Program-made: the position numbers and the translations under genes
Origin: Methanoregulaceae archaeon
Lineage (GTDB): Archaea > Halobacteriota > Methanomicrobia > Methanomicrobiales > Methanospirillaceae
Direction: 5' to 3'
Assembly (NCBI GenBank): GCA_028679405.1
Contig: JAJRBP010000228.1
Location: 1-5,702 of the forward strand
Length of the DNA: 5,702 nt
The notes under the pieces: model-generated
What the model was told of the DNA's origin: nothing
Database searches by the model: none
The model's input: the letters and a program-made list of their open reading frames with translations, nothing else
In this document: piece after piece, positions 1-5,702 of the stretch
How positions within the stretch are numbered: position 1 is the first letter of the stretch
Layout: each line of letters opens with the position of its first letter

Positions 1-2
1 GA

Positions 3-31
3 TTAACATTCATCGCCGTGATGAATGTTAA
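3..31. promoter_or_regulatory. Perfect 12-bp inverted repeat upstream of the UbiA gene (candidate operator 1)
   Basis: Arms TTAACATTCATC (3-14) and GATGAATGTTAA (20-31) are perfect reverse complements around the 5-nt spacer GCCGT. Each arm carries the 7-mer ATTCATC/GATGAAT. Positions 12-26 (ATCGCCGTGATGAAT) recur exactly, inverted, at 1031-1045 in front of the regulator gene. The repeat ends 21 bases before the UbiA start codon. No other TATA-like element lies between it and the gene, so it probably overlaps the core promoter. The right arm also contains the in-frame TAA (29-31) that limits the UbiA frame upstream. An operator bound by a dimeric factor is the favoured reading. A terminator for an upstream gene is less likely because no T-run follows directly. 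Confidence 0.7.
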
Positions 32-52
32 CTGGAACCTCCTTTTCTTCTC

Positions 53-976
53 ATGGAAACTCAGTATGGAAATCCCGGATTCAGCCCCGGTATCTTTCTG
101 GGGGGAGCCGAGGGGAAGCTCAGGTCATTCTATGAATTCGTAATGTACAGCTCCCTCTTTGTCGCGTTCGCGGCTGCCGGAATGGTGTATACTTCCTATG
201 CGATTGAAGGGGTCATCCCGTCTGTCGCAGGGATTGCGATCATGTTCCTGGTCGCTTTTTCGGTATACAACCTCAACCGGAAAACGGATGAAGCAGAAGA
301 CTCGATCAACCATCAGGGCAGGTTTGCGTTTACAAAAAAGTTCGAAAAAGTGCTTTTTTTCTCGGCACTCGCCTGTTATGCCCTCGCCGTTTTCATCGCC
401 ATACCCTACGGCATTTTTCCAGTCCTGGTGACACTCGTGCCGCTCCTGGCCGGCATCCTGTACAGCGTACCCTGCCTCCCGCGCCGTATGCGTTATCGCC
501 GTCTGAAAGAGATTCCCGTCGTAAAAAACCTTGTCGTGGCCTTTGCATGGTCGCTGACTCTTACATTCCTGCCAGTCTCGGTTGGGGTGACATTTTCCCC
601 GATGAAGGTGCTGCTTGCATTCATTTTCTTTACAAGCTATGTGTTCATTGCCTCGACCATCCCTGACATCAGGGACCGCGAAGGTGACGCCCTGTCCGGC
701 GTCAGGACAATTCCCGTCATCCTTGGGGTGGAGCGTACCACGATGCTTCTCACAGGGATCAATCTCGCGGTCGGCGGATTTTCCGTCCTGATCAGTGTCA
801 GGATGCTCCCGGCTATATTCACTCTCATGCTTGCCGCAGGGGTCGCATATATTCATCTCTGCATCCATTCGTTCTACCATCTGAGAAGCAGGGATGTCGT
901 GTGCGACCTCCTGTCGGACGGCCAGTTTATAATCTTTGGCGGGGCGATCTGGGCGTTCAGGGGGATTTCCGGTTGA
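53..976 (+). CDS. UbiA-family membrane prenyltransferase
   Basis: This is a 307-residue polytopic membrane protein of the UbiA superfamily, which moves an isoprenoid chain from a prenyl diphosphate onto an acceptor within the membrane. Both Mg-diphosphate-binding motifs are visible. The first is N75-x3-D79-x3-D83 (NRKTDEAED). The second is D205-I-R-D208-x3-D212, followed by the usual G-x-RTIPV stretch (216-221). The segment YSVP (137-140), then K152 and the Trp at 166, is also family-like. About eight hydrophobic segments are seen (roughly 33-49, 55-72, 100-120, 122-139, 158-178, 184-202, 231-250, 253-272), with a possible ninth at 290-303. The ATG at 53 is the first start after an in-frame TAA at 29-31. 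No Shine-Dalgarno is seen, so a short leader or leaderless mRNA is likely. The first motif lacks the NDYFD-x-x-ID form of digeranylgeranylglyceryl-phosphate synthase, so archaeol synthesis is not the obvious role. The substrate is unknown. Confidence 0.9.
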   Translation: METQYGNPGFSPGIFLGGAEGKLRSFYEFVMYSSLFVAFAAAGMVYTSYAIEGVIPSVAGIAIMFLVAFSVYNLNRKTDEAEDSINHQGRFAFTKKFEKVLFFSALACYALAVFIAIPYGIFPVLVTLVPLLAGILYSVPCLPRRMRYRRLKEIPVVKNLVVAFAWSLTLTFLPVSVGVTFSPMKVLLAFIFFTSYVFIASTIPDIRDREGDALSGVRTIPVILGVERTTMLLTGINLAVGGFSVLISVRMLPAIFTLMLAAGVAYIHLCIHSFYHLRSRDVVCDLLSDGQFIIFGGAIWAFRGISG

Positions 977-1021
977 CGAGTCCTCCGGGTCGTATTCCCG
1001 CCTGCCAGTAAGTGTACCGCA

Positions 1022-1045
1022 GTGATGAATATTCATCACGGCGAT
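1022..1045. promoter_or_regulatory. Perfect 18-bp palindrome plus shared 15-mer (candidate operator 2)
   Basis: GTGATGAATATTCATCAC (1022-1039) is a perfect 18-bp palindrome made of two GATGAAT half-sites meeting at their AAT ends. Bases 1031-1045 are the exact reverse complement of 12-26 in operator 1. The element lies in the 165-base gap between the UbiA stop codon and the regulator start, about 65 bases upstream of the regulator's likely TATA box. The half-sites point inward here but outward in operator 1, so the shared unit is the half-site plus its GCCGT flank rather than the whole palindrome. Binding by the adjacent FilR1-type regulator is inferred, not shown. Confidence 0.7.
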
Positions 1046-1085
1046 TACTTTCCCGGTCTCGTTTGGGAATTGATTGCATGATCCC

Positions 1086-1112
1086 GATGAATACCGATAA
1101 CGCTATACTTTA
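1086..1112 (+). promoter_or_regulatory. Likely core promoter of the FilR1-type regulator with an adjacent GATGAAT half-site
   Basis: An A/T-rich box around CTATACTT (1103-1110) lies 32-39 bases before the ATG at 1142. This would put the transcription start near 1130-1135 and give a leader of about 10 bases. A further GATGAAT copy (1086-1092) lies just upstream, close to where transcription factor B would contact DNA. It is well placed to affect promoter use if it is a real half-site. The box is a weak match to the archaeal TATA consensus, so the call is tentative. Confidence 0.4.
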
Positions 1113-1141
1113 CAAGATCTTTGATCCTACATCGATCCCCC

Positions 1142-1960
1142 ATGTCACCTTTAGGGATGTATAATGAAAACCCCGCTTTGATACACTCTATTTTCTCTTC
1201 CCGCCTTAAAATCCAGATTTTACTCTCGCTCCTCGAGAGCGAACAGTCGCTTTCAGAACTTCGTAAAGTGACCGGAAGCGTCTCGCAGGCGCTCATTCCG
1301 AAGATCAGGAAGCTCGAGGATCTCACACTTGTCGAGTCATCCCGGGGGATGTACAAGCTCACCCCGTTCGGAAAGGTCCTCGCTTCCATCATCGGGCAAT
1401 ATATCAATGCGATGATCGGTATCAGCCGCCAGGGGGAGTTCTGGACCACTCACAAAATCGACGCCCTCCCACTGGAATTCCTCGATGAGATCGGCGACCT
1501 CCTGAACTCCGAGGTGATCTTCGATACCGGTGCCGATATCCTCCATGTATATACTCACTACCTTACGATACTCAAAGAGGCCGGGCATATCTACGGGATA
1601 TCATCAGTGATGAGCCCCGCCCTCGCCGAGGGACTCGCACCGCGAGTGCTTGAGGGGATACCGGTTGAGATCGTGGTAAGCAGGGAGGTGGTTGAACAGC
1701 TGCAGGCTGAACCGTATGCCGCACAGATCCGGACCCTGATCGGGTACGGCAACTTCAGGATCTGGGTTACCGAAGAGGCTTTGATGGTCGGCCTCACAGT
1801 TACGGACAGGGAACTCTCACTTGGACTCTATAAAAAGGACGGGAAGATGTACGACAGCTCAACCGATCTCTCGAGTTCCGACCCGGCCGCGGTAAAGTGG
1901 GGAGAAAAACTGTTTGGATATTACAGAAAACGATCCACGCGATTTTCATTCCATGACTGA
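1142..1960 (+). CDS. Winged-helix transcriptional regulator, DUF1724/FilR1 type
   Basis: This is a 272-residue cytoplasmic DNA-binding protein. Residues 13-80 form a winged helix-turn-helix: helix 1 IHSIFSSRLKIQILLSLLE, helix 2 SLSELRKVTG, recognition helix near SVSQALIPKIRKLE, and the wing ending YKLTPFGK. Residues 100-262 resemble the DUF1724 (FilR1 middle) domain of methanogen regulators, with the typical FWTTHKIDALP entry and a mixed alpha/beta C-terminal part. FilR1 proteins in Methanothrix are known as response-type regulators acting with the FilI kinase. No receiver domain is present here, so the input signal is unknown. The ATG at 1142 fits the TATA spacing. A TTG at 1121 and an ATG at 1157 are also in frame, and none has a clear Shine-Dalgarno. 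GATGAAT-containing inverted repeats precede both this gene and the UbiA gene, which suggests autoregulation and control of the neighbour. The exact target is inference. Confidence 0.85.
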   Translation: MSPLGMYNENPALIHSIFSSRLKIQILLSLLESEQSLSELRKVTGSVSQALIPKIRKLEDLTLVESSRGMYKLTPFGKVLASIIGQYINAMIGISRQGEFWTTHKIDALPLEFLDEIGDLLNSEVIFDTGADILHVYTHYLTILKEAGHIYGISSVMSPALAEGLAPRVLEGIPVEIVVSREVVEQLQAEPYAAQIRTLIGYGNFRIWVTEEALMVGLTVTDRELSLGLYKKDGKMYDSSTDLSSSDPAAVKWGEKLFGYYRKRSTRFSFHD

Positions 1961-1968
1961 TTCGCGCC

Positions 1969-2007
1969 GGGGTTTATCCCCACATTCATCCCTGAACCTT
2001 CCTTTCC
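1969..2007. terminator. Weak hairpin and pyrimidine tract between convergent genes
   Basis: The 65-base gap between the regulator stop and the NAD kinase stop holds a short stem, GGGG-TTTAT-CCCC (1969-1981). On the + strand a pyrimidine tract follows (CCTTCCTTTCC, 1997-2007). Convergent genes need termination here, but there is no clean T-run on either strand. A stray ATTCATC copy lies at 1984-1990. Confidence 0.3.
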
Positions 2008-2025
2008 ACCACGACGGACTGGGAT

Positions 2026-2835
2026 CTACAGACGCCTGAGCTTTTCATTCACCTTCGCAAAAAAATTCCTGCCTGCATCAACAAAAAGTGCCGGTTCTTC
2101 CGAGCGCCTCACGCGGATTGTACATTCGCTCCCGAGGTCGACACTCTTCTGGCCGTCTATTACGATCTGTGCAGGTTTTGCACTTTCCAGCCTTATCTCG
2201 AGTGGCCGGTCGCAGCTGATCAGGTGCGGCCTGGAGGAGAGGAGGTATGGGGCGAGCGGGACGAGGAGGAAACCCTCGATCCTCGGGTCCACGATAGGCC
2301 CCCCTGCACTCATCGCGTACGCGGTAGACCCGGTGGGGGTGGAGATCAGGATACCGTCCGCCCGGAACCTCTCGGCCGGGACACCGTCAATCATAATAAG
2401 GAAACGAAGCATCTTCGCCGGCCTGCTCGTCACAATCAACGCCTCGTTGAGAGCATCCCCAAGTGGTTCATCGTCCCGGGTAAACGAGATGCGCATCCTG
2501 GTCTCGACCGGATACCCACTGGAAAGACCGGAGAGGAAGCCCTCTGCCTCGTCAGGTTCAAGGTCGGCAAGAAACCCTACCTCGCCCCAGTTGATCCCCA
2601 GAACAGGGATTTGCGGTTGCATACGCTGGATGGTGTGGAGAATCGTCCCGTCCCCTCCCACGATGACTGCGATTTCCGCTTCGTTCAGAAGCCCCTCGGG
2701 CCGGACACCGAGGGCTTTTCCGGTCTTGATCTCGTACCTGACCGAATGCCCGGATTTCCGAAGGAAATCCCCGAGACCCCGGCTATAGCCAAGAGCGTTC
2801 GGATCGTCGATCCTCGAAACCAGCAGGATTTCCAT
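2026..2835 (-). CDS. nadK: NAD kinase (ATP-NAD kinase)
   Basis: This 269-residue cytoplasmic enzyme phosphorylates NAD to NADP, supplying the cell's NADP pool. Diagnostic motifs are all present: GGDGT at 60-64 with catalytic D62, [10 protein letters not shown] at 80-89, N130-E131 in the ALNEALI strand, [20 protein letters not shown] (160-179), and PLAP-x-x-L-x-x-RP (193-203). The length is normal for an archaeal NadK. The ATG lies 2 bases after the stop codon of the phosphatase gene. A good Shine-Dalgarno (GAGGT, at 2840-2844 on the complementary strand) overlaps that stop, so the two are very likely co-transcribed and translationally coupled. Their order matches the phosphatase-kinase domain order of the fused M. 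jannaschii NADP phosphatase/NAD kinase. No key residue is missing. Confidence 0.95.
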
Positions 2836-2844
2836 ACCTACCTC
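2836..2844 (-). promoter_or_regulatory. Ribosome-binding site of nadK overlapping the phosphatase stop codon
   Basis: Read on the - strand, GAGGT (2844 to 2840) lies 4 bases before the nadK ATG (2835-2833), and its final T is the first base of the phosphatase TAG stop (2840-2838). A ribosome finishing the phosphatase is therefore placed directly on the nadK start, which supports coupling. It also confirms the nadK start codon. Confidence 0.75.
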
Positions 2845-3614
2845 AGATACTCGATCACTTTACGGTGGAGAACCCCGTTCGTGGCAATAAGGCACCGTCC
2901 GATCGTAACCTCGTCCGGGAAACGGATACCAGCCCCGTTCAGGTCGCTCACCATTCCACAGGCTTCAGTACAGACCAGCATGCCGGCCGCAGCATCAGTC
3001 ACCCTGAGGGTCCCCCGGAGATCAATAAAACCATCGATCCTGCCGCAACCTATATAACTCAGCTCGAGGGCTGACGCCCCGAGCTGACGGAACCGCCTGA
3101 TCTTCATCCCAAGCTGCATCACCCGGCTGGGATCGAACTTCCTGCCATAGATGCTCATGGCGCTCTCGTCGAGAAGCGAGATACCGGATACGCGGATCGG
3201 ATCCCCGTCAAGCCAGGCACCCCTGCCCCTGATCGCCGAGAAAGTCTCCCCGTTGGCAAGATCATGGACAAAGGCCTTTTCAACCCTTCCTTCTTCCGCA
3301 TATGCAATGGAGAGCGCGAAGAACGGGATCCCCGTGACCGCGTTGAACGTCCCGTCTATGGGATCGAGAAAGATCGTTCCCTTCTCCCCTTTGCACTCCT
3401 TCTTCCCAATCTCCTCGCTGATCAGGATCCGGCAGAGTGGCTCGTCCTCTAGATACGCGAGAACGCAGTCTTCGGCAACCTGGTCGATACGCTTGGTGGG
3501 GGTGCCGTCTGCGCCCATCCTTATCACCTCACCGGCTTCCGGTGTGCCGATCAGGTCTTTGACAGAGGACGCGACATCGTGTGCTATCCGGTTGCAGGAC
3601 TCGAGGAATTCCAT
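2838..3614 (-). CDS. Inositol-monophosphatase-family phosphatase (IMPase/FBPase/NADP phosphatase type)
   Basis: This 258-residue cytoplasmic, metal-dependent phosphatase belongs to the FIG superfamily. Metal-binding motifs are visible: ISEE (65-68), the signature DPIDGT (84-89) and the third site TDAAAG (206-211, D207; usually WDxAAG). The block G179[19 protein letters not shown] (to 198) is typical of archaeal IMPases. Archaeal members act on inositol-1-phosphate, fructose-1,6-bisphosphate or NADP, and the sequence alone does not decide between them. The tight link to nadK (2-base gap) makes NADP dephosphorylation a serious candidate, since the M. jannaschii protein MJ0917 joins these two activities in one chain. 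The start at 3614 has only a weak Shine-Dalgarno. A TATA-like GTATTTATC read on the - strand (3656 to 3648) implies a leader of about 12 bases. Confidence 0.9.
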
Positions 3615-3626
3615 TTCCGTCCAGTG

Positions 3627-3656
3627 GTATTTATGTGGGGGGATTCAGATAAATAC
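3627..3656. promoter_or_regulatory. Divergent promoter region with an 8-bp inverted pair of A/T boxes
   Basis: The 67-base gap between the phosphatase start (3614, -) and the eIF5A start (3682, +) contains GTATTTAT (3627-3634) and its exact reverse complement ATAAATAC (3649-3656), 14 bases apart. The right box is 26-33 bases before the eIF5A ATG, the normal TATA distance for a short-leader or leaderless mRNA. Read on the other strand, the same right box is also at a workable distance from the phosphatase ATG. The left box is too close to the phosphatase start (13-20 bases) to be its TATA box. Confidence 0.55.
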
Positions 3657-3681
3657 TACCGCGATATTTGAGTGAGTGAGA

Positions 3682-4059
3682 ATGAAAGAGCAGACAGAAA
3701 TAGGGAAACTCAAGGAGGGCCGCTATATCGTCATTGAAGAAGAGCCGTGCAGGATTCTCGGTATAGCAACCTCAAAACCAGGAAAACACGGGGCAGCAAA
3801 GTCGCGAATCGACGCAGTCGGCATTTTTGACGGGGTCAAGCGTTCGATCGTGCAACCCGTATCGGCCAAGGTGTACGTGCCGATTGTGGAGAGGAAGAGC
3901 GGCCAGGTAATCACGATCTCGGGAACTACTGCCCAGATGATGGATATGAAAGATTACACGACATTCGAGATCCCCATCCCTGAAGATAAAACGGCTATGG
4001 TTGAAGTCGGTAAGGAGATCACCTATATCGAGTCGATGGGGAAGCGAAAGATCGACTGA
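3682..4059 (+). CDS. eif5A: Translation factor eIF5A (archaeal aIF5A, hypusine-containing)
   Basis: This 125-residue factor promotes peptide-bond formation on stalled ribosomes (orthologue of bacterial EF-P). The N-terminal SH3-like domain (1-70) carries the modification loop TSKPGKHGAAK (30-40). K35, in G-K-H-G, is the lysine converted to deoxyhypusine or hypusine. The C-terminal OB-fold domain covers about 72-125 (VITISGTTAQMMDMKDYTTFEIPIP). Length is normal. A GTG at 3676 would add two residues (MR), but the ATG at 3682 gives the family's usual N-terminus. The GTGAG just upstream matches part of the archaeal Shine-Dalgarno. It is divergent from the phosphatase-nadK operon, and its own transcript probably ends at 4075-4080. 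Confidence 0.97.
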   Translation: MKEQTEIGKLKEGRYIVIEEEPCRILGIATSKPGKHGAAKSRIDAVGIFDGVKRSIVQPVSAKVYVPIVERKSGQVITISGTTAQMMDMKDYTTFEIPIPEDKTAMVEVGKEITYIESMGKRKID

Positions 4060-4062
4060 TCC

Positions 4063-4080
4063 AAAAGAAACCGCTTTTTT
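4063..4080. terminator. Poly-T terminator between convergent genes
   Basis: After the eIF5A stop, AAAAG (4063-4067) and CTTTT (4074-4078) form a short inverted repeat ending in a T6 run (4075-4080) on the + strand. The complementary strand reads TTTCTTTT (4070 to 4063) after the gene ending at 4101. T-rich tracts are the main archaeal termination signal, so this 41-base gap can serve both convergent genes. Confidence 0.65.
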
Positions 4081-4100
4081 AAGAGAGATCGCACCCGTCC

Positions 4101-4862
4101 CTAGAACCTGCCGATATAGCTGGCAGGTACCTTCACCTCGATCGTATAGTCGAGGATTCCCTGCGCCGATATCGAGAAGTAATACGTTTTTCCCGATCCT
4201 GTCTCGTAAAACTTTTCTGACCAGGGCCTTGGGTCGTATTTTGATGCATTCCTCTTCCAGAGTTCCGGGTCGATACCTCCGGGCGGTTCGATCGTCCTGA
4301 TGACCTGGTCAGGATGAGCTGCGTCGATCACCTTGATAGATAATTTCGGCATTCTCTCGGCTGCGGTAGCGCCGGAATATCCACCCATCGTCGGTTGCGA
4401 CAGGTTCGCGATATACCGGTCCGGATCCGGTCGCAGTGTGTAACTGATCTCCCAGTAGGGGAAGGGTATTGAGAACGACTCTGTCCTCCCGCTGCGGTTG
4501 CCGCTGATATTCGCATAAGTAACCAGTTTTGCGGGCTCAGTCGGGTTCGTCAGGTTTTCCGATTCCATTACTGAACGACGGGGCTGGCTGCCCGCATCTC
4601 CTGCGATCACCCCGACTCTTCTTTCCGAACCGTTCCAGGGTGTAGGTGCCGGCGTGGTAACTTTTGTCGGATACGGGGTGGAAGATCCTACAGAGGTATC
4701 AGGCCTCAGGAAAGGAGTGGGAGATGGTGTCGGAGTGGGGAGAAACGGCAGCGGCACGCCGATTTCCACGGGTTTGCCGGTGACCACAGGCTTGACGATG
4801 AACGCCATGACCATCACGATCGCAAGACCCAGTCCGACCATGATAAGATCGCGCCGTTCCAT
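4101..4862 (-). CDS. Membrane-anchored surface protein with Pro/Thr-rich linker, function unknown
   Basis: The family of this 253-residue protein is not recognised. After a short charged start (MERRD), residues 6-23 form one hydrophobic helix, an uncleaved signal anchor. A Pro/Thr/Ser-rich spacer follows (about 37-75, with TPTPSPTP at 43-50), typical of archaeal cell-surface stalks. The rest (about 110-250) is a probably beta-rich domain outside the cell, with blocks SIPFPYWEISYTLRPDPD and KTYYFSISAQGILDYTIEV. Six N-x-S/T sequons (N77, N103, N118, N122, N153, N205) suit archaeal N-glycosylation; N106 is followed by Pro and is excluded. There is no cysteine, no catalytic signature and no C-terminal anchor. 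The ATG at 4862 has AGGGG a few bases upstream. It is monocistronic here: convergent with eIF5A and divergent from RNase H. A binding or adhesion role is possible but not shown. Confidence 0.75.
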   Translation of the reverse strand: MERRDLIMVGLGLAIVMVMAFIVKPVVTGKPVEIGVPLPFLPTPTPSPTPFLRPDTSVGSSTPYPTKVTTPAPTPWNGSERRVGVIAGDAGSQPRRSVMESENLTNPTEPAKLVTYANISGNRSGRTESFSIPFPYWEISYTLRPDPDRYIANLSQPTMGGYSGATAAERMPKLSIKVIDAAHPDQVIRTIEPPGGIDPELWKRNASKYDPRPWSEKFYETGSGKTYYFSISAQGILDYTIEVKVPASYIGRF

Positions 4863-4884
4863 ATACCCCTAAGTTTCAGGCGTG

Positions 4885-4896
4885 ACTATAAGAAAG
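4885..4896 (-). promoter_or_regulatory. TATA-like element for the surface-protein gene
   Basis: Read on the - strand, CTTTCTTATAGT (4896 to 4885) is a fair TATA match, 23-34 bases before the ATG at 4862. That predicts transcription starting almost at the start codon. The AGGGG near the ATG would then be largely outside the mRNA, so either the box or the Shine-Dalgarno is incidental. Confidence 0.4.
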
Positions 4897-4922
4897 TGTG
4901 GAATATTGCCATTGATGACGAG

Positions 4923-4931
4923 AATTTATAC
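4923..4931 (+). promoter_or_regulatory. TATA-like element for the RNase H gene
   Basis: AATTTATAC (4923-4931) is a good archaeal TATA match. With the usual spacing of about 25 bases, transcription would start near 4953, giving a leader of about 36 bases before the ATG at 4989. This argues against the longer reading frame that could open at GTG 4896, upstream of the box. Confidence 0.5.
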
Positions 4932-4952
4932 GGGCTGTTTTTGCCTGGGCGA

Positions 4953-4969
4953 GCCCTGATAACCAGGGC
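4953..4969 (+). other. Hairpin at the predicted 5' end of the RNase H mRNA
   Basis: GCCCTG (4953-4958) and CAGGGC (4964-4969) form a perfect 6-bp GC-rich stem with loop ATAAC. It begins where transcription is predicted to start. An upstream CCTGG (4944-4948) can pair instead with CCAGG (4963-4967), an alternative fold available only if transcription begins earlier. No T-run follows, so it is not a terminator. mRNA protection or control of start access is possible. Confidence 0.45.
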
Positions 4970-4988
4970 AGACATACCGTATCAGCAG

Positions 4989-5408
4989 ATGAACCAGTGC
5001 ACAACTCCGGTCAGCTGTTACACAGACGGAGCGTCCAGGGGAAATCCCGGACCTTCGGCCTACGCTTTCATCCTCGTGAAAAGCGGGGTGCAGATCGGTG
5101 AGGGGTCCAGGTACCTCGGCCAGGGGACGAACAATTCAGCCGAGTACCAGGCAATTATTCACGGGCTTTCTGCAGCAGCCGCTATGTCCTGCGATGAAAT
5201 AGCCGTATTTTCCGACAGCGAACTGGTAATAAGGCAGATCCTTGGGGAGTACGCGGTTCGGGCGCCCCACCTCAGAGGGATGCTTCAGGAAGTGCGTCAG
5301 CTCTCGGCCCGGTTCAGGACCGTGACATTCACCAGGGTCCCGAGGGAGAACCCGTGGATCGCCAGGGCTGACAGGATGTGCAACGATATTCTCGATCTGG
5401 AGGGATGA
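4989..5408 (+). CDS. rnhA: Ribonuclease H type 1
   Basis: This 139-residue cytoplasmic nuclease cuts the RNA strand of RNA-DNA hybrids, as in primer and R-loop removal. The DEDD metal-binding set is complete: D13 in YTDGASRGNPGP (11-22), E52 in TNNSAEYQAI (47-56), D76 in VFSDSELVIRQI (73-84), and D128 in NPWIARAD (121-128). The length fits compact archaeal and bacterial single-domain RNase HI without a hybrid-binding domain or C-terminal tail. The ATG at 4989 gives a normal N-terminus. The frame is open back to GTG 4896, but that would add 31 unrelated residues and lies before the likely TATA box. No clear Shine-Dalgarno precedes 4989. Archaea usually rely on RNase HII, so a type 1 enzyme is an additional activity. 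Confidence 0.92.
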   Translation: MNQCTTPVSCYTDGASRGNPGPSAYAFILVKSGVQIGEGSRYLGQGTNNSAEYQAIIHGLSAAAAMSCDEIAVFSDSELVIRQILGEYAVRAPHLRGMLQEVRQLSARFRTVTFTRVPRENPWIARADRMCNDILDLEG

Positions 5409-5446
5409 TCCCGGGAAAATCCCCCACAGGGGTCCGTGACGTGTAC

Positions 5447-5466
5447 AGAGATATACCTTTAAGATT
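5447..5466 (+). promoter_or_regulatory. Likely promoter of the Mrp/Nbp35 ATPase gene
   Basis: The 80-base gap after RNase H holds an A/T-rich stretch AGAGATATACCTTTAAGATT with two possible TATA boxes (around ATATAC 5451-5456 and CTTTAAGA 5457-5464). The second is 25-32 bases before the ATG at 5489. A short C-run/G-run stem (CCCC/GGGG, near 5421-5432) lies upstream and may separate the two transcripts. Confidence 0.45.
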
Positions 5467-5488
5467 TTTCAGGGAGATGAAATGAGGA

Positions 5489-5702
5489 ATGAGTAATACT
5501 CCGAGCGGTGGAAAGTCCGGTGCAAAGGGAACCGGGGAGAAGGCATGTTCAGGAGAGTGCGCAGGCTGCACACTGCCCGAGAAAGGTCAGAAACCCGAGT
5601 GCGTGGAAAAAGCTGCGATCGATGTCCGTCACGTTATCCTCGTCCTCTCGGGCAAGGGGGGGGTTGGGAAATCTACCGTGGCGGTAAACCTGGCCTTTGC
5701 CC
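5489..5702 (+). CDS. mrp: Mrp/Nbp35-family iron-sulfur carrier ATPase (5' part, runs off the window)
   Basis: Only the first 71 residues are present. The deviant Walker A motif GKGGVGKS (55-62), preceded by HVILVLS and followed by TVAVNLAFA, identifies the Mrp/Nbp35/ApbC group of P-loop ATPases, which carry and transfer Fe-S clusters in the cytoplasm. Before it is a flexible Gly/Lys/Ser-rich head and four cysteines, C20-x3-C24-x2-C27-x10-C38, resembling the N-terminal cluster-binding motif of Nbp35 but with a wider last spacing. The ATG at 5489 is forced by an in-frame TGA at 5483-5485. GGGAG (5472-5476) lies 12 bases upstream, rather far, and GAGG (5484-5487) is almost adjacent. A four-codon ORF overlaps the start. 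The C-terminal CxxC expected of the family lies beyond the window. Confidence 0.93.
   Translation, partial: MSNTPSGGKSGAKGTGEKACSGECAGCTLPEKGQKPECVEKAAIDVRHVILVLSGKGGVGKSTVAVNLAFA

Follow-up and report, generated by a model that had tools for sequence, protein, structure and literature searches.

A gene for a UbiA-family membrane prenyltransferase (ubiA) and a gene for a PF08350-type regulator form a recurring module, in which dimers of the regulator are predicted to sit on abutting 19-bp palindromes and likely repress ubiA until a ligand releases them. We assign this reading a probability of about two in three. The pairing of the genes and the element, with its spacing and its conservation, were read directly from the sequences.

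Structure of the operator in the window

The window analyzed, 5,702 bp long, is the entire contig C153 of the draft genome of a Methanoregulaceae archaeon (1.86 Mb, 73% complete). The ubiA gene (53..976, plus strand) encodes 307 amino acids and matched PF01040 with an E value of 1.7e-20. The regulator gene (1142..1960, plus strand) encodes a one-component regulator of 272 amino acids, which according to Pfam, alignment and AlphaFold2 consists of a winged HTH domain (recognition helix at about residues 48-60) and a PF08350 FilR1_middle domain. Its open reading frame had been called mechanically from TTG 1121; alignment to relatives moved the start to ATG 1142. The window also contains genes for an NAD kinase and for an inositol-monophosphatase-family protein (minus strand), for an eIF5A-type factor and for an RNase H-type protein, and the first part of a P-loop gene that we take to be Mrp-like. 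A further gene (4101-4862, minus strand) encodes a 253-aa protein with a hydrophobic N-terminal segment and a Pro/Thr-rich stretch, for which neither a Pfam match at 1e-3 nor an NCBIfam match at 0.1 was found.

The original prediction held that ubiA and the regulator gene share an operator built on GATGAAT, and the repeats on which it was founded are all present. The inverted repeat before ubiA has 12-bp arms (3-14 and 20-31) that are 100% complementary across a 5-nt gap. The 15-mer at 12-26, described as recurring in inverted form, extends to 18 nt at 94% (12-29 with 1028-1045). The 18-bp palindrome GTGATGAATATTCATCAC was found at 1022-1039 and the half-site GATGAAT at 1086-1092. GATGAAT/ATTCATC occurs seven times in the window, a number reached by 0 of 200 dinucleotide shuffles; the expectation of 0.7 copies given earlier was too low, the computed value being 1.32.

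The repeating unit proved to be a 19-bp palindrome, ATTCATC-N5-GATGAAT, and units abut head to tail with a gap of 0. Five of the seven GATGAAT copies fall within such operator units. The copies at 851-857 (within ubiA) and 1984-1990 (past the regulator gene) lie in no unit scoring above 9 and are probably due to chance. We rejected the view that 3-31 and 1022-1039 are two distinct site types, as both are frames of one 19-bp array: the 18-bp palindrome is the junction of the abutting units 1012-1030 and 1031-1049. The former (unit score 13.8) combines a degenerate left half-site with a right GATGAAT; the latter, ATTCATC-ACGGC-GATTACT (16.3), carries the inverted spacer of the ubiA unit at 8-26. 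The two-unit score at 1012-1049 was 24.1, and none of 100 shuffles scored as high. A weak unit at 1074..1092, ending in the half-site 1086-1092, scored 10.9; it is uncertain and near noise, a presumably meaningless place at 5464 scoring 9.7 in the same scan.

The window begins inside the ubiA operator. Positions 1..7 are GATTAAC, the right half-site of the first unit, followed within the inverted repeat by the second unit ATTCATC-GCCGT-GATGAAT (8..26), which is conserved in relatives and scores 26.6 of a possible 27.7. Read in the direction of the window, C83, another contig of this genome, terminates in ...TTATTTATCACTCCGTTTCAAATTAATCGCGGCGATTAACATTCAT and shares a 13-nt overlap with window positions 1-13 (GATTAACATTCAT). 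The C83 end supplies the missing left half of the operator and a TATA-like box, and the joined sequence fits the operator of relatives. From the overlap and this fit we infer that C83 adjoins C153, the assembly break falling inside the ubiA operator, with 13 nt common to both contig ends. The first gene of C83, divergent from ubiA, encodes a response regulator, and a related gene is found near ubiA in nine other loci. The consensus before ubiA in the family of the window is ATATTTATCACGGnTTTCAn-ATTCATC-GCTGC-GATGAAy-ATTCATC-nnnnn-AATGAATGT, and the fourth position of the half-site in the first unit is C or A. In the promoter consensus, a TATA-like ATTTATC precedes the first half-site by exactly 19 bp, the length of one unit; it resembles ATTCATC and may represent a third, degenerate unit overlapping the TATA box.

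Conservation of the element at ubiA promoters

Relatives compared included Methanoregula, Methanolinea, Methanoculleus, Methanogenium and Methanofollis. From 89 ubiA upstream regions, one that was too short (L134) and 25 duplicates were removed, leaving 63 non-redundant regions in which the window was represented by the joined C83-C153 sequence. Orthologous ubiA-regulator pairs carry the motif, as an operator shared by such pairs implies: the three-half-site motif was found in 57 of the 63 regions at p <= 0.01 against their own shuffles, the other six lying at p 0.055-0.86. Between the start of the element and the approximate start codon of ubiA lie 42-98 bp (median 66). In the alignment, the UbiA proteins share 37-47% identity with that of the window, except for L136 with 29%. 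The loci are related, and the counts are not independent events.

A four-half-site seed gave a similar picture, 55 of the 63 regions scoring at least 20 of 28, a score reached by 3 of 3150 shuffles and by none of 63 coding-sequence controls. This count includes L027 and L029, which reach 20 in the wrong register; L022 and L026 reach 19, also in the wrong register. The relaxed three-half-site motif recovered the genus of these four loci, L027 remaining doubtful. Among 294 spacings tested over the 63 promoters, 5/0/5 was the best with a score of 1425 (next 1284; median 982). Full flanks were available for 24 of 46 training sites; in these, the information content was 1.55 bits per column in the half-sites and 0.94 in the spacers; it was 1.00 in the 22 bp on the TATA side and only 0.25 from -60 to -23.

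A strict one-unit pattern, allowing at most one mismatch, matched in 38 of 108 family genomes, whereas a reversed control pattern matched in none. Matches occurred in 30 of the 39 genomes with a UbiA ortholog (24 at the ubiA promoter and six elsewhere) and in eight of the 69 without UbiA, four of the latter matches lying inside open reading frames. Matches at places other than ubiA say little in either direction.

Association of the element with the regulator gene

A regulator ortholog (E <= 1e-60) was detected in 38 of the 39 UbiA genomes. It lies beside ubiA in 37 of them and on a separate contig in one (G058). The remaining UbiA genome, G065, carries just a stop-containing UbiA fragment and gave no regulator match at 1e-30. 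When gene families were counted across 57 loci, ubiA was present in 55, the regulator in 51 and any other family in 12 at most. The order of the two genes varies: ubiA comes first in loci of the Methanoregula and Methanolinea type, and the regulator comes first in those of genus g17, Methanoculleus, Methanogenium and Methanofollis.

A PF08350 regulator gene is nearby in 56 of the 57 element-bearing loci, and the remaining one, L011, ends at a contig edge. Conversely, no regulator match (E <= 1e-8) was obtained in the covered DNA of the element-less loci L098, L122, L135, L138 and L139, the coverage being short on one side in L135 and about 3 kb a side in L139. The motif is thus missing where the regulator is missing in five of the six element-less loci, in line with the originally proposed link. 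In the sixth, L136, the recognition helix of the regulator reads TGASSTAAIHALREL and so differs from TGSxSQALIPKIR and its close variants. BL5_bin.12 contains two ubiA copies, one with regulator and element (L107) and one without both (L122).

Five of 43 genomes with the regulator gave no UbiA match (G076, G083, G085, G086 and G087). The last three are incomplete, so that their lack of UbiA may be only apparent. An element beside the regulator is clear in G083 and in G085-G087 and weak in G076. In G083 it lies between the regulator gene and a DsbD-type transmembrane gene (L170:3744-3781), the first unit scoring 23.4 and the second 8.7. The units at the corresponding place in G076 (L169:3532-3569) are weak, with scores of 9.0 and 9.7. 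The Pfam match of the DsbD-type gene narrowly misses the cutoff in G083 and exceeds it in G076, and in G076 genes that we take to be SelD/TusA/DsrE-like are found near the regulator locus. G085-G087 (genus g14) have a clear two-unit element about 170 bp after the regulator gene (L171:3490, L172:3819, L173:1346). Close behind it, no evident forward gene of 80 or more codons was found, and the element may be an orphan operator or have lost its target. The persistence of the element beside the regulator without ubiA argues for a tie to the regulator rather than to the ubiA transcript. On this pattern of sequences, the adjacent regulator is very probably the protein that binds the element.

Sites at the regulator's own gene and elsewhere in the genomes

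The original prediction had the regulator controlling itself as well as ubiA. Comparison of the loci supports both parts but makes the own-gene site a minority feature. The scan of regulator promoters was all-or-none, eight of 55 loci scoring at least 12.6 and the other 47 at most -14.4. The eight are the window, L002-L005 (genus g15), and L022, L026 and L029 (genus g17). L107 and L123 had been dropped from the 57 loci, as their regulator gene is truncated at the start of the contig and the scan overran the ubiA operator. Self-control thus appears to be lineage-specific, and the ubiA operator would be the constant part. In the genome of the window, the regulator probably also controls itself via its weaker own copy, whose sites lie upstream of a likely TATA box recognized by eye at about 1103-1113.

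Within the available 73% of the window's own genome, neither the exact unit nor the exact junction was found outside the window, which favors the original prediction. At up to two mismatches, ATTCATC-N5-GATGAAT matches at 16 places across the 1.86 Mb, of which two fall within the window; outside it, only C5:10482 is within one mismatch. Inspection of 15 of the 16 places revealed no 19-bp array outside the window. In the single-contig genomes G015, G069 and G070, the sole match within one mismatch is the ubiA promoter.

Arrays with a 19-bp step also exist away from ubiA in several genomes, e.g. G022, G032, G036, G058 and G095. They precede proteins that look secreted by eye, DUF6345 proteins or a sensor-kinase gene. 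G022 has three-unit arrays with an exact 19-bp step at L062:3986-4042, L064:3987-4043 and L065:4004-4060, before secreted-looking or DUF6345 proteins; a wider envelope regulon is possible there. Arrays away from ubiA could also belong to paralogous regulators.

Properties of the regulator and the UbiA enzyme

The regulator had been called FilR1-type. This name holds for the PF08350 FilR1_middle domain, which scored 114.1 bits against a cutoff of 27, and for the order of HTH and middle domain, which is that of FilR1 from Methanosaeta harundinacea. It does not hold for the protein as a whole: FilR1 carries at its C-terminus a receiver domain that is fed by FilI, whereas the regulator ends after the middle domain and gave no Response_reg match in Pfam. 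We therefore rejected it as a FilR1 ortholog; its build is that of a one-component TrmB-like regulator. The AlphaFold2 model (mean pLDDT 92.7) has the fold of the TrmB family, a winged HTH with a PLD-like effector domain (TrmBL2/TrmB-like). In the structure search, the regulator fitted TrmBL2 only domain by domain, the whole-chain rmsd being near 20 A. No TrmB Pfam model was matched at E <= 0.001, only PF08350 and, below its cutoff, PF25213; a profile search against the PDB yielded only 1yyv_A (E 0.0021). Identity to TrmB, TrmBL1/Tgr and TrmBL2 is 14-16%, and for the C-terminal domain the PLD-fold proteins FAM83B, Nuc and NucT score as high as the TrmB family. This predicted PLD/TrmB-like domain would serve as the sensor. 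Residues 45-58, the recognition helix, have a mean column identity of 0.84 compared with 0.58 overall.

UbiA has the two Asp-rich Mg-diphosphate motifs and the helical membrane fold of its superfamily. Residues N75/D79/D83 and D205/D208/D212 are invariant in 28 sequences, and the nearest solved folds are archaeal UbiA homologs (A. fulgidus UbiA, 4tq3, TM 0.61). An assignment as digeranylgeranylglyceryl phosphate synthase was rejected, the score with NF009521 being 38.2 bits against a cutoff of 296; a second UbiA of the same genome, on contig C119, passes this model with 348.5 bits. The nearest NCBIfam model is NF010117 (PRK13591), yet the window UbiA reached only 95.9 bits against its cutoff of 238. 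No conserved third gene names the pathway, as no further family is present in more than 12 of the 57 loci. The available part of PMC6315138 suggests a link of UbiA genes to methanophenazine in Methanosarcina and is silent on this locus.

The module spans two families of the order Methanomicrobiales, to which Methanoregula and Methanoculleus respectively belong, and is patchy within them, a UbiA ortholog (E <= 1e-30) being present in 39 of 108 family genomes and absent from 69. Some copies look broken: UbiA is in two frames in G024, and the reading of the regulator has an internal stop in G009, G097 and G099.

UbiA proteins of the PRK13591/NF010117 type also lie beside a FilR1-type regulator, in G010, G034 (twice), G035, G036, G046 and G072. 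The two of these seven that were scored both pass NF010117 (440 and 286.9 bits). These pairs differ in their convergent gene order, and no GATGAAT units were found at their promoters. The convergent pairs (L164-L167, L174, L175 and L177) show other repeats there, e.g. TTTTAACGCCGTTAAAA in L177. The pairing of UbiA with a PF08350 regulator thus seems to have arisen, or to have been retained, on more than one occasion.

Predicted mode of action

In loci with a visible TATA-like box, the element is situated between this box and the ubiA start codon. An AT-rich 8-mer stands exactly 21 (or 21+19) bp before the first unit in 28 of 51 sites. It is found within 45 bp upstream of the element in 36 of 52 loci, and downstream too in 23 of 52; several GC-rich Methanoculleus promoters have no clear TATA box. 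Regulator dimers are predicted to bind the abutting palindromes at the ubiA promoter. With the element in this position, bound dimers would cover the start site. By analogy with TrmBL1/Tgr, they may well block RNA polymerase there and so switch ubiA off. The unit centers are 19 bp apart, about 1.8 helical turns; two dimers would therefore lie on nearly the same face of the DNA and could cooperate. A ligand at the C-terminal sensor domain would then release the regulator from the ubiA operator.

The regulator might instead activate ubiA, helping TBP/TFB or RNA polymerase from the bound element. MsrA and MsrB, which we assume to be PF08350 proteins, and FilR1 are the relevant precedents. FilR1 raised reporter expression, i.e. 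it was an activator, in the available part of PMC3991700, and activation by MsrA and MsrB is described in the accessible text of PMC11218639. The sites at the regulator promoter of the window, upstream of the likely TATA box seen by eye, would also suit an activator. The ubiA element, however, is downstream of the visible TATA-like box, and TrmBL1/Tgr repress when their site TATCAC-N5-GTGATA lies downstream of the TATA box, as far as the available portion of PMC4158304 goes. Activation is thus possible, but we consider it rather improbable.

A second alternative is that another regulator of the genome binds the element and that its place beside the regulator gene reflects coincidence or shared control. 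Further PF08350-type relatives exist in some genomes, and so do the extra arrays away from ubiA. Regulator and element, however, are present or absent together and survive together without ubiA, and the recognition helix is conserved; these findings argue against this idea and make it unlikely. Still less likely is an RNA leader with two hairpins in the ubiA 5' UTR. Each unit is indeed a perfect or near-perfect inverted repeat and probably transcribed, but varying pairs show little covariation, pair 24-34 excepted. Pair 4-16 was complementary at a frequency of 0.67 compared with 0.56 in shuffles (6.6% of which were as high) and pair 23-35 at 0.43 compared with 0.45; only 24-34 (0 of 500 shuffles) and weakly 6-14 (3%) exceeded shuffles. 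Moreover, the four half-sites have one sequence in common, and the element recurs before regulator genes and the DsbD-type gene. The RNA leader was accordingly set aside as unsupported. Chance repeats in AT-rich intergenic DNA, which two chance-like copies among the seven GATGAAT in the window might recall, are ruled out by the conservation of the element at 57 of 63 ubiA promoters and by 0 of 200 window shuffles scoring as high.

Discussion

We return to the reading that the regulator represses ubiA from the abutting palindromes, and compare it with known systems. FilR1 binds its own promoter by ChIP and EMSA according to the available part of PMC3991700, whereas binding by the regulator described here is predicted from sequence. 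The targets of FilR1 given there are methanogenesis genes, with activation reported, whereas the predicted target here is ubiA. A text search of the same paper found no binding motif, palindrome or inverted repeat in the text available.

MsrC and MsrX of Methanosarcina acetivorans have a two-domain build like that of the regulator. They consist of an HTH and DUF1724, presumably the older name of PF08350. This architecture is given in the accessible text of PMC11784639, and the Msr targets described in that of PMC11218639 are methanol methyltransferase operons; the likeness to the regulator is one of domain build. TrmB-family operators have another half-site sequence and consist of one site, in contrast to the two or more abutting sites found here.

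A literature search on UbiA or prenyltransferases in these methanogens together with a regulator returned no paper on such a link. As far as searched, the pairing, the operator and the target are new, and the kind of system, a local regulator with its operator, is an ordinary one. A regulator of the PF08350 group (FilR1/Msr-type) can now be provisionally assigned a defined DNA operator. The tandem 19-bp array persists as neighboring genes change and provides a clean case for studying the co-evolution of an archaeal regulator and its site.

These methanogens are not known to have a quinone or methanophenazine. It is conceivable, though we regard it as a long shot, that the module is an ancient switch across an order of hydrogenotrophic methanogens, in which UbiA would make an undescribed prenylated membrane molecule (a redox or carrier lipid) and the PF08350 domain would sense this molecule or the redox state that it reflects. 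In a sister lineage, this regulator and operator are followed not by ubiA but by a DsbD-type gene for thiol transport, which points towards a function in redox processes. With the module itself, an orphan prenyltransferase of the Methanomicrobiales is tied to a regulator with a likely ligand pocket, which makes a search for its product directly testable.
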